Shown here in pieces: positions 1 to 64,000 of a DNA stretch of 64,000 nt. The stretch covers positions 4,588,001 through 4,652,000 of the forward strand of contig NZ_JADWYI010000001.1 in NCBI RefSeq assembly GCF_016904885.1, in the 5' to 3' direction. Numbering within the stretch: position 1 is the stretch's first letter; every line of letters begins with the position of its first letter. The position numbers and the translations under genes are program-made. The stretch is from Archangium primigenium. Its GTDB lineage: Bacteria > Myxococcota > Myxococcia > Myxococcales > Myxococcaceae. The notes under the pieces are model-generated. The model was not told the DNA's origin. It saw nothing but the letters and a program-made list of their open reading frames with translations, and made no database searches.

Positions 1-2
1 GC

Positions 3-2579
3 CAGGCTGTCTTCGAGCTGGAGGAGCGCGTGCGCCGGCTCTCCATCGATCGCCGCCGGGGGCCCAAATCCGGCCGCCGCGCCGCCGCCTCGGAGCTGGC
101 CGCGCTCCTGCGCCGCATGCCCCTGGAGCAGGCCGAGCCCGTGCTGCGCGCCTTCTCCACGTACTTCCGCCTGGTCAACCTGGCCGAGCAGAACCACCGC
201 GTGCGCCGCACCCGCGAGCACCAGATCTCCGGCCAGCGTGGCGCCCAGCGCGGCTCGCTCGAGGCCGTGATGCAGCAGCTCAGACAAGCGGGGGTGAGCG
301 CCGCGAAGCTGCGCGAGACGCTCCAGGCCATGCGCGTGACGCTCACGCTCACCGCGCACCCCACCCAGGCCGCGCGCCGCACGGTGCTGGAGAAGACGTA
401 CCGGCTCGCCCGGCTGATGGAGAACCGGGACCGCTGCCAGCTCACGCCCCGCGAGAAGGCGGACACGCACCTGGCCATGCGCGAGGAGATCTCCGCCCTG
501 TGGCAGACGGACGAGCTGCGCCGCGAGCGCCCCACGGTGGGCGACGAGGTGAAGAACGTCCTCTGGTACGTGGAGGAGGTGCTGGCCGAGCAGCTCGCGC
601 TCATGCCGGAGACGCTGCACTGGGCCTTCGAGCGCGCCTATGGCGAGCCCCTGGGCGTCATCGTCGCGCCGGTGCGGGTGCACTCGTGGGTGGGCGGCGA
701 CATGGACGGCAACCCCCTGGTGACGCCCGAGGTGTTCGCCGACACGCTGCGCGCCCACCGCGCGCGCGGCCTCCGGGCGCTGCGCGAGAACATCTCCCGG
801 CTCGGGTGGGTGCTCACCCAGTCCGAGCGCCACACCCACGTGTCCGAGGAGCTCCGGGCCTCGCTCGCCGAGGACGCGCGCGCCCTGCCCGAGGTGATGG
901 CGCGCTACGGCGCCCGCACCGAGGGCGAGCCCTGGCGCCGCAAGCTGCGCTTCATGGAGGGCCGGCTCCAGGCCGCGCTCGCCTACGTGGAGGGCCGCCG
1001 CGCGGGGAAGACGGAGCCCTTGCCCGAGGCCGCCTACCGCTCACCCAAGGACTTGCTGGAGGACCTGGCGCTCCTGGAGCGCTCGCTCAACGAGGCCCGG
1101 GCGGGGCACGCGGGCGTGCGGGCCATCCGCCGCTTCATCGCGCTGGTGCACGCGGTGGGCTTCCACCTGGCGGAGCTGGAGGTGCGCGCGCCGGCCGAGG
1201 ACGCGCGCAGCGCCGCCGCGTCGCTCAAGGGCGGCCCCGCGCCCACCGAGGGCGGCAAGCGGCTGCTCGCGGTGCTCCAGCGCATGCGCGAGGCCCAGGA
1301 GGAGTCGGGCGAGGGGTGCTGCCGCACGCTCATCCTCTCCATGGCCTCCACCGCCGAGGACGTGCTGGCCGCCTTCGAGTGCGCCCGGGGCGTGGGCCTG
1401 TGGGACGAGGCGCGCGGGTGCGCCACCGTGGACGTGGTGCCCCTGTTCGAGCAGCTCGGGGCGCTGGATGACGGCCCGGGCGTGCTGCGCCAGCTCTTCA
1501 CCCACGACGTCTACCGCCAGCACTTGAAGGCGCGCGGGGTGCAGGAGGTGATGGTGGGCTACAGCGACTCGGGCAAGGAGGTGGGCCTGCTCGCCGCCAA
1601 CGCCGCGCTCTACCGGGCCCAGTCCGCGCTCACCCAGGTGGCGCACGAGGCCGGGGTGCGGCTGCGGCTGTTCCACGGCCGCGGCGAGACGGTGGCGCGC
1701 GGCGGTGGCCCCGCCCAGGCGGCCATCCTCGCGCTGCCGCCGGGCAGCGTGGCGGGCACCTACAAGGCCACCGAGCAGGGCGAGGCGTTGGACCACAAGT
1801 ACGCCCGGCCCGAGCTGGCGCGGCGCACCCTGGAGCTGGTGCTCGGCGGCGTGCTCCTGCACACGCTGGATGCCCAGCCGCGCCTGGCCCCCGAGGAGGA
1901 GCCCACGTTCCGCGCCACCTTCGACGAGCTGGCGGAGACGGGCCGCCGCGCCTACCGCGCGCTCGTCTGGGAGGATCCGGCCTTCGTGCCCTTCTTCCAG
2001 GCCGCCACGCCCATCGAGGAGATCTCCGCGCTGCCCATCGGCTCGCGCCCGAGCAAGCGCTCCGCGGGCGGCCTCGAGTCCCTGCGCGCCATCCCCTGGG
2101 TGTTCTCCTGGACGCAGAACCGCGCCATCCTGCCGGGCTGGTACGGGGTGGGCGCGGCGCTGGAGTCCGTGGGCTCGCGGCCCGACGGGCTGCGGCTCTT
2201 GCACCGCATGTACAAGCAGTGGCCCTACTTCCGCGCCGTCGTCGACAACGTGGCCATGGTGCTCGCCAAGTCGGACATGGCCATCGCCTCGCGCTACGCC
2301 GCCCTGGCGCCCGAGTCCACGCGGGACTTGTGGGAGCGCATCCGCGCCGAGTACACGCGCACCCGGCGCTGGGTCAAACGCGTGACGGGCGAGTCGCGCC
2401 TGCTGGCCAACAACCGGCAGCTCCAGCAGAGCATCGCCCTGCGCAACCCCTACATCGATCCCATGTCCTTCCTGCAGGTGGAGCTCATGCGTCGCAAGCG
2501 CGCCGGCGAGGACCACTGCGACCGGCCGCTCTTGCTCACGCTCAGCGGCATCGCCGGCGGCATGCGCAACACGGGGTGA
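3..2579 (+). CDS. ppc: Phosphoenolpyruvate carboxylase, 5' end outside window
   Basis: Carboxylates phosphoenolpyruvate with bicarbonate to oxaloacetate, refilling the TCA cycle in the cytoplasm. The reading frame is open to the left edge, and the residues before the first internal GTG (position 30) already fit the family, so the true start lies upstream. Visible signatures in order are the catalytic-His segment LTLTAHPTQAARRT, VGGDMDGNP, MVGYSDSGKEVG, the glycine loop FHGRGETVARGGGP, FSWTQNRAILPGWYG, and the C-terminal GGMRNTG. About 858 codons are present, close to the 880-930 of full proteins. The glycine loop reads GRGETVARGGG where many members have GRGGTVGRGGG; this may be a lineage variant. 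A hairpin follows the stop codon. Identification is secure. Confidence 0.97.
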   Translation, partial: QAVFELEERVRRLSIDRRRGPKSGRRAAASELAALLRRMPLEQAEPVLRAFSTYFRLVNLAEQNHRVRRTREHQISGQRGAQRGSLEAVMQQLRQAGVSAAKLRETLQAMRVTLTLTAHPTQAARRTVLEKTYRLARLMENRDRCQLTPREKADTHLAMREEISALWQTDELRRERPTVGDEVKNVLWYVEEVLAEQLALMPETLHWAFERAYGEPLGVIVAPVRVHSWVGGDMDGNPLVTPEVFADTLRAHRARGLRALRENISRLGWVLTQSERHTHVSEELRASLAEDARALPEVMARYGARTEGEPWRRKLRFMEGRLQAALAYVEGRRAGKTEPLPEAAYRSPKDLLEDLALLERSLNEARAGHAGVRAIRRFIALVHAVGFHLAELEVRAPAEDARSAAASLKGGPAPTEGGKRLLAVLQRMREAQEESGEGCCRTLILSMASTAEDVLAAFECARGVGLWDEARGCATVDVVPLFEQLGALDDGPGVLRQLFTHDVYRQHLKARGVQEVMVGYSDSGKEVGLLAANAALYRAQSALTQVAHEAGVRLRLFHGRGETVARGGGPAQAAILALPPGSVAGTYKATEQGEALDHKYARPELARRTLELVLGGVLLHTLDAQPRLAPEEEPTFRATFDELAETGRRAYRALVWEDPAFVPFFQAATPIEEISALPIGSRPSKRSAGGLESLRAIPWVFSWTQNRAILPGWYGVGAALESVGSRPDGLRLLHRMYKQWPYFRAVVDNVAMVLAKSDMAIASRYAALAPESTRDLWERIRAEYTRTRRWVKRVTGESRLLANNRQLQQSIALRNPYIDPMSFLQVELMRRKRAGEDHCDRPLLLTLSGIAGGMRNTG

Positions 2580-2601
2580 GGCGTCCGGCCCGGGGTGGAG
2601 T

Positions 2602-2627
2602 GGGGGAGGGGAGCGTGCCCCTTCCCC
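2602..2627. terminator. Hairpin between convergent genes
   Basis: A G-rich arm (2602-2611) pairs with a C-rich arm (2618-2627) over 10 positions, one of them G-U, around a 6-nt loop. It lies 22 nt after the ppc stop and 16 nt from the end of the convergent lipoprotein gene, so it can serve both strands. There is no clear T-tract. Confidence 0.55.
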
Positions 2628-2643
2628 CCGCCTCATCGCACGG

Positions 2644-3537
2644 CTACGGCACGCACACGCCCACGCCCGAGGCGTTCTGGAGCGGCTCGCACCGGCCGCT
2701 CGCGCAGGAGGGCGAGCCCGAGGGCGAGCGGCACAGGGCGCGGCACACGAAGCGCGCGCCTTCCGACACGCACGCGCTGCCCGGGGCGCAGTCGTTGGAG
2801 TACGTGCAGGTCTGGCCCGCGCCCAGGGCGCCCGCCGTCACGCACACGTTGCCGCTCTGGGGCGAGGGGTAGCAGGCCAGCGGCGAGGCGCACCCCTGGG
2901 CGAGCACGTCACACGCGGCGCCCGGCGCGCCGCACACGCGCGGCAATTCGTTGGTGCCCGTGAAGCGCACCACCTCCACGCAGTCCTGCGGCGCGCGGCA
3001 GCCCTCGCCCCCATAGCAGAAGCGCTTGCAGGTGTAGGGCGTGCTGCCGCCCGACGGCGTCTCCTGGGACGTGCAGGCCAGCCCCGGCTGGCAGTTGTCG
3101 TAGAAGTCGCCGTCCACCGTGGCCGTGCTCGCGCAGCTGGCGCCCTCGGCCACCGTGCCCGAGCCCGTGGGCACGCAGCGCCGTGCCGTCACGTCGCCCC
3201 GGGTCACGTAGGTACAGCGCGAGCCCACCGCGCAGTTCTGCGCCACCACGTCGCACTCCGCCGCGAAGCACACGTTGCCCTGGCCTCCGCCGGCCAGGGT
3301 GCCCCGCAGACACGTCTCGCCCGCGCCACAGCCCGTCTGCTTCGCCACGTCGCAGCCCGAGGCCACCGGCGGCTCCTGCGGGCCGCCATCGCCCGGCGGC
3401 ACGCCGCCATCCCCTCCGCCTCCATCCAGGATGACGCCCGCGTCGCTACCCGGACTGCCCGTGTTGTCCCCGCCACACGCCCCCATCGTCAGCCCGATGA
3501 GGAGGACTCCACTCCAGAGGAGAAAATCCGCTCGCAT
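2644..3537 (-). CDS. Cys-rich secreted lipoprotein
   Basis: The 297-residue protein starts with a lipoprotein signal peptide: a short charged N-terminus, a hydrophobic core and the lipobox LTMGAC with Cys at about residue 21. A Gly/Asp-rich linker (about residues 22-50) follows. The rest is rich in cysteines in repeated patterns such as CDVAKQTGCGAGETC, CDVVAQNC and CSNDCAPGSAC-like segments, suggesting disulfide-bonded small modules of the kind common in myxobacterial surface proteins. It probably sits on the outer membrane or cell surface. It is divergent from the PilZ gene across a 188-bp gap and convergent with ppc. Function unknown; no enzymatic motif is visible. Confidence 0.8.
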   Translation of the reverse strand: MRADFLLWSGVLLIGLTMGACGGDNTGSPGSDAGVILDGGGGDGGVPPGDGGPQEPPVASGCDVAKQTGCGAGETCLRGTLAGGGQGNVCFAAECDVVAQNCAVGSRCTYVTRGDVTARRCVPTGSGTVAEGASCASTATVDGDFYDNCQPGLACTSQETPSGGSTPYTCKRFCYGGEGCRAPQDCVEVVRFTGTNELPRVCGAPGAACDVLAQGCASPLACYPSPQSGNVCVTAGALGAGQTCTYSNDCAPGSACVSEGARFVCRALCRSPSGSPSCASGRCEPLQNASGVGVCVP

Positions 3538-3725
3538 TGCTGCCTCCGTTGGTTCTCGCGAACGGGACTAATAAGACGTTCGGGGAGAAACGGACCCCCC
3601 TTGAACGACACATGGAGGACAGCGGACACTTGCTCGGACGTGAGGGCATCTGAGTGGATGCGCCCATCCGGGGCACTTCCTATAAAGGACTCACACGTCT
3701 CACACGCCCGAGGGAATCAGTGCGC

Positions 3726-4088
3726 ATGACCATGAAGACAGCCGACGCAGTGCCCCCAGCGGCGACGTCATACGCCAACCGGCGAGCCTACGAGCGGATG
3801 AGCGCCCGGTTCGACGTGCGCTTCAAGGAGGCGCGTGACGCGGCGCGCGCGCTGCACGCCTACTCGCTCAACCTGTCCGCGGGGGGCCTGTGCCTGCGCA
3901 CCAGCCGCGCCTACGACGTGGGCGCGCGCGTGCAACTGCAGATGCGCGTGGAGGGCGAGGACTTCGAGCTGGAGGGCGTCGTGTCGTGGGTGCGCGATGA
4001 CGCCGAGGCCATCGGCGTGCGCTTCGTCGACGTGTCCTCGGGCGATCAGGAGCGGCTGCAGCGCGTGGTGTCCAGCTTCAAGCGCTGA
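3726..4088 (+). CDS. PilZ-domain protein, probable c-di-GMP receptor
   Basis: A single-domain PilZ protein of 120 residues, expected to bind cyclic di-GMP and act on motility, polysaccharide or regulatory partners. The two binding motifs are present: an arginine motif RRAYERMSARF (RxxxR) near the N-terminus, and NLSAGGLCL, which fits (D/N)xSxxG, about 35 residues later. The end VSWVRDDAEAIGVRFVDVS fits the rest of the PilZ beta-barrel. I chose ATG 3726 because a GAGGGA stretch lies about 10 nt upstream. The frame also stays open to an ATG at 3654, but those extra residues do not look like the family. It stands alone between a divergent lipoprotein gene and a convergent acetyltransferase gene. 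Confidence 0.85.
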   Translation: MTMKTADAVPPAATSYANRRAYERMSARFDVRFKEARDAARALHAYSLNLSAGGLCLRTSRAYDVGARVQLQMRVEGEDFELEGVVSWVRDDAEAIGVRFVDVSSGDQERLQRVVSSFKR

Positions 4089-4108
4089 GCCCCGGGCGGG
4101 GCCCCGCC

Positions 4109-4597
4109 TCAGCCGTGCTGGCCCTCGAACTCGGCGTAGCGCATGACGGTGCGGCTCACCTGCACGAAGCCGCACGAGGCGTAGAAGCCCTGGAGCGTCT
4201 CCTGGGCATAGGCGCTGATCTCGATGCGCTTGACGCTCAGGGCCCGGGCGCCACAGCGCTCGATCACCTGCTGGATGAGGGCCCGGCCCACGCCGCGGCG
4301 CCGCCAGCCCTCCGTCACCACCAGCTCATCCACCGTGGCGATCCGACCGCGCAGCCTCAACTGGGGCCGGTGCGACAGCGACACCATGCCCACGGGCCGG
4401 TCCTGGAGGTCCGCCGCCACGAAGATCTCGATCTCCGGATGGCTGATGACCCAGTGGACCGTCTGGGCATCCGAGCCATGGGGGTAGCCCATCTCGCGCA
4501 GGAGCGTGGCCAGGCTCTCGGCGTCGCCGCGGCGCGCGCGGCGGATGCGGAAGGGAGTAGCGTCGGAGCTCGGGGGTCTGGAGGAAGTCGGTTGCAC
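4109..4597 (-). CDS. GNAT family N-acetyltransferase
   Basis: A 162-residue GCN5-related acetyltransferase that transfers acetyl from acetyl-CoA to an unknown amine. It begins with the typical FRIRRARRGDAESLATLL entry strand and helix. The central part has VDELVVTEGWRRRGVGRALIQQVIE, which includes the acetyl-CoA pyrophosphate loop (R/Q)xxGxG/A as RRRGVG. A family-like end GFYASCGFVQVSRTVMRY follows. The substrate cannot be told from sequence. The gene lies 79 bp downstream of the dehydrogenase beta gene on the opposite side from PilZ, with which it is convergent across 20 bp. It could belong to a neighbouring transcript but shares no obvious pathway. Confidence 0.85.
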   Translation of the reverse strand: MQPTSSRPPSSDATPFRIRRARRGDAESLATLLREMGYPHGSDAQTVHWVISHPEIEIFVAADLQDRPVGMVSLSHRPQLRLRGRIATVDELVVTEGWRRRGVGRALIQQVIERCGARALSVKRIEISAYAQETLQGFYASCGFVQVSRTVMRYAEFEGQHG

Positions 4598-4676
4598 GCG
4601 GGTGTAAGTCTACACGATGCCGCCCCCGTTGAAGACTCGGAGCGGCCCGGAAAGGCCTCCAGACCCCGCTTTTCCG

Positions 4677-5735
4677 TCAGGGCTGTTCAGCGGCCAGCGC
4701 GCGCAGGGCGGCGGTGATGTCCGCCTGCTGGGGCACGGAGGCCATCTCCAGCGTGTCGGCCAGGCCGATGCCGGGCAGGAACTTGCCCGCGAGCAGCCGC
4801 GGCGGCGCGAGCAGCTTGTAGAAGAGTTCCTCCACGGTGCGGCGCACCAGGTGCTCGCCGAAGTTGGTCACCTCGGTGTCCTCGTTGACGTAGAGCACGC
4901 GGCCCGTCTTCTCCACCGAGCCCTTGATGAGCTCCCAGTCGTAGGGCCAGAGCGAGCGCATGTCGATGACCTCGGCGTCCACGCCCTCGGCGGCCAGGTC
5001 GTCCGCGGCCTTCTTGCACAGGGGAAGGGTGCGGCCGTAGCTCACCACGGTGAGCTGCGCGCCCGGGCGCACCACCTTGCCCTTGCCGATGGGCACCGCG
5101 TAGCCCGTGAGCTCCGCGGGCCACTGGGGCTGCCACTGCGAGCGGTCCCCGAGCGGCGCGTCGATGAGCTTGCTCAGGAGCTTGTCGTCGTCCGGCTCGC
5201 CCGGAATGCGCTCCTCGCCCTTGATGCGCAGGAGCGCCTTGGGCTCCAGGTACATGACGGGGTTGATCTCCTGGCAGGCGGAGATCATCAGCCCGTAGGC
5301 ATCCAGCGGGTTGGAGGGGATGACGATTTTCCAGCCGGGGATGTGGGTCGCCGTCGCGTCGAACGAGTGCGAGTGGTAGATGGAGCCGCGGATGCCGCTG
5401 CCCACCGGGGTCTTCACCACCATGGGCAGGTTCCAGTCCCCGTGGGTCGCCCAGCAGGTGTTGCCCGCGATCTTCAGCAGATCGATGGTGTTGTAGATGT
5501 AGTCGGCGAACTGGATCTCCGCGACGGGGCGCTGGCCGGCCATGGCCAGACCAATCGCCATGCCGATGATGCCGCGCTCGTCCAGGGGCGTGTTCCACGC
5601 CGTCTTGAGGCCCTGGGTGGCGGTGAACACGCCGCCCAGGGGCGCGCCCACGTCCTCGCCGAAGATGTCGGTGACGCCCAGGTTCTGCTCGGCGTAGTGC
5701 AGGGCCATGCGAACGGCCTGTGCCATGTTGGCCAT
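4677..5735 (-). CDS. 2-oxoacid dehydrogenase E1 beta subunit (branched-chain type)
   Basis: Beta subunit of the thiamin-diphosphate-dependent E1 component, working with the alpha subunit encoded immediately upstream. Its 352 residues are the usual length. Family signatures are VTDIFGEDVGAPLGGVFTATQGL at the N-terminus, PLDERGIIGMAIGLAMAGQRPVAEIQFADY with the conserved ThDP-contact glutamate and pyrimidine-domain residues, and a C-terminal transketolase domain with YGRTLPLCKKAADDL and LYVNEDTEVTNFGEHLVRR. The sequence leans to branched-chain 2-oxoacid (3-methyl-2-oxobutanoate) enzymes, whose acyl-CoA products prime the iso-branched fatty acids of myxobacteria. That substrate choice is inference. 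It begins 4 bp after the alpha gene, so the pair is one operon. No E2 gene is in the window. Confidence 0.93.
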   Translation of the reverse strand: MANMAQAVRMALHYAEQNLGVTDIFGEDVGAPLGGVFTATQGLKTAWNTPLDERGIIGMAIGLAMAGQRPVAEIQFADYIYNTIDLLKIAGNTCWATHGDWNLPMVVKTPVGSGIRGSIYHSHSFDATATHIPGWKIVIPSNPLDAYGLMISACQEINPVMYLEPKALLRIKGEERIPGEPDDDKLLSKLIDAPLGDRSQWQPQWPAELTGYAVPIGKGKVVRPGAQLTVVSYGRTLPLCKKAADDLAAEGVDAEVIDMRSLWPYDWELIKGSVEKTGRVLYVNEDTEVTNFGEHLVRRTVEELFYKLLAPPRLLAGKFLPGIGLADTLEMASVPQQADITAALRALAAEQP

Positions 5736-5739
5736 GGGT

Positions 5740-6753
5740 CTACTTCCTCTCCGCGTAGATGTGGTTCCAGATGGTCTCGGGGCCGGGCAGGGGCTCCTCG
5801 CGCACCTGCCGCGCGAGCGCCGCGATCTCCTCGGTGTGGCGCGCGCGCACGCCGTCCATCTGCTCGCGCGTGAGCACGCCGTCCGCGAGCAGCCGCTCCT
5901 CGAAGCGCACCAGGCAGTCCAGCTCGCCGCCCACCATGTTGGCGCCCGACGCCGAGGAGTGCCCGTACAGGCGCGACACCTTGGCCTCCATGAGGAAGGG
6001 CTTGCGCTCGCGGCGCACGTACTCCATGGCCTCCTTGAGCTCGCGCCAGGCCGTGACGGGATCGTTGCCGTCGATCGTCTTGGTGCGGATGTTGAAGGCG
6101 CGGCCCCGGTCGGCCACGTTCGTCTCGCCGTGCTGGGTGGCGGCCGGCGTGGAGATGCCCCACTGGTTGTTGGTGACGATCATCAGCACGGGCAGCTCCG
6201 TGCCCGGGCGCGAGCTCCACACCAGGCACGAGGCGAAGTCGCCCTCGGCCGTGCCCGCGTCGCCGCCGGTGACGATGGTGATGCCCTCGCCGCCGTGGCG
6301 CTTCTGGGCCAGCGCCGTGCCCGGCGCCATGACGTACTGCACCTCGATGGGCGAGGACACGGGGGCGATGTTCCAGGCGCGCTTGGAGAAGTGGCCCGCG
6401 AAGTTGCGGCCGCCCGAGTACGGGTCGGACGCCGTGTTCTTCATCTGCCGCAGGGCGCCGATGGGCTCCTCGCCCAGGGCGAGCATCGTGGCCGACTGCC
6501 GGTAGTGCGCGTGCAGGTAGTCGTACGCGGGGCCCTGGCCCTTCTTCATCAAGAGACCCAGGGGCACGTTGAAGGCCTCCTCGCCGGGGCCTCCGATCCA
6601 GAAATAGCCGTGGCCCTGCTTGTACATCTGGATGAGCCGCTCCTCGAGGACGCGGGCCTTCACCATCAGGTCATGCATCCGCACGAGCAGGTCGCGCTCG
6701 AGCGGGGCCGTGTCTTCTTCACGGTTGAGGAGGCGGGGTTTGGACACGCGCAT
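5740..6753 (-). CDS. 2-oxoacid dehydrogenase E1 alpha subunit (branched-chain type)
   Basis: Alpha subunit of the ThDP-dependent E1 decarboxylase that feeds a lipoyl E2. The ThDP/Mg motif is GGDAGTAEGDFASC and, about 20 residues on, VTNNQWGIS, matching GDG(x)nN with an Ala in the third place. The phosphorylation-loop-like region YGHSSASGANMVGG is also recognisable. I chose ATG 6753 (337 residues), just before KPRLLNREEDTAPLERDLL. An in-frame ATG at 6840 would add 29 Arg-rich residues unlike the family. It is the first gene of the alpha-beta pair, and its upstream region is the 417-bp gap shared with the divergent phosphatase gene. Confidence 0.92.
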   Translation of the reverse strand: MRVSKPRLLNREEDTAPLERDLLVRMHDLMVKARVLEERLIQMYKQGHGYFWIGGPGEEAFNVPLGLLMKKGQGPAYDYLHAHYRQSATMLALGEEPIGALRQMKNTASDPYSGGRNFAGHFSKRAWNIAPVSSPIEVQYVMAPGTALAQKRHGGEGITIVTGGDAGTAEGDFASCLVWSSRPGTELPVLMIVTNNQWGISTPAATQHGETNVADRGRAFNIRTKTIDGNDPVTAWRELKEAMEYVRRERKPFLMEAKVSRLYGHSSASGANMVGGELDCLVRFEERLLADGVLTREQMDGVRARHTEEIAALARQVREEPLPGPETIWNHIYAERK

Positions 6754-7170
6754 CTCGGAGGTTGGAGGGGAAAGAACGCGGACCCCTATACCGCGTGACC
6801 GGAGGCGCTTCACGCGCGAATGCATGGCGCGACGCGGCACACCCGGGTGGGGTGAAACGAGCCATCACCCGGCGCGTGGGGCGCGGTGCCCCGCGAGCAG
6901 GCGAGCGAGGCCCTGGAAGGTCCGCAAAGGAGGGACCGGACTGGAAGACCTGGGAGATCGCGCAAGCCCGAAATTGAGCTACAGTCGATCAGCCTCCAAG
7001 ATTCCGATAAAAACCCGCGCCCCCGCGACGCGGGCGACGACGACCCGAGCCTCTCCCCCCCCCGAGCACGCCCCTTGTCCAACGCCCCCCTGCCGCTGCC
7101 TCCGCCCCCCGAGGGGCCGCTCGAACCCCATGAGCCCACCCGGACCCGGGTGGGGGGTCACACCTCGACC
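6754..7170. other. Intergenic region between divergent genes
   Basis: This 417-bp stretch separates the E1 alpha gene from the SpoIIE-type phosphatase gene and should hold both promoters. I could not pick out convincing -35/-10 or -24/-12 boxes. The part from about 7020 to 7170 is open in the frame of the phosphatase and has coding-like G/C third positions. It might encode a Pro-rich N-terminal extension starting at TTG 7075 or GTG 6886. Confidence 0.6.
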
Positions 7171-8814
7171 ATGGTCTCGCCGCTGTATCCCGAGGCGACG
7201 AGCACCGTCATGGCGCCCATGGAGGCGGGCGAGCTGCCCGACGTGGCGGCGGTGCGGGGCCCGCGCCTGGACCAGCTGCTGTTCGTCACCACGGGCGTGC
7301 TGGTGGGCGTCATCGTGGCGCTGCTGGCCGGCGTGGCGTGGATGTCCACGAACGCCCAGTTCGAGGAGGACTCGGGGCGCTTCACCCGGCAGGTACAGAA
7401 GCAGGCCACGGAGCTCGGGCAGACGCTCAGCCACACCCTGTCGCTCACCTCGGCCACGTCCCTGCGCGACAACAACTACGCCTTCCTCGGCGAGGTGGCG
7501 CGCTCCATCATCACCGACAACCCGAACATCCTCCGGGTGCAGATCTACGACGCGGACAGCCAGCTGGCCGCGGACTCGGCGCCGGACGCGAAGCTGGGCA
7601 CCACCACCGAGCGCAAGCCCGAGCGGCGCGGCATGAGCGCCATCTACCAGGGCAAGCCCATCATCGAGTACCAGGAGCCCATCGACTACGGCTCCCAGGA
7701 CGGGCAGGGCGTGGTCGTCATCAGCTACTCCATGGAGTCCCTGCAGAACCAGCTGCACGAGCTGGAGGACGCCAAGCGCGTGCAGCTGCGCCGCAACGCC
7801 ACCACCATGGCGGGCCTGGGCCTGGGCTTCCTGCTGGTGTCCTTCGTGCTCGTGGCCCTGCTCGCCCGGCGCATCACCCGCCCGCTGCACCTGCTCTCGC
7901 GCCAGGTGATGCAGCTGGCCGCGGGTGACCTGAGCGCGCGCACCGGCGGGGTGACGGGCGCCGGGCGCGAGGTGACGACCCTGGGCGTGGTGTTCAACCA
8001 CATGGCCGAGCGCATCAACGTGCTGCTCGAGGACGTGCGCGTCAAGGCGCAGCTGGAGCGCGACGTGTCGCTCGCGCGCACCGTGCAGGAGACGCTGCTG
8101 CCGGGCCGCGAGGCCTACCAGGCGGACACCGTGCGCGTGGCGGGCCTCGTCGTCGCCGCGGACGCGTGCGGCGGGGACTGGTGGTCGCGCGCCATGCTGG
8201 ACGAGCGCCGGCTGGTGGTCGGCATCGGGGACGTGACGGGCCACGGGCTCGCCACCGCGCTGGTCGCCACGAGCGCCACGAGCGGCTTCGCCGCGGCGCT
8301 CACCATGCGGCCCCCCGAGGAGATCACCGCCCAGCTGCTCATCACCTCGCTCAACGTCACCATGGCCCACGTGGGCCGCGGCGAGCACCAGATGTCCAGC
8401 GCGCTGGCCGTCATCGACACCCAGACGGGCGTCATCGACTACGCGGCCGGCAGCCACCCGAGTCCGCTCCTGCTCAACCGTCAGACGGGCCAGGTGTCCG
8501 GCCTGCAGACGCGCGGCGCGCTGCTCGGCGCGTCGCCCAACTCCCAGTACACCTCGCGCCAGGCACAGCTGCGGCCCGGGGACCTCATCGTCTGGTACAC
8601 CGACGGCCTCACCGAGTGTCGCGACGCGCGCGAGAAGCCCTACGGCACCCAGCGGCTCGCCGCCGCGCTGCAGGCCAACGCGCACCTGCCCGCCGAGGCC
8701 CTGCGTGACGCCATCCTCGCGGATGCGCGCGCCCATGGCGCCGGCCGGCCGGCCCAGGACGATGTCACCGTGATTGTCGCCGAGTACAGCCCCGCTTCCC
8801 CCCGAGTCGCATGA
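7171..8814 (+). CDS. Membrane HAMP-SpoIIE (PP2C-type) phosphatase
   Basis: Likely a receptor serine phosphatase that senses an envelope signal and dephosphorylates a cytoplasmic STAS-type partner. It has a first membrane segment around QLLFVTTGVLVGVIVALLAGVAW, an extracytoplasmic domain of about 130 residues, a second membrane segment (AGLGLGFLLVSFVLVALLA) and a HAMP linker. The C-terminal SpoIIE domain carries metal-ligand motifs CGGDWW, GIGDVTGHGLATAL and the final DDVTVIVAEY. The start is uncertain: ATG 7171 gives 547 residues, while the frame is open further upstream. Its stop overlaps the next start by ATGA. The later GHKL and STAS genes of the same cluster are the natural partners of such a phosphatase. 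Confidence 0.85.
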   Translation: MVSPLYPEATSTVMAPMEAGELPDVAAVRGPRLDQLLFVTTGVLVGVIVALLAGVAWMSTNAQFEEDSGRFTRQVQKQATELGQTLSHTLSLTSATSLRDNNYAFLGEVARSIITDNPNILRVQIYDADSQLAADSAPDAKLGTTTERKPERRGMSAIYQGKPIIEYQEPIDYGSQDGQGVVVISYSMESLQNQLHELEDAKRVQLRRNATTMAGLGLGFLLVSFVLVALLARRITRPLHLLSRQVMQLAAGDLSARTGGVTGAGREVTTLGVVFNHMAERINVLLEDVRVKAQLERDVSLARTVQETLLPGREAYQADTVRVAGLVVAADACGGDWWSRAMLDERRLVVGIGDVTGHGLATALVATSATSGFAAALTMRPPEEITAQLLITSLNVTMAHVGRGEHQMSSALAVIDTQTGVIDYAAGSHPSPLLLNRQTGQVSGLQTRGALLGASPNSQYTSRQAQLRPGDLIVWYTDGLTECRDAREKPYGTQRLAAALQANAHLPAEALRDAILADARAHGAGRPAQDDVTVIVAEYSPASPRVA

Positions 8815-11339
8815 GTCGCTCTTCCCGCCCAACCGTCCGCCGCCTCGTCGCGGCCCTCGTCGTCGCGCAGTCCCTCGGTGGTGGCGCCGCCCTGGCGCAG
8901 TACCGCCCTCCACCCATGACGGAGGCCCAGCGGCTCGTGCGCGAGGGCGAGACCGCCCAGGTGGACGCGAGCAGCGCGGCCACCTCCGGTGACAAGAAGC
9001 GCGCCGAGGCGCGCTACCGCAAGGCGCTGGAGCTGTTCGAGAAGGCCCTCGCCGAGGAGCCCACCAGCGTGGCCGCCGCGGCGGGCGTGGGCGCCGTGGG
9101 CCTGGCGCTGCAGGAGCACGAGCGGGTGGCCGCGCTCGTGACGCCGGTGTACGCCGCGCGCTCCGACGCGCTCGAGCTCGCCTACCCCCTGGGCATCGCG
9201 CTCTTCAAGCTCAAGCGCTACGACGAGGCGGTGCCCGTGCTGCGGCAGGTGTCCGCCGCCAACCAGCCCGAGCACCTGCTCGTGCACTACTACCTGGGCA
9301 ACTACTACGCGCTCCTGTCCCAGCAGGGCGACGAGGCGGTGGCCGAGCTGCAGACGTACCTGGCCCTGCGGCCGGAGAAGATCGCCGGCAACGACTTCCA
9401 GATCCACGAGCTGCTCGGCCGCGGCCACCTGCTGAGGAACGACCCCGCGGCGGCGCGCCTGTCCTTCGAGCGCGCCCAGGTGGGCCGTCCCGAGTCGGTG
9501 TCGCTGCAGATGGGCCTGGGCGCGGCGCTGGAGCTGGAGGGCCGCATGGCCGAGGCCCTGACGCTGCTCGAGGGCCTCACCCGGCGCTTCCCCCGGGTGC
9601 CCGAGGTGCGCGAGCGCCTGGGCCGGTTGCTGCTCGAGTCCAATGACCTGCCGGGCGCGGATGCGCAGACCAAGGCGCTGGTGGCGCTCGGCGCCACGGC
9701 GTCGGCGCACCTGCTGCAGGGTGACGTGCGCATGGCCCAGGGCCGTCCCGCCGAGGCGGAGACCGAGTACCGCGAGGTGCTGCGGCAGCTGCCCAACGAC
9801 GTGGGCGCGCAGATCTCCGTGGGCATGGCGCTGCAGCGCCAGGGCCGCAACGAGGAAGCCATCGCGTTCCTGGAGGGCGCCGTGCAGTCGGGCGCCAACA
9901 GCCTGGAGCTGTGGTCCACGCTGGGCAGCGTGAACCGCCGCGCCGGCCGCTACGCCCGCGCGGTGGAGGTGCACCGGCGCGTGGTGGAGATGGCGCCCCA
10001 GCGCGCGCTGGGCCACGTGCTGCTGGGCGCGGATCACTTCGCCACCGGGCAGTGGGACCTGACGATCGACGACTACGCCCAGGCGCTCAAGCTGGAGCCC
10101 GACCACGCGGGCGCGAAGAAGTGGCTGGGGCGGGCCCTGGCCCACCGGGCCCGGGATCGCGCGGGCGGTGGCCGGGTGGACGACGCCGTGCGCGACCTGC
10201 GCCGCGCCTTCGACCTGGAGCGCTCCTCGGCCATGGCGCGGCGGCTGGGCGCGGCCCTGTTGCAGCAGGGCTCGCACGCCGAGGCGCGCAAGGTGATGGA
10301 GCAGGGCGTGCAACTGCCCGAGGCGGCCTGGCGGGATCACCTGCTGCTCGGCTACGCGCGGCTGGGCGCGGGCGCCCCCAAGGAGGCGCTCGCCGCCTTC
10401 GAGCAGGCCGGGAAGATGGCGCCGGACAGCGCGTCGCTCTCGGACGTGTCCGCGGGCTCGGCGCTCGCGGAGCTGGAGCTCGGCCAGGTGGACGCCGCGC
10501 TCAAGCGGCTCAACGAGCCGGGCGCGTCCAAGCGCGCCACCGAGGTGGCCCGCGCCAACCTGTCGCGCGCGCACCTGCGCCGCGCCTTCGCCCGGCTGGA
10601 GGCCGGGGACGGCGTCGGGGCCCGCCAGGACGTGGAGGCCGCGGAGCGCGCGGGCCTGGGCGGCGGCACCTCGGAGCTGGGCCGGCTCGGCACCTTCTCC
10701 AAGGCGCTCGCGCAGGCGGAGGAGGGCCGCTTCGCGGACGCGAGCGCGGGCCTCAAGCGCGCGCTCACGCCCCTGCCGGACTGGGCGCGGCCCAACACGC
10801 GGCAGCTCGCGGACGCCTTCGTGCTCTACCTGAAGGACGCCCTGCCGCAGTCGCGCCGCATGCTCACGCTGGCCACCAAGCGGCCCATCCCCGAGCAGTC
10901 CCAGTGGACGGCGCACTTCACCAGCGCCCTGCACCGGCGCGAGGCCGAGCGCGCCTATGCCTCGGGCAACATGCGCGCCGCGGACAAGGCGCTCAAGGCC
11001 GCGCTGGCGCTCGCGCCGGACAGCCTCGCCCTGCAGCACAACCTCGCGTGCGTGGCCTACCGCTCCAACAAGACCGCCGAGGCCGTGGCCGTCTGGCACC
11101 GCCTGGAGGGCTCGCTGCCCCAGGCCACGCTCAACCTCGGCATCGACGCGCAGGAGCGTCGCCACAACGTGGGCGAGGCCGTGGATGCCTATCGCCGCTA
11201 CCTCGCCGCGTCGCCGGGCGCGCGCACCGCCGCCGTGCGCGAGTGGAAGGACCGGCTGCAGATGATCTACGGGATGAATGACGCGGCCGCCCCCGCGACC
11301 GCCCCCTCCAGCGCCACCGCCTCGGACACCACGCCATGA
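8811..11339 (+). CDS. Secreted TPR-repeat protein
   Basis: An 842-residue protein with a signal peptide (RRLVAALVVAQSLGGGAALAQ), followed by helix-turn-helix TPR units along almost the whole length. Typical repeats are YRKALELFEKALAEEPTS, FHTSALHRREAERAYASG-like segments and LKLEPDHAGAKKWLGRALAH. TPR arrays bind other proteins. Its position between a membrane phosphatase and a periplasmic binding protein suggests a periplasmic or outer-membrane scaffold in the same signalling unit. It is translationally coupled on both sides: ATGA overlaps at 8811-8814 and 11336-11339. There is no lipobox, so it is probably soluble or attached by protein contacts. The exact partner is unknown. Confidence 0.85.
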   Translation: MSRSSRPTVRRLVAALVVAQSLGGGAALAQYRPPPMTEAQRLVREGETAQVDASSAATSGDKKRAEARYRKALELFEKALAEEPTSVAAAAGVGAVGLALQEHERVAALVTPVYAARSDALELAYPLGIALFKLKRYDEAVPVLRQVSAANQPEHLLVHYYLGNYYALLSQQGDEAVAELQTYLALRPEKIAGNDFQIHELLGRGHLLRNDPAAARLSFERAQVGRPESVSLQMGLGAALELEGRMAEALTLLEGLTRRFPRVPEVRERLGRLLLESNDLPGADAQTKALVALGATASAHLLQGDVRMAQGRPAEAETEYREVLRQLPNDVGAQISVGMALQRQGRNEEAIAFLEGAVQSGANSLELWSTLGSVNRRAGRYARAVEVHRRVVEMAPQRALGHVLLGADHFATGQWDLTIDDYAQALKLEPDHAGAKKWLGRALAHRARDRAGGGRVDDAVRDLRRAFDLERSSAMARRLGAALLQQGSHAEARKVMEQGVQLPEAAWRDHLLLGYARLGAGAPKEALAAFEQAGKMAPDSASLSDVSAGSALAELELGQVDAALKRLNEPGASKRATEVARANLSRAHLRRAFARLEAGDGVGARQDVEAAERAGLGGGTSELGRLGTFSKALAQAEEGRFADASAGLKRALTPLPDWARPNTRQLADAFVLYLKDALPQSRRMLTLATKRPIPEQSQWTAHFTSALHRREAERAYASGNMRAADKALKAALALAPDSLALQHNLACVAYRSNKTAEAVAVWHRLEGSLPQATLNLGIDAQERRHNVGEAVDAYRRYLAASPGARTAAVREWKDRLQMIYGMNDAAAPATAPSSATASDTTP

Positions 11340-12247
11340 ACCGCCTCCGCTCGCTCTTTCTCGGCCTCGCGCTCCTGGGCGCCGGCTGGGTCACCCCCGT
11401 CCAGGCGTCCGCCAAGAAGGCCACGCTCGGCGTCTTCCTGCCCACCACGCTCACGGATGGTCAGGAGCGCTTCCAGTACGCCGAGTCCCTCGCGGGCCGC
11501 CTGTCCAAGGCCACCGGCCGCCCCACGTCCGCCAAGAGCTTCGCGCGCTACGAGGACTTCACCCGCGCCATCTCCGAGGGCCTCATCGACTTCGCCGTGG
11601 TGGATGCCTGGGCCGCGGTGCAGCTCGGCGCCAAGGCGACCCCGGTGGCGCTCGCGCCGCTCGCCGGCGAGACGTCCCAGCGCTGGGCCATCGTGTCCAA
11701 CGCCAAGGGCTCGGTGAAGGATCTGGCCGGCAAGCGGCTCGCCATCGTCAAGGGCGCCGGCGCCGTGGATCCCCGCTTCGTCACCAACGTGGTGTTCGCC
11801 GGGGACCTGGATGCCAAGAAGCACTTCAAGCTGACGCCGGTGCCCAACGTGGAGTCGGCGCTCAAGATGCTCGAGGCCAAGGGCGCCGAGGCCGCGCTGG
11901 TGCCGCTTGCGCACGTGCCCGCGGGCATGCGCGTGCTCTTTCGCAGCGCCAAGGTGCCCGGCGCGCTGCTCATGGGCATGCGGGGCGAGGCGGACGAGCT
12001 GACCGAGAGCCTGCAGAAGCTCGAGCCGGTGGCGCCCTTCGGCGCCTTCGTCGCGCCCCAGGGCCGGGAGGTGGAGGAGCTCCGCAAGCAGCTCGCCACG
12101 GGTCCTTCCCGCCGTCAGCCCGTGCTGGCGGACGCGCCCGCACTGCGTGTGGAAACCCGGGCCCTCCTGGAGCCCGGCGTCCTGCAGCCCGTGCTGCCCT
12201 CCTTCGCGGACGCCCTGGACGTGACGGCGGAGCAGCCGGACGACTGA
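11336..12247 (+). CDS. PhnD-like periplasmic substrate-binding protein
   Basis: A 303-residue periplasmic binding protein of the phosphate/phosphonate (PhnD, cluster F type-2) class. The signal peptide is LRSLFLGLALLGAGWVTPVQA. Fold markers are LGVFLPTTLTDGQERFQYAESLAGRLSKATGR, FTRAISEGLIDFAVVDAWAA and SVKDLAGKRLAIVKGAGAVDPRF. No ABC permease or ATPase gene is nearby. Together with the membrane phosphatase two genes upstream, this suggests the binding protein acts as a ligand sensor rather than a transporter part (inference). It overlaps the TPR gene by ATGA. Two small hairpins lie just after its stop. Confidence 0.8.
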   Translation: MNRLRSLFLGLALLGAGWVTPVQASAKKATLGVFLPTTLTDGQERFQYAESLAGRLSKATGRPTSAKSFARYEDFTRAISEGLIDFAVVDAWAAVQLGAKATPVALAPLAGETSQRWAIVSNAKGSVKDLAGKRLAIVKGAGAVDPRFVTNVVFAGDLDAKKHFKLTPVPNVESALKMLEAKGAEAALVPLAHVPAGMRVLFRSAKVPGALLMGMRGEADELTESLQKLEPVAPFGAFVAPQGREVEELRKQLATGPSRRQPVLADAPALRVETRALLEPGVLQPVLPSFADALDVTAEQPDD

Positions 12248-12254
12248 GACGGGA

Positions 12255-12300
12255 AGGAGGCGACTTTTGCCTCCTCGCGACGCTAGACTGCCTGGCAGTC
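12255..12300. terminator. Two tandem hairpins after the binding-protein gene
   Basis: AGGAGGC (12255-12261) pairs with GCCTCCT (12269-12275), and GACTGCC (12286-12292) pairs with GGCAGTC (12294-12300) around one base. The first lies 8 nt after the stop at 12247. They may end or attenuate transcription before the TonB-receptor gene. The second could instead be an operator. No T-tract is present. Confidence 0.4.
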
Positions 12301-12414
12301 AACCCCTTGGCGCTCAGGGACAGCCGTCGCAAGGACGGCTCGGGGAGTGTGCCTTCCGCGGCCCCGCTCGTGTCCTCGACGCCAGCTCCTTCACCTCGTG
12401 GGACGTAGAGAACG

Positions 12415-14643
12415 ATGCATTCGACACGAATCGTGTGGCCGCGCGGCACGGCGGCTCAACTCCTCGCTCTGACGTGTCTGCTCAGCGCCGCCCCCGCCCT
12501 GGCGCAGACGAACAAGCGTCCCACGGACGCGCCCCAGGCCAGCAAGCCGGCACCTCCGCCCGCGGCCGCGCCTCCCGCGTCCAACGTTCCCCAACGCGCG
12601 CCCTTCACCGGGCCGGTGATGTCGCGTCCGCTGCCGCCGCCCTCGGGCCTGGCCAGCGTGGACATCCCGGATCCGCTCGCCTCGCCGGACGGCGAGTCGC
12701 TCGAGGCGTCCGTGCAGCAGCTGCTCAGCGAGGCCATGGTGTCCACGGCCTCCAAGCGCAGCCAGCGCATCGCGGACGTGCCCATGACCATCTCCTGGAT
12801 TCCCGCCGAGGAGCTGGAGGGCACCGGCCAGTTCACCCTCTGCGAGGCCATCCAGTACTTCCCCGGCATGGAGTGCCGGCGCGGCTCCATGCGCAAGGCG
12901 GCGGTGAGCGCGCGTGGCCTCGGCTCCAACTACCTGTCCAACCGCCTGCTGCTCTTGCAGGACGGCCGGCCGCTGACGGACCCCTGGACGGGACAGTTCT
13001 ACGCGGACGAGACCACGCCGCTCGTCAACCTCAAGCAGATCGAGGTCATCCGGGGCCCGGGCTCCGCGCTCTACGGCTCCAACGCCTTCAGCGGCGTCAT
13101 CAACCTCATCCAGCGCCAGCCCTCGGACCTGATGCAGGAGGGGCGGGACTTCGGCGTGGATGGCCGGGTGCTCGCGGGCCAGAACAACACCTTCCGCGCG
13201 CAGGCCACGGCGGCGGGGCGGGGCGGTCCGGTGGAAGCGCTGGTGAACTACTACGGCTTCCGCTCGGATGGCCCGCAGCTCTTCAACGATCCGAAGACGG
13301 GCCGGGTGGACACCAACGAGGGCTCCCTGGTGCACCAGGTGAGTGGCCGGGTGAACGTGAAGAACGTGTCGCTCGACGCCTCCTTCACCAGCGCGGACAT
13401 CGGTCGTCCGGGTGGCCAGATGCTGTCGACCGTGGGCAACTGCGGCCGCTGCCACTACACGCCCAACGACGTGGAGCACGTGCAGAACTTCAACGCGAGC
13501 GCCCAGGTCGACCAGCAGGTGACGGACAACCTGCGCGTGTTCGCCCAGGCGTACACGTTCTTCAAGCGCCGCGAGGTGGTGCTGGAGAACGCCTTCGTGG
13601 ACAACGCGCCCCAGCCCACGCTCGGCAAGCGGCGCCGGCTGGGTGGTGAGGCGCGCGGCCTCCTGTCGCTCGGCGACGTGACGGTCACCTTCGGCGGTGA
13701 CTACAAGAACGACCTCGTCAACAACTCCAACGTGCTGCCCGGCCTCACGCTGGACGACACGCACCAGCAGATCCTCGGCGGCTTCCTGGACGCGGAGTAC
13801 CGGCCCACCAGCCGCGTGGTGCTCAGCGCCGGCGCGCGCTACGACAAGTACCTCATCCCGGAGACGGTGTGGCAGGCGCGCACGGATCAGCTCTCGCCGC
13901 GCGCGAGCGCCGTGTTCCACGCCCGGCCGGACCTGACCCTGCGCGCCAACTACGGCCGCGCCTTCCGCGCGCCCACGCTCGCGGAGCTCGCCATCAACCA
14001 GCAGATGTACGCGGCCACGCTCATCGGCAACGGCTCGCTGCGCGCCGAGACGCTGGACACGGTGGAGGCGTCGGTGGACTTCTGGCCCTTCAACCGCACG
14101 GTGCGCCTGACGGGCACGGGCTTCTACAACCTGGCCAAGAACTTCATCAATCAGGAGCTGCTCTTCGGCTCCACGTCGCGCTTCGAGAACATCGGGGATG
14201 CGCGCGTGGTGGGCCTGGAGCTGGAGGCCGCCGCGCAGGTGGCCGCCATCAACTCCTCGTTCGACGTGGCCTACCAGTTGCTCGACGCGCGCTCGCTCGC
14301 CTCGGGCTCGCGCCTGGAGCAGCCCCTGGACTACGCGCCCAACCACCGCGTGTACGCGCGCGGCCGGACGAACTTCGGCAAGGTGGCCTTCGCGGAGCTG
14401 TACGCGCTCTTCGTGGGCGCGCGCTTCGATCCCGGCTACCTGGCCAACCCCTCCACCGGCACCCTGGAGCGCGTGAAGTTGCCGAGCTACTTCACCACCA
14501 ACGCGCGCGTGGGCGCCAACGTCACCAAGGGCCTCACGGTGTCCCTGCTGGGCAGCAACCTCTTCAATGCCCGGTACGAGGAGTCCCACGGCTTCCCCGC
14601 GCCTCCGCTGAGTGTCTTCGGCGAGGTCAAGTACCAGTACTGA
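12415..14643 (+). CDS. TonB-dependent outer-membrane receptor
   Basis: A 742-residue outer-membrane beta-barrel receptor that would take up or sense a ligand using TonB energy. It has a signal peptide ending near ALA-QTNKR, a Pro/Ala-rich segment, and a plug domain with TASKRSQRIADVPMTISWI, LCEAIQYFPGMECRR, LQDGRPLTDPWTGQFYAD and IEVIRGPGSALYGSNAFSGVINLI. A barrel of about 550 residues ends in the aromatic VKYQY used by the BAM machinery. A CGRCHY pair in the barrel is unusual. It lies 167 bp after the PhnD-like gene and 7 bp before the GHKL gene, so it can be part of the same signalling cluster. The ligand is unknown. Confidence 0.92.
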   Translation: MHSTRIVWPRGTAAQLLALTCLLSAAPALAQTNKRPTDAPQASKPAPPPAAAPPASNVPQRAPFTGPVMSRPLPPPSGLASVDIPDPLASPDGESLEASVQQLLSEAMVSTASKRSQRIADVPMTISWIPAEELEGTGQFTLCEAIQYFPGMECRRGSMRKAAVSARGLGSNYLSNRLLLLQDGRPLTDPWTGQFYADETTPLVNLKQIEVIRGPGSALYGSNAFSGVINLIQRQPSDLMQEGRDFGVDGRVLAGQNNTFRAQATAAGRGGPVEALVNYYGFRSDGPQLFNDPKTGRVDTNEGSLVHQVSGRVNVKNVSLDASFTSADIGRPGGQMLSTVGNCGRCHYTPNDVEHVQNFNASAQVDQQVTDNLRVFAQAYTFFKRREVVLENAFVDNAPQPTLGKRRRLGGEARGLLSLGDVTVTFGGDYKNDLVNNSNVLPGLTLDDTHQQILGGFLDAEYRPTSRVVLSAGARYDKYLIPETVWQARTDQLSPRASAVFHARPDLTLRANYGRAFRAPTLAELAINQQMYAATLIGNGSLRAETLDTVEASVDFWPFNRTVRLTGTGFYNLAKNFINQELLFGSTSRFENIGDARVVGLELEAAAQVAAINSSFDVAYQLLDARSLASGSRLEQPLDYAPNHRVYARGRTNFGKVAFAELYALFVGARFDPGYLANPSTGTLERVKLPSYFTTNARVGANVTKGLTVSLLGSNLFNARYEESHGFPAPPLSVFGEVKYQY

Positions 14644-14650
14644 GCCCCCC

Positions 14651-15504
14651 GTGAGCGCCATCGCCTCCATCGCCTCCTCGTCGTCTCCCGAACTGCGGCT
14701 GCTCGCGGACGCCTCGCTCGCGCCGCGGGCCGTGGAGCAGGCCTCGCCCCGGCTCGCCCAGGTCGGCGTGCGCGCCGTGTCGTCGGGCTCCGCGCGGGCG
14801 GGACGGGAGCTCGTCCTGTTCGACGGCCGCCTCGCGCCCGCGCACGCCCCGCTGCTGGAGCGCGAGGCGCCCGCCCTCCTGCTCGCCCACCGGGATGCCC
14901 AGGAAGGGCCCTCGGCCTGGGAGCTGCGCCTGCTCGCCTCCCTGCTGCACGGCGAGCCGCTGATGCCCCCGGGCAGCGGGGTGGCCAAGCTGTGGCTGGA
15001 GCAGGTGGAGGACCTGAAAGGGGCCTCTTCCGAGGCGGCGGCGCTCGCGGAGACGTCGGGCGGTGGCCGGGCCATGGTCCATCTGGCCGCCGAGGTCATG
15101 CACGAGCTGGCGGCCAATGCCTTGCTCGACGCCCCAGTAGACGAGCGAGGTCAGGCCCTCTACGCCTACCGTCGCGATTCGGTCCGGGCGGTGGCTCCCG
15201 AGCACATCTGCCAAGTATCCTTCGCCGTGGGCGAGGGGGGCATCTACCTGGAAGCGGTGGATCTCTTCGGGCGGCTGACACCAGCGCCCCTGGCGAGGGC
15301 GGTGGCGTCGTTCGGGGGGCGCATGCAGGTCAATGCGTCCGGGGGTGGGGCGGGTCTGGGGATGCGGCGCATCCTCGAGGCCTGTGACGCGGTGGCGGTG
15401 CGGGTGGTGCCGGGCCGCGAGACGCGGATGTTGGGAGTGGTCGGATTCGGGGAGGCCCGCCGCCGGGCGGCGCTTCCCAAGTCGTTGCTGTACTTCAAGT
15501 CGGA

Positions 15505-15508
<4 letters not shown>
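14651..15508 (+). CDS. GHKL ATPase-domain protein (anti-sigma/RsbW-like)
   Basis: A 285-residue cytoplasmic protein whose C-terminal half is a histidine-kinase-like ATPase. The N-box is AEVMHELAANALLDAPVDERG and the glycine box is GGGAGLGMRRILEACDAV. Between them lies a strand pattern GIYLEAVDLFGRL in place of the usual DxGxG box. There is no dimerisation/His domain, so it resembles RsbW/SpoIIAB-type serine kinases that phosphorylate STAS partners. The N-terminal 120 residues are unassigned. GTG 14651, 7 bp after the TonB gene stop, is chosen; an in-frame ATG at 14612 would overlap that gene. The stop overlaps the STAS-kinase start by ATGA. Confidence 0.7.
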
Positions 15509-18657
<3,149 letters not shown>

Positions 18658-18677
18658 GCCTCGCGGGAGGTCGCGGA

Positions 18678-18694
18678 CCAGGCGAGCCGCCTGG
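18678..18694 (+). terminator. Hairpin after the STAS-kinase gene
   Basis: CCAGGCG (18678-18684) pairs perfectly with CGCCTGG (18688-18694) around three bases, 20 nt after the kinase stop. It has no T-tract, so it may be a transcript-end stabiliser rather than a true intrinsic terminator. Confidence 0.4.
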
Positions 18695-18792
18695 CCGCGC
18701 ACGGGGCCCCCATTCTGTGTTGTTCCCGAGGGGCTGGATGGGTGGATACTTCAAGGTGAGAAGATCGCGCCGCCACCCCTTCCGGATGCCTC

Positions 18793-19905
18793 ATGTTCTT
18801 CGTGGGTTCAGATGATGAGTCGGGCAGCGCGACCGCGCGAGGGGCGTCGAGCGCCTCGGACCCGGACGCGTCGCCCACCTTGTCCTTCCGTCATCTGCTG
18901 TCGGATGCGATCTCCTCCTTCCTGCTGGAGGCGGGGCTGGGCTCGGCGCAGGTGGCCGATCCGCTCAGCGAGCTCTTGGTGACGCTCTCGCGCTACCGCG
19001 AGGAGGGCGAGCCCCTGTTCCCCGTGGCGTTCCTCGGGGATGACCTGGAGGGCATGCTGCGGGTGCTCGGCGGCCGGGACGCCATCGCCATGGGCACCGG
19101 GCCGCGCTCCCGGGAGACGATCCAGCGCGCGCTCAAGCAGTGCGCGCCGTTGGGCCAGGGCCGGTGGTGGTGCCTGTACGTGCTGCTCATCCCCGACGGC
19201 TTCGCCTACGGCATCTTCCGCACGGATCCCTCGCCGCTCGTGGAGACGCCCCTGGAGCGCATGCGGCGGGCCGGAGAGCGCTCACTGCGCATGGTGGGCG
19301 TGCTGCAACTCGCGGAGAACGTGGTGGAGCTGCGGGGCCTCGGCGGCCTGTGCCGGCACGTCTTCCTGTCCGGCGCGCGGGCGGAGAACACCCTGCCCAC
19401 CGTGGCCATGGACGAGCTGTCGCTCGGCCTCACGGCGGACGTGCCCGAGCCGGCGCGGGGCCTGACGCGCGACTTCTACCGCCGGGTGCTCTTCGAGGCG
19501 ATGCAGGCCTCGCACGGCACGCTGGTGGCGGTGCTGCCCAAGGGGATGGACGGCCTGCCCATCTTCGTGGATGGGGTGCTGCTGGAGCCGCCGTTGGACC
19601 TGGTGGCGCGGGTGATGCGCTACCACCAGGAGCCGAGCGTGGACGCGGCCTCGGCGGTGAGCGCCACGGCGCAGCTCCTGCGCGGTATGATGGCCACGGA
19701 TGGCATCACCGTGCTGCGCTCGGACGGCTTCCTCGTGGGCTACAACGTCTTCATCCGGCACCCGGAGACGCTCAGCCGCGAGGCGGCCCGCGTGGGCGGG
19801 GCCCGGCGGCGCACCTACGAGGTGCTGTGCGGTTGGGTGGGGCGGGAGCTGACGACGGCGTTCTTCCGTTCACAGGACGGCGCCATCGCGTGTTGTCGCG
19901 ATTGA
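18793..19905 (+). CDS. DisA/DAC-like (DACN-type) sensor protein
   Basis: A 370-residue soluble protein with no signal peptide or membrane segment. The C-terminal part, ITVLRSDGFLVGYNVFIRHPE and RVGGARRRTYEVLCGWVGRE, resembles the DGA and RHR regions of diadenylate cyclase (DisA_N) domains. The catalytic DGA reads SDG-F and RHR reads RRR. That fits the related DACN sensor families, which may bind nucleotides without making c-di-AMP. The assignment is from memory of motif patterns, so moderate. The gene is separated from the upstream kinase by 135 bp and a hairpin, and is followed 24 bp later by a cytochrome-like lipoprotein. Confidence 0.5.
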   Translation: MFFVGSDDESGSATARGASSASDPDASPTLSFRHLLSDAISSFLLEAGLGSAQVADPLSELLVTLSRYREEGEPLFPVAFLGDDLEGMLRVLGGRDAIAMGTGPRSRETIQRALKQCAPLGQGRWWCLYVLLIPDGFAYGIFRTDPSPLVETPLERMRRAGERSLRMVGVLQLAENVVELRGLGGLCRHVFLSGARAENTLPTVAMDELSLGLTADVPEPARGLTRDFYRRVLFEAMQASHGTLVAVLPKGMDGLPIFVDGVLLEPPLDLVARVMRYHQEPSVDAASAVSATAQLLRGMMATDGITVLRSDGFLVGYNVFIRHPETLSREAARVGGARRRTYEVLCGWVGRELTTAFFRSQDGAIACCRD

Positions 19906-19929
19906 GCGGGTGACCCAGGCTGGCGCCGC

Positions 19930-20595
19930 ATGCGCGCGCTGCCCGTCTCCCTCCTGGCGTTGAGCCTCACCCTCCCGCTCCTCGGGGGCTGCACCCGGCC
20001 CGCGCCCTCCCGGGAGCCGCCGCCCCCGGACACCGCGCCCGAGCCGGCGCCGGCCGCGGCCCTGCGTCCCGTCGCGTCCTTCGACGGCATCGCGGACCCC
20101 CGGGCCCGCTCGGTGGCGCTGTTCACCGAGGCCGGTCGGGTCATCACCCATCCCCGGTGCACGAACTGTCACTCCGCGGATGGCGTGCCCCGGCAGGGGC
20201 TGGGGCAGCGGCCGCACCTGCCCGCGGTCACGGGCGGCGCGGACGGGCATGGGCCTCCTGGCCTGCCGTGCACCGCGTGTCACCAGGCGGTGAACCTCCC
20301 CTTGATGGGCGAGTCCCTGCGGAGCATTCCCGGCAACCCCAAGTGGGCCCTGGCGCCCGTGGAGATGGCGTGGGTGGGCCGCTCGTTGGGCTCCATCTGC
20401 GCGCAGCTCAAGGATCCCACGCGCAACGGGGGCAAGAGCCTCGCCGAGATCCAGCACCACATGGCCGAGGACGAACTCGTCGCGTGGGGCTGGGCGCCCG
20501 GCCGGGGCCTCCAGCCGGTGCCCGCGTCCCAGCGGGTGTTCGGCGCGCTCATCCAGGCGTGGATCGATACCGGGGCTCACTGCCCGGAGCCCTGA
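19930..20595 (+). CDS. Di-heme c-type cytochrome-like lipoprotein
   Basis: A 221-residue exported protein with lipobox LLGGC (Cys about residue 20), a Pro-rich linker and two heme-binding CxxCH motifs, CTNCH and CTACH, about 40 residues apart. Proteins of this shape are often found beside isoquinoline 1-oxidoreductase-type molybdenum hydroxylases and probably take their electrons in the periplasm. Here the two hydroxylase subunit genes lie convergently on the other strand, and the 3' ends overlap by 19 bp (20577-20595). The link to that enzyme is inference from context. The rest, with GGKSLAEIQHHMAEDELVAWGW, is conserved-looking but not otherwise assigned. Confidence 0.8.
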   Translation: MRALPVSLLALSLTLPLLGGCTRPAPSREPPPPDTAPEPAPAAALRPVASFDGIADPRARSVALFTEAGRVITHPRCTNCHSADGVPRQGLGQRPHLPAVTGGADGHGPPGLPCTACHQAVNLPLMGESLRSIPGNPKWALAPVEMAWVGRSLGSICAQLKDPTRNGGKSLAEIQHHMAEDELVAWGWAPGRGLQPVPASQRVFGALIQAWIDTGAHCPEP

Positions 20596-22802
20596 GCCGC
20601 CCGCGCCGCCGCGAGCCGCTCGGGCGTCAGGGGCAGCGCGCGCACCCGCAAGCCCGTGGCATCGAACAGGGCGTTGGCCAGGGCCGCCGCGGTGGGTCCC
20701 TGCGAGGCCTCGCCCGCGCCGAGGAACGGCTCGCCGGGCCGGTCGATGAGCGCCACCTCCACGGACGGCACCTCGGAGAAGGTGAGCAGCGGGTAGGTGG
20801 CCCAGTCGCGGGAGAGGATGCGCTGGGCGTCGTACTGGACCGCTTCCTTGAGGCCCCAGCTCAGCGACTGGATGAGGCCGCCCTCGAGCTGGTGGGCCAG
20901 CCCATCCGGGTTGACGATCTCCCCCGCGTCGGCGGCCAGCACGGCGCGCACCACCCGGAGGGCGTGGGTGGTGGGCTCCACCACGACCTCCAGGCACACG
21001 GCGCAGTAGCTCGCGAGGTTCTTGTACCGGGCGAAGCCGAGGCCCCGGCCATGGTGGGGCCGGCGTGTGCCCGAGGCCCAGCCGAAGCGCTCGGCGGCCT
21101 TCTGGAGCACGTCCCGGGCCCGGGGGTCGCGCAGCTGACGGAGCCGGTAGGCGAGCGGGTCCACGTTCGCCGCGTGGGCCAGCTCGTCCATGAAGGACTC
21201 GATGGAGAAGACGTTGGCGTGCGCCCCGAGGCCGCGCAGGGACGAGGAGCGCAGGGGCAGGGCCGTGACGAAGTGGGTGGTGACGCGCTGGCCGGGAAAC
21301 GCGTAGAGCGGAAGGGCGTTGCGATCGGCGGCGTAGTTGGGCGGCCCGCCATTGCGCGGCGCGGGCCTGGCGAAGGGCTGAGCGAGCGTCGTCGCCGCGA
21401 GCAGGTTGCCGGGCTGGCCCCCCGGGCGGGTGCCGTGCGAGGTGGACCACAGCTCGTAGCGCCAGTCGAGCACGTCGCCCGCCGCGTCCACGTCCGCGCG
21501 CACCTTCGTCACCATGGCGGGCCCGTAGGGCTCCCAGGTGTGCTCGTCCTGGCGGGACCACTGCACGCGCACGGACTGGCCCGGCAGGGCGCGGGCGAGC
21601 AGGGCCGCGTCGGCGGCGACGTCATCCGCGCCGTTGTGGCCGTAGCACCCCGAGCCCCCGTGGTGCCGGGCCCAGACCCGCTCCGGGGGCAGGCCGAGCA
21701 TCCGCGCGATCGCCGCGGCCGTCTCGAAGACGCTCTGGCTGTGGGTGTCCACGGTCAACCCCTCGTCCGTCCACAGCGCCACCGCGCACGAGGGCCCGAT
21801 GGAGCCGTGCATGAGGTAGGGGCGGCGGTAGTTCGCCTCCAGCGTCCGGGTGGGGGCGGGGCCCTCGGGGCGCGCCACGTCCCGGATGACCGTGTCCCGC
21901 GTGGGCTGCGCGAGCAGCCAGGCGTGGGGATCCACGGGCAGGGGTTCGCCCGGACGCCAGCGGGCGAGCTCCGCCAGCCGGGTCGCGGCCCGATGTGCCC
22001 GCCACTCGTGGGTGGCGATGACGCCGAGGAAGCTCCCGTCCCGCACGACCTTGAGCACCCCGGGCATGCCCTCCACGGGGGCGGTGTCCACCGCGACGAG
22101 CGAGGCCCCGGGTGAGGGCGGTCGGACGACGCGCCCATGCACGAGCGCCTCGGGCCGCAGGTCCTGCACGAACGCCGTCTCGCCCGTGACGCGGGCGGGC
22201 AGTTCCCGGCGGGGCACGGGGCGCCCGCTGTAGCGCCGCTCGGACGCGGGCTTGGGGGACACGGTGCCCGTCGCCTCGTGCCCGAGCGCCTTGCCCCCCA
22301 CGAGGCTCCAGTAGGTGACGTCCTCGCCGCTCGTGGGGTCCGAGATGGTGCCATCGCGCACCTGGAGCCGGCCGCCGGGCACACCGAGCCGTTCGCTGGC
22401 GAGCCGCACCAGCAGGGCGCGGGCCTCGGCGGAGACGGCGCGCACGGCCGAGCCGCCCTCGGGCATGGACATGCTGCCGGCGGTGGTGCCCTGGTTCGGC
22501 GAGTGCCGGGTGTCCCCGGAGAGGATGTCCAGGCGCGACAGCTCGATGTCCAGCTCGTCGGCGCACAGTTGGGCGAACGCCGTGAGGATGCCCTGGCCCA
22601 GCTCCACCTTGCCGGTCTTGAGCGTGACCCGGCCCTCCGCGCCGATGCGCAGCCAGGCGTCGAGCGCGGGATGCCGCTGGAGATCTCCCGGCAGCGCGCC
22701 CGCGCGCGGGGTGTTCGCGCCCCGGACGGCGGGGGCCGCGAGGGAGAAGGCGACCACCAGCGCGCCCTGGAGGAAGTCCCGGCGACCGAGCGGCGCGCTC
22801 AT
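20577..22802 (-). CDS. Molybdopterin-binding subunit, isoquinoline 1-oxidoreductase type
   Basis: Large subunit of a xanthine-dehydrogenase-family molybdenum hydroxylase, 741 residues, which adds oxygen from water to an aldehyde or N-heterocycle. The N-terminus MSAPLGRRDFLQGALVVAFSLAAPAVRG is a Tat signal (RRDFLQG), so the folded cofactor enzyme is exported. Family features are the tandem Ald_Xan_dh_C2 halves, VELGQGILTAFAQLCADELDI, GGSGCYGHNGADDVAADAALLA, and the C-terminal GEASQGPTAAALANALFDATG with the catalytic Glu in GAGEASQ. ATG 22802 overlaps the 2Fe-2S gene stop by ATGA. The frame is open further upstream but only within that gene. The natural substrate is unknown. Confidence 0.9.
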   Translation of the reverse strand: MSAPLGRRDFLQGALVVAFSLAAPAVRGANTPRAGALPGDLQRHPALDAWLRIGAEGRVTLKTGKVELGQGILTAFAQLCADELDIELSRLDILSGDTRHSPNQGTTAGSMSMPEGGSAVRAVSAEARALLVRLASERLGVPGGRLQVRDGTISDPTSGEDVTYWSLVGGKALGHEATGTVSPKPASERRYSGRPVPRRELPARVTGETAFVQDLRPEALVHGRVVRPPSPGASLVAVDTAPVEGMPGVLKVVRDGSFLGVIATHEWRAHRAATRLAELARWRPGEPLPVDPHAWLLAQPTRDTVIRDVARPEGPAPTRTLEANYRRPYLMHGSIGPSCAVALWTDEGLTVDTHSQSVFETAAAIARMLGLPPERVWARHHGGSGCYGHNGADDVAADAALLARALPGQSVRVQWSRQDEHTWEPYGPAMVTKVRADVDAAGDVLDWRYELWSTSHGTRPGGQPGNLLAATTLAQPFARPAPRNGGPPNYAADRNALPLYAFPGQRVTTHFVTALPLRSSSLRGLGAHANVFSIESFMDELAHAANVDPLAYRLRQLRDPRARDVLQKAAERFGWASGTRRPHHGRGLGFARYKNLASYCAVCLEVVVEPTTHALRVVRAVLAADAGEIVNPDGLAHQLEGGLIQSLSWGLKEAVQYDAQRILSRDWATYPLLTFSEVPSVEVALIDRPGEPFLGAGEASQGPTAAALANALFDATGLRVRALPLTPERLAAARAAQGSGQ

Positions 22803-23266
22803 CCCTGGCGCTCCTTCGCGGCGCGTTGGATGGCGCGCACGATGCGGTTGTGGGAGCCACACCGGCACAGGTTCGCGTCCAGCGCGGTGCGGATCTCCGC
22901 CTCCGTCGGCTCGGGCTTCACCCGCAGCAGGGCCTCCGCCGCGAGGATCATCCCCGGGATGCAGTAGGCGCACTGCCCGGCCTGCTCCTCGAGGAACGCC
23001 CGCTGGAGCGGATGGAGCGCGCCCTCGGGGCCCCGCAGCCCCTCGAGCGTGGTGAGGGCCCGCCCGGACAGCAGGGCGGCGGGCACGAGGCACGAGCGCA
23101 GGGGGGCGCCGTCCCGGAGCACCGTGCAGGCGCCACACTGGCCCACGCCACACCCGTACTTCGCGCCGTTGAGCTTCAGCGCGTCCCGGAGGACGTAGAG
23201 CAGGGGCGTGTCCTCATCGGCGTCGATGGCGTGGGTCTCTCCATTGACGTTCAGCGTGAAGGCCAT
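22799..23266 (-). CDS. 2Fe-2S subunit of molybdenum hydroxylase
   Basis: A 155-residue small subunit that carries electrons from the molybdenum site. The N-terminal plant-type ferredoxin site is CGVGQCGACTVLRDGAPLRSC. The second cluster site in the helical domain is CAYCIPGMILAA with CRCGSHNRIVRAI. Length and order match the small subunit of isoquinoline 1-oxidoreductase and aldehyde dehydrogenases of this family. It has no export signal of its own and would travel with the Tat-tagged large subunit. It lies 36 bp after the hydroxylase-family gene and overlaps the large-subunit gene by 4 bp, within the TetR-headed operon. Confidence 0.93.
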   Translation of the reverse strand: MAFTLNVNGETHAIDADEDTPLLYVLRDALKLNGAKYGCGVGQCGACTVLRDGAPLRSCLVPAALLSGRALTTLEGLRGPEGALHPLQRAFLEEQAGQCAYCIPGMILAAEALLRVKPEPTEAEIRTALDANLCRCGSHNRIVRAIQRAAKERQG

Positions 23267-23302
23267 GGGGCGGCTCCGGGAGCGCGGGCGGAGCCGCGGA
23301 CG

Positions 23303-24196
23303 CTAACAAGCCGGACCGGGGCCGCAATCGGGCCGGGACGTGGGCGGCGCCCGAGTGTCGTCCGGCGACGGTGTCCAGCCCGGCCCCCGGAACACGTGGC
23401 CCAGCCGGACGCGCCACGACGCGCCACGGCGCACGTCGCGCAGGATGGCGGCGAACTCGTGGAAGGCGATGCGCACGGGGTTGTACGTGCGGATGTTGTG
23501 CGTGAGCCCGTACACGGGGCGCTCGTCCTCCGCCTGGAAGGTGCCGAAGAGCCGGTCCCAGACGATGAAGATGCCCGCGTAGTTGCGGTCCAGGTAGCGC
23601 GGGTTGGAGCCGTGGTGGACGCGGTGGTGCGAGGGCGTGTTGAGCACCCACTCCAGCGGCCCCAGCCGGCCCACCGCCTCGGTGTGGATCCAGAACTGGT
23701 AGAGCAGGCTGATGGCCTGCTGCAGGACGATCATCACCGGGTGGAAGCCCAGGAGCGCGAGCGGCGCCCAGAACAGCGAGCTCGTCATGGGCGTCCACGT
23801 CTGGCGCAGGGCGGTGGACAGGTTGTAGCGCTCGCTCGAGTGGTGCACCACGTGCGAGGCCCAGAAGACGCGGCTCTCGTGGTGGATGCGGTGGAACCAG
23901 TAGTAGCAGAAGTCATCCCCGACGATGAGCAGCACCCAGGCCAGCGCGCCGGTGCCCATGCGCAGCGGCGTGAGCTCGTACAGCGCCAGGTAGAGGGCGA
24001 ACTCCACGCCCTTCCAGAGCAGGCCGATGGCCGAGTAGCCCAGTCCCATGGTGAGGCTCGCCGCCGAGTCGCGCAGCGAGTAGCCGAGCAGACCGGACTC
24101 GCGGTGCCGCACCAGGTAGAGCACCTCCACGGCCATCAGCAGGACGAACGCCGGAATGGCGTACAGCGTGAGATTGATGGGCGGAGCGGACGGCAT
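23303..24196 (-). CDS. Fatty acid hydroxylase/sterol desaturase family protein
   Basis: A 297-residue membrane di-iron oxygenase. Hydrophobic spans cover about residues 10-30, 45-70 and 80-95, with more between the His clusters. The three His boxes are visible: WFHRIHHESR, SHVVHHSSE and NTPSHHRVHHG, with a further H in YGLTHNIRTY. Such enzymes hydroxylate or desaturate lipids or sterols; the substrate is not evident. It sits 33 bp downstream of the TetR gene and 36 bp upstream of the molybdenum hydroxylase small-subunit gene, so it should be co-transcribed and repressed by the same regulator. Confidence 0.9.
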   Translation of the reverse strand: MPSAPPINLTLYAIPAFVLLMAVEVLYLVRHRESGLLGYSLRDSAASLTMGLGYSAIGLLWKGVEFALYLALYELTPLRMGTGALAWVLLIVGDDFCYYWFHRIHHESRVFWASHVVHHSSERYNLSTALRQTWTPMTSSLFWAPLALLGFHPVMIVLQQAISLLYQFWIHTEAVGRLGPLEWVLNTPSHHRVHHGSNPRYLDRNYAGIFIVWDRLFGTFQAEDERPVYGLTHNIRTYNPVRIAFHEFAAILRDVRRGASWRVRLGHVFRGPGWTPSPDDTRAPPTSRPDCGPGPAC

Positions 24197-24229
24197 GTGA
24201 CGGACTCCTGGGAGGGGAAGGGCGGGGGC

Positions 24230-24871
24230 TCAGGGGGCGGAGGACAAGGCGCGGCGGGCGAACTGGGTGAGGAAGGCGAGCATCGCGGGGTGGTCCGGAT
24301 TGGAGGGCAGGCCCACGCCTCCCACGGCAGCGCCCTGCACGGCGTTGAGGATGAGCTCGATGAGGGCATCGAAGTCGGGACGGGTGGACGCCACGTCGGG
24401 GAAGAGCTCGCGCGCCACCCGGTGCAGGTTGCGGCGGTGCGGCGGATTCACCACCCCGAGCGCCGCGGCCAGCTCCGCATCCGTCCGCGCCGCCACGAAC
24501 AACTCCAGGGCGGCGAGCAACTCGGGGCGCTGGTAGAGTTCCCAGAGCCGTTCAATCGCCTGGGCGATCCGCTCCCCCGGCGCGACCGAGAGGCCCTCGA
24601 ACCCGGCGCGGTACTCGTCAATCAGCCGGGGGAACAGGTGCTCGACGGCGGCGCCGAGCAGGCTCGCCTTGGTGGGGAAGTGCTTGAACAGCGCCCCCTG
24701 GGACATGTCGGCGCGCTGGGCCACCGCCAGGGTGGTGAGGCGCGCGTAGCCCAGCTCCCGCAGACACTCGATCGTCGCGTCGAGCAGCTTGAGCCGGGTC
24801 GCATCCCGGCGCTCCTGCTGGGTGCGCCGGGCCCGCGGGCCCACCACGGCGAGGGAAGGGGCGTCGGACAT
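24230..24871 (-). CDS. TetR/AcrR family repressor
   Basis: A 213-residue regulator with the family's N-terminal HTH: RDATRLKLLDATIECLRELGYARLTTLAVAQRADMSQGALFKHFPTK in pattern, with the recognition helix around MSQGALFKHF. The C-terminal ligand domain is not diagnostic. It heads a leftward operon with the hydroxylase-family and molybdenum hydroxylase genes. A nearly perfect 26-bp palindrome lies 29 bp upstream of its ATG, so autorepression and repression of the operon until a ligand arrives are likely. The ligand may be a substrate of the downstream oxidases (inference). Confidence 0.92.
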   Translation of the reverse strand: MSDAPSLAVVGPRARRTQQERRDATRLKLLDATIECLRELGYARLTTLAVAQRADMSQGALFKHFPTKASLLGAAVEHLFPRLIDEYRAGFEGLSVAPGERIAQAIERLWELYQRPELLAALELFVAARTDAELAAALGVVNPPHRRNLHRVARELFPDVASTRPDFDALIELILNAVQGAAVGGVGLPSNPDHPAMLAFLTQFARRALSSAP

Positions 24872-24899
24872 GAACGAACTATGCGCCCCCCGCCTCGGA

Positions 24900-24925
24900 A
24901 AAGAAAGTGAGTACTTACTTTCTTT
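24900..24925. promoter_or_regulatory. Probable TetR operator, 26-bp inverted repeat
   Basis: The two 13-nt halves, centred on GTAC at 24911-24914, match at 12 of 13 positions; the core is AAAGTGAGTACTTACTTT. It is the only AT-rich patch in a GC-rich neighbourhood and lies between the TetR start (24871) and the divergent LuxR-type gene (25052), so it could control both. Confidence 0.8.
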
Positions 24926-25051
24926 GTTTTGACGGCCTGTCTGTGGGGTGAGGTAGGTGAAAAACCCCTACCTCTTTCGGGGGAGAGACAGCCCCGGGGG
25001 TCCTCCGAGATGAATGCCCGACGTCCCAGGACGGGACGAGGAGGACGGCCC

Positions 25052-26155
25052 ATGACGTGGGAGGACATGAGTGCCGAGGAGCAGTCGCTCGTCGGCAAGC
25101 TGTTGGAGGAACTGAATCAGGTTCAGACCCTGTCGGAGTTGGTGCGCTGCGCCGAGGCCTTCCTGATGCGCCTGTTGTCGGCGGACTGTATGGCGCTGTG
25201 TGTGTCCAAGCCCGGTCCCACGCGGGAATACGAGTGGGAGACGTCGCGCATGTTGTCGGCGTTCTTCGCGCGAGCGCCGGAGTGGGGCCCGAGCGACTTC
25301 GTGGCGGGGACGGTGTCGCGCGAGCCGGGCCGCGTCTTCCGGGACCAGGAGATGATCTCGCGCGAGGGGCTGGAGGGCAATGCCATGTACCGGCTCAGCC
25401 ACACGTTGGGCATGCCCCTGGAGCAGGTCATGTCCGTGATGTTGACCATTCCGGGGGAGTCCTGGCACGGGGGCTTCACGGCGTACCGCACCCGCCGCCA
25501 GCCCTTCACGGAGCGGGATGAGGGCCTGCTGCAATACGTCGCCCGGCAACTGGCGAGCGCGCTGCACAAGTGCCGGATGTTCATGGAGCGCATGCTCTAC
25601 CGGGACCTGTTCGCGTCCATCGCCCGGCAGCAGGGACTGGCCCTCGTGGTGCTCAAGTCGTCGGGAGAGATCCTCCAGGAGACGGCGCCCGTCGCCGCGT
25701 TGCTGCGCAAGTGGTTTCCCAAGGAGCCTCTGTCCACGGGGCTGCCCCGGGAGTTGCGCGAGCGCTGCGCGGCGCTCGCTCGGGGCGCGACGGACGACAC
25801 GTGGACGCGCGACAACAAGGACATGCGCGAGCGCTTGACGGTGACCTTCACGGCCCTGCCGCAGGCGGAGGGGCCCGCGCACTGGAAGGTGGACTTCCGG
25901 GAGACCCGGCGCTCGCTGCTCGATGACTGGCTCAATGAACTGACGCCCACGGAGACGCGGGCCTTCTGGCTGCTGATGCAGGGAAAGTCCAACAAGGAGA
26001 TCGCGGCGGCGCTGGGCAACGAGGTGGAGACCGTGAAGAAACAGGTGAGCTGCATCTACAAGAAGACAGGCACGAGCGGCCGTCAGGAACTGGCGGCGCG
26101 CGCCCGGTCGCTCGGGGCTACTGTCGTGATGCCACCGCGGGAGGAGCCGGAGTGA
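25052..26155 (+). CDS. LuxR-type response regulator-like transcription factor
   Basis: A 367-residue protein ending in a GerE/LuxR HTH: LTPTETRAFWLLMQGKSNKEIAAAL followed by VKKQVSCIYKKTGTSGRQELAARA. The first 200 residues look like a GAF-type ligand domain (ADCMALCVSKPGP ... FTERDEGLLQYVARQLASALHK). A middle segment, LVVLKSSGEILQETAPVAALL, is PAS-like. It would bind DNA in response to an unknown small molecule. ATG 52 is chosen because GAGGAGG precedes it by about 6 nt; an in-frame ATG at 25010 lacks such a site. It is divergent from the TetR operon and overlaps the convergent lipoprotein gene by 38 bp at the 3' ends. Confidence 0.8.
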   Translation: MTWEDMSAEEQSLVGKLLEELNQVQTLSELVRCAEAFLMRLLSADCMALCVSKPGPTREYEWETSRMLSAFFARAPEWGPSDFVAGTVSREPGRVFRDQEMISREGLEGNAMYRLSHTLGMPLEQVMSVMLTIPGESWHGGFTAYRTRRQPFTERDEGLLQYVARQLASALHKCRMFMERMLYRDLFASIARQQGLALVVLKSSGEILQETAPVAALLRKWFPKEPLSTGLPRELRERCAALARGATDDTWTRDNKDMRERLTVTFTALPQAEGPAHWKVDFRETRRSLLDDWLNELTPTETRAFWLLMQGKSNKEIAAALGNEVETVKKQVSCIYKKTGTSGRQELAARARSLGATVVMPPREEPE

Positions 26156-26672
26156 GTGCTGGCTGCCACTGGTTGCGCGCATCGCGCGTGTAGAACCGGT
26201 CCACGATGAAGGCACCCGCGCGCAATTGTCCCTCGCGCACCTCCACGGGCCCCACGCACTGCTCGGCCTTGCCGCTGAGCGCGCGAGCGAAACAGCCATC
26301 GCGGCGCATCATGTAGACGGCGTCGAAGTCGCGCAGCCGTTGACTCAGCTCCCGCCGCGAGACCGTGCCTGTCTTGCGGCGGAGGACGTCCTCGAGCAGG
26401 AGACTCGCGACCATGCGCGGTGCCTCCTCCGCGCGTTTGGGCCAATCCAGGCTCAAGCGCAGCTTCAACTCGTTCGCCTGCGCGGCGGACAGCTCGGGGT
26501 TCCGAGGAAGGTCTTCGGTGGGCAGCCCCGCGTCGACCAGCAGGGCGCCGAAGTCATCCACGTTGGCGAGCTTGTTGCGCGGTGGCTGCTCCCGAACCAC
26601 CACCGGCGCGCTGGTACAGGCGAGCGTGAACAGCATCAACCAGGACGTGCGGAAGAGGAATGGCGTTGGCAT
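26118..26672 (-). CDS. Small lipoprotein of unknown function
   Basis: A 184-residue protein with an N-terminal lipoprotein signal, RTSWLMLFTLACTS, the Cys being about residue 18. The mature part has no motif I recognise; it contains LSAAQANELKLRLSLDWPKR and FDAVYMMRRDGCFARALSGKAEQC with two cysteines. I start at ATG 26672 because GAGGAG lies 7 nt upstream. Its 3' end overlaps the LuxR-type gene by 38 bp in convergent orientation. It probably resides in the inner or outer membrane. There is no evidence of an operon partner. Confidence 0.7.
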   Translation of the reverse strand: MPTPFLFRTSWLMLFTLACTSAPVVVREQPPRNKLANVDDFGALLVDAGLPTEDLPRNPELSAAQANELKLRLSLDWPKRAEEAPRMVASLLLEDVLRRKTGTVSRRELSQRLRDFDAVYMMRRDGCFARALSGKAEQCVGPVEVREGQLRAGAFIVDRFYTRDARNQWQPALTPAPPAVASRQ

Positions 26673-26881
26673 GACAATCTCCTCGGGTTCGGCCTCCGTA
26701 TTCGATGCGCACGATGCGTCAGGGCAAGACGCCCGTCTGTACCCCTTGGGTGGTAGGCCGCCACGGACCGCCGGGTGGCGCGCTTCCCGGGCGCTACCTC
26801 CAAAGAGGAATGGACTTTGCTCGGAGGGTTCGATCAACCTTCCTCCCAGGTCGGCTCCCGCGTGTCGAACTCCGGGGTGTG

Positions 26882-26894
26882 GTTCCGAAGGAAC
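26882..26894. promoter_or_regulatory. Inverted repeat upstream of the sigma-like gene
   Basis: GTTCC-GAA-GGAAC forms perfect 5-bp arms 56 bp before the start at 26950. Two further GGAAC words follow at 26908 and 26918. GGAAC resembles the -35 word of many ECF promoters, so the region may be an autoregulated promoter or operator. This is a pattern-based guess. Confidence 0.35.
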
Positions 26895-26949
26895 GGACAA
26901 CACACACGGAACGCGCGGGAACGCGAACGCGACCTGGCGAGGAGAGGGG

Positions 26950-27567
26950 ATGAGGATGCCAACACAGCGAGAACCGCCGGACGAACGGGACCTGCATGCG
27001 CGAGCCCTTCGCAAGGATCCGGTGATCCTGCTGGATCTGCTGAAGGCCTTCGCGCAGAAGATGCAGGGCTTCGTGCTGCGGGACCTGAACTGCGGCGAGG
27101 AGGCGGCCTACGACGCCGTCATCGATGTGCTGTTCGCCTATGTCGCCACTCCCGAGCGGTATGACCCCAAGCGGGGCGCCCTCCTGGTGACCTACCTCAC
27201 CCAGGCGGCCAAGTACCGGGTGCGCGATCAGCTCCGGTCGACGTCCGCCCGGGTCGAGCGCGACAAAAAATGGGGGGGCGATGTCGAACTCGGGCAGCGG
27301 ACCGCGAAAGATATTTTAGAGAATTATGTGGAGGCTTCCCGTGCCGTGGACCGGCTCATCGCGAAGGGGCATTTGAAGAGCCCCAAGGACATCGCCGCCC
27401 TTCGGCTCATCTTGAGCGGAGAGAGCTCCACCGAGGTGCTGGCCCGGGCCTTGGGCCTGGACACCTCGAACGAGGAGCTGATGCGGCGGATGGTGAAGCG
27501 GCATCGGGATCGACTCATGAAGATACTGGAACGTTTTGGAAAGGAGGACCTCGATGACCCCACCTGA
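26950..27567 (+). CDS. ECF sigma factor-like protein
   Basis: A 205-residue protein resembling a small sigma-70 factor. Residues about 20-100 fit region 2: DLLKAFAQKMQGFVLRDL, the acidic AAYDAVIDVLFAYV, and YDPKRGALLVTYLTQAAKYRVRDQLRS, which parallels the usual DPxKGxxxxWLxxIAxNxxxDxLR. The C-terminal part (DIAALRLILSGESSTEVLARALGLD) is a weak region-4/HTH match. ATG 26950 follows GAGGAGAGGGG. It is the first gene of a tight operon (14-bp overlap with the next gene) containing an HTH-like protein, a metallopeptidase, a NurA-like protein and a HerA ATPase, and it probably drives their expression. It could instead be a DNA-binding protein with sigma-like fold. Confidence 0.6.
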   Translation: MRMPTQREPPDERDLHARALRKDPVILLDLLKAFAQKMQGFVLRDLNCGEEAAYDAVIDVLFAYVATPERYDPKRGALLVTYLTQAAKYRVRDQLRSTSARVERDKKWGGDVELGQRTAKDILENYVEASRAVDRLIAKGHLKSPKDIAALRLILSGESSTEVLARALGLDTSNEELMRRMVKRHRDRLMKILERFGKEDLDDPT

Positions 27568-27940
27568 CTGGACCAAGCTCGCGGTCCGCAAGAGCCGGGA
27601 ACACGCCTGGACGCTCGGCTATCTCTTCGACCTCGCGCACCGACTGGAGAATCTGTTGCCCGAGGACATCGCCACGGAGTTGGGCTGCTCGCGGGAGGTG
27701 CTCGACCAACTCGCCCTCTGCCGCCGACCCGACAAGGAGCGCTTCGCCGAGCACCTGGGCATTATCGCGGAGCGTCTGGGCGTGGCACCGCTCGCCCTCG
27801 CCAGGTTCATCCGGCGCATGGACAACCTGGAGAAGGACGCCCAGCCCTCCGAGCCGGCAGGTGACGTGCTGCGTGGCACCCTGCTCGCCGCGCGGGATCG
27901 CTCCGAGGAAGACGACGAGGACGACGAGGACGACCTTTGA
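27554..27940 (+). CDS. Small HTH-like protein with acidic tail
   Basis: A 128-residue protein. Residues about 35-85 (LLPEDIATELGCSREVLDQLALCRRPDKERFAEHLGIIAERLG in pattern) look like an XRE-type helix-turn-helix. The last 12 residues are almost all Asp/Glu. AAGGAGG stands 6 nt before ATG 27554. The gene overlaps the sigma-like gene by 14 bp, and its stop overlaps the next start as TTGA. An HTH protein next to an ImmA/IrrE peptidase recalls ImmR-ImmA and DdrO-IrrE, where the peptidase cleaves the repressor. By analogy this could be the substrate or an antirepressor (inference). Confidence 0.6.
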   Translation: MTPPDWTKLAVRKSREHAWTLGYLFDLAHRLENLLPEDIATELGCSREVLDQLALCRRPDKERFAEHLGIIAERLGVAPLALARFIRRMDNLEKDAQPSEPAGDVLRGTLLAARDRSEEDDEDDEDDL

Positions 27941-28671
27941 GGGTGGATTGGCTGGAGGACGCGGTGGCCCTGAGCGGCTTGGGCCCGACGCCACTCACGG
28001 TCTTTCCCCGGAACATGGAGGAGGCCGTGGTCTTCCATCTCCCCCGCGTCTCCCTCGTGCCCGTGGCGGGGCTGACCACCCATTGGATCCGCGATTGGTT
28101 CTCGCGCAGGCACATCGCGATCGAGACACCCGCCGAGGACAGGGCTCCGCACGGGTGCACGGCGGCGATCGAGGAGCATGGCTACATCTTCTGGGATACC
28201 CAGGATCCCGAGGACGTGCAGCGCTTCACGCTCGCCCATGAGGTGGCGCACTTCGTCGTCGACCATCTCCAACCGCGGCAGGAGGCCCGGCGCGCCTTGG
28301 GCAAGCGGATCCTCGAGGTCTTCGATGGCAAGCGCGAGCCGAACATCGAGGAGGGCCTGTCCGCCATGTTCAAGCGGATTCCCCTCGCCCAGCTCAACCT
28401 CATGAACCGGGGCGTCTCGGGGGACATCCGCCAGGGAGAAATCTCCTTCGTGGAGCACCGCGCGGACCGGCTCGCCTTCGAGCTGCTGGCGCCCGCGAGC
28501 CATGCCCTGCCATTGCTCCAGGACCTGCCGCGCAAGCAATGTGTCGATGCACTGGTGTCCCGCTTCGGGCTTCCCAGGAAGAAGGCCCGGACCTACGTCC
28601 GGCTCCTGCTCGGACCGGAACGCCCCCGTTTTTCCATCCAGAAGTACTTCGATGACGAGGAGGAGGGTTGA
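27937..28671 (+). CDS. ImmA/IrrE-family metallopeptidase
   Basis: A 244-residue zinc peptidase. The metal site is RFTLAHEVAHFVVDH (HExxH near residue 103), with the downstream FVEHRADRLAFELLAP giving the third ligand, as in the IrrE/ImmA family. Those enzymes cleave a partner transcription factor to switch on DNA-damage or mobile-element genes. Translation appears to begin at TTG 27937, whose TTGA overlaps the previous stop; VDWLEDAVALSG follows. It lies in the middle of the sigma-HTH-peptidase-NurA-HerA operon and ends 2 bp before the next start. The C-terminal 60 residues are unassigned. Confidence 0.85.
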   Translation: MRVDWLEDAVALSGLGPTPLTVFPRNMEEAVVFHLPRVSLVPVAGLTTHWIRDWFSRRHIAIETPAEDRAPHGCTAAIEEHGYIFWDTQDPEDVQRFTLAHEVAHFVVDHLQPRQEARRALGKRILEVFDGKREPNIEEGLSAMFKRIPLAQLNLMNRGVSGDIRQGEISFVEHRADRLAFELLAPASHALPLLQDLPRKQCVDALVSRFGLPRKKARTYVRLLLGPERPRFSIQKYFDDEEEG

Positions 28672-28673
28672 GC

Positions 28674-29852
28674 ATGTCGGAGGGGACATTTCCGGATCAA
28701 AGACGGTTCATCCGGGACGATGACTATCAGGCGGCCTACAAGGAGACGCTCGCCGAGACGCTCGACCTCAGGAACTGGGACCTGGGGTTCGATCCCAAGA
28801 CCATCTTGAAGCGCTTCAAGGAGCAGGTGGGCCATGCGGTGAGGGACGAGGACGCCCTCCGGGACTTCATCCGCAAGGATTTCTTTCCCCGGCTCAAACT
28901 CCCCAGGGACGCGCCCGAGTGCGCCGGGGTTTACCCCGCCAGCATGGAGCGGCTGGCCATCATTCACGAGAGCCTGCTCTTTCCCGGTCGGGTCGAGGCC
29001 GTGAACAGCACCGTCGTCTCCCATGACAGCCTGCCCATCGCCATCACCCAGATTGGCGTGGCCATTGTCGGGTACGGGGGCAACACGGGGGTCTTCTCCC
29101 AGCGCCTGTTCCGCAAGGAGCTGTCGTCCCATACGGATGGCCGCAAGCTGGTGCGGGAAATCTTCGAGAAACGTCAGGCCCGGGCGATGGACGAGGAGGA
29201 AGACACGCTGTCCAAGCTGGCGAGCCGGAACATCCGGGCCCACGCCGAGCTGGCGCTGCTCCTGGACCGGTCGAAAGCCCCCTGGCGAATGGGTTACGGC
29301 AACCCGTGCTCGCGCGAGTTGCTCTCGGGGTCTGGCTATTCGAGCCTCCTGGAGGCCTCGCTCGAATTGCTCCAGCGCCTCGTGCGGGATCACCAGAAGT
29401 TCGTCTTCATTCCCAATTCGCTCGATGACCGGGGCCTGCTGACCTTCGGCAATGCCTTGTACGGAGGCGAGTACGCCATCATCGACACGCTCGTGGACGA
29501 GAGCGCGTACATCGTCAATCGCTGGAACTACGACGACGCGGACCGCAAGAAGGCCATGGCGTTCGTGAAGGAGTACTGCCCGCACATCGTCCGGGGCCTC
29601 TTCCGGGCCTCGGATCAGTCCCCGCCCTACCTTTTCTACGCGCACCGCGAGCACGTGCATGTCGCGGCCCACGTGGCCATGGCCGACAGCATCCTGCGCC
29701 GGGAGCGGGGCTTTCCCATGCTCCTGGACGTGGCGGACGTGGCCTGTCGGGGCGCCTTCGGCTCGGAAGGCTTCCTGGGCATGGTGAATGACGCCTACGC
29801 CCAGGCGGGAGCGAAGTTCCACTACGCCAACGAGCGCAAGCGGCGTCCCTAG
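28674..29852 (+). CDS. NurA-like nuclease candidate
   Basis: A 392-residue soluble protein I cannot identify by clear motif. Its position directly before a HerA ATPase gene (12-bp gap) is that of NurA nucleases. Some segments are NurA-like: VEAVNSTVVSHDSLPIAITQIGVAIVGY where NurA has a DGS strand, YGNPCSRELLSG, and a C-terminal GFPMLLDVADVACRGAFGSEGF helix region. The canonical DGS Asp appears as NST, so catalysis is uncertain. ATG 28674 follows AGGAGGAGGG. If NurA-like, it would resect DNA ends with HerA. It might equally be another HerA-linked effector. Confidence 0.45.
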   Translation: MSEGTFPDQRRFIRDDDYQAAYKETLAETLDLRNWDLGFDPKTILKRFKEQVGHAVRDEDALRDFIRKDFFPRLKLPRDAPECAGVYPASMERLAIIHESLLFPGRVEAVNSTVVSHDSLPIAITQIGVAIVGYGGNTGVFSQRLFRKELSSHTDGRKLVREIFEKRQARAMDEEEDTLSKLASRNIRAHAELALLLDRSKAPWRMGYGNPCSRELLSGSGYSSLLEASLELLQRLVRDHQKFVFIPNSLDDRGLLTFGNALYGGEYAIIDTLVDESAYIVNRWNYDDADRKKAMAFVKEYCPHIVRGLFRASDQSPPYLFYAHREHVHVAAHVAMADSILRRERGFPMLLDVADVACRGAFGSEGFLGMVNDAYAQAGAKFHYANERKRRP

Positions 29853-29864
29853 GAGACATGACCC

Positions 29865-32171
29865 ATGGCCGATGATGACAACTCCTCCCGGACCGGCAAC
29901 GGCCCGGTCCCCCCTCCGCGCGCGCCCGAGCGCCCCGCCGGGCCGCCCTCGGCTCGGAGCCCCGCGCCTCCCAGCGGCACGACCCCGCCTCCCGGCGCTC
30001 CGGGACGGGCACCTCCGGGGCCGCAGGGCCCGCCCCAGCGTCCACCCCAGCCCGGGGCCCCCAAGCCGCCCCAGGGCCCGCCTCCGGGTGCGCCGAGGGC
30101 CGAGGCCCCGCGTCCCCAGGCCCCGGGGCCCGTGGGCAAGCCCGCGGCGCCCTCCCGGCCTTCCGGCTCGACTCCACCCGCGGGGGCGCCTCCGCCCGCG
30201 GGCTCGCCGCCCCCCAAGGCCCCGCCGCCCACCAGGCCCGAGGGGGGCGTCCTCAGCTCCCTGCCCGAGAAGAACCAGGGCGAGTTCGAGGAGCTCGCGA
30301 CCCTGGCGAAGACCTCGTCCCTCGAGCTTCCCGCCGATCTCAAGGACGCCGTGGGCTTCACCCACTTCGACACCTCGTCGAGCGAGGACAACCTCATCAC
30401 CGTCCTGACCACCCGCGATGACCTGCCCAAGCTGGCGTCACAGACGCTCGTGCGGGTGAAGTCCCGGGAGGACAAGCGCTCCTACCTGGGGGTCGTGGTC
30501 CGGGGGCCCTTCGCCGAGCCGGACGCCATCGCCGCCAACTCCACCATGGCGGTGGGCGTGGTCGTGCAGGGCAAGAAGCTGGCCTACACCTTCGACTACC
30601 ACGGGCGCGCCGACATCGAGATCCTCGGGGAGGAGAAGGGGGAGGGGGGCGTCCTGACGGCGCCCAAGCTCCGGCCCCGGCCCAAGAGCCCGGTCTTCCT
30701 GCTCAACGAGCAGGAGAGCGCGCGGGTCCTCGGCCTCAAGGGCGACATGTGTCTGGGATTGGTGGCGGGGTACGAAGGGATGGAGGCACGGTTGGATCCG
30801 CGGGACAAGTCCATCCTCCCGCGGCACACCGGCATCATCGGCACCACGGGCGGCGGCAAGTCCACCACCGTGGCCACCCTCATCCACCACGCCCAGGCCG
30901 CGGGCATCGCCACCATCGTCTTCGACGTGGAGGGGGAATACACGCACGTGGATCAACCCACGGAGCACGCGGCCATGATCGCGGCCCTCGAGCTCCGGGG
31001 ACAGAAGGCCGAGGGCGTGAAAAACCTCCACATCCATCACCTCACCGGCCGGGACAGCCGCAATCCCAAGCACAAGAACCTGCACCGCTTCTCGCTCAAG
31101 TTCTCGAGCCTGTCGCCGTATGCCATCTCGGAGATCCTCGGCATGTCCGAGGCCCAGCAGGAGCGCTTCCACAAGGCCTACGACGTCACGAAGCTGCTGC
31201 TGGAGGACTTCAAGCTCTTTCCGAGGAACGAGGCCGAGCAGCAGAAGATGCTGGACGTGGACGAGCACTCGACGGGCTACCCGGAGATGAAGCTCCAGCA
31301 CCTGCTGGACGTGGTGAACACCTACCTCTACGCGCTCAGCGACGAGGGCAAGGGCGAGACCCGGAGCCGGGCGAAGCCCACGACCCGCAGGCGCGGGGCC
31401 GCGGAGGAGGAGAGCGACGCCGAGGACGGCGCCGACGCCGAGGGCGCGGACGCCGTGCCCCGGGGCCCCCGGCTGATGAGCGAGTTCCGTCAGAACCCGG
31501 GACGCGTGCTGGGCCGGGTCATGGCGGCGAGCAGCAAGAACGAGATCAGCTGGAAGGCCTTGATGGGCAAGCTGCAGAACCTGCGGCGCCTGAAAATCTT
31601 CGATGTCGACACGGCGCCGGGCGTGGCGCACGACACGCTGCTCGAGCCGGGGCGGGTGTCGGTGATCGACCTGTCGGACACGGACTCGCCCCAGCTCAAC
31701 AACCTCGTCATCGCCGACATCCTGCGGGGCCTCCAGGAAAAGCAGGAGGAGCGCTACCAGGCGGCGCATGCCGACGGCAAACCCATCACCCCGGTGCTCA
31801 TCGTGCTGGAGGAAGCGCACGAGTTCCTGTCCGCCAGTCGCATCTCCCAGATGCCCGTGTTGTTCGAGCAGGTGGCGAAGATCGCCAAGCGGGGCCGCAA
31901 GCGGTGGCTGGGCCTCGTCTTCGTCACGCAACTGCCGCAGCACCTGCCCAACGAGGTGCTGGGGCTGCTCAACAACTTCATCATCCACAAGATCACGGAC
32001 AGCTCCGTCATCTCCCGGATGCAGAAGACCGTGGGGAACATCGACGAGAGCCTGTGGAACCGGGTCAACCGGCTCGCGCCCGGGCAGGCCCTGGTGTCGT
32101 TCAGCAACTTCACCCGGCCCCTCATGGTCGCGGTGGATCCCGCCCCCGTGAAGCGCCTGCTCGTGGATTGA
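29865..32171 (+). CDS. HerA-like hexameric ATPase/DNA translocase
   Basis: A 768-residue FtsK/HerA-type motor. Residues 1-125 are a very Pro-rich disordered leader, unusual for the family. Then comes a HAS-barrel-like region (LVRVKSREDKRSYLGVVVRGPF). The RecA-like core has the Walker A GTTGGGKSTT at 326-335, FDVEGEYTHVD, Walker B VLIVLEEAHEFL near 650, and FVTQLPQHLPNEVLGLLNNFIIHKITD with the sensor/arginine region. An acidic and basic insert (about 500-530) interrupts the core. It should pump DNA with a nuclease partner, most simply the upstream gene. It closes the five-gene operon. Confidence 0.9.
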   Translation: MADDDNSSRTGNGPVPPPRAPERPAGPPSARSPAPPSGTTPPPGAPGRAPPGPQGPPQRPPQPGAPKPPQGPPPGAPRAEAPRPQAPGPVGKPAAPSRPSGSTPPAGAPPPAGSPPPKAPPPTRPEGGVLSSLPEKNQGEFEELATLAKTSSLELPADLKDAVGFTHFDTSSSEDNLITVLTTRDDLPKLASQTLVRVKSREDKRSYLGVVVRGPFAEPDAIAANSTMAVGVVVQGKKLAYTFDYHGRADIEILGEEKGEGGVLTAPKLRPRPKSPVFLLNEQESARVLGLKGDMCLGLVAGYEGMEARLDPRDKSILPRHTGIIGTTGGGKSTTVATLIHHAQAAGIATIVFDVEGEYTHVDQPTEHAAMIAALELRGQKAEGVKNLHIHHLTGRDSRNPKHKNLHRFSLKFSSLSPYAISEILGMSEAQQERFHKAYDVTKLLLEDFKLFPRNEAEQQKMLDVDEHSTGYPEMKLQHLLDVVNTYLYALSDEGKGETRSRAKPTTRRRGAAEEESDAEDGADAEGADAVPRGPRLMSEFRQNPGRVLGRVMAASSKNEISWKALMGKLQNLRRLKIFDVDTAPGVAHDTLLEPGRVSVIDLSDTDSPQLNNLVIADILRGLQEKQEERYQAAHADGKPITPVLIVLEEAHEFLSASRISQMPVLFEQVAKIAKRGRKRWLGLVFVTQLPQHLPNEVLGLLNNFIIHKITDSSVISRMQKTVGNIDESLWNRVNRLAPGQALVSFSNFTRPLMVAVDPAPVKRLLVD

Positions 32172-32227
32172 GGCGTCAGGAACAACGGCGTGGCGGGGGG
32201 CGCGGGGTTCATCTAGCGTGTGGGACG

Positions 32228-33064
32228 ATGAACCCCTCCCTCTCCGGTGCCTGGCCCGTCATCCCCCGTGACGGGCGGGGCCGTCCCCTGGATGTCATCG
32301 AGCTGCGCCGCCTCACCGTGCAGTGCATCGTCGGCATGTACCCGGCCGAGCGGGACACCCCGCAGCCGCTGGAGCTCGACGCGGCGCTCTACCTGGACAC
32401 CCGCGAGGCGGGCCTCAAGGGGCGCCTCCAGGACACGGTGGACTACGCGCGGCTGACGGGCGAGCTGCGCTTCCTGCTGGAGACGGCGAACTTCCGCATG
32501 CTGGAGACGGCGGCGGAGGCGCTCTGCCGCTACCTGCTCGCCCCGCCCACGGCGGACGCGATGCGGGCACCCCTCCAGGCGGTGACGCTGCGCCTGTCCA
32601 AGCCGGAGGCCCTGGGTCGCACGGCCCAGGCCGCCCTGTGCGTGCACCGCACGGCGGACGAGTACCACTTCGAGCACGAGGAGAAGCCCTTTGGCCGGGT
32701 GGACATCCTCTTCCAGGACGAGCACGTGGGCATCTACCGGCTGCGCATCGCGCCGGGGCGCACCATCGTCACCCACGAGCACCGGGTGATGGAGGAGGCG
32801 GAGCTGGTGCTGGGCGCGGGGCTGCTGCTCCAGGGACAGCCCGTCCTCGCGGGCACGGGCCTGCGCTGGCCGAGGCACCTGCCGCACCGCTACGACAACC
32901 CGCGCGAGGTCGAGCAGACGGTGCTGTGCGTGGACCGGCCGGCCTTCATCCCCTCGGACGAGGTGGAAGTCCCCGAGCCGGCGGAGGGCCTCGCGCCCGT
33001 GCAGGGCCGCGCCTACTACCCGGAGGCGGCGAACCTCCCCGAGACGGAGACGCGCAAGGCCTGA
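32228..33064 (+). CDS. Dihydroneopterin aldolase-like/cupin fusion
   Basis: A 278-residue protein with two parts. Residues 20-140 match dihydroneopterin aldolase (FolB): IELRRLTVQCIVGMYPAERDTPQPLELD, LQDTVDYARLTGELRFLLET and RMLETAAEALCRYLL. FolB makes the pterin ring precursor of folate. The second part, YHFEHEEKPFGRVDILF ... RTIVTHEHRVMEEAELVLGAGLLL, looks like a cupin barrel with an HEH pair. Fusion of the two is unusual, and the cupin may alter the substrate. ATG 32228 is chosen; the reading frame is open further upstream only inside the HerA gene. It is convergent with the zinc-ribbon gene, 4 bp apart. Confidence 0.75.
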   Translation: MNPSLSGAWPVIPRDGRGRPLDVIELRRLTVQCIVGMYPAERDTPQPLELDAALYLDTREAGLKGRLQDTVDYARLTGELRFLLETANFRMLETAAEALCRYLLAPPTADAMRAPLQAVTLRLSKPEALGRTAQAALCVHRTADEYHFEHEEKPFGRVDILFQDEHVGIYRLRIAPGRTIVTHEHRVMEEAELVLGAGLLLQGQPVLAGTGLRWPRHLPHRYDNPREVEQTVLCVDRPAFIPSDEVEVPEPAEGLAPVQGRAYYPEAANLPETETRKA

Positions 33065-33068
33065 GGGC

Positions 33069-34340
33069 TCAGTCGCCCCGCAGCCGCGCCCGCGTCTCCT
33101 CGAGGCGCTCGCGGCCCGCGTCCGACAGGCCCTCGAAGTGGGGAAGGGACGCCACGCGCTCGAGCCGTGCCGCCCGCTCGGGATCGCTCAGGCCTGGAAG
33201 GCTGCGGCGCACCACGTCCAGGTAGCGCGCCAGGGGCACGAGCGTCGCGTACCAGCTCGCCTGGCGTCCCAGCCCCGCGAGGCGCTGCTGTTCGCGGCTG
33301 ACCCCGGGCAGCGTGGGTCCCGGGCGGCCTTCCTCGGGCAGGGCCTCGGGGGCCGGGTCCAACCGGGCGCGCAGGTCCTGGGAGAACCGTTGCTCCACGG
33401 CGCCCGTCCGCGCGAGGCGCCGCACCAGGGCGCCGCAGACCTCGCAGGCGCGCTCCAGGGCGCCCGCGGGGAGCGGCACCGCGTGGCCACAGCTGCCACA
33501 GCGGCCGTCGAGCGCGTCCAGTCCGAGCACCTCGGCGGAGAAGGGCCGCTTGAAGGAGCAACCCGGGCAGATGAGCTGGGTCGCGGTCCGCGCCTGGAAG
33601 GACACCAGGGCGCAGTGGGGACACGTCCACTCGAGGTACACGCCCAGGTCATCCGAGGAGACGGCATCGGTCTCCCGGACGTTGTTCACCCCGTGGAGGC
33701 GCCGCAGCACGGCGAGCCGCTGCGCGGGGGCCAGCAGGGGCAGCCACGCGTTGACGGTGAGCGACAGGGTGAGCTGGCAGCGGGAGGCGGGCGGCATGCC
33801 GTCGGGGTCCTCGAAGCCCGGCAGCTCGAAGAGCCGCGCGTAGAGGCGGGTGAGCAGCTCCAGGACGCGCTCCAGCGTGGGCAGGGGATCGCGCAGGTCC
33901 ATGGCGGAGCAGACCGTCATCAGCTCCGCGTTGAGCGCGACGAGGGACGCGTCCGCGAGCCCGTGCAAGCGCACCCAGGCGTCGTAGCGCACGTAGCGCT
34001 CGCGGTAGGCCGCGTCGGTGTGCACCTCGGGGGGGAACTGCTGGGGCGTGGCGTCCATCTGCAGGGACACCGCCTCGCGCAAGAGGGGCAGTGCCTGCTC
34101 GAGGCGGCCCGCGTGCACGTGCGCCGTGGCCGCCGCCACCCGCTCCTGCAGCGCGGTGAACTTGGGCATCAAGGCCGGGTAGTCCCGCAGCCAGGCGGCA
34201 TAGGCCGGCGACTCGAACCACGCCTGCCAGTCGATGCCCACCAGCGACTGGCAGTAGCCACACCGGACCCAGGCGGCGTGGCCCGTGGACTCCACGTGGG
34301 CACCACAGGCATGACAGCGATAGCGAAGGAGCAGGGCCAT
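33069..34340 (-). CDS. Multi-zinc-ribbon protein of unknown function
   Basis: A 423-residue soluble protein with at least three four-Cys sites: CHACG with CGYC at residues 8-33, CPHC with CPGC near 240-265, and CGSCG with CEVCG near 280-310. Between them is a helical domain (YPALMPKFTALQERVAAATAHVH and on). The C-terminus repeats LSDPERAARLERVASLPHFEGLSDAGRERLEE. No catalytic motif is visible; zinc ribbons suggest nucleic-acid or protein contacts. ATG 34340 is just before MALLLRYRCHACG; an upstream in-frame start would add 27 Arg/Pro-rich residues. The gene stands alone on the minus strand. Confidence 0.65.
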   Translation of the reverse strand: MALLLRYRCHACGAHVESTGHAAWVRCGYCQSLVGIDWQAWFESPAYAAWLRDYPALMPKFTALQERVAAATAHVHAGRLEQALPLLREAVSLQMDATPQQFPPEVHTDAAYRERYVRYDAWVRLHGLADASLVALNAELMTVCSAMDLRDPLPTLERVLELLTRLYARLFELPGFEDPDGMPPASRCQLTLSLTVNAWLPLLAPAQRLAVLRRLHGVNNVRETDAVSSDDLGVYLEWTCPHCALVSFQARTATQLICPGCSFKRPFSAEVLGLDALDGRCGSCGHAVPLPAGALERACEVCGALVRRLARTGAVEQRFSQDLRARLDPAPEALPEEGRPGPTLPGVSREQQRLAGLGRQASWYATLVPLARYLDVVRRSLPGLSDPERAARLERVASLPHFEGLSDAGRERLEETRARLRGD

Positions 34341-34390
34341 GAGTCTCGGGAGTCTACCAATCCGCTCGCCGGGTGGAGTCCTCCCACGAA

Positions 34391-37300
34391 TCAAAGAGTT
34401 CGGCCGTGAGACTCCTCGCATTCTTTATACTTCTTTCGCGCGATATCGGGCTCCTCGAGCAAATACTGCTCTCGTTCCAAGGAGGAAAGACACGCGGTGG
34501 TCGCCGTCTGAAAGTACTCGCGCAGGGGTTCGGGCTTCAGGTACCAGACGCGAACCAATCCCTCCCCGCACACCGTGATGACCCTGGAGCCATCGGGAGT
34601 AATCAACGCATGAAGGGCGGTGGTGAATTCTAGCTTTTCCTCGTGCTGAAAGACAAGCGGAAGTGATTGACTCTTCATGGGCCAAAGGCGAGCGGATCCG
34701 TCATCGGAGACGGTCAGGACATGATCGCCATCGGGCGTGAAGGTTGCGGAGGCCACCGCGCTCTTATGCCCCTTGAGATCAAGTGAAGGACCAGTTCCGT
34801 ACATAGGCCTCACGCTGGCGATTCCTTCGGATGCCGCGATGACGACAGAGGTACCCGCTGGACTGAACTCGGCGGAGTTCAGAACGTTCGTGTATCCCGC
34901 GAAGAGACGCGGGGCCCTCTCCGGTTCGGAGGTTCGCCAGAGTTGGGCCACGCCATCGTTGGACGCCACGAGGATGAGAGAGCCATCAGGACTGAAACTG
35001 GCGGATGTCGCCGTTCCCGTGTGTCCTCTGAGTGGACGGGGGGCTTCGTTCTTCTCCAGGTTCCAGAGAAGAACGGTTTCGTCATCGGAGCCGGTCAAGA
35101 GCTTTTTGCCATCGGGACTGAATGTGGCGAGGTTGATTGAATCCTTATGGCCTTTGAGCCTGCGGGGATTCGTGTCTGGACTGTAGGTATGCCAGAGACG
35201 TGCATTCTTGTCTTCCAGCGTGAGAACGAGAGCACCGTCGGGACTGAAGAGCGCGGAGGTCATCTCGTTGTTGGTTTGAAGGACACGCGGAGGGTGCTTC
35301 GTGTCCCCTACCTGCCACAGGCGCGCGGTACCATCGTCCGAGGCGGAGAGCGCAAGTGAACCATCGCGATTGAAGGTGGCCGAGTTCACTGTCCACCCAA
35401 GGTGCCCGGAGAAGGATTCCAACCGCTGACCCGAGCCATCCAAACTGAAGAGATGGAGGGTGCCATCCGAAGCGGCGGTGAGGATTTCCGAGCCGTTGGG
35501 GCTGAGGGCGGGGGGCATGTTCGAGTCCGCGGGGGTCGAGAAGAACGGTGTGCCCGCGCCTCGAAGACGCCAGAGGCGTGCGGTTCTATCCTCGGAAGCC
35601 GTGAGGATGCTGGATCCATCGGGACTGAAACGGGCGGTGCTCACCCAATCCGTATGGCCGTGGAGGATGAGGGGCTGCTCCATGCCATCCGTGCGCCAGA
35701 GCCGGGCCGTTCCATCGGCGGAGGACGTGAGGATGAAGGAGCCATCGGGACTGAACGTGGCGGAGGTCACCCAATTGGAATGTCCCGAGAGTACGCGCGG
35801 CGGATCCTGACCCTCGGAGTTCCAGAGGCGAGCGGTGTTGTCACTCGACGCGGTGAGGAAGGAATGACCGTCTTGACTGAAAGCGACCGAGTTCACATCG
35901 GCCGAATGGCCTTTGAAGACACGTGGCTCCGCAACACCAAGAGTCCAAAGGCGAACGGAGTGCGTGGTGGGGTAACTTAAACTGGAGGAGCCCGTGAGGA
36001 CGGATTTCCCATCGGGACTGAACGTGGCACAGTTCACCGCTTCATCACTGTTGAACTCGTCCTTGTGGTCGAGCCTGTCAAGAATATCTCCATTCAGGTT
36101 CCAGACCCGCGCGGTACCGTCGTTGGACGCGGTGAGGATTCGTAGTCCATCCGTGCTGAAGAGGGCGACGTTCACCTGATCTTCATGACCCCCGAGGCGG
36201 AGCGGCGGTTGATCGGGAGCGCTTGTTCTCCAGAGATAGACTGACCCATAAGCATTCGCGATGAGAATGAGGGCGCTATCTGGACTGAACGTAGCGGCCG
36301 TCAAGGGAACGGGATCATTTTTGTTGAAATCCGGCCCCTTGAGGACAATAGCAGGTACGTGCTCTTTCTGCGCATCCCAGAGTCGCGCCGTTCCATCGTA
36401 CGACGCGGTGAGGATGCGGGAGCCGTTGGGACTGAAGGTGGCGAAAGACACGGCATCTTCATGACCCGTGAGGATGCGGGGTTCTCCCTCTCCATCCGCC
36501 CTCCAGAGTCGCGCGGTTCCATCAGCCGAGCTTGTGAGGATATGTGAGCCATCGGGGCTGTAGCTGATTCCCTCGACGCTCGAGGTGTGGCCACTGAAGA
36601 TGGCATTGCTGATGAGCCGTTGACTGATCTGCGACGCGCTCTGCAACCACTCTTTGTCCGACGCACCGTCTACCGTCTTGATCTCGCGCAGGACCAGCAT
36701 GGCCTGGGTGGGACTCTTGTCAAGGAGCACCTTCGCATTGGACAATTGGAGATTGATCCCGACCAGCCTTGCTTGCCTGCGTGCCTCCTCGGCGTTCGTC
36801 GTGGCGAGATCCTGCTGTTCGAGCGCCCGTCGTGCATTGGCCTCGGCGGCCTCCCGCAGCCGCTGCGCCTCTTGGGCATTGGTCATGGCGAGCCATTGTT
36901 GTGCCTGGGCTTCCTGGAAATTCAGCTCGGCGGCCTCCTGCTGCTGCCGCGCCTCCTTGGCATTGGCCGTGGCGGCCTCCTGTTGCCGCTGCGCCTCCTT
37001 GGCATTGACCTCCGCCATTTCTTGCTGCCTGCCTGCTTCCTGGGCATAGGCCTCGGACGCGGACTTCTGGGCAAGCGCCTCCTGGGCATTGGCCTCGGCG
37101 ATCCGTTGCTGCGCGGCGGCCTCCTGGGCGTTGTGCTCGGCGGCCTCCCGCTGGCGCCGGGCCTCCCGGGCATTCTCCTCTGCACGCTGCTTCTGGAGCC
37201 GGGACTCTTGGGCATTGGCCTCCGCGAGCCGCTGCTTCTCGAGCGCTTCGCGGGCGTTGTGCTCGGCGGACCGCCGCTGCCGCTGGGCCTCCTCGTAATT

Positions 37301-39886
37301 GCTGACGGCGTTCTTCTTCTGCGCCTTGGCGTCCTGCGCGTTTTCCTGGGCGACGGCCTGCTGCAGATGGGACTCCCATGCGTGCTGTACGGCCTTCTCC
37401 CGCTGCTGGCTGGCCTCCTGGGCGTTGGTCTCGGCGAGCTGTTGCTGTTCGAGCGCCTTGTGGGCATTGGCGCTGGCCGCCCGGGCCTGTAGCAGCGCCA
37501 GCACCGTGAGGAGCACGAGGGCGATGACCACCGTACACGCCATCGAGGAGCGCCGGGTGCGGAGCACACGCCGTCGCCGCGCACTGGCCCGGAGGAAGCC
37601 GCTCTCCACGGCGTTGAAGCCCAGGGCGGCATCGGGCCGGTCCTCGGGCGACACCGTGGACAGGGCCAGGGGTTCATCGGTGCGGCGCAGGGCGGCGGGC
37701 GCGAGGCCCAGTTGCGCCATGCGTCCATCCGCCCACAGGAAGTCATGACTCTGGCGATGGCGCTGCCACTCGGCCGCGGCATGGGACACACGCCGCAGCA
37801 ACAGCAACTCACGGCTCGAGTGGCGGGCCCAATCGTGGAGCCGTGGCCAGGCGGACAGGAGGGCGTCGTGGGCGGGCTCGACGCACGGGCCGCCATCGTC
37901 GCTGGCCACGATCAGGCGGCAGCCTTCCAGCGTGCTCAGGACCCGACGGACGCGCTCATTCTCCTCGGCATGGCCGTAATCCAGCTCGGCGCGCGGGACC
38001 CGGCGGCGCGCCAGCTCTCCTCCCTCCAGGGACACCATGCGCAGCAGCACGTTGCGCAGGGTGTGTTGGAAGGCGGGGAGCTCTCCCGGGCGGAGCGCCG
38101 GCAGGGGGGCTTGTTCGGCGGATGCGAGCGGGGGCGTCCCGGAGAAGATGAGCTCCGCCCGGCGCTGGAGCGCGCCCGCGATGCCGCCCCCAATCCGGCG
38201 GTAGTCCTCGAAGGTCAGGGTGCGATCACTCCGGCCGCTCGCGAGGTAGCCATCGAACAGCTCGCTGAGCGCCACGGAGAGCAAGGGCAGCGCTCCGGGC
38301 ATCTGCTCGACGTCATCCAGCAGGTGCTCGACGAGCCCGGGCTCGAAGAAGAGGACACAGGCCTCCGCGGGCTTCTCGATACAGAGGCGCAGCTCGTCCC
38401 GGTTCATGGGAGGCAGGGGGCGCCGGTTCGCGTGCCATTGCTCGGAGGACAGGCCCGAGGGTCGCATCAGGGAGAGGAAATGGGGCTCGAAGTCCGAGCG
38501 GAGCAGCCACAGCAGGCGCAGCCGGGGATGGGCGAGCTGGAGCAGGCCACTCAGGGCCCGGAGGAAGGCCTGACGCTGGGCGTCGTCGGGGCAGGTGGTG
38601 ACGAGCTCCTCGAGGGGATCGACGACGAGAAGAAGCGAGAGGTCGCCGTGGTGGATGAGGAAGGCGCGGACGCACTCGGCGGCGGCGTGGGGCTGGGTGA
38701 GGAGGTTCGCGGCCGAGGGGGAAGGCTGCCCGGGCCGCAGCGAGGCGAGCCAGGCGGCCAGCGCGGCGAGGGGCTGGGTGCTCGGTCGCAGGGAGGGGGG
38801 AACCCTCCACGCCGGGTCGTCGCTCAATCGGGGCAGCAGCGCCGCGTGGACCGTGCTGGACTTGCCGATGCCGGAAGGGCCGCACAGCACCAGGAGGGGA
38901 CGGGCGCGCAGGTGCTCCATCAGCGCATCGACGAAGCGCTCGCGGCCGAAGAAGAGGTGGCGGTGGGCCGAGGAGAAGGGACGCAGGCCCAGGTAGGGGT
39001 TGGAGCGTCGGGAGAGAGGCGCCGCCAGGGGCAGGGCGGGGAAGGCCTCCGCGAGGAGGAAGAGGAACTCGCCACTGTCGTGCCAGTCCAGGGGCCAGAG
39101 CGCGGGGGTCTGCTGTCCATACGCGGGCAGCAGCTCGACCAGCCTGTCGCGCAGGAAGGTCGAGAGCTCGGAGGCGGTTAGCAGGCCGTCCTGATTGGTG
39201 TCCGCGGGGGAGGGGAATTGGAGGGCTTGAAGCAACGCCAGCGCGAAGGGTGAGTGGCGCCCGTCCCCGAGCGACTCCTGGGAGGGTTTGGACAGGAGTC
39301 TGTCGGAGGCCAGCTCATCGTGCGCGGTGGAGAGCAGGAGCTGAAAGGAGCGGCGGGAGGAGAAGTGCCGGAAGCGCTCGAGGAAGAGGGGCGCGGGAGC
39401 GTCGGGGGCGCGCAGATCGCGTGACGTGGAGTGGGGGAAGGCACCCGCGAAACAGCAGTCCAGGATGAGCAGCAGATGGCGGCAGGGCAGCTCGCGCAGC
39501 GCCTGGCGGAGCGACGCCATGGGCCAGTAGGAGGAGGGGTCCTCGCGGCGGGCGTCGGCGGGCAGCAGGAAGCCGGCGATGCGGTGCTCGTCATCGGTGT
39601 GCGCCAGCCCGTGCCCCGCGAAGTAGATGAGCAGCCTATCTGGAGGCGGCTGAAGCGAGGGAAGGTCCCGGGTCAGAAGCTCGGTGAGGGCGGCGAGGGA
39701 GGCGGCCTCATCGAGCAGGCGCATCACCTCGAATCCTTGGCCCTCCAACGTCGCCGCGACGGCCTCGGCATCCCGGACGGCATTGAAGAGTGGAGGAATG
39801 CCGTGGGTGTAGGTGTTGACACCAATGACAATGGCCAGACCCCGCTCGAAGTCCGGCGGGACGCTGCTGAAATCGGAGCATCGCAT
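34391..39886 (-). CDS. Caspase/STAND-NTPase/coiled-coil/WD40 giant protein
   Basis: About 1831 residues. A caspase-like peptidase (C14) is N-terminal, with GLAIVIGVNTYTHG, catalytic His92 in YFAGHG and Cys144/145 in ILDCCFAGAF. An EF-hand-like loop, DTNQDGLLTASE, spans 229-240. A STAND NTPase follows, with P-loop GPSGIGKSS at 336-344 and Walker B LLLVVDPLEEL. A membrane segment (CTVVIALVLLTVLALL) leads to a long coiled coil of AxxNAxEA heptads. The C-terminal 700 residues are about 14 WD40 repeats of the FSPDGSxILTASxDGTARLW type. It would sense something with the propeller and activate a protease at the membrane. ATG 39886 is preferred; ATGs at 39955 and 39964 are also in frame. Confidence 0.88.
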   Translation of the reverse strand: MRCSDFSSVPPDFERGLAIVIGVNTYTHGIPPLFNAVRDAEAVAATLEGQGFEVMRLLDEAASLAALTELLTRDLPSLQPPPDRLLIYFAGHGLAHTDDEHRIAGFLLPADARREDPSSYWPMASLRQALRELPCRHLLLILDCCFAGAFPHSTSRDLRAPDAPAPLFLERFRHFSSRRSFQLLLSTAHDELASDRLLSKPSQESLGDGRHSPFALALLQALQFPSPADTNQDGLLTASELSTFLRDRLVELLPAYGQQTPALWPLDWHDSGEFLFLLAEAFPALPLAAPLSRRSNPYLGLRPFSSAHRHLFFGRERFVDALMEHLRARPLLVLCGPSGIGKSSTVHAALLPRLSDDPAWRVPPSLRPSTQPLAALAAWLASLRPGQPSPSAANLLTQPHAAAECVRAFLIHHGDLSLLLVVDPLEELVTTCPDDAQRQAFLRALSGLLQLAHPRLRLLWLLRSDFEPHFLSLMRPSGLSSEQWHANRRPLPPMNRDELRLCIEKPAEACVLFFEPGLVEHLLDDVEQMPGALPLLSVALSELFDGYLASGRSDRTLTFEDYRRIGGGIAGALQRRAELIFSGTPPLASAEQAPLPALRPGELPAFQHTLRNVLLRMVSLEGGELARRRVPRAELDYGHAEENERVRRVLSTLEGCRLIVASDDGGPCVEPAHDALLSAWPRLHDWARHSSRELLLLRRVSHAAAEWQRHRQSHDFLWADGRMAQLGLAPAALRRTDEPLALSTVSPEDRPDAALGFNAVESGFLRASARRRRVLRTRRSSMACTVVIALVLLTVLALLQARAASANAHKALEQQQLAETNAQEASQQREKAVQHAWESHLQQAVAQENAQDAKAQKKNAVSNYEEAQRQRRSAEHNAREALEKQRLAEANAQESRLQKQRAEENAREARRQREAAEHNAQEAAAQQRIAEANAQEALAQKSASEAYAQEAGRQQEMAEVNAKEAQRQQEAATANAKEARQQQEAAELNFQEAQAQQWLAMTNAQEAQRLREAAEANARRALEQQDLATTNAEEARRQARLVGINLQLSNAKVLLDKSPTQAMLVLREIKTVDGASDKEWLQSASQISQRLISNAIFSGHTSSVEGISYSPDGSHILTSSADGTARLWRADGEGEPRILTGHEDAVSFATFSPNGSRILTASYDGTARLWDAQKEHVPAIVLKGPDFNKNDPVPLTAATFSPDSALILIANAYGSVYLWRTSAPDQPPLRLGGHEDQVNVALFSTDGLRILTASNDGTARVWNLNGDILDRLDHKDEFNSDEAVNCATFSPDGKSVLTGSSSLSYPTTHSVRLWTLGVAEPRVFKGHSADVNSVAFSQDGHSFLTASSDNTARLWNSEGQDPPRVLSGHSNWVTSATFSPDGSFILTSSADGTARLWRTDGMEQPLILHGHTDWVSTARFSPDGSSILTASEDRTARLWRLRGAGTPFFSTPADSNMPPALSPNGSEILTAASDGTLHLFSLDGSGQRLESFSGHLGWTVNSATFNRDGSLALSASDDGTARLWQVGDTKHPPRVLQTNNEMTSALFSPDGALVLTLEDKNARLWHTYSPDTNPRRLKGHKDSINLATFSPDGKKLLTGSDDETVLLWNLEKNEAPRPLRGHTGTATSASFSPDGSLILVASNDGVAQLWRTSEPERAPRLFAGYTNVLNSAEFSPAGTSVVIAASEGIASVRPMYGTGPSLDLKGHKSAVASATFTPDGDHVLTVSDDGSARLWPMKSQSLPLVFQHEEKLEFTTALHALITPDGSRVITVCGEGLVRVWYLKPEPLREYFQTATTACLSSLEREQYLLEEPDIARKKYKECEESHGRTL

Positions 39887-39974
39887 CGGCGGACACAACA
39901 GGGCGGATTCCACCGAGAATCCACGTTTGATAGGCGCCTGCGTTCTCGCTCGCATGGAAAGCAACCCGCCAGGA

Positions 39975-40022
39975 AGGGTCCCTACCGGAGCTGGCTCGTG
40001 GGCCCGTTCCGGTAGGGACCCT
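39975..40022. terminator. Perfect 15-bp-arm stem-loop
   Basis: AGGGTCCCTACCGGA at 39975-39989 pairs perfectly with 40008-40022 around an 18-nt loop. It lies just after the stop of the leftward repeat-lipoprotein gene (40028) and before the caspase-STAND gene. It is likely a terminator or transcript-end structure; no T-tract follows on the minus strand. Confidence 0.6.
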
Positions 40023-40027
40023 CAATC

Positions 40028-43000
40028 CTACGGCGCCAGAACTTCAGCGGCCTCGACCAGGCGCGCCATCACACGTTCGCTGTTGGTACTCGGGGAGGGA
40101 TTGGAGCGGCGGTAGACGACGAGCGAGGTTTCTCCCCCCATGGAGGTCACCACGGGCTCTCGTTCATTCTCCGGCGCGGTGGCGATGGGGAAGCCGTTGG
40201 TATCGACCACCTTGCCCAGCTCGTTGACCCGCGCGCCATAGATGTCGGAGAACCCGGTACCCCCGCGGTAGTCCTGCCATACCACCAGGAAGTTCGCACC
40301 ATCATAAGCGACGACGGGAGCGCTCTGTGTGCTGATGGCAGCGGAGATGGAGATGCCACTGGCGTCGAGCACCGTGCCGCCGCTGCTCACCCGCGCACCG
40401 TAGATGTCGGAACCCGTGCTGCTACGAGCTTCCTCCCAGGCTACCAGGAAATACAAGCCGTTGTGCGTGATTGAGGGATAGCCCTTGCCACTGGTGGTCG
40501 TGGCAATGGGAATGCCGTTGGCATCGAGCACCGTGCCGCTACTGCTCACCCGCGCACCGTAGATGGCGCCGCTGCCAATGCGGTAGTCAAGCCATGCAAC
40601 CAGGAAGTTCGTCCCGTTGAAGGCCACCACGGGATTGTGCTGATCATTGGAGGCGGTGGAAATGGAGATGCTGTTGGTGTCGAGTACGGCGCCGTTACTG
40701 CTCACCCGCGCACCGCGGATGTCATTATTCGTGTTGCTGTTATACTCCCTCCACACAACCAGGAAGTTCGCCCCATCGTATGCGACGGTGGGATCGTATT
40801 GCGAGGTCGCATCAGAGGAGATGGGAATACCCGTGGTGTCGAGCACCATGCCGTCGCTGCTCACCCGTGCGCCGTAGATGTCGTAACTCGTGTTGCTGCG
40901 GTACTCGCACCACACGATCAGATAGCTTGTCCCGCCATAAGCAACCTTGGGATTGAACCTGGAGTAACCGCTGGTTGCCAGGGGGATGCCGCTGGTGTCG
41001 AGCACCGTACCCATTTCGTTGACCCGTGCGCCATAAAGCGCGGAATTGCCGTGGCGTGTGTCGTGCCAGACGACCAGATAGTTCGTTCCATCGCTGGCGA
41101 CGGTCGGGGTATATTGGCCGTTCCCGGATTTCGAAATGGAAATATCACTGGTGTCGAGCACCGTGCCAGCGCTGCTCACTCGCGCCCCATAGATGTTTGG
41201 ACCGTTGATATAGCTATAATCATGCCAGACAACCAGAGAACTCGTCCCGTCGCTGGCAAGGGCAGGTTCGTGCGCACTGCTTGAAGCCGTGGAGACGAGG
41301 ATGCCATTGGTGTCAAGCACTGCCCCGACACTATTCACGCGAGCGCCGTAGATGTCGTAGCTGCGGGTGTCTTGCCAGACCACCAGGAAGTTTGTCCCCT
41401 CCTTCGCCAGTGCGGGAGCCATCTGGTGATTGGTTGCAGTGGAAATAGGAATTCCGCTGGGGTTGCGCACCACTCCCGTACTGCTCACCCGAGCGCCGTA
41501 GATGTCGTAGTTCGTACCGCTGCGATAGTCCTGCCACACCACAAGGAATTCCGTCCCACTGTAGGCCACCGCAGGGGACTCCTGACGGTTGACGGCAGTG
41601 GAGATCAGGATGCCGTTAGGATTCAGCACGGAGCCGGTGTTGCTGACGCGAGCCCCATAGATGTCCTCGGTTCCACCGCTGCGAGTGTCTTGCCAGACCA
41701 CCAAGGAGTTTGTCCCATTGCTGGCCACAGCGGGTTTCGTCTGGTGATTGACGTAGGTGGAAATGGGAATTCCACTGGAGTCGAGCACGATGCCCGCGTT
41801 ACTCACCCGGGCTGCGTAGATGTCGTGGCCGCCGTTGCGATAGTCCTGCCAGACGACCAGGAAGTTCGTTCCATCGTGGGTTACGGCGGGTTCCGTCTGG
41901 CTATTGGTGGCGCTGGAGATGGGGATTCCGTTGGTATCGAGTACGATACCCGCGTTACTCACCCGGGCTCCGTAGATGTCATAGCCGCCGTTGCGGTAGT
42001 CCTGCCAGACGACCAGGAAGTTCGTTCCATCGTGGGTCACGACGGGAAAGGACTGCTCATTGAGGGCGTTGGAGACGCGAATGCCTGTGGCATCGAGCAC
42101 GACTCCGCTATTGCTCACCCGAGCGCCATAGATGTCATAGTTGTTGCTGCGGTAGTCGTGCCAGACAACCAGGAAATTTTTCCCATTGTGGGCAATCGCA
42201 GGCGAACTCTGGCTATTGTCCGCGGGACCATACACCGGGTCGTCCATGCCAATCTCGGGTGAGACGATGGGATCAAGCACGGCGGGGTAGCTTGACCCCT
42301 CCACCACGCTCGCCGACACGCTCAACACGATGCGGTCGACCTCGAAACGGGCGGGCACGGCGGTACGTTGTCCCGCGGCGTCCACCCAGGTGCCATGGCC
42401 GTAGCGCACGCCCAGGCCGGTACTCCCACTGGCGAAGTGCAACCCCTGGGCTGTCTCTCCGAGGAAACGCCCGTGCTTCACTGGCACCTGAACCTCGAGG
42501 TCCCCTGCTCCCAGGGGCTTCTGCTCGAAGCTCCAGCTCTGCTCCACTCCGTCCTTGCCGTTGCGGAAGTGTTCCGCCACCGCGCTCCGGGCGAGGAGCA
42601 AGCTCCCAAGCTCCTGCACCTGACCCGTCGCTTCGTGGCTCGACAGCGGCGTGCCTCCCCGGTTCACCTGGGCGGTACCGAAGCGGACGGGCTCTCCCTC
42701 CAGATGCGCCTCATGGAGGGGGGCTTCCGGCTCCCGAGCCCGCGATTCGTCCCGAGCAAGCCGTGTAGCCTCGGACCGCTCGGACGTGCTCCGTGGGTAG
42801 TGGTAGGGGGTGACGCTGAAGCCGTTGGCCTCCACTCGCACGGCATAGGTGCTGTGCCCGCCCTCCCAGGCCGAGCCTTCTGGCCGGAAGGCGAAGTGCA
42901 CTTGATCCATGACCTTCTGTACGTCGAAAGGGGCCTTCTGCTGCCCGGAGTCCGCGGGGGCTTCGTTGGGCGAGGAAGGTGCGCGCTCTTCCTGGGCACA

Positions 43001-43063
43001 GCCAGAAAGCAGCCAGACCGCGAGAACGCCCGCGGCCCATCGGATGCGTGAATAGGCAATCAT
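40028..43063 (-). CDS. Large repeat-containing surface lipoprotein
   Basis: About 1011 residues, with lipoprotein signal WAAGVLAVWLLSGC (Cys about 22), a Pro/Ser linker and a 230-residue N-terminal region. About 14 tandem units of roughly 50 residues follow, each of the form PAVAxDGTNFLVVWQDYR-xxYDIYGARVSxxGxVLD and xxGIPISTA. The WxD and YGAR positions are the most constant. The units look like beta-propeller or beta-solenoid blades. It is probably exposed on the outer membrane and may bind surfaces or polysaccharides; the function is not known. ATG 43063 is used; an in-frame ATG at 43102 precedes it. DNA-level repeats here may recombine. Confidence 0.75.
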   Translation of the reverse strand: MIAYSRIRWAAGVLAVWLLSGCAQEERAPSSPNEAPADSGQQKAPFDVQKVMDQVHFAFRPEGSAWEGGHSTYAVRVEANGFSVTPYHYPRSTSERSEATRLARDESRAREPEAPLHEAHLEGEPVRFGTAQVNRGGTPLSSHEATGQVQELGSLLLARSAVAEHFRNGKDGVEQSWSFEQKPLGAGDLEVQVPVKHGRFLGETAQGLHFASGSTGLGVRYGHGTWVDAAGQRTAVPARFEVDRIVLSVSASVVEGSSYPAVLDPIVSPEIGMDDPVYGPADNSQSSPAIAHNGKNFLVVWHDYRSNNYDIYGARVSNSGVVLDATGIRVSNALNEQSFPVVTHDGTNFLVVWQDYRNGGYDIYGARVSNAGIVLDTNGIPISSATNSQTEPAVTHDGTNFLVVWQDYRNGGHDIYAARVSNAGIVLDSSGIPISTYVNHQTKPAVASNGTNSLVVWQDTRSGGTEDIYGARVSNTGSVLNPNGILISTAVNRQESPAVAYSGTEFLVVWQDYRSGTNYDIYGARVSSTGVVRNPSGIPISTATNHQMAPALAKEGTNFLVVWQDTRSYDIYGARVNSVGAVLDTNGILVSTASSSAHEPALASDGTSSLVVWHDYSYINGPNIYGARVSSAGTVLDTSDISISKSGNGQYTPTVASDGTNYLVVWHDTRHGNSALYGARVNEMGTVLDTSGIPLATSGYSRFNPKVAYGGTSYLIVWCEYRSNTSYDIYGARVSSDGMVLDTTGIPISSDATSQYDPTVAYDGANFLVVWREYNSNTNNDIRGARVSSNGAVLDTNSISISTASNDQHNPVVAFNGTNFLVAWLDYRIGSGAIYGARVSSSGTVLDANGIPIATTTSGKGYPSITHNGLYFLVAWEEARSSTGSDIYGARVSSGGTVLDASGISISAAISTQSAPVVAYDGANFLVVWQDYRGGTGFSDIYGARVNELGKVVDTNGFPIATAPENEREPVVTSMGGETSLVVYRRSNPSPSTNSERVMARLVEAAEVLAP

Positions 43064-43243
43064 TGTCGTTGAAAACTCCGTACCAGGATGTCTGTTCACC
43101 ACGACAAGAGGGGAGTTGCCCCCCCGCTCCCCCCCCTGTCGCAGGGCTGGGTGAACTCAGCCACGGTGATGACCAGCAAACATCGAGCCAGCGCCTTGGA
43201 CGGGTTTCTCTAGAGGGAAGAATGCCCTGCTGCCTCCTGTGGC

Positions 43244-43261
43244 CTGGTCGGATTCGACCAG
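43244..43261 (-). terminator. Hairpin after the response-regulator gene
   Basis: CTGGTCG (43244-43250) pairs with CGACCAG (43255-43261) around GATT, 43 nt downstream of the leftward regulator's stop codon. It is a plausible end of the five-gene operon, although there is no T-tract. Confidence 0.4.
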
Positions 43262-43303
43262 CGGCTGCGAGGTGAACGGTCTGATCCGTCCACGGGCAGC
43301 GGG

Positions 43304-44767
43304 TCAGGCCTCCGCCGGGCCCCCGTCCTCGTCTTCCTCCACGTCGGCATTGACGCGATTCTTCAGGAAGCGCTCGACGGCCTTGCGGCTCCATCCCAGT
43401 TTCTTGCCGGCCTCCGTCTTGTTGCCCCGCGCCTGCTTCATGGCCTCCAGCACGAGGGCCCTGGTGAGGACATGGCTTCGGTCCTGGTCGGGCAGGGGAA
43501 GGGCGAGGAGTTGCCGGGCCATCTGGCCCAGCACGTCCTCCAACGCATCCCCCCGGGTCTCGGAGGGAACACAACGCGCCAGCGTCTCGGCGTCGATGCG
43601 CTCGGAGTCGGCGAGGATGGCCAGCCGGTAGATGGCATTGCGCAGCTCGCGGATATTGCCTGGCCAGGGACGCTGACAGAGTTGCTCGATGGCCTGCTGC
43701 GTGAAATGCAGTGGCTTGCGGTGACTGGCGGCGAAATGTTGGACGAGCGCCGGGATGTCCTCCCGGTGCTCCGAGAGGGACGGAACGCGGACGATCAGCA
43801 CGTTGAGCCGGTGGAAGAGATCCTCGCGGAACAACCCCTGCCGGACGCGCTCCTGGAGGTCCACGTGGGTGGCGGCGACGATGCGGCCTCGGAAGACCTG
43901 CTCGCGGGCGGTGGGCCCGACGGGCCTGAAGCGCCGGGTCTCCAACACGCGCAGCAGCTTGGTCTGGAGGATGGGGGTGAGCTCGGCGACCTCATCCAGG
44001 AAGAGGGTGCCGCGCCGGACCAATGAGAAGTACCCATCCTGGTCCCGCGTCGCGTCGGTGAAAGCACCCCGGACGTGACCGAAGAGCTGATCCTCGACCA
44101 GGGTCTCGGCGAGTGCGCCGCAGTTGATGTCGAAGAGGGGCTCGGAGGGGTGGGGACCGAGTTTGTGGAGGCCCTGGGCCACCAGCTCCTTGCCGGAGCC
44201 TGTCGGCCCCAGTATGAGGACGGGCACGGGCTCCTGGATGTCGGCCGTGGCGATCCGCTGCAGCAGGGCGCGCAGGTTCTGCATGGCCACCGAGGTGCCA
44301 ATGAGTCCCAGGTTCGAGTCGGGGGCGCCTCGGGCCCGCAGGTCCAGCAGCTCCTGATTCAGCTCGAGCTTGTGGCGCAGCTCCTTGAGGATGAGGGGGA
44401 CCCGCTGCTCGAGCTCCGTCTTGAGTACGTAGTCCTCGGCCCCCAGCTTCATGGCCTCGCGGATCTCGCTGGGCTGGCTGTGGCTGCTCACCACGATGGG
44501 CACGGTCTGGTAGCGGCCGCGGATCTCCTGGATGAGCGTGAAGCCCTCCCGGTTGCGCATGTCCGCGGAGAGCTGGAGGTCGATGAAGGCGACGTCGAGC
44601 ACGGCCTCCTGGAGGATCTGCCGGGCCTCGGCCAGACTGCTGGCGCGGTAGAGCTCGATGTGCCCGAGGGGTTGCAGGACGCTGGACAGACTCCTCAGCG
44701 CCATCCTTTCGTCATCGACCAGGAGGACCTTGAGAAGCCGTTGTTCGTTCGCATCGTCTGGGATCAT
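43304..44767 (-). CDS. NtrC-type response regulator with altered GAFTGA loop
   Basis: A 487-residue regulator. The receiver domain has VLLVDDE and phospho-acceptor Asp63 (AFIDLQ), with Lys in DYVLKTE. The AAA+ domain has Walker A GPTGSGKE near 190 and Walker B GTLFLDEVAEL. The C-terminal Fis-type HTH is KTEAGKKLGWSRKAVERFLKN. The sigma54-contact loop at 234-239 reads GAFTDA instead of GAFTGA, which in studied family members impairs sigma54 activation. It may work with another polymerase form or differently. It overlaps the histidine kinase stop by ATGA, so the pair is one two-component system. It is last in a leftward operon with the protease-fold genes. Confidence 0.92.
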   Translation of the reverse strand: MIPDDANEQRLLKVLLVDDERMALRSLSSVLQPLGHIELYRASSLAEARQILQEAVLDVAFIDLQLSADMRNREGFTLIQEIRGRYQTVPIVVSSHSQPSEIREAMKLGAEDYVLKTELEQRVPLILKELRHKLELNQELLDLRARGAPDSNLGLIGTSVAMQNLRALLQRIATADIQEPVPVLILGPTGSGKELVAQGLHKLGPHPSEPLFDINCGALAETLVEDQLFGHVRGAFTDATRDQDGYFSLVRRGTLFLDEVAELTPILQTKLLRVLETRRFRPVGPTAREQVFRGRIVAATHVDLQERVRQGLFREDLFHRLNVLIVRVPSLSEHREDIPALVQHFAASHRKPLHFTQQAIEQLCQRPWPGNIRELRNAIYRLAILADSERIDAETLARCVPSETRGDALEDVLGQMARQLLALPLPDQDRSHVLTRALVLEAMKQARGNKTEAGKKLGWSRKAVERFLKNRVNADVEEDEDGGPAEA

Positions 44768-47097
44768 GGCGGGGGGGGAAGGGTGAGGCGGAACGCGGTG
44801 CGCTCCGCTTCACGCAGAAAGGAGATGTCCCATCGGAAGGTGTACGCGATGCGCTGGACCACGGTCAGTCCAATGCCATACCCCTCGGGTTTCGTGCTGA
44901 TGCGGCGGCTGGTGAAGAGGACGCTCGCCACCTGCGCCGAGACGCCTGGGCCCGTGTCCCAGACGTCGAGGAGCAGCTGGCCCGCGGCGCTCGTGTGGAG
45001 GCGGATGCCCATGGCGCCCGTGTCGGGGGATGCCTGGGCCGCGTTGCGCAGGAGGTTGCTGAGCAGTTGGACCAGGGATCCTCCCTCGGCGGTCACGGTC
45101 AGCTCCGGGGGAACGTCGATCGTGACGGACAGCTTCTTCTCGTGAATGGGCTCGCGAACGAGCAGGAGCGCGCGCTGGATGTGCCCGAGCAGGGGCAGGG
45201 GCGCGAGCCGTGGGGTCGGAAGCTGGAGCCGACGCAAGGAGTCGAGCATCCGTTTCATGCGGTCGACCTCCTCGCGCGCGAAGGAGAGGTCCTCCTCGTC
45301 GAGCGCCTGGCCGCTGGCGCTTCTTCGGAGCAGGTCCTCGAGGAAGTTCAGGGGATAGACCATCTCGTGGCACAGCTCCTCGCTCAGCGCGCTGAGCGTC
45401 AGCTGCTTCTCCCGATGCGCCGCGCCCACCTCCAGGCGTCTGATGGACTCGAGTTCCTGAACGACCTCGGCGTTGTGAAGGGCCAGGGCGCCCAGGGTGG
45501 CGAGTGTCTCCAGCAGGTGGATGTCCTCCTGGGTGTAGAGGGCGGCCCCGCGCTTGGGCGCGACGAGCAGCACGGCTCGAAGTTCGCCCAGCGAGCGCAT
45601 GGGCAGCAGGAGGTGCTGCTCGCGGGGATTCTGGGCCGTCCAGAGGCTCTCCCCCTGCGTCAGCCGAGCCTGGGCGTCACTCGGGAGATGGGAGAGTCCG
45701 GCGAGGGCGCCGGGCTCGACCACCCGGGCCTGGAGTGTTGGGAGGGCCTTGACCGCGACGTCCTCCACGGCGCTCCGGATGGAGGGAAGGTCACGCAGGG
45801 CCGCCAGCCTGTCACGGAGGTCCTCGATGGTGCCGCGGAAGGTCCGGCTGGTGGGGAAGAACCACCGCGCCTGGAGGTGCCGGGCAAGTCCCAGGAAGAG
45901 GAGGAAGAGCGCCAGGCCCAGCAGGGCGAGCAGCGTGGGCACGGTGTGGACGTTCCGGGTTGCAAGATAGGCGAGGGCGGTCCCCAGGACCGACAGCAGA
46001 AGCGCGCCCAGGGTGAAAGGCACCCACGACATCCTGGGCGCGAGCACCGCCTGGGATTCCAGGATGTTGTTGCGAACCATGGCGTAGCCGATGGACAGCG
46101 GAAAAAGCAGGACCGCCAGGGGCAGCACCAGGTGTCTCACGTCCCGGCCAATGGCGAGGGAAAGCACGTGCACGAGCCCGATCAGCAGGGGCGTGGTGAG
46201 CAGGCCCCAGGACGCGGCGGTCAGCTCGGTGCGGGCCGGTCCCGTGCTGCGCCGCATGCGCAAGAGGATGGCTCCCGCGAGGATCACGAAGCTGGGGGCC
46301 ATCGACTGATCGATGGCGGAGCGGATGGGCTGGATGTTCCATCCGGTGAAGCGGGCCACGATGAGGCCGAGGGCCGTCGCGGCCCCCAGTCCCGTCAGGG
46401 CGAGCAGCCCACGACGAAGGGCCACCGTCTTCCAGGCGAGGGGTCTGGGAAAGGCATAAGCCAACCAGAGGGCTGAGATGGGAATGCCCACGGCCGCGAG
46501 CGAGAAGAATGGCGCGAGCCACGCGTTCGTATGATAGTCATAGAAGGAGAGCAGGAGGAGAAAGGTCATCACCGACCAGAAGGCGTAGGCCCGCCGCGCG
46601 GCGGGGAGGCCTCCCAGGGTGAAGACCATGCCTCCAAACCAGAGCACCAGCCAGGCCGCCAGCGCATAGGTGACGAAGAAGAACAAGAACTCCTTGGCAC
46701 CGAGGCGGCTGACGCGTGCGAGGACGGGGGGCGAGGTCTGTCCTCGTGGATCCACGAACTCGAGCCGGGCCACCGAATCGCTGGCGGTGTCCGCCGTGAG
46801 CGCATAAAGAGCCAGCGGCGAGGAAAGCGGAGCGCGCCCTGACAGGGCTTGGCCATTCACGGCCACGAGACGGTGGCTGACGTGGGGGAGGGGCTGGGGG
46901 CCCTCCCACGACGGCAACTCGACGAGCGAGTAGAAGTGATAGGCATCCAGCAGGAGTGATGGGAATGGCTTGCCCAGGGTGGAGGACGCGCTGACCGTGG
47001 CCAGACCCGTGAGCACGAGGGCCAGGAGGACGGGGAGGAACAGGCGATGTCCCCACGGGGGGCGGACTCGCGAACTCGCTGCGGGGACCATGGTCAT
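44764..47097 (-). CDS. Membrane sensor histidine kinase
   Basis: A 777-residue kinase. An N-terminal membrane segment is followed by an extracytoplasmic stretch containing HRLVAVNGQALSG (PDZ-like). Six or more hydrophobic helices lie between about residues 150 and 420, then a GAF-like domain (about 440-545). The phospho-acceptor helix is SEELCHEMVYPLNFLEDLL (His near 575). The ATPase has N-box LLSNLLRNAAQASP, DTGPGVS and GYGIGLTVV. It should phosphorylate the regulator encoded immediately after it. The gene starts 33 bp after the subtilisin-like gene stop, so the sensor is co-transcribed with the protease-type operon and may control or be controlled by it. Confidence 0.92.
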   Translation of the reverse strand: MTMVPAASSRVRPPWGHRLFLPVLLALVLTGLATVSASSTLGKPFPSLLLDAYHFYSLVELPSWEGPQPLPHVSHRLVAVNGQALSGRAPLSSPLALYALTADTASDSVARLEFVDPRGQTSPPVLARVSRLGAKEFLFFFVTYALAAWLVLWFGGMVFTLGGLPAARRAYAFWSVMTFLLLLSFYDYHTNAWLAPFFSLAAVGIPISALWLAYAFPRPLAWKTVALRRGLLALTGLGAATALGLIVARFTGWNIQPIRSAIDQSMAPSFVILAGAILLRMRRSTGPARTELTAASWGLLTTPLLIGLVHVLSLAIGRDVRHLVLPLAVLLFPLSIGYAMVRNNILESQAVLAPRMSWVPFTLGALLLSVLGTALAYLATRNVHTVPTLLALLGLALFLLFLGLARHLQARWFFPTSRTFRGTIEDLRDRLAALRDLPSIRSAVEDVAVKALPTLQARVVEPGALAGLSHLPSDAQARLTQGESLWTAQNPREQHLLLPMRSLGELRAVLLVAPKRGAALYTQEDIHLLETLATLGALALHNAEVVQELESIRRLEVGAAHREKQLTLSALSEELCHEMVYPLNFLEDLLRRSASGQALDEEDLSFAREEVDRMKRMLDSLRRLQLPTPRLAPLPLLGHIQRALLLVREPIHEKKLSVTIDVPPELTVTAEGGSLVQLLSNLLRNAAQASPDTGAMGIRLHTSAAGQLLLDVWDTGPGVSAQVASVLFTSRRISTKPEGYGIGLTVVQRIAYTFRWDISFLREAERTAFRLTLPPPP

Positions 47098-47130
47098 GCC
47101 TCTGCTGTTCCGCTTCTGCGCACGATGAGT

Positions 47131-48990
47131 CTAGCCCAGCGTGGCCGAGGGGAAGGCACACGCCCTGGCGAGGAAGCGGGCAATCGTCTGGGAGGGAGTG
47201 GCCTCGAGGAGCCGCACCAGTTCGTGGAGCCATCTCGACACCGGCGGGTCCGGGTGCTGCTCCAGGACCTCCCCCAGCACCTCGAGCAGGTGGAGGCAGC
47301 GATCACCCAGCGCGCCATGGTCCGTTCCATCCTCGGGCCACACCGCGGGGCCGTGGAGCCGCTGGGCGCGCAGGTGGCGCGCGAGCCAGAAGAGGGCCTC
47401 CTGGAGGGCCGGCGTGCGCAACGCCAACGAGACCAGCGGCCCACGCAGGGCCAGATAGCGTTGGGCCAGGTCGCTCCGAGGCGCCAGTTTCCACACCAAG
47501 GCATCCCATCCTCGCGCGGCCTCCAACTCCACCCCAGCCGTCAAGGGAGCGGAGGGCTGGTCGGAGAGCGAGCGGCGTGTGGCGAGCAAGGCGTAACAAA
47601 TGGGGTCGGCCGCTGCCAGACACGCCCCTTGCGCGTCGAGCCGCCCATGGCCGAGCTTGAAGTTGTGTCCGGCGCCATCCCACTCATTGAAATGATGGGC
47701 CTCCAGGCCCGGTACGGCGGGCTCCGACTCGGAGGGCAGCTTCAGGGCCGTGGCCCGTAGAAGTTGGCGGACCTCGGCGAGGCTCAACTCCGGGTGGATC
47801 GCGATCATCCGGGCCGCGGCACCGGCAACCAGCGCCGCGGCCAGGCTCGAATCGTCCGCCGCGCCTATGCCCGGAAACGTGACGAGCTCCCCCGGTGCGC
47901 AGCACTCGACGGAAGGTCCCAGCCGCCCGAGGGGATGGCGATGCACCCGGTACCAACCGCCCCTGAGTCCACAAGCCGCCACGGGGATGACCCATGGCTG
48001 GGCGTTGAGGTCACCGGCCGCGAGGACGGTGCTGTCTCCATGAAGATCCTGGTTTTGATCGATGCGCCCCGTACAGCACACGATGATGGCCCCCCGGCCT
48101 GCGCGACCCCTCCGGGCGCAGCCTCGAAGGATGGTCCTCAAATGGGCGGGAACCCCCCACCCGGCGTGGGTCATGGCGATCAGGACGACCTCCGCGCCCC
48201 ACTCCCCCACGGCCTGGGCGAGCGCCGCCGCCAGGTCCGTGGCATGCACGTGGGAGGCATGGGCCCAGGGAACCTCGAACAGCCCCAGCCGGATGTTCAC
48301 CGCCACCGCCTCGACCGCGGCGGCCATCACCACGCCATGTCCCGCGGCGGTCCGCGAGGGCTCCGGTGCCTGCTGGCCGCGAGGAAACCGCAACCCCCGC
48401 TCCGGGGGCGGCGGCCGGAGGGTGCTTTCATCCACGCCTCGGAGGACCCCCCAACCGCCGCAGTCCGTGTCGATGACGGCCACCCGGACGGGCGTGGAGG
48501 GATGTCCGTCCCAGCGCACGGCGGGGGCGGGGGGGGAGGAAAGGCCAATGGCGCCCAGCAAGGTAGGGAGGGAGAGGCGAGGGCGCGGCAGCCCAATCTC
48601 GGGCTGATCCGTGAAGGAGGGCGGTGGAGGCTCGTGTGGCGCGGCTTGGGGAACGAAGCGCTCGCTCGTGCAGACCTGGCTGTCCACGCCGATGTAACCC
48701 ACACCCCGTGCGGCATGGCCTCGCCTGCGACACACCAGGGGCTGGATGAAGTGGGTGGGCAGTGCCCCTTCATCGATTGACGGCGAAACATACAGGCGGT
48801 CCTCGCCAATCGAGGGGAAGGCAACCCAGCTCATGGGGACGGGCAGCGGACGGCCATCCGCTCCGGGAAGGGGCGAGACGATCGAGAAACCCAGATAGGG
48901 CAGATCCTCGGCCGAGAGGGTTACATCGAGCTGACGCAAGAGGTGATACCCCCGGTGCTGTTGTGGGTAGACCTGGACACGGCGAGACAT
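47131..48990 (-). CDS. Divergent subtilisin-like (S8) protein
   Basis: A 619-residue protein with a subtilase core in the middle. Asp174 is in VAVIDTDCGG, His218 in AAGHGVVMAA, and Ser382 in DDSSLAAALVAG, standing where active enzymes have GTSMAAPHVAG. The segment IIVCCTGRIDQN occupies the place of AGN, so the oxyanion-hole Asn seems to be Arg. Activity may be reduced or specialised. There is no signal peptide, so it is cytoplasmic. The C-terminal 170 residues are helical and unassigned. Its start region overlaps the upstream gene by 70 bp. It belongs to the leftward operon that faces the caspase and trypsin genes. Confidence 0.75.
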   Translation of the reverse strand: MSRRVQVYPQQHRGYHLLRQLDVTLSAEDLPYLGFSIVSPLPGADGRPLPVPMSWVAFPSIGEDRLYVSPSIDEGALPTHFIQPLVCRRRGHAARGVGYIGVDSQVCTSERFVPQAAPHEPPPPSFTDQPEIGLPRPRLSLPTLLGAIGLSSPPAPAVRWDGHPSTPVRVAVIDTDCGGWGVLRGVDESTLRPPPPERGLRFPRGQQAPEPSRTAAGHGVVMAAAVEAVAVNIRLGLFEVPWAHASHVHATDLAAALAQAVGEWGAEVVLIAMTHAGWGVPAHLRTILRGCARRGRAGRGAIIVCCTGRIDQNQDLHGDSTVLAAGDLNAQPWVIPVAACGLRGGWYRVHRHPLGRLGPSVECCAPGELVTFPGIGAADDSSLAAALVAGAAARMIAIHPELSLAEVRQLLRATALKLPSESEPAVPGLEAHHFNEWDGAGHNFKLGHGRLDAQGACLAAADPICYALLATRRSLSDQPSAPLTAGVELEAARGWDALVWKLAPRSDLAQRYLALRGPLVSLALRTPALQEALFWLARHLRAQRLHGPAVWPEDGTDHGALGDRCLHLLEVLGEVLEQHPDPPVSRWLHELVRLLEATPSQTIARFLARACAFPSATLG

Positions 48991-49859
48991 ACAGCCTCCA
49001 AGGAAGATGCGATGACCATTCCGGCAAGGTTGTCCACGGGTCGGACACGCCGTTCGCGGATCCGCTCTAATTCACTCGCACGGTGGGAGAGCCATTGCGC
49101 GAAGCGATCGAATCGGCCCCGCGCCGCGGTGGATGCGGCGGCTCTCGTCAGGAGCGCTCCGGCGGTGAAGAGGGCGTTGGGTGGAAAGCCCAGGGCCTGG
49201 GGGATACCGGACCCGTGGAGGGCTTTGTCCTCAAGGGCGTCCGCCGCGTCGTCCACGCACTGCATGCCGGAGGCGAGCAGGAAGAAGGCGGACCGGAAGA
49301 GCGGGTGCCTGGGTGGTTCCACCCGCTGGCGGAGCAGGCACTCGCTCGCGAGGCCCGCCCAGCCAAGCTTGAGGAGGATGATGCGGCCATAGTGCTCGCC
49401 GTCCAGCGAGCCTCGTGCCAGCGCCATCCGCTCGAGACCGATGCCGCGGCGCCACGCCCGGATGGCACGTTCGATCACCCTCGCCGCATGGCGCTCCTTC
49501 CCCTGGGCACGCGCAAGGCTGAGCCGCCAGTACTCCAGGAAGTGCCTTGCCAGGCGTTGCCTCTCGGGGGTCGCGGGGGCCTGATGATCGGCCATGCGGT
49601 CGACCAACACGTTGTAGAAGCACGCGGCGTGATGGGCCCTCCGGAAGGACGCGAGGGTGTCCTCGTCTTCCAGGTCGCCGGTGGACAGGGCGAAGAGCGG
49701 AAGTTCGCTGCTGGGCTGCAGTTGGAAGACGTCCGCCCAGCCCGCGTCTGGAGTGCGCGCGAGGCCCAGCTCGAACAGCAAGCCCCGTGCGGGTGCGTGC
49801 AGGTCAGGCGGAAGCCGGGCGATCACCGACTGGTAGGTGAAGTCGATCGTGGTGCGCAT
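48921..49859 (-). CDS. Isoprenoid-synthase-fold-like protein
   Basis: A 312-residue, mainly helical soluble protein. Two Asp-rich motifs recall class I trans-prenyltransferases or terpene synthases: FYNVLVDRMADHQ (DxxxD) near residue 85 and GMQCVDDAADALEDK (DDxxD) near 200, the latter like the second Asp-rich motif. Overall length also fits. I cannot say whether it is an enzyme; in this operon it may serve as a small-molecule generator or a fold reused for signalling. Its 3' end overlaps the subtilisin-like gene by 70 bp, and its start is 12 bp after the tandem-domain gene. Assignment is tentative. Confidence 0.4.
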   Translation of the reverse strand: MRTTIDFTYQSVIARLPPDLHAPARGLLFELGLARTPDAGWADVFQLQPSSELPLFALSTGDLEDEDTLASFRRAHHAACFYNVLVDRMADHQAPATPERQRLARHFLEYWRLSLARAQGKERHAARVIERAIRAWRRGIGLERMALARGSLDGEHYGRIILLKLGWAGLASECLLRQRVEPPRHPLFRSAFFLLASGMQCVDDAADALEDKALHGSGIPQALGFPPNALFTAGALLTRAAASTAARGRFDRFAQWLSHRASELERIRERRVRPVDNLAGMVIASSLEAVCLAVSRSTHNSTGGITSCVSSM

Positions 49860-49871
49860 GGTCGTTCGGCC

Positions 49872-50474
49872 TCACCAGCTCGCGGTGAGGTCTTCCCAAG
49901 GCGCGATGTGGGCGAAGGCCGGCTCGTCGACGAGCAGTTCCTTGAGGCAGCGCAACTGCGGCTCACTCAGCCGCACCGATCGGCCAGCGAGCCGGGAGAT
50001 CTCCTGGTCCAGGGCCTCCCGGCTGCCAGGCGTTCCGGGCTCGTACAGGGCGGTGGCGGCCTGGAGCGCCTTGAATCGCCGGGTGAGGCCACCATCGGGC
50101 TTGAGGAGCGCCAGGTAGAGCGTGTGAAGGTCCGAGGCCGAGACCATCTCCTCGACCTCCTCGTACCGAGGCCCGCCGCTCCAAGGAGAGAGCGTGGCGA
50201 GGGTGGACGACTCGGCCAGACACTCGAAGGCGTGGCGCTGGGCGTCGCTCAGCCGCACCGGTCGCGCGAGAAGGGTGGTGAGGAACCGCTCCAGCGCGCT
50301 GGTTCCGCCAGGGACATACGGGGCGCGGATGGCGTCTCGCAGCGTGTGCAAGCGCTCCAGTCCATTGCAGTCCGGGCGCAGGAGCTGGAGGTAGACATCC
50401 CTGAACATCGCGTTGGACGGCGTGACGGCGTCCGCGTGGCGGTGCGCGTGGGCAGCGGATGGATGGGGGTTCAT
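49872..50474 (-). CDS. Tandem-repeat domain protein, possible effector-associated adaptor
   Basis: A 200-residue protein made of two copies of the same domain of about 75 residues. One runs from FRDVYLQLLRPDCNGLERLHTL to STLATLSPW. The other runs from LHTLYLALLKPDGGLTRRFKAL to AFAHIAPW. Shared landmarks are the LL-PD start, RxVRLSxxQ near the middle and the L-PW end. The units are helical and hydrophilic, like effector-associated domains that link sensors and proteases by homotypic contacts. That role is inference. ATG 50474 is chosen. It is the first gene of the leftward operon, 260 bp from the divergent caspase gene. Confidence 0.55.
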   Translation of the reverse strand: MNPHPSAAHAHRHADAVTPSNAMFRDVYLQLLRPDCNGLERLHTLRDAIRAPYVPGGTSALERFLTTLLARPVRLSDAQRHAFECLAESSTLATLSPWSGGPRYEEVEEMVSASDLHTLYLALLKPDGGLTRRFKALQAATALYEPGTPGSREALDQEISRLAGRSVRLSEPQLRCLKELLVDEPAFAHIAPWEDLTASW

Positions 50475-50734
50475 CGGTGGCGTCCTCGAAGCGAGTGGGG
50501 GACCGGCACGATGCTCCAGGCATCGTGCCGAGGTGTCTGAGCAACTGCCGTGCCGTCTCCTGCGGATGGGCGGAGGCCCTGGGCGCGGGGGACCGCGGAC
50601 GCATGTGTCCACCCAGTGGACGAAAGCGACCACCGGGCGCGCGCCGATGCGTGTGCCCGATCCATCCTCTGGCCGGAGACGTCCGTGGAGGTCCGATGGG
50701 CCTTGGGCATGGCCCTTGCTCGGGTTGGAGGACA

Positions 50735-52606
50735 ATGCGCGGACATGCACTCATTCTTGGAAGCCAGACGTACGGGCTGATGGGCGTGCTGGGAGATGCG
50801 GCGCGGATGGCGGATGCACTGAGGGGGCTCGGCTTCAACGTGAGCGTGTGCGCGGGTGGGGAGGCGACACGCGAGAGCCTGCTCCAGGGTTACCGCCGAC
50901 TCATCGAGGCCTGTGCGCCAGACGAGGCGGCCTTCATCTATTACGCGGGCCACGGCGCGAGCGCGTTGGACTCGCAGGGAGGGGTCCAGTTCATCGTGCC
51001 AGTGGACTTCGCGCATTCCACGGAAGAGGACTTCCGTGGCATCACCTCCCTGGAGCTGTCGGGGCTGCTGGCGGAGCTCACAGCGAAGACGCGGAACGTG
51101 ACGGTCGTGCTCGACTGCTGTTTCGCCGCGCGCATGTTTCGCGGACTGGAGCTGGTGCCGAGGTCTCTTCCGGAAGTGTCGCCGTCAATCGTGCGCGCGC
51201 ACCTGCTGCGGCTCCAGACCCAGGGTCTCGTCCCCCGAGGGCTACACGTCGAGGGCAACCCGGATGCGATCCGACTGGTCGCCTCGGCGCTCGATGGAGC
51301 GGCCTACGAGTACACCAATGCGCGAGGTGTGAGGACGGGGCTGCTCACCGATACACTGCTCGAGGTGCTCGAGGAGGCACGCGGACTGCGTGTCACCTGG
51401 GGTCAGCTTGGACGGCGTATCCGTGAACGGGTGTTGGCGCGGTGTCCCGTGCAGCGGCCCGAGCTCGAGGGCCCCGGGAGGCGGCTGTTGTTCCAACTCG
51501 ATGAACTCGAGTGGGACTTCTCCCTGCCGTATTACCCGGAGCACAATCGTCACTGGCTGCGCGGAGGCCGCCTCCATGGCGTTCACCTGGGGGATGAGTA
51601 CGCGATCATGCCCTTGGGCGCGGAGGGTCCGGATCGGGAGCGGGCGCTCGCGCTGGCTCGGGTTGTCGATGTCCTGGGTGGCTCCAGTCAGGTGGAGTTG
51701 GGCATGAGTGTCCGCTCCGTCATTCCAACAGGGGTCCCCTCCTATCTGCTTCGGTCCGGCCAACCCCGGCGCGCCGTGCTGCTGGAGGGGCGCTGGGAGG
51801 AGACCCCCTTCCACATGCAGCTGCGCGAAGGGCTGGAGTCCTCGCCCTTCCTACGACAGTCCCCCGGCGATGAGCACGAGCCCGTGCTCGCCCGCCTCAA
51901 GCCCACAGGACACACGATCGAAGTGATCGATGAGAACGGGGAGGACAACCTCGTTCACCCCCTGCCACTCACGCCCTCCAGCGTCTCGGAGGTGATACGT
52001 GCCCTGGAAGTCCTGGCGCGAGCGCAGGCGCTGCGTGAGCTCGAGAGTGCCGCGGATTCGGACTGGCTCGCGGCGTGTCTCCATATCGAGTGGGGGCGGG
52101 TGGTCGCCGGACATGCGAGCCGGCTTCCAACGGTCGGGGCGGGTCTCCACGCGGGAGAACGTCTCTACGTCCGCTTTCGGAACACGGGCCGCTCCCGCAT
52201 CTATGTCTCGATCTTCGACGTTGGAGTTGGCGGCTCCATTACCTTGTTGAACACCTCGCAACCCTCGGGTCTGTCCATCGGGCCCGAGTGTGTGGAGGCC
52301 CTGGGAGTCCGCGCGGACGGCGCGTTCGTGGGGCTCGAGCTGGAGTGGCCCGTCGAGGTGCCGTCTTCTGGCGCGCGACCCGAGACCCTGGTGGTCATCG
52401 TGTCGGACGCCCCCGTGGATTTGCGGCTGCTCGAGACGTCTGGCTCCCGACGGGGGCGGGCCACGGCGTCGTCCTTGGAACGGCTGGTTCGCGCGCTCCA
52501 GGTTGGGAAGACCCGATCCGTATCTATACCTGGGAGCGGTTCCCACTTGGTGAACCATGCCGTGAAACACATCCGCTTCTGGTTGGACCCACAGCGTCGC
52601 CGGTAG
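50735..52606 (+). CDS. Caspase-like protease (C14) with C-terminal sensor-type domain
   Basis: A 623-residue soluble protein. Residues 1-230 form a caspase fold: ALILGSQTYG, catalytic His73 in YYAGHGAS and Cys128/129 in VVLDCCFAAR. The middle region (to about 480) is unassigned. The C-terminal part, LHAGERLYVRFRNTGRSRIYVSIFDVGVGGSITLLN, resembles DUF4384-type beta domains often attached to caspases or kinases in multicellular bacteria. ATG 50735 follows TTGGAG, and the product has no signal peptide. It is followed after 9 bp by a trypsin-like gene, forming an operon divergent from the subtilisin-HK-RR operon. Probable role: regulated proteolysis or cell death (inference). Confidence 0.85.
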   Translation: MRGHALILGSQTYGLMGVLGDAARMADALRGLGFNVSVCAGGEATRESLLQGYRRLIEACAPDEAAFIYYAGHGASALDSQGGVQFIVPVDFAHSTEEDFRGITSLELSGLLAELTAKTRNVTVVLDCCFAARMFRGLELVPRSLPEVSPSIVRAHLLRLQTQGLVPRGLHVEGNPDAIRLVASALDGAAYEYTNARGVRTGLLTDTLLEVLEEARGLRVTWGQLGRRIRERVLARCPVQRPELEGPGRRLLFQLDELEWDFSLPYYPEHNRHWLRGGRLHGVHLGDEYAIMPLGAEGPDRERALALARVVDVLGGSSQVELGMSVRSVIPTGVPSYLLRSGQPRRAVLLEGRWEETPFHMQLREGLESSPFLRQSPGDEHEPVLARLKPTGHTIEVIDENGEDNLVHPLPLTPSSVSEVIRALEVLARAQALRELESAADSDWLAACLHIEWGRVVAGHASRLPTVGAGLHAGERLYVRFRNTGRSRIYVSIFDVGVGGSITLLNTSQPSGLSIGPECVEALGVRADGAFVGLELEWPVEVPSSGARPETLVVIVSDAPVDLRLLETSGSRRGRATASSLERLVRALQVGKTRSVSIPGSGSHLVNHAVKHIRFWLDPQRRR

Positions 52607-52615
52607 GCCGGTTCG

Positions 52616-53560
52616 ATGCACCCACACATGGACGAGATGAACGGGCTCCTGGAACGGTTGGAGCGTGCCCTCGGTGGAAGAGCCCTCCATGCGCTCTATC
52701 CTGGTCCTCGGGCGCTAGTGGGGTTCGAAGCCGCGATCGCGTCGAGCGTGGACGGGGTGCTCGCCAGGAGCGCGGTCGAGAAGCTCCGGGCAGGAGGCAG
52801 GCTTCTTGCCTCCGAACTCGAGGCCCTGGAGGTGGGGATCCGGCTGGCGCGTCCGGCCCTATGGATTGAGCGCGGACAGCTTCCCTCGAATTCATCGCTG
52901 GGTCTGGACGGAGAGGCGCGCGCCATGCTGGAAACCCTGTTGCCTGGAGTCGCGAGGGTGGGCTGGAGATGGGACATCCCCCTGGCGACAGCCTTCCAGG
53001 TGGCCCCGCGTGTCCTGGTGACCTGTGTGCACGTGGCGGAGCGGCTGTTGGAGGACACCGAGGATCTCGCTCAAGGACACTTCGTTGCCCGCTTCGACGC
53101 GGATGCCCACCGGGGAGAGAGCACCCTTTCGATTACAAGCGTCCTCGCACACCACCCGGAAGAGGACGTGGCGTTCCTCGAACTCGCATCCGATGGTCCG
53201 CTGGCGCGGGGACTGCGACTGGCACGGCAACCCTGGCTCCCCCGCGGTGGGAAGGTGCTCGGAGTGGGGTATCCTCTCTACAGTCACGGCAATCCGCCTT
53301 GGGTGAATGCGCTCTTCGAGAATGTCTACGGCGTGAAGCGGCTCTCGCCCGGCGAGTTGTTGGGCGTGGAGGGCAGCCGCCTGTTCCATGACTGCACGAC
53401 ACTGTCTGGAAGCTCGGGCTCTCCACTCATCGACCCGAGCACGGGACTCGTCGTGGGCATCCACTCCTCCGGCCAGTTCGCGTTGAGGAATACAGCCGTA
53501 AGCACTCGGGCCATTCATGAGATCGCGCGGCTCCAGGAGCTTGTCGCTCTTTGGGGATGA
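52616..53560 (+). CDS. Trypsin-like serine protease with N-terminal adaptor-like domain
   Basis: A 314-residue cytoplasmic protease. The N-terminal 100 residues are helical (LLERLERALGG ... LLASELEALEVGI) and look like an effector-associated or adaptor domain. The protease domain (about 110-310) has His139 in VTCVHVAERL, Asp184 in HPEEDVAFLEL and Ser267 in LSGSSGSPLIDPSTGLVVGIHSSG, giving the S1 triad in order. There is no signal peptide, so it works in the cell. It is coupled to the caspase gene upstream (9-bp gap). After its TGA stop the same frame stays open for 42 codons. Confidence 0.85.
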   Translation: MHPHMDEMNGLLERLERALGGRALHALYPGPRALVGFEAAIASSVDGVLARSAVEKLRAGGRLLASELEALEVGIRLARPALWIERGQLPSNSSLGLDGEARAMLETLLPGVARVGWRWDIPLATAFQVAPRVLVTCVHVAERLLEDTEDLAQGHFVARFDADAHRGESTLSITSVLAHHPEEDVAFLELASDGPLARGLRLARQPWLPRGGKVLGVGYPLYSHGNPPWVNALFENVYGVKRLSPGELLGVEGSRLFHDCTTLSGSSGSPLIDPSTGLVVGIHSSGQFALRNTAVSTRAIHEIARLQELVALWG

Positions 53561-53786
53561 GACCGGGTCGCTTCCTCCGGGAACACGGCGCTTGAGCGCC
53601 GCGTGTTCGCTGAGATTTTCCTGGGCGAAAAAGAATTCCCGCACATCAAGCGGGACCTCCTTTCCGAACTTCGGAAGAAGGACGGCTGAGTTCCACTCGG
53701 AATGCAACCCAGCCGTTCTTGAACAGCAGATCGGCCGCGTGGATCTGCTGCGCAGCCGCTGGTGGCAGCTCTATGGAGAGAAGGGT

Positions 53787-53849
53787 CGGTAGGACAGAGG
53801 AATCGAACCTCCCGGGGACGTGCTTCCACGCCCCCCACCGGTTTTGAAG
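53787..53849 (-). pseudogene. selC: 3' fragment of a tRNA-Sec gene (integration scar)
   Basis: On the minus strand the segment starts at the anticodon loop CTTCAAAACCGG (anticodon TCA). It continues through a long variable arm (CGTG-GAAG-CACG, 53819-53830), a T-arm GAGG-TTCGATT-CCTC (53797-53811) and an acceptor 3' strand TGTCCTACC. The 5' anticodon strand, D-arm and 5' acceptor strand are absent: upstream sequence cannot pair with the 3' halves. A break at the anticodon loop is what a tyrosine-recombinase insertion into selC leaves at one end. No CCA is encoded. Confidence 0.75.
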
Positions 53850-53950
53850 CCCCGCCGCCCGGATCGGCGGGCTGCTCGTGGGGGTCGGCTTCCCTCTGGA
53901 GCGGGGCCGGTGGAGCGTCCGTGGAGGTCCACCCGCGTCCGGCCTTCTTG
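53849..53950. repeat. Diverged direct repeat, copy 1 (island end)
   Basis: It shares with 57529-57627 the blocks GATCGGC, GCTTCCCTCTGG, GTCCGTGGAG and TCCACC-GCGT-CGG in the same order and strand, with scattered substitutions and a small gap. It abuts the tRNA-Sec fragment, so it is probably the subterminal end of an integrative element. Confidence 0.65.
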
Positions 53951-54005
53951 GGTACGACTTGGGTACGGAGAGGAGGGCGTCGTCCCTGCTTCGCATCGAG
54001 GTGCC

Positions 54006-55223
54006 TCACCGTTGGCGCGGCCGGCGTTTTTGGGGGCGTTTCTTCTTGTTCGGGACATCCCTCCCGAGGATGACCCACTCCAGCCCGTCGGGCATCGGAA
54101 CCGGTGGCCCCTCGCGGTCATCAAGGGCGTCGTGTTGGAAGAAGTCGAGAACCTTGATTGCGTGTTCCCGTCGCCTCTCCTTCGCTACCTGCCGAGCGCG
54201 CTCGAAGTGCTCCAGCACCTCATCCTGTACCTCCTTCACCTCGTTCAGATAGCAGTAGCGAAGTAGCCGTCCAAGCAACCGTGCGCCCGTGCTGATCACA
54301 GGAAGGCTGTTGAGGTACTTCACGCCATCGTAAACGAGGCCCCAACCGTAATCGGACGCCTGCCGGAAGAGAGCTACATCATCGTCGCTTGGTGGCTCAG
54401 GAGCCCGACCGACGAGGCTGTACACGGGGAGTGCTTCGTCGATGATGTCTACGGCCGCTCGCGCCGCTTCCGGAGTGAGCCCTGCCCTGGGTGCGGAGAT
54501 CACCTCTCCGGCGGCGGAGATCACCTCGCTATGAACGGGCGGTCCGAAGTTCAAATCCGCGACGTAGATGCGAAGTGGCTCCAGCAAGGGAACCATCTTT
54601 CCAAAGTCCCACGAGGCCGACCTGATGGCGTACTTGAGCTTCCTGATCTCCACCAGGGCCATGGAGTCCAGCCGCTGCTGCGCCGCCTGCACTTCATCAG
54701 CTTGAAAACTCGCGCGTACTTGGAGGTACGTCATCCTCCTCTTGGACTTGTCGGTGCGAATCCAGAAGTCCAGAGGTGCATCGCTCTTGCCCTGAACGGC
54801 ATGCGGAAAGCCCACTTTCGACTCCCCGATTTCAACTACGACGACGCCCTTGGTTGCGTTCTGTGGATCGAAGACGGTGCGTACCCGGAGCGCTGATTTC
54901 GTGAAGGGCGGATCGATAGAGCGGCTGAGGACATCCCTCATGTTGTTCTCGTGCGCCGCCGCGTTCTCGATACCTGGAACGCTGCACGCCCGGCCCTGCC
55001 CGTCCTCAGCAATACCTATAAGCAGCAGGCCACCACCGCCGTTCGCAAAGGCGGTGGCATCACGTCGAAGCTCCTCCTTGTCCGCCTCTCTCTTTTCCAG
55101 GGGCTTACGCGAATCCGAGTAGGCGTCCCGCTTGAAGTCGAGATGCGGGCCCTCGGGAACGCCGTCGGTCACCAGGGCAAGCAGTCCATCCCAAGTCTCA
55201 GCGTACTCGTACAGCTTCTTCAT
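54006..55223 (-). CDS. AlbA_2/Schlafen-type ATP-binding domain protein
   Basis: A 405-residue soluble protein. The N-terminal 180 residues match the AlbA_2 (Schlafen-like) domain: GPHLDFKRDAYSD with the conserved E/D-K pattern, then LRRDATAFANGGGGLLLIGIAEDGQG, and later the basic PLDFWIRTDKSKRRMT. The rest (about 180-405) is helical, with a very basic tail KKKRPQKRRPRQR that would favour nucleic-acid contact. Such proteins are common in genomic islands and anti-phage loci, where some act on RNA. The gene runs leftward toward the tRNA-Sec scar and is the first full gene of the island. A separate broken HTH gene lies upstream. Exact function is not known. Confidence 0.75.
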   Translation of the reverse strand: MKKLYEYAETWDGLLALVTDGVPEGPHLDFKRDAYSDSRKPLEKREADKEELRRDATAFANGGGGLLLIGIAEDGQGRACSVPGIENAAAHENNMRDVLSRSIDPPFTKSALRVRTVFDPQNATKGVVVVEIGESKVGFPHAVQGKSDAPLDFWIRTDKSKRRMTYLQVRASFQADEVQAAQQRLDSMALVEIRKLKYAIRSASWDFGKMVPLLEPLRIYVADLNFGPPVHSEVISAAGEVISAPRAGLTPEAARAAVDIIDEALPVYSLVGRAPEPPSDDDVALFRQASDYGWGLVYDGVKYLNSLPVISTGARLLGRLLRYCYLNEVKEVQDEVLEHFERARQVAKERRREHAIKVLDFFQHDALDDREGPPVPMPDGLEWVILGRDVPNKKKRPQKRRPRQR

Positions 55224-55311
55224 GACTTCCCCCGGTCGTAGATGCCGGCAGGATCGAAGTCCAGCACGGGATGCTATCGCAGCCTACTTCCTTCTGGAGT
55301 AGACGCAGTTC

Positions 55312-55386
55312 ATGGATGGGAACCTGCAATCCCTCCTGGGGATGCGGCCCGGGCTGCGGCTGGGACTCACCCAGAAGGAGGTGGCT
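55312..55386 (+). pseudogene. Truncated XRE-family HTH gene remnant
   Basis: The leader GTAGACGCAGTTCATGGA and the first codons, encoding MDGNLQSLLGMRPGLRLGLTQKEVAV, closely match the intact HTH gene at 58682 (MDENLQRLLGEAARAARLRLGLTQAEVAK). A few codons are missing in the middle. Similarity ends at about 55386, where IS630 sequence begins, so the insertion cut the gene. The two copies show that the HTH gene was duplicated with its upstream region. Confidence 0.7.
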
Positions 55387-55389
55387 GTT

Positions 55390-56446
55390 CAATCTTTACT
55401 TATGCTTCATCCTCTGACAGCGGAGATCACGTGGCTTGAGGCTGAAAGCCACAGGCTTTGAACCATTGGGCCGCATCCGAGGCAGAAATGAGCAGCATGG
55501 CGTCCTCGACCGCCTGACGAAGTGCTGTGACGGTGCGCGCTTCTGCCGTCCGGAGCAATCCCTTGAGCTTGGACCATGCGAATTCAATGGGGTTGAGGTC
55601 GGGTGAATACGGAGGCAGGTAGAGCACCTGGCCTCCATGCTGCTCAATGAGGGCGATGGCTTCCTTTCGAAAGTGCGCCCCCGCTCTGTCCAACAAGACG
55701 ATGTCTCCAGGCCGCAGCATCGTCAGGAGATAATGGCTGACGAAATGGAGGAAGACATCCCCAGTCGTGGCTCCCTCATTCATCATGACGGTTTCCAGCC
55801 CATCGAGACTGAGCGCGCCAATCATGCTCAGCACGGTGCCTCGATTGCGAGGGACAGCTTGCGCCACGCGTTGTCCCGTCGGGGCCCAGGCTCGTTCGCG
55901 CGTCATGTCGATGGTGCAGCCCGCCTCGTCGATGCTCAACACCTTGGGAGTCGGAAGCTCGGGTTGTCGTTGGTGAAAGGCCTCTCGTTGGGCTTGGACG
56001 TCGGGTCGTTCGCGTTCGGTCGGGTAGCGGACTTTTTTTGAGCGTGTAGCCCAATCGCGTCAGCGTCCGGCCGATGGTTGCCACGCTCACTCGCACGCCT
56101 GTGCGCTCCGTCCACGCTCGCGCCATCTCGGCGCGGGTCCGGTCGGGTTGTTCATCGACCAGGCGACTAAAAGCGCTCACCTCCCCATCGCCTATTCGGT
56201 GGGTTTGCCCACCCCCGTGCGGCCGCGGAGCAGGGCTTCCCGTCTCACGAGTGAGACGCATCCAGCGTTGGACCGTGGCCCTACCCACTCCGAAGCGACG
56301 TGCCAATTGCTTGGACGTCCCCTCTCCTTGCTGGAAGGCCTCAACCACCCGTTGCCTCAAGTCCATCGAGAGTGCTGTCGTTCCCATCGCTCCCGATCAA
56401 CCCCTGGGCGCCTCAGCTCATTCGATTCCCGCTGTGACGTGAGATA
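55390..56446 (-). mobile_element. IS630-family element A
   Basis: A leftward two-frame IS630 transposase region. Subterminal inverted segments CAGCGGAGATC (55418-55428) and CAGCGGGAATC (minus strand, 56424-56434) mark the two ends; exact termini are uncertain. A TA lies at the right junction near 56445. It has cut both the HTH remnant on the left and the DUF4365-like gene on the right. Confidence 0.7.
55427..56387 (-). pseudogene. IS630 transposase in two frames
   Basis: The first frame (56387 down to about 56033) gives the HTH half: LRQRVVEAFQQGEGTSKQLARRFGVGRATVQRW. The second frame, from the A-run at 56033-56039 to 55427, gives the DDE half, with VLSIDEAGC, IVLLDRAGAHF and LPPYSPDLNPIEFAWSKLKG. 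Seven A's on the coding strand sit at the change of frame (YTLKK then VRYPTERERPD). Joining them needs +1 or -2, not the -1 used by relatives, so a one-base indel has probably inactivated this copy, unless transcriptional slippage rescues it. The catalytic D, D and E are all present. Confidence 0.7.
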
Positions 56447-57460
56447 ATCAAGAAGGGCTGATGGGCCGCGATTCGCGTATTTGTCCCATGGGCGATCTGG
56501 TTGAACATACCGCAGCCCAGCAAATTTGAAGTCCTTTGGGTCTGCAAAAAAATTTGCAGACTTCTCCTCGGGATGCGCCTCGCGGAATGCACAATAATAG
56601 GCGACGCGTGGTTCGAGTTCGATGAAATGGTTTGGTAAGTTGAGCGACTTCATGTGCTCGAAGTAATCATCGTACAAGATGCCGAGCGCGATCAATCCAG
56701 CACGGGAGTAAGATTCGCCTCGCAATACGATTGATGAAACAGTTGCCAGCGACAGGCGAGCGCCAAACTTTCGAGCTAGTGCGAATAGCTGCTCCGCGAT
56801 CGCATTCCCTTCGATGGTTCCTTTTAGGCGGTCACCTAGCTGAATGGCCTCATCGGCGATCGCGTCGACGGATATGTCGGCAATAGCCGGGGCGATCGAG
56901 GTTATTAGCTCGATGATGGAAGACATCGCCACTCTGTTATGAGTTCCAGCCGCAGAGCGAAGAGCATCGTTCAGGCTGAGGACAAGCTGTGTCTCCCCTT
57001 GCCAACGAGCAATCGACTTTAGCCCAAAGTCTAATCCTGATTTTATGGTGTCGGCGGTTGGGATCCAGTGGATCCAGGAATCCTGGTTACGGCTCAGTTC
57101 TCCGTCTGTTGCCCGCCTCTTGAGTATCCAATCTTGGATCCAAAGATACCACGCCTCCTTCAAGGCAAGGTCGACAAGGACGAGGATCACCGGATAGCGG
57201 CAAGCTTGTGCATATTCGACATACTTCCGCTCAATCATCGCTCGGACGAACCCGTCCTTTTGTTCTACGGTTTCTGCGGATTTGATTTGAATTTTTAAGA
57301 TTTCTCCGCGTACGCCGTTTTCGGTGAGTTCAGCTTCTATATCTACACCATAATCCTCCCCTAGTTCTCGCGAGAGCCAGTCCGGATGTTCTTCGATAAC
57401 AGAAATGAGCCACTTATGCCCACGTGCGCCAATTTTTTGGGATTGAGAGCGCTTCGCCAT
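56357..57460 (-). CDS. DUF4365-like nuclease-fold protein, 3' end cut by IS
   Basis: The first 120 residues resemble DUF4365, a restriction-endonuclease-like domain: ELGEDYGVDIEAELTENG then EILKIQIKSAET supply the D...(Q)xK core, and KYVEYAQACRYPVILVLVD follows. The remaining 230 residues are helical and unassigned. The native frame ends at about 56446, inside LLDYLTSQ; the last 29 codons come from IS630 element A, so the C-terminus is lost. Base composition is clearly lower in GC than the neighbours, with AT-rich patches near 56525 and 57300, pointing to recent transfer. Probably a defence or mobile-element gene, now perhaps inactive. Confidence 0.65.
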   Translation of the reverse strand: MAKRSQSQKIGARGHKWLISVIEEHPDWLSRELGEDYGVDIEAELTENGVRGEILKIQIKSAETVEQKDGFVRAMIERKYVEYAQACRYPVILVLVDLALKEAWYLWIQDWILKRRATDGELSRNQDSWIHWIPTADTIKSGLDFGLKSIARWQGETQLVLSLNDALRSAAGTHNRVAMSSIIELITSIAPAIADISVDAIADEAIQLGDRLKGTIEGNAIAEQLFALARKFGARLSLATVSSIVLRGESYSRAGLIALGILYDDYFEHMKSLNLPNHFIELEPRVAYYCAFREAHPEEKSANFFADPKDFKFAGLRYVQPDRPWDKYANRGPSALLDYLTSQRESNELRRPGVDRERWERQHSRWT

Positions 57461-57528
57461 ATATGCGCCTGCCTGCCGCCGTCAGTTTCTGTTTCTGTGC
57501 CTAACTACATAGCATGTGGTTGATTAGG

Positions 57529-57627
57529 AGGCCCGGCCGCCCAGATCGGCAGGGGTCCCTAGTGCTTCCCTCTGGGGCGGAGTCGGCGGCGTGTCCGTGG
57601 AGATCCACCTGCGTTCGGTCCTCTACT
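57529..57627. repeat. Diverged direct repeat, copy 2
   Basis: Partner of the repeat at 53849-53950, in the same orientation but lacking the tRNA-Sec part. It bounds, with copy 1, a 3.6-kb block holding the AlbA-type gene, the HTH remnant, IS630-A and the DUF4365-like gene. It may mark a second, older element end or a duplication. Confidence 0.6.
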
Positions 57628-57657
57628 GGTCGGCCATGAAACGTCCCACCTACACGC

Positions 57658-58110
57658 TCAAGAGTCGAGCCCTTCGTCTTCCTCGGGGTGTAGGGCGTAA
57701 TACTCGTCCACTGCGGCCTCGAACTCCTCGACGTGGCTTGTTGGCATGAGGTGCCTGTTGTCGTCGGTGAGTAGCAGACCAGTTTTCTTGAAGGCGTAGA
57801 TCAATGCTGGTGGGATGCCCGTCCTCTCCATCGCCCCCGAGATCTGTGCGGACAGCGTTGCCTCATCTGGCATGTCTTCCGGATCAAATACGAGGTCGTT
57901 CGGACCAGGTGGGCGCCCGTGCTTCGCAGTGAAGCGTGCCTCCAGGTCTTTGAGCGCTGACGCTGCTTCCGGATGCAGCGGGGTGGAGCGCACGACCGTC
58001 CCGTCATCATCGACGAGGTAATGGAACCCCTTGTTGTAACAGCACGCCTTGTACTTGCTGCCTGACCCACAAGGACACTTTGCGTTTCGCGAGAGCTTCT
58101 TCTGGCCCAT
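57658..58110 (-). CDS. SEC-C motif zinc-binding protein
   Basis: A 150-residue protein with an N-terminal SEC-C zinc motif, KLSRNAKCPCGSGSKYKACC, the form seen at SecA tails and in many small proteins that bind SecB or nucleic acid. The rest (DLEARFTAKHGRPPGPNDLVFDPEDMP, PALIYAFKKTGLLL) is acidic and unassigned. ATG 58110 puts the motif near the N-terminus as usual; an in-frame ATG at 58191 would add 27 residues. It lies in the island next to the second repeat copy. Role unknown; a partner for a toxin or phage-related process is possible but unsupported. Confidence 0.65.
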   Translation of the reverse strand: MGQKKLSRNAKCPCGSGSKYKACCYNKGFHYLVDDDGTVVRSTPLHPEAASALKDLEARFTAKHGRPPGPNDLVFDPEDMPDEATLSAQISGAMERTGIPPALIYAFKKTGLLLTDDNRHLMPTSHVEEFEAAVDEYYALHPEEDEGLDS

Positions 58111-58364
58111 GTTCGTGAGCTTCCATGATTCGAGTGCCGAGTACCACTGAGTCTCGATCGTGGACTTGGGGCATGTGGTCTGACGGGTCATTCCGGCGCA
58201 TTGGCAGCGACACTCCGGCTCCTATTGCGCCTGGGGCTGGTGTTCCTCGCCGCGCTGTGAGCCATGCAGGCAGACGGAGCGTAGATGATCGAAACTTGCT
58301 GACGCGGAACCATCGGGTCATGTTCACCTGCGGTGTCGTGTGGAGGGCCAACCGGAGGTGTTAG

Positions 58365-58649
58365 GTGGCATCGATCCTGGGCATCATCATCGAGCATGAA
58401 GGTGCGGAATATCTCGTAGGCCCTGATGCGGATGGGCTCCCTGATGTGCGGAGACGGGAACCGGACGGAGCGTGGAACACCCTGAAGCAGAAGGGGCCAG
58501 GCGGACGGGGCGGTTTGACGGCTCAGGAGCTGTTGGGGGCACTTGGGCAGCCCGTGCAGGAGGACCACACGCAGCAGCAGATCAAGAAATTAGTCCTGCT
58601 CTGCGTGACCCGGATCATCAACCAGTTCTTCGACAAGGCCCGGTGGTAG
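58365..58649 (+). CDS. Small conserved-looking protein, unknown function
   Basis: A 94-residue protein starting at GTG 58365, with GGAGG 6 nt upstream. The sequence starts with a beta-rich part (ILGIIIEHEGAEYLVGPDADG) and ends in a helix (QQQIKKLVLLCVTRIINQFFDKA). It is probably soluble. The HTH gene starts 32 bp downstream on the same strand, so the two may be co-transcribed. I do not recognise a family. Confidence 0.5.
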   Translation: MASILGIIIEHEGAEYLVGPDADGLPDVRRREPDGAWNTLKQKGPGGRGGLTAQELLGALGQPVQEDHTQQQIKKLVLLCVTRIINQFFDKARW

Positions 58650-58681
58650 GCGCTGGCGTGAGAACGCGGTAGACGCAGTTC

Positions 58682-59059
58682 ATGGACGAGAACCTGCAAC
58701 GCCTCCTGGGGGAGGCAGCCCGGGCCGCCCGCCTGCGGCTGGGACTCACGCAGGCGGAAGTGGCCAAGAAGGTCCGCCTGAAGTCCGGCGTCTACGGCCG
58801 GGTCGAGCGCGGGATGATGATGCCCAGCGTGCCCACGCTGCGGCGCATGTGCGAGACCCTGGGCATCTCCTCGGATGTGCTCCTGTCTCTGGGGGCTCAG
58901 GCCCACGCAGTGACAGCACCGGCCGAGGTGCCCTCTCCCGGGGCCGGTGAGCACCCGGAGCTGAGCCGCATCATCCACATCTTGCAGGGGTGGCCGCCGG
59001 AGAGGTTGGCGCTCTTACGCAAGCTGCTGGAGGCGGCGGACTCTAACCTCTCGACGTGA
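58682..59059 (+). CDS. XRE-family HTH regulator
   Basis: A 125-residue regulator with an N-terminal XRE/Cro HTH, ARAARLRLGLTQAEVAKKVRLKSGVYGRVERG, followed by SVPTLRRMCETLGISSDVLL. The C-terminal 60 residues contain a helical stretch, LSRIIHILQGWPPERLALLRKLLEAAD, probably for dimerisation. ATG 58682 is preceded by the same GTAGACGCAGTTC leader as the broken copy at 55312. It likely represses genes of the island, perhaps its own. Its stop is 2 bp before the end of IS630 element B, which therefore spared the reading frame. Confidence 0.8.
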   Translation: MDENLQRLLGEAARAARLRLGLTQAEVAKKVRLKSGVYGRVERGMMMPSVPTLRRMCETLGISSDVLLSLGAQAHAVTAPAEVPSPGAGEHPELSRIIHILQGWPPERLALLRKLLEAADSNLST

Positions 59060-59416
59060 GCTAACGCGAAACCCGGTTGAGCTGAGGGAAGGAAAGGCAG
59101 CGGCGAAACCAAGCGCTCAGCTTGCTCAGGGGCGTCGCGGCGCGCAGCCGCCGCACGGCCCGCGCCAGCTCGGTCAGCGCACGAGGTCCGAGTCCACGCA
59201 GGTGTCGCTTGAGGTCCGCCCACCACAGCTCGATGGGGTTGAAGTCCGGGCTGTAGGTGGGCAGGGACACGACGCGGGCGCCCACCGCTTCAATCGCCTG
59301 GCGCACGCCCCGCACCTTGTGGGCGCTCAGGTTGTCCATCAACACGATGTCATTGGACTGGAGCCAGGGGCAGAGGCGCTGGCGCACGAAACGCAGGAAC
59401 ACCGCGCCGTTGATGG

Positions 59417-59425
59417 CCCCAGGGT
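59417..59425. repeat. Target-site duplication, left
   Basis: CCCCAGGGT directly abuts the left inverted repeat of the IS4 element and is repeated exactly at 60688-60696. Confidence 0.9.
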
Positions 59426-60687
59426 CTGAGCCATCCCCTCATTTTTACCAAGCAGAGGAGAAGCAACTCGCCTGCCTGCTTGGTGCGAGAAGTAGGGCCG
59501 CGAGTACTACTGGAGAGGTGAACCCACGCGCTCTCACCCACCAACAGGTCCTTGCCTTTCTCGACAGCCTCTTCGGCGACGAAGTCCATTCCAAGCGAGT
59601 CCTGTCACTTTCCCTGGCCACCTTGGGCGTCATCCACGCCGCGAGTCTCTCCGTGTATGCCATCGGTCATGCCCTGGGAATGGCCCGCGGCACGACAGGC
59701 CGACACGGGGTGAAGCAGGTGGACCGGCTGTTGTCCAACCCGAAGCTGGACGTCTGGGCGCTCTTCGCTTCCTGGGTGCCTTTTGTGCTGGGCCAGCGGA
59801 CCGAAGCCGTCGTCGCCTTGGATTGGACGGATTTCGATGACGATGATCAGACGACGCTGGTGGCCTCCTTGCTCACGAGCCATGGCCGACCAACGCCCCT
59901 CGTCTGGCTGAGCGTGTGCAAGTCCACGCTCAAGGGGTCGCGCAACGATGCGGAGGACAGCGTCTTGCTGCGTCTGCGCGAAGTCATCCCCGTGGACGTG
60001 CGGGTGACGATTCTGGCGGACCGAGGCTTCGCGGACCAGAAAATGTATGCCTTGCTGGAGAATCTGGGTTTCTCCTATGTCGTGCGTTTTCGTGACAGCA
60101 TCGTTGTCACGAGTCAGGAGGGAGAGCGGCGAAGCGCGAAGGAGTGGTTGCCGGTCTCCGGCCGGCTGCAACGCATGGAGGGAGCGCGTGTCACCGCGGA
60201 CCTCTATCCCGTGGGAGTCGTAGTGTGTCTGCGGAAGAAAGGGATGAAAGAAGCGTGGTGTCTGGCGACGAATCTGGTGGAGGCTCCGAGCGCGCAAGTG
60301 GTGGACTTGTACCGGAGGCGGTTCACCATCGAGGAGGGATTCAGGGATGTGAAGGACCTGCGCTTCGGCATGGGCTTGTCGAGTGTACGGATCGCCGAGC
60401 CAGACAGGCGCGACAGGCTGTTGCTGGTCAGCGCCCTGGCCTGCGCCTTGTTGACGTTGCTGGGGGCAGCGGGCGAGAGCCTGGGCATGGAGCGCTACTG
60501 GAAGGTGAACACCGTCAAGGCGCGGGCCTACTCGCTGTGGCGCCAGGGCTGTATCTACTATCAGGCCTTACCCATGATGCCCGAGGCCCTGCTGCGGCCT
60601 CTCCTGGAGCGCTTCGCGCAGTTGGTGTGCGCACAGTCTGTGTTCCGGGAGGCCTTTGGACTCATCTGAAATGAGGGGATGGCTCAG
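59426..60687 (+). mobile_element. IS4-family insertion sequence, 1262 bp
   Basis: Perfect 19-bp terminal inverted repeats, CTGAGCCATCCCCTCATTT at the left and its complement at the right (60669-60687), are flanked by a 9-bp target duplication. It sits inside IS630 element B in the opposite orientation to that element's transposase. The intact ends and transposase suggest a recent and perhaps active insertion. Confidence 0.93.
59518..60669 (+). CDS. IS4-family DDE transposase
   Basis: A 383-residue transposase. The DDE residues are Asp in VVALDWTDFDDDD (near 105), Asp in VTILADRGFADQKMY (near 170), and Glu in RRRFTIEEGFRDVKDLRFGMGL (near 270), the last being the YREK-like signature. GTG 59518 follows GGAGAG; the frame is open through the left repeat but without a better start. 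The stop overlaps the right inverted repeat by one base. The reading frame is uninterrupted. Confidence 0.92.
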   Translation: MNPRALTHQQVLAFLDSLFGDEVHSKRVLSLSLATLGVIHAASLSVYAIGHALGMARGTTGRHGVKQVDRLLSNPKLDVWALFASWVPFVLGQRTEAVVALDWTDFDDDDQTTLVASLLTSHGRPTPLVWLSVCKSTLKGSRNDAEDSVLLRLREVIPVDVRVTILADRGFADQKMYALLENLGFSYVVRFRDSIVVTSQEGERRSAKEWLPVSGRLQRMEGARVTADLYPVGVVVCLRKKGMKEAWCLATNLVEAPSAQVVDLYRRRFTIEEGFRDVKDLRFGMGLSSVRIAEPDRRDRLLLVSALACALLTLLGAAGESLGMERYWKVNTVKARAYSLWRQGCIYYQALPMMPEALLRPLLERFAQLVCAQSVFREAFGLI

Positions 60688-60696
60688 CCCCAGGGT
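60688..60696. repeat. Target-site duplication, right
   Basis: Exact second copy of CCCCAGGGT, directly after the right inverted repeat of the IS4 element. Confidence 0.9.
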
Positions 60697-61489
60697 GGGT
60701 CATCAATTTGGGCCGACAACCCAAACGGATGGCGCCTATCAAGGTCAAGGTGCGCCATCGGCCCCCAGGGCGAGAGCCTACGGCCCGCTGACCCACGGGG
60801 GCCCAGCCATACTCCCGCACCATGTGAGTGGAGCAGAAGGACTCGTCGAGGAAGACGAGCCGTCCGGCATCCACCTCGTTCAGAAGAGCAGCAAGAAGGT
60901 GGCGGCGCCAGAGGTTGGGAGGAGCGTCCCGCTCGGTGGCGACAAAGGACTTTTTTTATACGAGAAGCCCAGGCGATGCAGAGCGCGCTGGAGCGCGGAA
61001 CGGCTGGTGACAACGCCCGTGAGCGCCGCCAGTTGCTCCTTCAATTCCGTCACGGTGGCTCCGGGGTCGCGCAGCACCAAGCGCTCGAGCGTGTCGGCCA
61101 CTTCTCCTCGGAGGGGCGAGAAACGGCCGCCACCACGCGGACGGGGTGTGACGTCACCCGTCTCGCGGTAGAGACGCAAGACGCGGCTGACCGTGGCCTC
61201 GGAGACGCCGAGCAAGCGAGCCGTCTGCTCGTAGCCGAGGTGCTGCTGTTCATGGGCCCGAACGATGGCCTGTCGCAGTTCCGTGGGCGTGACTTTTCCG
61301 GTGCTCATGCCCTTGGAACAATGTGACTTAAGAAGTCATTTCAATCGGGTCCCGCGTTAACGAGTTGGTTCCGCGGCAGCGTCTGCCACGATCGCCTCAA
61401 TCGGGCCTTGTGATTTCTCCACGTCCAGGACTGCCGACTCCTGATTCACGGCTCGGAAGAAACCGTCGGGGCTCATGGGTTGAAAGAGC

Positions 61490-62601
61490 ATGAGCCTGCT
61501 GGAACTGAGTCCGGAGCAGACGAGCGAGTTGGAGACGTGCTTCCGCGACACGGAGGACCGACGCCTGCGCGAGCGGTGCCAGGCGGTGCTGATGACCGCG
61601 AGAGGCCGACCCCAGCCGCAAATCGCCGAGGACCTGGGGACCACGACTCGCAACGTCCAGCGCTTCTTGGCTCGTTACCGGGCGGGAGGTCTGGAGGGAC
61701 TGCGGATTCGCTGGGCCCCTGGCAGAACGCCGCTCATTCCAGAGGAACTGACCGAGACGATTCTCTCCTGGATACGCCAAGGCCCCGAGGCGTGTGGCGT
61801 TGCACGCGCCAGTTGGACCCACGTGGCGCTGGCCGACTTCCTCCATCGCCAGAGCGGCATCCGCGTCCAGGAGACGGCCATGGGCGACTTCTGCCGCCGC
61901 CACGGTGTGCGCCTGTATCGACCCACCTACCGCTTCTTGCGCGCGGACCCCGAGCGCCAGCGTCAGGCGCGGCGGGAGCTGGGTGAAAAAAACAGCAGGC
62001 CGAGCGAGGCGAGCTTGTCCTATTGAGCCAGGACGAGGCGCGCTTTCCCATGGTGCCCACGCTCACGGCGACCCTGGGCCTCAAGGGCGAACGCCCCGTC
62101 ATTGGGACCCGGGATTGTAAGGACGTCGTGCACACGTTCGCCTCGGCCAACGTGCTCACGGGGCAGGTGACGAGTCGTCTGTACGGGAGCCTCACCCGAA
62201 CTCGCCGCCGCGATGGGCTGTCCAAGATGAAGCGGCTGCAGGTGGCGTTCTGCCACCACCTGCTGGATGTCTCACGGGCCTACCCCGCCGAGACGTACCC
62301 CGAAGTCCTTCTCGTCATCGACAACGCGCCCTGGCACCGCGGGCGGCCCGTGGACTGGGCCTTGAATCGCTGTTCCCAGCTGAAGCTCTACCGACTGCCT
62401 CCCTACAGCCCTCAACTCCAGCCCATTGAGCGGCTGTGGCGCTCGCTGCGCCGACGTGCCACGCACAACCAGCTCTTCCCGGAGTTGGCGCGGCTTCAGC
62501 AGGCACTGCGCTCGGGCCTGGGTTACTTCCGCTCTCGCCCCCAGGCCGTGCTTCAACTCCTTGGCTCTTCCTGGTCTCCGACTGATTCACACGAGCCGTG
62601 A
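61490..62601 (+). CDS. IS630 transposase made by -1 frameshift
   Basis: The first frame (61490-62026) encodes the HTH half: ELSPEQTSELETCFRDTEDRRLRERCQAVLM and QIAEDLGTTTRNVQRFLARYRAGGLEGL. At 61986-61992 seven A's precede C, giving the heptamer A AAA AAC. A -1 shift there leads into QQAERGELVLLSQDEARF and the DDE half: EARFPMVP, VLLVIDNAPWHRG and LPPYSPQLQPIERLWRSLRR, ending at 62601. The fused product is about 370 residues, the usual size. The frames and motifs look intact, so this copy may be functional. Confidence 0.8.
61987..61993 (+). promoter_or_regulatory. Programmed -1 frameshift heptamer
   Basis: A AAA AAC in the zero frame of the upstream transposase half; slipping back one base joins it to the DDE half. 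It is the classical X XXY YYZ form. I did not model a downstream stimulatory stem. Confidence 0.75.
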
Positions 62602-62603
62602 AT

Positions 62604-63258
62604 GAGGGCGGTTCTTGAAGCAAGCCGAGGACAAGCCAGCCTCGGACGCAGTGCGTCCCAAGCGCCTACTCTCCCGCCAATCGGCTTCTCGGTTCCAGAG
62701 CTGGCCAAGCGGCGAGACCTGCTCTGGGGTCCCCATTTGGGGATGATTGCTCTGGACCCTGTCAGAGGGACAATCGTGGCGGCGACACCCAAAGGCGCAG
62801 CAGAGAGCCGGGGAACTGCCGACTTCACCTTTGGCGCGGCAAGAGCAAGAGGGATGGAGAAGCAGGCAAGCAGCCACAGGCGATACCTCGCATGTCGCCC
62901 GGGTCTTGCACCGGAGAGCATGTTGTAACATGCTCTCCGACGCATGTTGTGACACGCGTCCACAGGCCCCTTGCGGAAGGGGAAGCATCGTGTGGATGGA
63001 TCCTGGGCGCGCCCGTCCAGGGGCTGGATTTGCGTGCATGTAGGCCACTGCATGCCCAGCGCTTTATTCTGTTCCGCGTCTCCGCTCAAAGGACGAGCAG
63101 GGGGTTGTCTGGCTGTCTTTGAGGCAGACGAGCGGGCGTGTTTGCTCGTGGTGGCTGGCTATTTCACTGCATGAGGCTGTGAAATCTCTTGGGGCGCGCT
63201 CCTGCCCCCAGTAGTCCCGCGCTGCCGGTGCTGACTGTGATGCCTCACACCAGGGACG
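62604..63258. other. Gene-poor stretch after IS630-C
   Basis: About 655 bp with no recognisable gene. Short open frames exist but lack family resemblance and good ribosome sites. It contains a 28-bp palindrome at 62912-62939 and a degenerate second copy at about 62941-62960. The rest may be decayed mobile DNA. Confidence 0.5.
62912..62939. repeat. 28-bp palindrome with adjacent degenerate copy
   Basis: The arms CGGAGAGCATGTT and its exact complement (13 bp each) flank the two bases GT. Directly after, ACGCATGTTGTGACACGCGT repeats the GCATGTTGT core as an imperfect palindrome. It could be a pair of operators or a hairpin. Confidence 0.7.
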
Positions 63259-63999
63259 TCACGTGCGCGCAGGTCGGCTGCTGTACGTGGTGGTGGAAGA
63301 GGGTTTCACTCGGTTTCCCTGCACCAAGCCGACCACCACGGCATTCTCTTTCGCATTGGCGATCTGAGGGTCGACAGGGAGGCCTGTCACCCAGAAGGCC
63401 TCGTGCAAGCTGTACAGCTTGAAGCCCGGCGTGTCGGGTTGACCTGCCTTACGTACAGCGCGGCGGCGTACCACATGGCGGGCCGCGTTCTCGGCTCGCA
63501 CATCTAGTACGAGCAGGAGAGCCAACCGGTCCCGAGCGGTTGCATAGTCGTCTGTCTGGCCAACATAGTTCGCCTGCACGTGACTGCGGCTCACGTCGCG
63601 GTATTCGGCCTTGATCTCAATGGGGATTTCGCACTCCCGGAAGCGGACGCCAATGTCGCCGCGTCCTCCTCCAATCCGCGAGGGCTCGTACAGCACATTG
63701 CGTCCGTAGTGTTCGCGCAGCCGCTGGAAGACGTGTTCCTGCAGGTCGCTCTCCCCAGCCCTCTGGCCCTTGCCGCCGCCCTCTTCGCAGAGGGCGAAGT
63801 CAGGGAGAATGTCCCGGATGTCCCGGACGATCTGAATGACGAAAACCACCACGTCCACGAATCGCAGCCACTTTGGGCGAGAGTAGTCGCTCCCTAGCCT
63901 CGCACGGGCGGCCTCAAGGAGCGGGCGAACGGCTTCGTCCACGTCAGGGTCATTGCCGTAGCAACTCGGATGGTCGATCGGTAGGAGCAGACTCTCTGG
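63259..63999 (-). CDS. PD-(D/E)XK nuclease-like protein, 5' end outside window
   Basis: The frame is open to the right edge, so the N-terminus is missing (a GTG at 63942 is internal or an alternative start). The visible 247 residues contain IGGGRGDIGVRFRECEIPIEIKAEY, that is, D then ExK, the metal-binding core of PD-(D/E)XK nucleases. NVLYEPSRI precedes it, and a helical HVQANYVGQTDDYATARDRLALLLVLD follows. This pattern is common in restriction-like or defence proteins. It is the last gene of the island part seen here. Its partner may lie beyond the window. Confidence 0.6.
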   Translation of the reverse strand, partial: PESLLLPIDHPSCYGNDPDVDEAVRPLLEAARARLGSDYSRPKWLRFVDVVVFVIQIVRDIRDILPDFALCEEGGGKGQRAGESDLQEHVFQRLREHYGRNVLYEPSRIGGGRGDIGVRFRECEIPIEIKAEYRDVSRSHVQANYVGQTDDYATARDRLALLLVLDVRAENAARHVVRRRAVRKAGQPDTPGFKLYSLHEAFWVTGLPVDPQIANAKENAVVVGLVQGNRVKPSSTTTYSSRPART

Positions 64000-64000
64000 C

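What the first reader, a model, noticed from the sequence alone, without database searches (positions are those of the whole stretch)
34391..39886. Caspase with an EF-hand-like loop joined to STAND, coiled coil and WD40
Seen: DTNQDGLLTASE (39167-39202) fits the calcium-loop pattern DxNxDGxLxxxE between the protease and the P-loop domain; the coiled coil is built of near-identical AxxNAxEA heptads. Inference: calcium may gate the protease, adding an input to a death or immunity receptor anchored in the membrane.
Basis: partly seen in the sequence, partly recalled or inferred. Interest (0 to 1): 0.6.

Follow-up and report, generated by a model that had tools for sequence, protein, structure and literature searches.

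The report
Caspase receptor with EF-hand-like loop
A membrane-anchored bacterial receptor carries a caspase protease with a probable metal-binding (calcium-type) loop built into its own fold; the same loop recurs in many other bacterial caspases, so a calcium input to these proteases is worth testing, although calcium control itself is not shown.

Summary
Window 34391-39886 (-) encodes 1,831 aa: caspase, nSTAND1, one membrane helix, repeat linker, WD40. DTNQDGLLTASE is residues 229-240. Three corrections: the loop lies inside the caspase, joining two helices of its p10-like half; the linker is about 17 units of 14 residues; the caspase-STAND-WD40 layout is known. The loop is not chance: among 123 caspases framed blind to ligands, 62 carry all four ligand classes against 26 expected by column shuffling, though a phylogeny-controlled test lacked power. 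An AlphaFold model (pLDDT 87) puts a strand at loop positions 7-9 and a helix from position 10, as in EF-hands, but the entering helix ends six residues early and no second EF-hand exists. Metacaspase calcium ligands are absent. Most likely it is a built-in metal site. Metal binding is probable, calcium gating unproven. In passing: a loop-free caspase homologous to another in this window lies just upstream of 21 of 43 relatives.

The parts
34391..39886 (-). Gene: caspase / nSTAND1 / TM / 14-residue repeats / WD40 protein, 1,831 aa. ATG at 39886 is preferred: relatives L035-L037 have Met at the same aligned place. In-frame TTG 39964 is also open.
39047..39844 (-). Caspase domain, residues about 15-280, p20-like plus p10-like halves
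   Evidence: PF00656; AlphaFold model; aligned over model 11-283 with caspase-3 (5iab_A, Z 20.3) and 15-282 with metacaspase-4 (6w8r_B, Z 21.5)
39611..39613 (-). Catalytic His92 (FAGHG)
39452..39454 (-). Catalytic Cys145 (LDCCFAG)
39167..39202 (-). EF-hand-like loop DTNQDGLLTASE, residues 229-240, between helices 213-222 and 238-252 of the caspase
37745..38998 (-). nSTAND1 NTPase, residues 297-714, P-loop GPSGIGKS
   Evidence: PF20703 E 2.9e-90; sequence
37490..37546 (-). Transmembrane helix, residues 781-799; Arg-rich N-terminal side (RRRRVLRTRR) suggests caspase and STAND inside, WD40 outside
   Evidence: hydropathy; topology inferred from the positive-inside rule (recalled)
36770..37483 (-). 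About 17 tandem 14-residue units (consensus xxAExNAQEAxxQx), residues 802-1039
34532..36604 (-). WD40 repeats, residues about 1095-1785
   Evidence: PF00400 E 1e-108, 11 stretches; C-terminal edge judged by eye
50459..52606 (+). P0002: second caspase without the loop; homologue of the tandem partner found beside relatives elsewhere

Best explanation
This is a STAND-type receptor. WD40 propellers, probably outside the inner membrane, sense something; the nSTAND1 NTPase oligomerises and brings the cytosolic N-terminal caspases together to activate them. The caspase carries its own EF-hand-like metal site in the connection between the last two helices of its p10-like half. Bound Ca2+ most likely holds that helix pair, and so the p10-like half, in a folded and competent state; it is an assembly or stability requirement and at most a coincidence input, not the main trigger. 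Shown: domains, intact dyad, loop position, conservation of the ligand pattern, predicted geometry. Inferred: topology, oligomerisation, Ca2+ as the metal, any effect on activity.
For: The loop sits at one aligned place, after HSxFxxxLLxxL, in caspases of different architecture: N-terminal with nSTAND1/WD40, C-terminal with polysaccharide deacetylase and TPR, beside CsgG or PDZ domains. Frames chosen blind to ligands: 62 of 123 have D1, [DNS]3, [DNS]5 and [ED]12, expected 25.7, highest of 2,000 column shuffles 38; 12 have none of the four, expected 1.2. Within 74 rows with at least three ligands, entropy is 0.31, 0.46 and 0.18 bits at positions 1, 5, 12 against 2.9-3.35 at 2, 4, 7, 11 (partly circular, since rows were picked by ligands). 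D229, D233, G234, T237, E240 are at least 90% conserved in 38 hand-picked rows. The model has helix 213-222, strand 235-237 (loop positions 7-9) and helix 238-252 from position 10, block pLDDT about 92-93. Loop-free P0002 is modelled with a 6-residue turn there instead of 15. The profile's loop stretch weakly matches true EF-hand proteins 1jfj (E 0.024) and 3akb (E 0.027), the only names besides caspase relatives and other calcium-binding proteins among 25 hits. Metacaspase p20 calcium ligands align to non-acidic residues.
Against: No binding or activity data. The EF match is single and unpaired, and the entering helix ends six residues before position 1. In the phylogeny-controlled pair test only 4 pairs lie on well-supported branches, no result is significant, and some control positions go the same way about as often (position 7: 2.0 same against 0.5 opposite). 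In the caspase-nSTAND1 clade only 12 of 62 keep the canonical loop and 6 keep neither form. The only orthocaspase characterised biochemically, as of the 2017 review, is reported active without calcium (PMC5756287 passages); whether it has the loop was not checked. 5 of the 216 rows lack an aligned H-C dyad and all 62 four-ligand rows have it, but so do nearly all others, so there is no association.
Confidence: 0.5

Rival explanations
1. One reading: Ca2+ is a true switch that gates the protease, so cytosolic Ca2+ rise (for example after envelope damage) turns the receptor on.
For: Ligand pattern and EF-like geometry; caspase predicted on the cytosolic side of a membrane helix, where Ca2+ is normally low (recalled); type I metacaspases are calcium-activated (PMC9622860 passages).
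Against: By known caspase topology (recalled) the connection between these two p10 helices lies away from the catalytic loops, unlike the metacaspase site near the active site. The canonical loop is altered in 50 of 62 caspase-nSTAND1 relatives. No functional data.
Confidence: 0.25
2. The loop is only a structural helix cap (Asx-turn plus E12) with no bound metal; conservation reflects folding.
For: Single loop, early-ending entering helix; 29 of 62 relatives tolerate an insertion between ligands 1 and 5, and 15 replace ligand 3 while keeping D-G...E-L.
Against: A cap needs few side chains, yet positions 1, 3, 5, 12 are kept together and G6 is free to change (DTSLDKLVTLQE, DANADEIVTLEE) in one family.
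Confidence: 0.2
3. Chance match to the EF pattern in one protein.
For: The pattern is short; 87 of 20,000 shuffles of this protein contain it.
Against: Present in all six close copies and in 62 of 216 non-redundant caspases at one aligned place.
Confidence: 0.03

Closest known systems
Metacaspase(orthocaspase)-NACHT-WD40 proteins (PMC3501461; passages seen)
   Same: Same order: caspase, STAND-class NTPase, WD40. The paper calls the layout widely distributed; cyanobacterial orthocaspases often carry WD40 and AAA_16 (PMC8283722 passages).
   Different: Neither set of passages mentions a calcium loop ('EF-hand' and 'calcium' do not occur in either text). Pfam calls this NTPase nSTAND1.
nSTAND1 conflict systems and EACC1-caspase pairs (PMC8195603, PMC7159879; passages seen)
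   Same: nSTAND1 clade; caspases with membrane helices and variable C-terminal modules in multicellular bacteria.
   Different: The EACC1-type caspase model scores 78.4 bits against a cut-off of 140; no calcium loop in the passages seen.
Apaf-1 apoptosome
   Same: STAND NTPase plus WD40 sensor that activates caspase by assembly; Apaf-1 WD40 is among the PDB sequence hits.
   Different: Apaf-1 recruits a separate caspase through CARD; here the caspase is fused, the protein has a membrane helix, and the caspase has the loop.
Type I metacaspase calcium site (CgMCA-I, 7qp1; PMC9622860 passages)
   Same: Caspase fold with a divalent-metal input.
   Different: That site uses G196, D198, D214, T242, D245 in p20. 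Here D198 and D214 align to non-acidic profile positions and D245 falls at His152 by ungapped extension; the candidate site is in the p10-like half.
EF-hand and DxDxDG calcium loops outside EF-hands (dockerin-type; recalled)
   Same: 12-residue ligand order, strand at positions 7-9, exit helix from position 10.
   Different: Unpaired, and set inside a protease; the entering helix does not reach position 1.

Membership tests
Peptidase C14 (caspase) | PF00656 over curated cut-off | tested here: met
   60.1 bits against 21.4
Peptidase C14 (caspase) | His-Cys dyad | tested here: met
   H92 and C145 invariant in A4
Peptidase C14 (caspase) | Caspase fold | tested here: met
   Model pLDDT 87.3; Z 21.5, rmsd 2.9, 221 aligned to metacaspase-4; Z 20.3, rmsd 2.2, 198 aligned to caspase-3
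Orthocaspase defined as p20 without p10 (PMC5756287) | No p10 half | tested here: not met
   The model continues past p20 through strand 180-185, helices 213-222 and 238-252 and strand 262-265 and aligns to caspase-3 to residue 278. This concerns fold, not the p10 sequence model, which was not run.
EF-hand | 12-residue loop with acidic/polar 1, 3, 5, acidic 12, hydrophobic 8 | tested here: met
   DTNQDGLLTASE
EF-hand | Exit helix from position 10 with short strand at 7-9 | tested here: met
   Predicted: strand 235-237, helix 238-252
EF-hand | Entering helix running up to position 1 | tested here: not met
   Helix 213-222 ends six residues before D229 in the model
EF-hand | Paired motifs | tested here: not met
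   One strict pattern match in 1,831 aa
EF-hand | Binds Ca2+ | not testable with these tools
   Needs ITC or terbium assay
Type I metacaspase calcium site | p20 aspartates D198, D214, D245 (CgMCA-I) | tested here: not met
   Profile alignment to 7qp0 puts 'a' and 'l' at D198 and D214; D245 lies just past the aligned stretch, His152 by extension. Alignment confidence there is moderate.
nSTAND1 receptor | PF20703 over cut-off with P-loop | tested here: met
   304.1 bits against 27.1, 297-714; GPSGIGKS
EACC1-associated caspase (NF047832) | Over curated cut-off | tested here: not met
   78.4 bits against 140

The most novel reading that the evidence does not exclude
A large part of bacterial caspases, thought p10-less and calcium-independent, are calcium-loaded enzymes with an EF-hand-like loop built into a p10-like half at a place unlike the metacaspase site; in STAND receptors this loop lets envelope damage (Ca2+ entry) license a caspase, which acts in a two-caspase relay with the tandem loop-free caspase homologous to P0002.
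Probability: 0.15. Interest if true: 0.8.

Novelty: new variant of a known kind. Interest (0 to 1): 0.5.

Why it matters
Published reviews explain calcium-independent orthocaspases by the lack of a p10 domain (PMC5756287, passages). Here the fold model has a p10-like half, and about half of the non-redundant Myxococcota caspases found by a Pfam query (25 of 52) carry a complete EF-hand-like ligand set in it. If metal binding is confirmed, calcium becomes a candidate input for bacterial caspases, testable on a 300-residue fragment, and earlier calcium tests on loop-free enzymes would not settle the question for loop-bearing ones.

Tried and rejected
Loop as a separate linker domain: rejected, it aligns inside the caspase. 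Heptad coiled coil: corrected to 14-residue units. Metacaspase-type calcium site: not found. PADLOC: only a weak caspase model hit for this protein (8.5e-10), no defence system named. Link of loop with intact dyad: none, since nearly all 216 rows have the dyad. Phylogeny-controlled covariation: underpowered, 4 supported pairs; the four-ligand state changes at least 13 times on that p20-only tree. Sequence search of the caspase alone against PDB: nothing useful. Downstream zinc-ribbon gene 33069-34421 as partner: no hit in the fetched loci.

Rows dropped before counts: 293 caspase segments were reduced to 216 by shared 5-mers. 93 of the 216 had no canonical-length frame, among them loop-free partners and proteins with an insertion, and are not in the 123. 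Of the Myxococcota PF00656 matches (a cut list) I fetched 60 stretches by choice, besides the loci the tool returned. The 29 own/order rows came from a query that included the loop and are biased towards it; by source the four-ligand counts are 22 of 29 own/order, 25 of 52 Pfam-found, 15 of 114 genome contigs (p20-only query), 0 of 21 viral. A4 is 38 rows out of 40 picked by hand plus the window, three of the 40 left out. A looser pattern gave 30 insertions and 5 unmatched; (29 and 6) replaces it. One of the 6 (L224) was read from a misplaced start, and two (L212, L220) keep D5 and E12 but differ at position 8. The 43 include near-copies from one contig (L185/L186, L222/L223), and L208 was missed by my overlap limit.

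Full report
The gene. Window 34391-39886 on the minus strand is open for 1,831 codons. Pfam finds nSTAND1 at 297-714 and WD40 repeats; PF00656 caspase is over its cut-off. His92 and Cys145 are in place. One hydrophobic helix, 781-799, is preceded by RRRRVLRTRR, and the linker 802-1039 is about 17 units of 14 residues. By the positive-inside rule (recalled) the caspase and STAND are cytosolic and the WD40 part is outside; this is inferred. The own genome has eight strong nSTAND1 domains, and only the one in this gene coincides with one of its four PF00656 matches.

The loop. DTNQDGLLTASE is residues 229-240. In an alignment of 17 caspases from the same order it falls inside the caspase, after the conserved helix HSxFxxxLLxxL and before the helix that leads to QTP. 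The model (38 rows, mean pLDDT 87.3, pTM 0.88) has helix 213-222, strand 235-237 and helix 238-252. It aligns over residues 11-283 with caspase-3 and 15-282 with metacaspase-4 (Z 20.3 and 21.5), so the domain spans both p20-like and p10-like halves. Strand at loop positions 7-9 and helix from position 10 are EF-hand features; the entering helix ends six residues early and there is no partner EF-hand. In loop-free P0002 the two helices are joined by six residues (model of lower quality, mean pLDDT 72.8).

Is it more than chance? Within the genus all six close copies keep the four ligands (76-83% identity over the query in five of them). For a wider test I gathered caspases with a p20-only query (79 loci), a Pfam query and a viral scan (27 loci). 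From 216 non-redundant domains, 123 gave a canonical-length frame picked only on hydrophobic positions. 62 have all four ligand classes against 25.7 expected from shuffled columns (highest 38 of 2,000), and 12 have none against 1.2. Shuffling ignores relatedness. The tree-based test had four supported pairs and was not significant; D1 and E12 went the same way in 2.5 pairs and opposite in 0.1, but a control position also leaned that way. The four-ligand state changes at least 13 times on the p20 tree. By source it is present in 22 of 29 own/order rows (biased query), 25 of 52 Pfam-found rows, 15 of 114 genome contigs rows and 0 of 21 viral rows. In the own genome, two of four caspases have it: this one and the one at L004.

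Evidence against. In the receptor class itself, 62 unique caspase-nSTAND1 proteins, 12 keep the canonical loop (six from the window's genus), 15 have the 12-residue loop without ligand 3, 29 have an insertion between ligands 1 and 5 (for example ADAFPPATNDKPCGDGVITATEL) and 6 fit none. So 56 of 62 keep an Asp at the start, D/N/S at position 5 and an acid at 12, but the canonical metal geometry is not general there. The profile hits to true EF-hand proteins are weak (E 0.024-0.034).

Other calcium sites. In type I metacaspases calcium is held by G196, D198, D214, T242 and D245 of p20 (Candida glabrata; PMC9622860, passages). The profile alignment to that protein puts non-acidic residues at D198 and D214; D245 lies just beyond the aligned stretch and corresponds to His152 by extension. 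The candidate site here is therefore a different one.

What is known. Passages of PMC3501461 call metacaspase-NACHT-WD40 widely distributed; PMC8283722 counts WD40 in 26% and AAA_16 in 19%. PMC6426788 mentions an EF-hand motif in seven archaeal proteins. PMC5756287 describes orthocaspases as p10-less and links that to calcium-independence. My ten searches of the open library showed no paper describing an EF-hand-like loop as part of the bacterial caspase fold. They see open-licence PMC only, and I read passages of eight papers, no whole text, so absence from print is not established.

Mechanism. Best supported is a STAND receptor whose caspase carries a built-in divalent-metal site that stabilises its p10-like half. 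Oligomerisation-driven activation follows from the STAND and Apaf-1 precedent, not from data here. I put metal binding by this protein at about 0.7 and calcium control of activity at 0.25-0.35.

A second caspase. P0002 (50459-52606, +) is a caspase without the loop, 63-64% identical to a gene lying convergent beside a paralogue in two sister genomes (L038, L039). It is absent, like the receptor, from the fourth genome of the genus. Its best matches outside the genus are caspases directly upstream of caspase-nSTAND1 genes: 21 of 43 such genes with at least 4 kb upstream have one on the same strand within 4 kb, and all 21 match P0002 (E 8e-8 or better). In the control set 6 of 27 other caspases have an upstream caspase, 2 of them matching P0002, one of these (L173) beside a truncated relative of the receptor. 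Two of the partners searched (L171, L208) also carry an alpha/beta-hydrolase-type domain. In the window itself the two genes are about 10.6 kb apart, head to head.

Noticed in passing
50459-52606 (+): P0002, a loop-free caspase of a family that lies just upstream of caspase-nSTAND1 genes in 21 of 43 relatives; a possible two-caspase module.
   Followed up: partly
40028-43102 (-): Probable lipoprotein of 1,024 aa with many repeats of the type GTNFLVVWQDYRxGxxDIYGARVS.
   Followed up: no
39970-40028: Inverted repeat GGTCCCTACCGGA...TCCGGTAGGGACC just after the lipoprotein stop and before the caspase gene, terminator-like but without a clear T run.
   Followed up: no
43304-47097 (-): Sigma-54 response regulator overlapping a histidine kinase, upstream of the lipoprotein gene.
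   Followed up: no
33069-34421 (-): Zinc-ribbon-like protein whose frame overlaps the end of the receptor gene; no hit in fetched relatives.
   Followed up: partly
L171-L190 (for example L177:6986-11593): In cyanobacterial relatives the loop has an insertion rich in Pro, Gly and Lys between ligands 1 and 5 (ADxxPPAxxGKPxGDGVITATEL).
   Followed up: partly
L040-L047: Proteins of about 1,000 aa with the caspase C-terminal to a polysaccharide deacetylase (Pfam run on L040 only) and the loop DLNxDGxVTxSE.
   Followed up: no
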